Below, piece by piece: positions 1 to 5,461 of a DNA stretch of 5,461 nucleotides. A program made the position numbers and the translations under genes. This stretch comes from Actinomycetes bacterium. GTDB lineage: Bacteria; Actinomycetota; Acidimicrobiia; Acidimicrobiales; Bog-793. Numbering within the stretch: position 1 is the first letter of the stretch; every line of letters begins with the position of its first letter. The notes beneath the pieces are model-generated. The model saw only the letters and a list, made by a program, of their open reading frames with translations. It had not been told where the DNA came from and did not search any database. The DNA lies in NCBI GenBank assembly GCA_021823365.1, contig JAKAOD010000242.1, forward strand, positions 1 through 5,461, written 5' to 3'.

Positions 1-151
1 CGACCTGCTCGAGGGCGGAGAAGACGCCTTCGGTCAGGTCGGCCGGCGTCGTCGAGCACTTGCCGGCGGCGTAGTCGCGCCCGTGCTCGTCGTAGGCGAC
101 GACGTCGGTGAAGGTCCCGCCGATGTCCATCGACACCCGGTAGCGGCTCAT
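1..151 (-). CDS. Hydantoinase A / 5-oxoprolinase family protein, N-terminal fragment (gene continues past the left edge)
   Basis: Only the first 50 codons lie in the window. The translation begins MSRYRVSMDIGGTFTDVVAY. The DIGGTFTD block at residues 9-16 is the N-terminal signature of the HyuA / N-methylhydantoinase A / 5-oxoprolinase / acetone carboxylase beta superfamily, an actin-like ATPase fold whose loop binds nucleotide phosphate. The following stretch, with a CSTTPADLTEGV-like segment near residues 32-43, also fits the family. Members carry out ATP-dependent hydrolysis or carboxylation of cyclic amides or ketones in the cytoplasm, usually with a HyuB partner encoded next door. The substrate cannot be told from 50 residues. 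The ATG at 151 has no clear Shine-Dalgarno sequence of its own, and its first bases overlap the stop of a 9-codon frame as ATGA. The alternative in-frame GTG at residue 6 (GTGTCGATG) is possible but has no better ribosome site. The gene diverges from two XRE-cupin regulators, which probably control it. Confidence 0.9.
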   Translation of the reverse strand, partial: MSRYRVSMDIGGTFTDVVAYDEHGRDYAAGKCSTTPADLTEGVFSALEQV

Positions 152-177
152 CGCAGGAACAGGACGCTTCTGATCAT
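148..177 (-). CDS. Possible 9-residue leader peptide coupled to the hydantoinase start
   Basis: On the minus strand GGGAGGT (190-184) is followed, 6 nt later, by an ATG at 177 that opens the frame MIRSVLFLR and stops at TGA (150-148). That TGA overlaps the hydantoinase ATG (151-149) as ATGA. This is the best ribosome binding site in the divergent region, whereas the hydantoinase start itself has none. The arrangement suggests that ribosomes load at the minigene and reinitiate at the enzyme start (translational coupling). No homology can be assessed at this length. It could be a chance frame, or the strong site could serve an unrecognised longer start, but no ATG, GTG or TTG in frame with the enzyme lies between the site and position 151. 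Confidence 0.4.
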   Translation of the reverse strand: MIRSVLFLR

Positions 178-205
178 CCAGCGACCTCCCTCGCTCGGCT
201 CTGGT

Positions 206-242
206 TTCCTGCGCCCCAGGAGATGCTCCTGTGAGACAGGAA
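206..242. promoter_or_regulatory. Two tandem dyad operators, 20 bp apart
   Basis: Site A (206-222) reads TTCCTG-CGCCC-CAGGAG and site B (226-242) reads CTCCTG-TGAGA-CAGGAA. Each is a perfect TCCTG-N5-CAGGA inverted repeat with different spacers, and the two centres (214 and 234) are exactly 20 bp apart, about two helical turns, so dimers would bind on one face of the DNA. Site B would cover about -7 to +10 of the predicted hydantoinase transcript and site A about +14 to +30, a repressor-like position. For the divergent regulator promoter they lie upstream, around -16 to -52. The natural candidates for binding are the adjacent XRE-cupin proteins. As RNA, CAGGAG-ATG-CTCCTG (217-231) could also form a small hairpin. 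Confidence 0.65.
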
Positions 243-270
243 TGTTAGGATCGCGCGCCATTTGAGTCAA
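242..270 (-). promoter_or_regulatory. Sigma-70-type promoter for the hydantoinase gene
   Basis: Read on the minus strand, TTGACT (270-265, 5 of 6 to TTGACA) is separated by exactly 17 nt from TAACAT (247-242, 4 of 6 to TATAAT, with the key T, A and final T kept). Predicted transcription starts near 235, giving a leader of about 57 nt before the minigene ATG at 177. The -35 lies inside the palindrome TTGAGTCAA (262-270), which could also be a protein site. The tandem dyads begin at the downstream edge of the -10. Confidence 0.55.
243..251 (+). promoter_or_regulatory. Possible extended -10 promoter for the XRE-cupin operon
   Basis: TGTTAGGAT fits an extended -10 (TGn followed by TAGGAT, keeping the important first T, the A and the last T). 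No good -35 is visible 16-18 nt upstream, so it would rely on the TG extension or an activator. Transcription would start near 258, about 50 nt before the GTG at 310. It overlaps the minus-strand -10 (242-247), so the two divergent promoters would compete for the same bases. Evidence is modest. Confidence 0.3.
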
Positions 271-309
271 CAGTGGCCTGTGAACGCCGCGTGACAAGCT
301 CCGAGGCAG

Positions 310-873
310 GTGGCCGTGGACGAGGTCGCGAAGAATGTGGGCCGCCAGCTCCGGCTCCTCCGGCGCTCCCGCGGCATGACGCTCGCCGACCTCGCGCGCC
401 GGGCCGGCTGCAGCGACGGCTACCTCTCGAGCGTGGAGACCGGCGCGACGACTCCCACGCTCAGCTCGATATCGACGCTCGCGGCGGTGCTCGGCGCGGA
501 CATCGGGGCGTTCTTCCCCTCTGACAAGGAGAGCGCCGCGCACGTGCACAGGGCGTGCGAGGGGCACCGCCTACGGATCTCGCCCCGCGCGAGCCAGACC
601 TACACGATCCTGTCGGCTCGCCGCCTCGAGCCGTCGTTCACCGGGCTCGTCGAGGAGATCCTCCCCGCCGAGGACGACACGTCCTACCGCTACTTCGGCG
701 AGCGGTTCCTCGTCATGCTCGACGGCGCGGTCACGCTCAGGGTCGGCGCCGAGACCTACGCCCTCGGGCCCGGCGAGACGATTCACTACTCGTCGCATCC
801 CGACCACCTGCTGCGGGTGACCTCCCCGGAGCCGGCGCACATACTCTGGGTCGTCACGCCGGCACTGCTGTGA
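310..873 (+). CDS. XRE-family transcriptional regulator with C-terminal cupin domain (first of a pair)
   Basis: A 187-residue protein with the PuuR/SutR-like architecture: an XRE helix-turn-helix at residues 10-65 (core LADLARRAGCSDGYLSSVE, with the recognition helix around 35-45), then a linker and a cupin_2 beta-barrel at about 115-184. Such proteins bind DNA as dimers and sense a small ligand in the cupin, usually controlling a neighbouring catabolic operon. The motif-1 region (126-140) lacks the HxH metal ligands of enzymatic cupins. Motif 2 keeps PGETIHYSSHPDH (154-166), so a purely sensory role is likely. The GTG at 310 was chosen because an in-frame stop at 292 limits extension. GAGG at 303-306 is close to it, and the GTG at 316 is better spaced and could be the true start. 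The stop overlaps the next gene as GTGA. It diverges from the hydantoinase gene, which is its likely target. Confidence 0.9.
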   Translation: MAVDEVAKNVGRQLRLLRRSRGMTLADLARRAGCSDGYLSSVETGATTPTLSSISTLAAVLGADIGAFFPSDKESAAHVHRACEGHRLRISPRASQTYTILSARRLEPSFTGLVEEILPAEDDTSYRYFGERFLVMLDGAVTLRVGAETYALGPGETIHYSSHPDHLLRVTSPEPAHILWVVTPALL

Positions 874-1436
874 CGACGTCGAACGACGACCAGGATGTCG
901 TGGGAACGCGATCGCTCGCGGAGCGTCTCGGGCTCCGCGTCCGGGAGCGCCGCGCCGAGCTCGGGCTCACCCTCGCCGACGTCGCCGAGCGCGCGAGCTT
1001 GTCGATCTCCTACCTCTCGGCCGTCGAGAAGGGGGTCAACCTGCCGTCCCTCTCGACGCTCGTCAAGATCACCGACGCGCTCGAGGTGAGCATCCCGACG
1101 GTCCTCGCGGAAGAAGGCGAGAACCGTGTGCGAGTCGGGCGCCTTCCGGATGGCGCGCCGGCGCTGGTCGACCTCTCCCACAGCGAGCTCCAGCTGCGCG
1201 CGCAGGTCCTGCGTGCCTTGCCGGGCTCCTCCGGGGAGATCCCGCTGCCGACCAAGGACCACGACCTGTTCGTCTATGTCTTCGAAGGCGACCTCGTCGT
1301 GACGCTCGCCGGCCAGTCACGCATCGCGCTCGGCGCAGGCGACGCCCTCGACGCGCGCTCGGAGCCACGCCTCGCATGGGAGAGCGCGCAGGGGACCACG
1401 ACCCTTTGGACCACCTGCCCGACGAGGCTCGACTGA
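870..1436 (+). CDS. XRE-family regulator with degenerate cupin-like C-terminus (second of the pair)
   Basis: A 188-residue paralogue of the preceding protein. The helix-turn-helix lies at residues 20-78 (TLADVAERASLSISYLSAVE at 34-53, then a LPSLSTLVKITDALEV segment). The C-terminal half (about 128-183) has the alternating hydrophobic strands of a cupin (LFVYVFEGDLVVTLAGQ, then RIALGAGDAL) but no histidine cluster in either cupin motif. It should therefore not be a metal enzyme, and may sense a ligand or only dimerise. The GTG at 870 overlaps the TGA of the first regulator as GTGA. The absence of a Shine-Dalgarno sequence there fits translational coupling and roughly balanced synthesis. The frame is open far upstream to 555, but that part overlaps the first regulator out of frame and has no regulator-like sequence. 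A GTG at 900 is an alternative start. The stop codon sits in the loop of the terminal hairpin. Confidence 0.88.
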   Translation: MTTSNDDQDVVGTRSLAERLGLRVRERRAELGLTLADVAERASLSISYLSAVEKGVNLPSLSTLVKITDALEVSIPTVLAEEGENRVRVGRLPDGAPALVDLSHSELQLRAQVLRALPGSSGEIPLPTKDHDLFVYVFEGDLVVTLAGQSRIALGAGDALDARSEPRLAWESAQGTTTLWTTCPTRLD

Positions 1437-1445
1437 TCGAGCCTC
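1424..1445 (+). terminator. Hairpin at the end of the XRE-cupin operon
   Basis: GAGGCTCGA (1424-1432) and TCGAGCCTC (1437-1445) form a perfect 9-bp stem with a 4-nt loop CTGA that contains the stop codon of the second regulator. No T-tract follows (the next bases are AGCCCCAGC), so it is not a canonical Rho-independent terminator. U-less hairpins are often proposed as terminators in high-GC actinobacteria, and it may instead protect the 3' end. A second 7-bp inverted repeat (CCCCAGC 1448-1454, GCTGGGG 1467-1473) follows directly. Confidence 0.5.
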
Positions 1446-1472
1446 AGCCCCAGCTCACGGCCGCCGGCTGGG

Positions 1473-1502
1473 GGGTGGTGGGTGGTGGGTGGTGGGTGGT
1501 GG
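1473..1502 (+). repeat. Four tandem GGGTGGT repeats, potential G-quadruplex
   Basis: GGGTGGT is repeated four times without error (1473-1479, 1480-1486, 1487-1493, 1494-1500) and followed by GG. The four GGG runs separated by TGGT loops satisfy the usual intramolecular G-quadruplex pattern on the plus strand, preceded by more Gs (1470-1472). It lies between the regulator operon hairpin and the cyclic di-GMP gene, in a stretch with no gene. Copy number could vary by slippage. It might affect transcription read-through or the downstream promoter. Confidence 0.8.
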
Positions 1503-1544
1503 CGTTGATCCTGTCCACGTGTCCGAAGAGCGCGACCTCGGTCT

Positions 1545-1621
1545 CCAACCGTCCGAGCGGTCGCCGTTAGGCGAGGGGACAAGGGTAAGAGCGCCAATCG
1601 CAGGCTGGACCGCTCCGTTGG
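1545..1621 (+). promoter_or_regulatory. Long-range inverted repeat in the leader of the GGDEF-EAL gene
   Basis: GAGCGGTC (1555-1562) is exactly complementary to GACCGCTC (1608-1615). Outside it, CCAAC (1545-1549) can pair with GTTGG (1617-1621) across an asymmetric internal loop (CGTCC against C). The loop of about 45 nt contains a possible GGCG/CGCC pair (1570-1573 and 1592-1595). The structure ends 6 nt before the Shine-Dalgarno sequence (1628-1633), so it could modulate translation. It does not match a cyclic di-GMP riboswitch that I know. No convincing -35/-10 pair was found in 1446-1640. Confidence 0.3.
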
Positions 1622-1640
1622 CCGGCAGGGGAGCAGCTCG

Positions 1641-4085
1641 ATGGCTACGACGACAGACGACCCGTCTCCGACCCCGACGTCCTTGCCCACGAGGACGTCC
1701 CGGCCCCATCCTGCGGGGCTCGCCGTCGCGGGAACGCGCAGCCGAGGACGACTCCTGTGGGCAGTCGCGGCGGTCCTGGTGGCCGGTGTCGCCATGGGGA
1801 GCTCGATGCGCGCGGCGAGCGCCGTGGCTCGTGGCGACGGCCAGAAGGCGCGCCGGGAGCTCACGCTCTCCTCGGCCGAGATCACCGCGGACATCCAGCT
1901 CTCGATCCAGCACGAGCAGGACCTTGTCGTGGCATTGCAGGCCTTCCTTGCCGGAATGCCGAACGCCACCAACGCGGCGTTCCTGGCCTGGGCGAGGTCG
2001 ATGCACGTGATGCAGCGCTATCCCGAGCTGCTCGGGTGGGGGGAGGCGGTGATCGTGCCGGCGTCGCGGCTGGCAGCGTTCGCCGCGAGCGCGACCGCAC
2101 ACCCCGTCGGGCGGCTCGGGCCCGGTGGCTCGTTCCAGGTCGTCCCTCCGGGCCGCCGGCCCTACTACTGCTTCATCCGCCTCGACGAGGGTCGCACCGC
2201 TGCCGACGCGCCACCGGCAGGCTTCGACTTCTGCACCGGAGACGTCGGCGCGGTGAACCTGGCGGCGCGGAGCTCCGGGAAGGGCTCCTACATACCGGTC
2301 ACGATGGGGACAACCACGTCGCTCAGCGTGGAGACACCGGTCTATCGCGGCGGGTCCGTCCCGCCGAGCCCCGCGGCCCGCCGCTCGGCGTTCATCGGCT
2401 GGGCCGGGATGGGGATCGTCCCGAAGGTCGTCTTGGACCGAGTCCTCGCGGACCACCCCGACATGGCGGTGACCCTCCGCTACGGAGCCGGCACCTCGGC
2501 GATCGCGTTCAGGGCTGGCTCGGCTCCTCCGGGCGCGGCCACGACGACGATCCGCCTCCACAACGGCTGGAGCATCGAGACCTCCGGCGCCGTGGCGCGC
2601 GCCGGGTGGTTCGCCAACGCGAACGCGTTCGGCCCCCTTCTCGGGGGCATCGCGCTGAGCGTGCTGCTCGGGGCGCTCGTCTACGTGCTCGGCACGGGCC
2701 GCTCGCGTGCGAACGAGCTCGTTCGCCAGCGGACCGAGGAGCTTCGCCACCAGGCCCTCCACGACGCGCTCACCGGGCTTCCGAACCGGGCGCTCGTCTT
2801 GGACCGGATGGAGCAGATGCTCGTGCGAGCGCGGCGCAACCAGCTCGCCGTCGCCGTGCTCTTCATCGACCTCGACGAGTTCAAGGGCGTCAACGACACC
2901 CTCGGCCACAAGGCCGGCGACGACCTGCTCGCGGCGGTCGGCGCGCGCCTCGCCGGCGCCGTCCGCGCGGGCGACACGGTCGGGCGCCTCGGCGGGGACG
3001 AGTTCGTCGTGCTCGTCGAGGGCACCTCGCTCACCGCCGGCGCGGAGGTCGTCGCCGAGAAGCTCCTCCTGGTCCTGTCGACGCCCTTCACCCTCCCGGC
3101 GAGCGACGTCCCGCTGTACCTGACGGCCAGCATCGGCATCGCGACAGGTGACCGAGCGCAACCCGAGGAGCTGCTCCGTGACGCCGACATCGCCCTCTAC
3201 CAGGCGAAGGCCGCCGGCAGGCAGCGCGTCGTGGTCTTCTCCCCGGCGATGCACAGCGCCATCGAGCACCGGCACCAGCTGGAGGTGGACCTCCACCTCG
3301 CGCTCGACGCCGGGCAGTTCTTCCTCCTCTACCAGCCGATGATCGACCTCGGGACGAGGCTCTTCACCGGCGTCGAGGCCCTCCTTCGCTGGGACCACCC
3401 CGAGCGAGGCGTCGTCATGCCCGACGAGTTCATCCCCGAGCTCGAGGCGAGCGGCCTCATCGTCGCGGTCGGGGCCTGGGTGCTCGAGGAGGCCTGCCGC
3501 CAGGGAGCCGCCTGGCAGGCCATGGGCTACCGCATCGCCATCTCGGTCAACGTCTCGGGGCGTCAGCTCGCGCTCGACCGGATCGCGGACGACGTCCGCA
3601 GGGCCGTCGTGGCAAGCGGGCTCGATCCGGGTCAGCTCGTCCTGGAGCTGACCGAGACCACCCTCATGGACGACGTGGACGCCGCGGTCGCTCGCCTCGC
3701 CCCGCTGAGGGCGCTCGGGGTGCGCCTCGCCGTCGACGACTTCGGAACGGGCTACTCCTCGCTCGCCTACCTCCGCCGCTTCCCGATCGACGTCCTGAAG
3801 ATCGACCGGAGCTTCGTCTCGGGGATCGCCGACTCGCGTGAGTCCGCCGCGCTCGTCCACACCCTCGTCCAGCTCGGCAAGGTCCTGGGGCTCGAGACCG
3901 TCGCCGAAGGCGTCGAGGACGACAACCAGCGCTTGCGCCTGCAAGCCGAGCCTGTCGACACCGGCCAGGGCTTCCTCTTCTCCCGGCCGCTCGACGCCGC
4001 GGCAGTCGGTCGGCTCCTGGAGCGATCCGCCGCCCAACGCGAGGCGACGAGCCCGATCGAGGAACCGGTTGCGGAGGAGGCCTGA
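1641..4085 (+). CDS. Membrane-bound bifunctional diguanylate cyclase/phosphodiesterase (CHASE-like, GGDEF, EAL)
   Basis: An 814-residue protein. A Pro/Thr-rich cytoplasmic tail is followed by a first membrane segment at 38-53, an extracytoplasmic sensor at about 55-328, a second membrane segment at 331-351, then GGDEF (about 370-530) and EAL (about 545-795). The sensor resembles CHASE (RYPELLGWGEAVIVP, then RPYYCF and SVETPVYRGG) with two cysteines, C177 and C198. The cyclase keeps DALTGLPNR at 375-383, metal-binding D410, GGDEF at 451-455 and the inhibitory RxxD site R442-D445. The phosphodiesterase keeps EAL at 579-581, N637, E669/E672, the DDFGTGYSS loop from 699, K720, E756 and Q776. Both reactions, 2 GTP to cyclic di-GMP and its cleavage to pGpG, therefore look possible; which dominates cannot be read. 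The ATG at 1641 follows GGGGAG (1628-1633) at good spacing. It is a single-gene unit, convergent with the protease gene. Confidence 0.95.
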   Translation: MATTTDDPSPTPTSLPTRTSRPHPAGLAVAGTRSRGRLLWAVAAVLVAGVAMGSSMRAASAVARGDGQKARRELTLSSAEITADIQLSIQHEQDLVVALQAFLAGMPNATNAAFLAWARSMHVMQRYPELLGWGEAVIVPASRLAAFAASATAHPVGRLGPGGSFQVVPPGRRPYYCFIRLDEGRTAADAPPAGFDFCTGDVGAVNLAARSSGKGSYIPVTMGTTTSLSVETPVYRGGSVPPSPAARRSAFIGWAGMGIVPKVVLDRVLADHPDMAVTLRYGAGTSAIAFRAGSAPPGAATTTIRLHNGWSIETSGAVARAGWFANANAFGPLLGGIALSVLLGALVYVLGTGRSRANELVRQRTEELRHQALHDALTGLPNRALVLDRMEQMLVRARRNQLAVAVLFIDLDEFKGVNDTLGHKAGDDLLAAVGARLAGAVRAGDTVGRLGGDEFVVLVEGTSLTAGAEVVAEKLLLVLSTPFTLPASDVPLYLTASIGIATGDRAQPEELLRDADIALYQAKAAGRQRVVVFSPAMHSAIEHRHQLEVDLHLALDAGQFFLLYQPMIDLGTRLFTGVEALLRWDHPERGVVMPDEFIPELEASGLIVAVGAWVLEEACRQGAAWQAMGYRIAISVNVSGRQLALDRIADDVRRAVVASGLDPGQLVLELTETTLMDDVDAAVARLAPLRALGVRLAVDDFGTGYSSLAYLRRFPIDVLKIDRSFVSGIADSRESAALVHTLVQLGKVLGLETVAEGVEDDNQRLRLQAEPVDTGQGFLFSRPLDAAAVGRLLERSAAQREATSPIEEPVAEEA

Positions 4086-4099
4086 CAGGTCGCGACCTG
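4086..4099. terminator. 14-bp perfect palindrome in the convergent gap
   Basis: CAGGTCGCGACCTG directly follows the stop of the GGDEF-EAL gene and is perfectly self-complementary. Its right arm CGACCTG (4093-4099) can also pair with a second CAGGTCG at 4132-4138, giving a stem with a more realistic loop of about 32 nt. No T-tract follows on either strand. Further GC palindromes (CCGGGCCCGG, 4143-4152) fill the 82-bp gap before the end of the protease gene. The cluster may act as a bidirectional terminator. A protein-binding site is an alternative. Confidence 0.4.
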
Positions 4100-4167
4100 C
4101 TCCTCTCACGCCCCGGGCTCGTCAGGCAGGCCAGGTCGAGGGCCGGGCCCGGGCGCCGCCGCAGAGC

Positions 4168-5280
4168 TCAGGCAGCGCCGGCGAGCACCACCGTGGCGTC
4201 CTCGGTCCGCCCGGCGCGCCGGTAGACGAAGACCACCTTGCTCCCCGGAGCCAGAGTCAGCTCCATGGCGTTGAGCTGGTCCGGGCTCGTAGCCGGCACG
4301 CCGCCGATCCGCGTGAGCAGGTCGCCGGCCTGCAAGCCGGCCTTGGCGGCCGGCCCGGCGGGCGCGACCGAGTCCACGTAGAGCCCCTGTACGGCCCCGT
4401 TCGCATCGGGCACCGGCGAAGCCTCGAGGCCGATGTCCGCGTGGCGCACGTGACCTGTGGCAATGAGCTGAGCGGCCACCGTTCTTGCCATCTCGATCGG
4501 GATCGCGAAGCCGAGACCTATGCTGCCGGCGCTCGAGCCGCCTGAGGGCAAGGGCACGGTCGCGCCCGCCGAAGGGATCCCGACGAGCTGGGCGGCGCAG
4601 TTGACGAGCGCCCCGCCACTGTTGCCCGGGTTGATCGCCGCGTCGGTCTGAATGGCGTTCACGAGCAGGGCGCTCGAGGATCCTTCGCCCGGCACGGCGA
4701 TCGTCCGCCCGAGCGCGCTCACGATGCCGCTCGTGACCGTGCCTGAGAGACCGAGCGGCGATCCGAGCACCACCACGGTCTCGCCTACCTGCAGATCGCT
4801 CGAGGAGCCCATGGGGATCGGTGGCACGCCGGCCTCGCCCCTCACCGTGAGCACCGCCAGATCGGTGGCGGGGTCACGTCCCTCGATCGTTGCAGGGAAC
4901 GACCGGCCGTCGGAGAAGAGCACCGAGACCCGACCTCCGCGGCTCGCGGCGACGGCGATGACGTGGTTGTTCGTAAGGACGTGCCCTGCGCGGTCGATGA
5001 GCTCGCCCGAGCCGGTGCTCACCGACTTCCCCGCGGTCGCGGTGATGGTCACCACCGAGGGGAGATCTCGCTTCACTACGGCTTCTATCGAGCAGGCGCC
5101 GTGCGCCGTTGTCGCTGCGCCCGTCGTGGCAGCGGCAGCGGCACTGGCAGCGGCCGGACTGCCGGTGATCTCTCCGCCGGTCAACCCGGCCGCGACAAGC
5201 GTCCCGAGAGCTGCGATCAGCCATCCGGCGGTCCGTCGCCTCCGCAGGGTGGCGCTACGCGCCCTTGCTCGCTCCCCCAT
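4168..5280 (-). CDS. HtrA/DegP-like trypsin-family serine protease with PDZ domain, membrane-anchored
   Basis: A 370-residue protein. A basic cytoplasmic N-terminus (RARARSATLRRRR) is followed by a hydrophobic segment at 19-34 that acts as a signal anchor, an Ala/Thr-rich linker to about 60, a chymotrypsin-fold protease at about 64-275 and one PDZ domain at about 280-367 (AAKAGLQAGDLL at 311-322). The catalytic triad is visible: H106 in LTNNHVIA, D140 in DPATDLAVL and S221 in NPGNSGGAL. It should cut misfolded or regulatory proteins outside the membrane, with PDZ selecting substrates or controlling activity. Oddities: the usual GSGFI/VID turn reads GSGELID (E93), and the only cysteines, C63 and C228, could pair. 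The ATG at 5280 was chosen because AGGAGGTG (5291-5284) lies 5 nt upstream. A further in-frame ATG at 5319, inside the 14-bp repeats, lacks a ribosome site. A single PDZ and an N-terminal anchor match actinobacterial HtrA/PepD-type proteins. Confidence 0.93.
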   Translation of the reverse strand: MGERARARSATLRRRRTAGWLIAALGTLVAAGLTGGEITGSPAAASAAAAATTGAATTAHGACSIEAVVKRDLPSVVTITATAGKSVSTGSGELIDRAGHVLTNNHVIAVAASRGGRVSVLFSDGRSFPATIEGRDPATDLAVLTVRGEAGVPPIPMGSSSDLQVGETVVVLGSPLGLSGTVTSGIVSALGRTIAVPGEGSSSALLVNAIQTDAAINPGNSGGALVNCAAQLVGIPSAGATVPLPSGGSSAGSIGLGFAIPIEMARTVAAQLIATGHVRHADIGLEASPVPDANGAVQGLYVDSVAPAGPAAKAGLQAGDLLTRIGGVPATSPDQLNAMELTLAPGSKVVFVYRRAGRTEDATVVLAGAA

Positions 5281-5300
5281 CGCCACCTCCTCGTCCGAGA

Positions 5301-5350
5301 CCCATGACCCAGGGCCCATGACCCAGGGCCCATGACCCAGGGCCCAGGGG
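5301..5350. repeat. Three tandem copies of a 14-bp unit plus a partial copy, upstream of the protease gene
   Basis: CCCATGACCCAGGG occurs at 5301-5314, 5315-5328 and 5329-5342 without mismatch, followed by a partial copy CCCAGGGG (5343-5350). The junctions create GGGCCC palindromes. On the minus strand each unit offers an ATG (5305, 5319, 5333), and only the one at 5319 is in frame with the protease. The array ends 10 nt before the protease Shine-Dalgarno sequence, so it lies in the leader or promoter. Perfect identity suggests recent slippage. It is not CRISPR-like, because there are no spacers. Confidence 0.85.
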
Positions 5351-5461
5351 CTCCCGGATCGTTCAGCATCGCTCCGCTCCTCGCGGTGCGGCCCGCCGGC
5401 GGGGCGTCGACCGTCGTGCCATCAGCGGCCGCCGGCCGGCGTTCTTGACCTCGGGCGCCCG
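5351..5461. other. Right-end stretch with palindromes and no supported gene
   Basis: Upstream of the protease repeats there is no convincing coding frame. Perfect palindromes include CCCGCCGGCGGG (5392-5403), GCGGCCGC (5425-5432), GCCGGCCGGC (5431-5440) and CGGGCGCCCG (5452-5461). TTGACC on the plus strand (5445-5450) could be a -35 for a gene beyond the right edge. No clear minus-strand promoter for the protease was found, although one should lie here or within the repeats. Confidence 0.4.

Follow-up and report, generated by a model that had tools for sequence, protein, structure and literature searches.

The stretch of DNA analysed here (the window, 5,461 nucleotides) contains, on its minus strand, the start of a hydantoinase gene and, divergent from it, two adjacent genes coding for predicted XRE-type regulators (named R1 and R2), and the short DNA segment separating them carries the same inverted repeat twice. 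This arrangement raises the question of whether the two repeats together represent an operator and, if so, which protein recognizes it, which of the two flanking transcripts it controls, and whether it belongs to the hydantoinase gene or to the regulators. The features on which the analysis is based are listed in Table 1.

Table 1. Coordinates of the genes, dyads and promoter boxes at the divergent region of the window
Feature	Position	Strand	Basis
Start of hydantoinase/oxoprolinase subunit A gene (Hydant_A_N), leaves the window	1..151	-	Pfam match
Nine-codon leader ORF (MIRSVLFLR), overlaps the hydantoinase start	148..177	-	ORF comparison
35-bp composite operator (predicted), four half-sites at 10-bp steps, axis near 224	207..241	.	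Conservation, symmetry
Dyad 1, TCCTG-N5-CAGGA	207..221	.	Motif search
Dyad 2, TCCTG-N5-CAGGA	227..241	.	Motif search
TAACAT, -10 box of the divergent promoter, adjoining the operator	242..247	-	Promoter scan, locus comparison
Candidate -10 box TAGGAT (regulator direction), -35 box not seen	246..251	+	TANNNT in 4/6 loci
-35 box TTGACT of the divergent (hydantoinase) promoter	265..270	-	TTGACN in 6/6 loci
Regulator R1, XRE HTH and Cupin_2	310..873	+	Pfam match
Regulator R2 (XRE HTH); C-terminal half divergent, start overlapping the stop of R1	870..1436	+	Pfam match

The dyad pair, the divergent promoter and the regulators

A first-pass annotation of this DNA had described a TCCTG-N5-CAGGA dyad occurring twice without mismatch and with centres 20 bp apart, which was confirmed: dyad 1 (TCCTGCGCCCCAGGA, 207-221) is centred at position 214 and dyad 2 (TCCTGTGAGACAGGA, 227-241) at position 234, each with 0 mismatches, and the four half-sites begin at 207, 217, 227 and 237, i.e. 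in exact steps of 10 bp. The composite was also reported as a 17-nt inverted repeat (206-222 / 226-242).

The pair abuts a minus-strand promoter, TTGACT-N17-TAACAT (270 to 242), which is the sole promoter-like site found in positions 1-1500 (shuffle mean 0.0). Since this promoter ends at position 242 against the element, the divergent transcript would start near position 235, thus placing the element over the start. A divergent TTGACN-N17/19-TANNNT promoter adjoins the element in all six loci that were compared (see below), with a spacer of 17 in five of them and of 19 in the locus designated L002, and the earlier proposal that a pair of operator-like sites covers the point where minus-strand transcription begins is supported.

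Both regulators possess an N-terminal HTH domain of the XRE type, as based on matches to HTH_31 (51.1 bits, cut-off 27) and HTH_3 (41.9 bits, cut-off 23) for R1, and to HTH_3 (50.3 bits, cut-off 23) for R2, and R1 in addition carries a C-terminal cupin domain (Cupin_2, 34.5 bits, cut-off 27.2). Relatives of R1 comprise 62 sequences at 51-91% identity and one at 33%. The recognition helix of R1 is nearly invariant (D36 and G37 each in 56/62, Y38 in 59/62), and across 63 sequences a GER motif is invariant and HYSSHPxH nearly so.

Conservation of the element and exchange of the neighbouring genes

A scan of genome contigs retrieved three loci encoding R1 orthologues, at 91, 73 and 65% identity (L001, L002 and L003, respectively), to which genome searches added L019 (62%) and L020 (58% R1 identity). 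Together with the window, these represent the six loci whose DNA was compared, with the alignment anchors being placed by eye. The dyads had been expected to recur in orthologous intergenic regions, and the 35-bp element with its 20-bp offset is indeed located upstream of the XRE-cupin gene in four of the five relatives, whose protein identities range from 58 to 91%; two sites at this fixed spacing are thereby present in five of the six loci (the window, L001, L003, L019 and L020). Across the window, L002 (with its degenerate element), L003, L019 and L020, the near-identical L001 being left out, mean pairwise identity over the 35 bp amounts to 0.56, as compared to 0.25-0.40 in eight flanking blocks. 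One point against an operator reading is L002, where the element is degraded despite an R1 that is 73% identical: its first dyad, TTCTG-N6-CAGAA, is one base longer, and its worn second dyad is shifted by one base. At positions 2739-2772 of L002, a different perfect 8-bp inverted repeat (GTCCACTT / AAGTGGAC) extends across the worn second dyad and the -10 box, and this is perhaps a changed operator. Four weak relatives at 32-41% identity (L016, L017, L022 and L023), in which the element was not seen by eye in approximately 330 bp of upstream sequence, were included in none of these counts.

Genome searches retrieved few R1 orthologues. They were found in at least 2 of 296 genomes in the class of G002 (G002 itself and G240, where the two matches are weak) and at least 1 of 394 in the class of G003; in at least 3 of 397 in the order of G003 and at least 3 of 198, two of them weak, in the order of G001; in at least 2 of 24, 1 of 17, 1 of 35 and 1 of 150 in the families of G723, G003, G001 and G002, respectively; and in at least 1 of 236 in the phylum of G003, these search sets being overlapping and only part of the first-look candidates having been scored in the larger ones, so that orthologues may be missed. 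A search of plasmids returned no relative at E 1e-20.

When the composite was used as a pattern allowing up to 3 mismatches, it was found exclusively at the promoter of the regulator in G001, G003, G723 and G834, and was not found in G002. Allowing up to 2 mismatches, it was found in 4 of 239 genomes in the order of G003, three of which (G003, G723 and G834) are precisely those that yielded R1 in the search of that order (at least 3 of 397). In the fourth, G847, for which no R1 match was reported, the composite precedes a tRNA-Gln gene by 11 bases and looks like chance. A backwards control pattern produced 10 matches in 9 of the 239 genomes, and lone composite matches at 2 mismatches can therefore be due to chance. 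Because the pattern was drawn from the known loci, their recovery follows by construction, and the informative part is its scarcity elsewhere. The assignment of the dyads to the XRE-cupin proteins, originally proposed from proximity, is now also backed by conservation and by co-occurrence with the gene.

The genes facing the regulators differ from locus to locus. On the minus side of L001/L024, a 114-codon ORF without Pfam match is accompanied by genes for hydantoinase A (assigned by sequence likeness to the window), hydantoinase B, a Peripla_BP_4 protein, an ABC ATPase and an amidohydrolase, and in both L001 and L002 the hydantoinase is preceded on the divergent side by a small ORF lacking a Pfam match. 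In L019, the divergent side encodes two permeases and an SBP_bac_5 binding protein of the peptide type, an M24 peptidase gene lying at a greater distance, and in L003 the divergent gene specifies a GNAT acetyltransferase; the contig of L020 is too short for divergent neighbours to be recovered. In the window, L001, L002, L003 and L019, the genes adjacent to the regulator thus encode enzymes or small-molecule transporters. The tie of the dyads to the hydantoinase gene, as drawn in the first-pass annotation, did not hold, given the peptide-transporter operon (L019) and the acetyltransferase gene (L003) beside the regulator and its site, and a hydantoinase-specific signal is ruled out by the same two loci. 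Since the divergent genes differ between loci, the predicted operator is linked to R1/R2 and not to the neighbouring operon, which can be exchanged; this is a clear case in which a regulator keeps its operator although the genes under control are replaced.

The second regulator gene directly follows the first in all five loci where this can be judged, the contig of L002 being cut. With respect to its C-terminal half, R2 did not match Cupin_2 (cut-off 27.2) in the window and L001, scored below the cut-off in L003 (24.9) and L020 (21.2), and scored above it in L019 (28.5).

Several further features of these loci were observed. The place of the nine-codon leader ORF is taken by a 114-codon ORF in L024 and by a 116-codon ORF in L002, neither with a Pfam match; the leader of the window has 105 codons fewer than its L024 counterpart, in frame, and the stop-start overlap is present in both. 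Just past the R2 gene of the window, a G-rich short repeat (GGTGGTGGGTGGTGGG, 1470-1503) was seen by eye and is possibly quadruplex-forming. Downstream of R2, positions 1641-4085 encode a CHASE-GGDEF-EAL protein, and no ORF of the size and strand of this gene was found after R2 in L001. At positions 5301-5342, three head-to-tail 14-bp units (CCCATGACCCAGGG) are located at the start of a trypsin/PDZ gene, each unit holding a CAT, i.e. an ATG on the minus strand.

The predicted operator and its known counterparts

Judged from its sequence, the element very probably functions as an operator and belongs to a known type, being a predicted palindromic site within the predicted core promoter of the adjacent operon, and we consider it likely that it serves the adjacent XRE-cupin regulator R1, possibly together with R2, in repressing the divergent operon, although R1 and R2 are both candidates for the binding protein. 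In such a mechanism, two regulator dimers would occupy neighbouring positions on one face of the DNA, each spanning one dyad whose half-sites are 10 bp apart, and would mask the divergent transcription start along with about the first 30 transcribed bases. RNA polymerase would then be kept from opening or leaving the promoter, and the uptake or breakdown operon (hydantoinase in the window) would remain off. This complex may in addition lie over the -35 region of a weak promoter that serves the regulator genes, and a small molecule bound in the cupin domain would be expected to dislodge the protein. The analysis shows the element, its conservation, its position next to the promoter, its rarity in genomes and the pair of regulators; binding, dimers, repression, ligand release and self-control are inferred, with the repression, the ligand and the stoichiometry being derived from the published family.

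This proposal can be compared to the XRE-cupin proteins of P. aeruginosa with determined regulons, which, according to PMC7901475, inhibit transcription and bind beside their own gene, mostly at core promoters, with palindromic motifs being given for PsdR, PauR and ErfA. These local Pseudomonas repressors likewise combine an HTH with a cupin, have a core-promoter palindrome beside their own gene, and target enzymes or transporters. PsdR in particular is described as controlling a peptide-binding protein and a dipeptidase (PMC7901475), which resembles the L019 orthologue facing a peptide-type binding protein, permeases and an M24 peptidase, and the Pseudomonas units appear there as local and transferable (PMC7901475), similar to the R1/R2 site with its exchangeable operon. 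This likeness concerns the architecture. Unlike the Pseudomonas repressors, the element analysed here is associated with a different operon, two tandem dyads 20 bp apart and two adjacent regulator genes, and is found in Actinomycetota.

In Pseudomonas putida, DbuR protects 44 bp over one 20-bp palindrome and a predicted -10 box, as stated in PMC12724383; it is similarly an XRE regulator divergent from its operon, yet it involves one palindrome of another sequence, whereas the element of the window lies just downstream of the -10 box. A further comparison is offered by the restriction-modification controller C.Esp1396I, for which PMC4321490 describes a tetrameric complex on 35-bp DNA with two operator sites. 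The two systems have in common two adjacent operator sites within 35 bp and HTH proteins, but C.Esp1396I regulates restriction genes. The R1/R2 pair does not classify as a C protein, i.e. a regulator of a restriction-modification system, its neighbours being hydantoinase, transport and other genes. C.Esp1396I is not known to carry a cupin domain.

A literature search retrieved no study of such an Actinomycetota XRE-cupin pair, nothing joining hydantoinase, XRE, cupin and operator, and no hydantoinase repressor or operator in Actinobacteria, and the string CCTG was not found in the available part of PMC12565409. The present element would provide an XRE-cupin pair of the Actinomycetota with a specific operator that can be tested.

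Half-site architecture and alternative readings

All arm symmetries are perfect in the window and L001. When L002 is left out, the outer half-sites TCCTG / CAGGA are identical in all five loci and the inner ones vary, such that the dyads of L003, L019 and L020 lack internal symmetry (arm matches at 2-4 of 5 positions), which is a further point against the operator reading. Because the inner arms differ in these three loci, a single 35-bp composite describes the element better than a pair of identical dyads does.

This pattern allows for a two-protein operator, in which R1-R2 mixed dimers would place R1 on the outer and R2 on the inner half-sites, symmetrically about position ~224. We regard this as somewhat unlikely; it is a sub-case of the R1 operator favoured above and is not exclusive of it. 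The constant outer and variable inner half-sites are consistent with mixed dimers, as is the position of R2 directly behind R1 in 5/5 judgeable loci, and the inner pair of L019 (CTAGA / TCTAG) is symmetric at 5/5 positions about the overall axis and at 3/5 within each local dyad. However, the inner pairs of L003 and L020 match about the overall axis at only 2/5 and 3/5 positions, and the covariation of the inner arms consequently rests on one locus; moreover, a homodimer with a loose inner site accounts for the same pattern. An extended, and more doubtful, form of this reading would be a two-paralogue XRE-cupin switch, in which R1-R2 mixed dimers occupy a nested, 10-bp-phased palindrome of four half-sites, two cupin sensors with different ligands jointly gate an interchangeable uptake operon, and promoter, operator and regulator pair form a cassette that recurs before different catabolic operons. 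If the two paralogues do share the site, it would represent a simple two-input metabolic switch.

The R1 operator could also act on the regulator genes. The first-pass annotation had placed a -10 box on the plus strand just past the element and had suggested that one protein controls both directions. A TANNNT sequence does begin at the fourth or fifth base past the element in four of the six loci (the window, L001, L002 and L003), compared to 5 of 768 positions in the flanks, although this count is weaker than it looks since its TA is common to the minus-strand -10 box. The plus-strand -10 box is plausible. For TAGGAT of the window, no -35 box was seen at a spacing of 16-19 bp, and TANNNT is absent at that place in L019 (TAGGTA) and L020 (TAGGTC). 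From the sequence, control of both directions by the element is plausible and no more than possible. It is, by comparison, improbable that the regulator mainly activates its own genes from a position just upstream of this promoter: the placement of TANNNT and the missing -35 box would suit an activator, but L019 and L020 lack TANNNT whereas the divergent promoter is kept in 6/6 loci, and the studied P. aeruginosa XRE-cupin proteins are inhibitors (PMC7901475).

Even less credible is that the repeats function as RNA hairpins in the divergent leader, as an attenuator or riboswitch-like element. A 5-pair stem is possible from each dyad, but with a predicted start near 235 dyad 2 would be transcribed only in part, folding of the leader (235-178) does not surpass that of its shuffles (z -0.42; 71/200 as good), and L003, L019 and L020 show weaker local pairing; RNA hairpins are disfavoured on these three grounds.

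That the dyads are short palindromes without function is the least probable reading of all, since, although each has just ten fixed bases and a bare single dyad is present at 3, 4 and 6 places in three genomes (two of the three places in G001 being the dyad pair itself), distant relatives retain both position and spacing, and a repeated pair of identical-arm 5+5 dyads was seen in only 2 of 20,000 dinucleotide shuffles of positions 152-309, requiring an equal spacer (3-8) and a pair within 60 bp, settings picked after the site was seen. The overall number of dyad matches in the window at 0-2 mismatches (four) is not unusual, being reached by 66 of 200 shuffles; the two further matches, with 2 mismatches each, are located at 3118-3132 and 3883-3897, both within the 1641-4085 ORF. 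Finally, a perfect 8-nt inverted repeat (CGCAGGAA / TTCCTGCG) at positions 152-159 and 206-213 joins the hydantoinase start to dyad 1, and is possibly an extra half-site or the product of chance.
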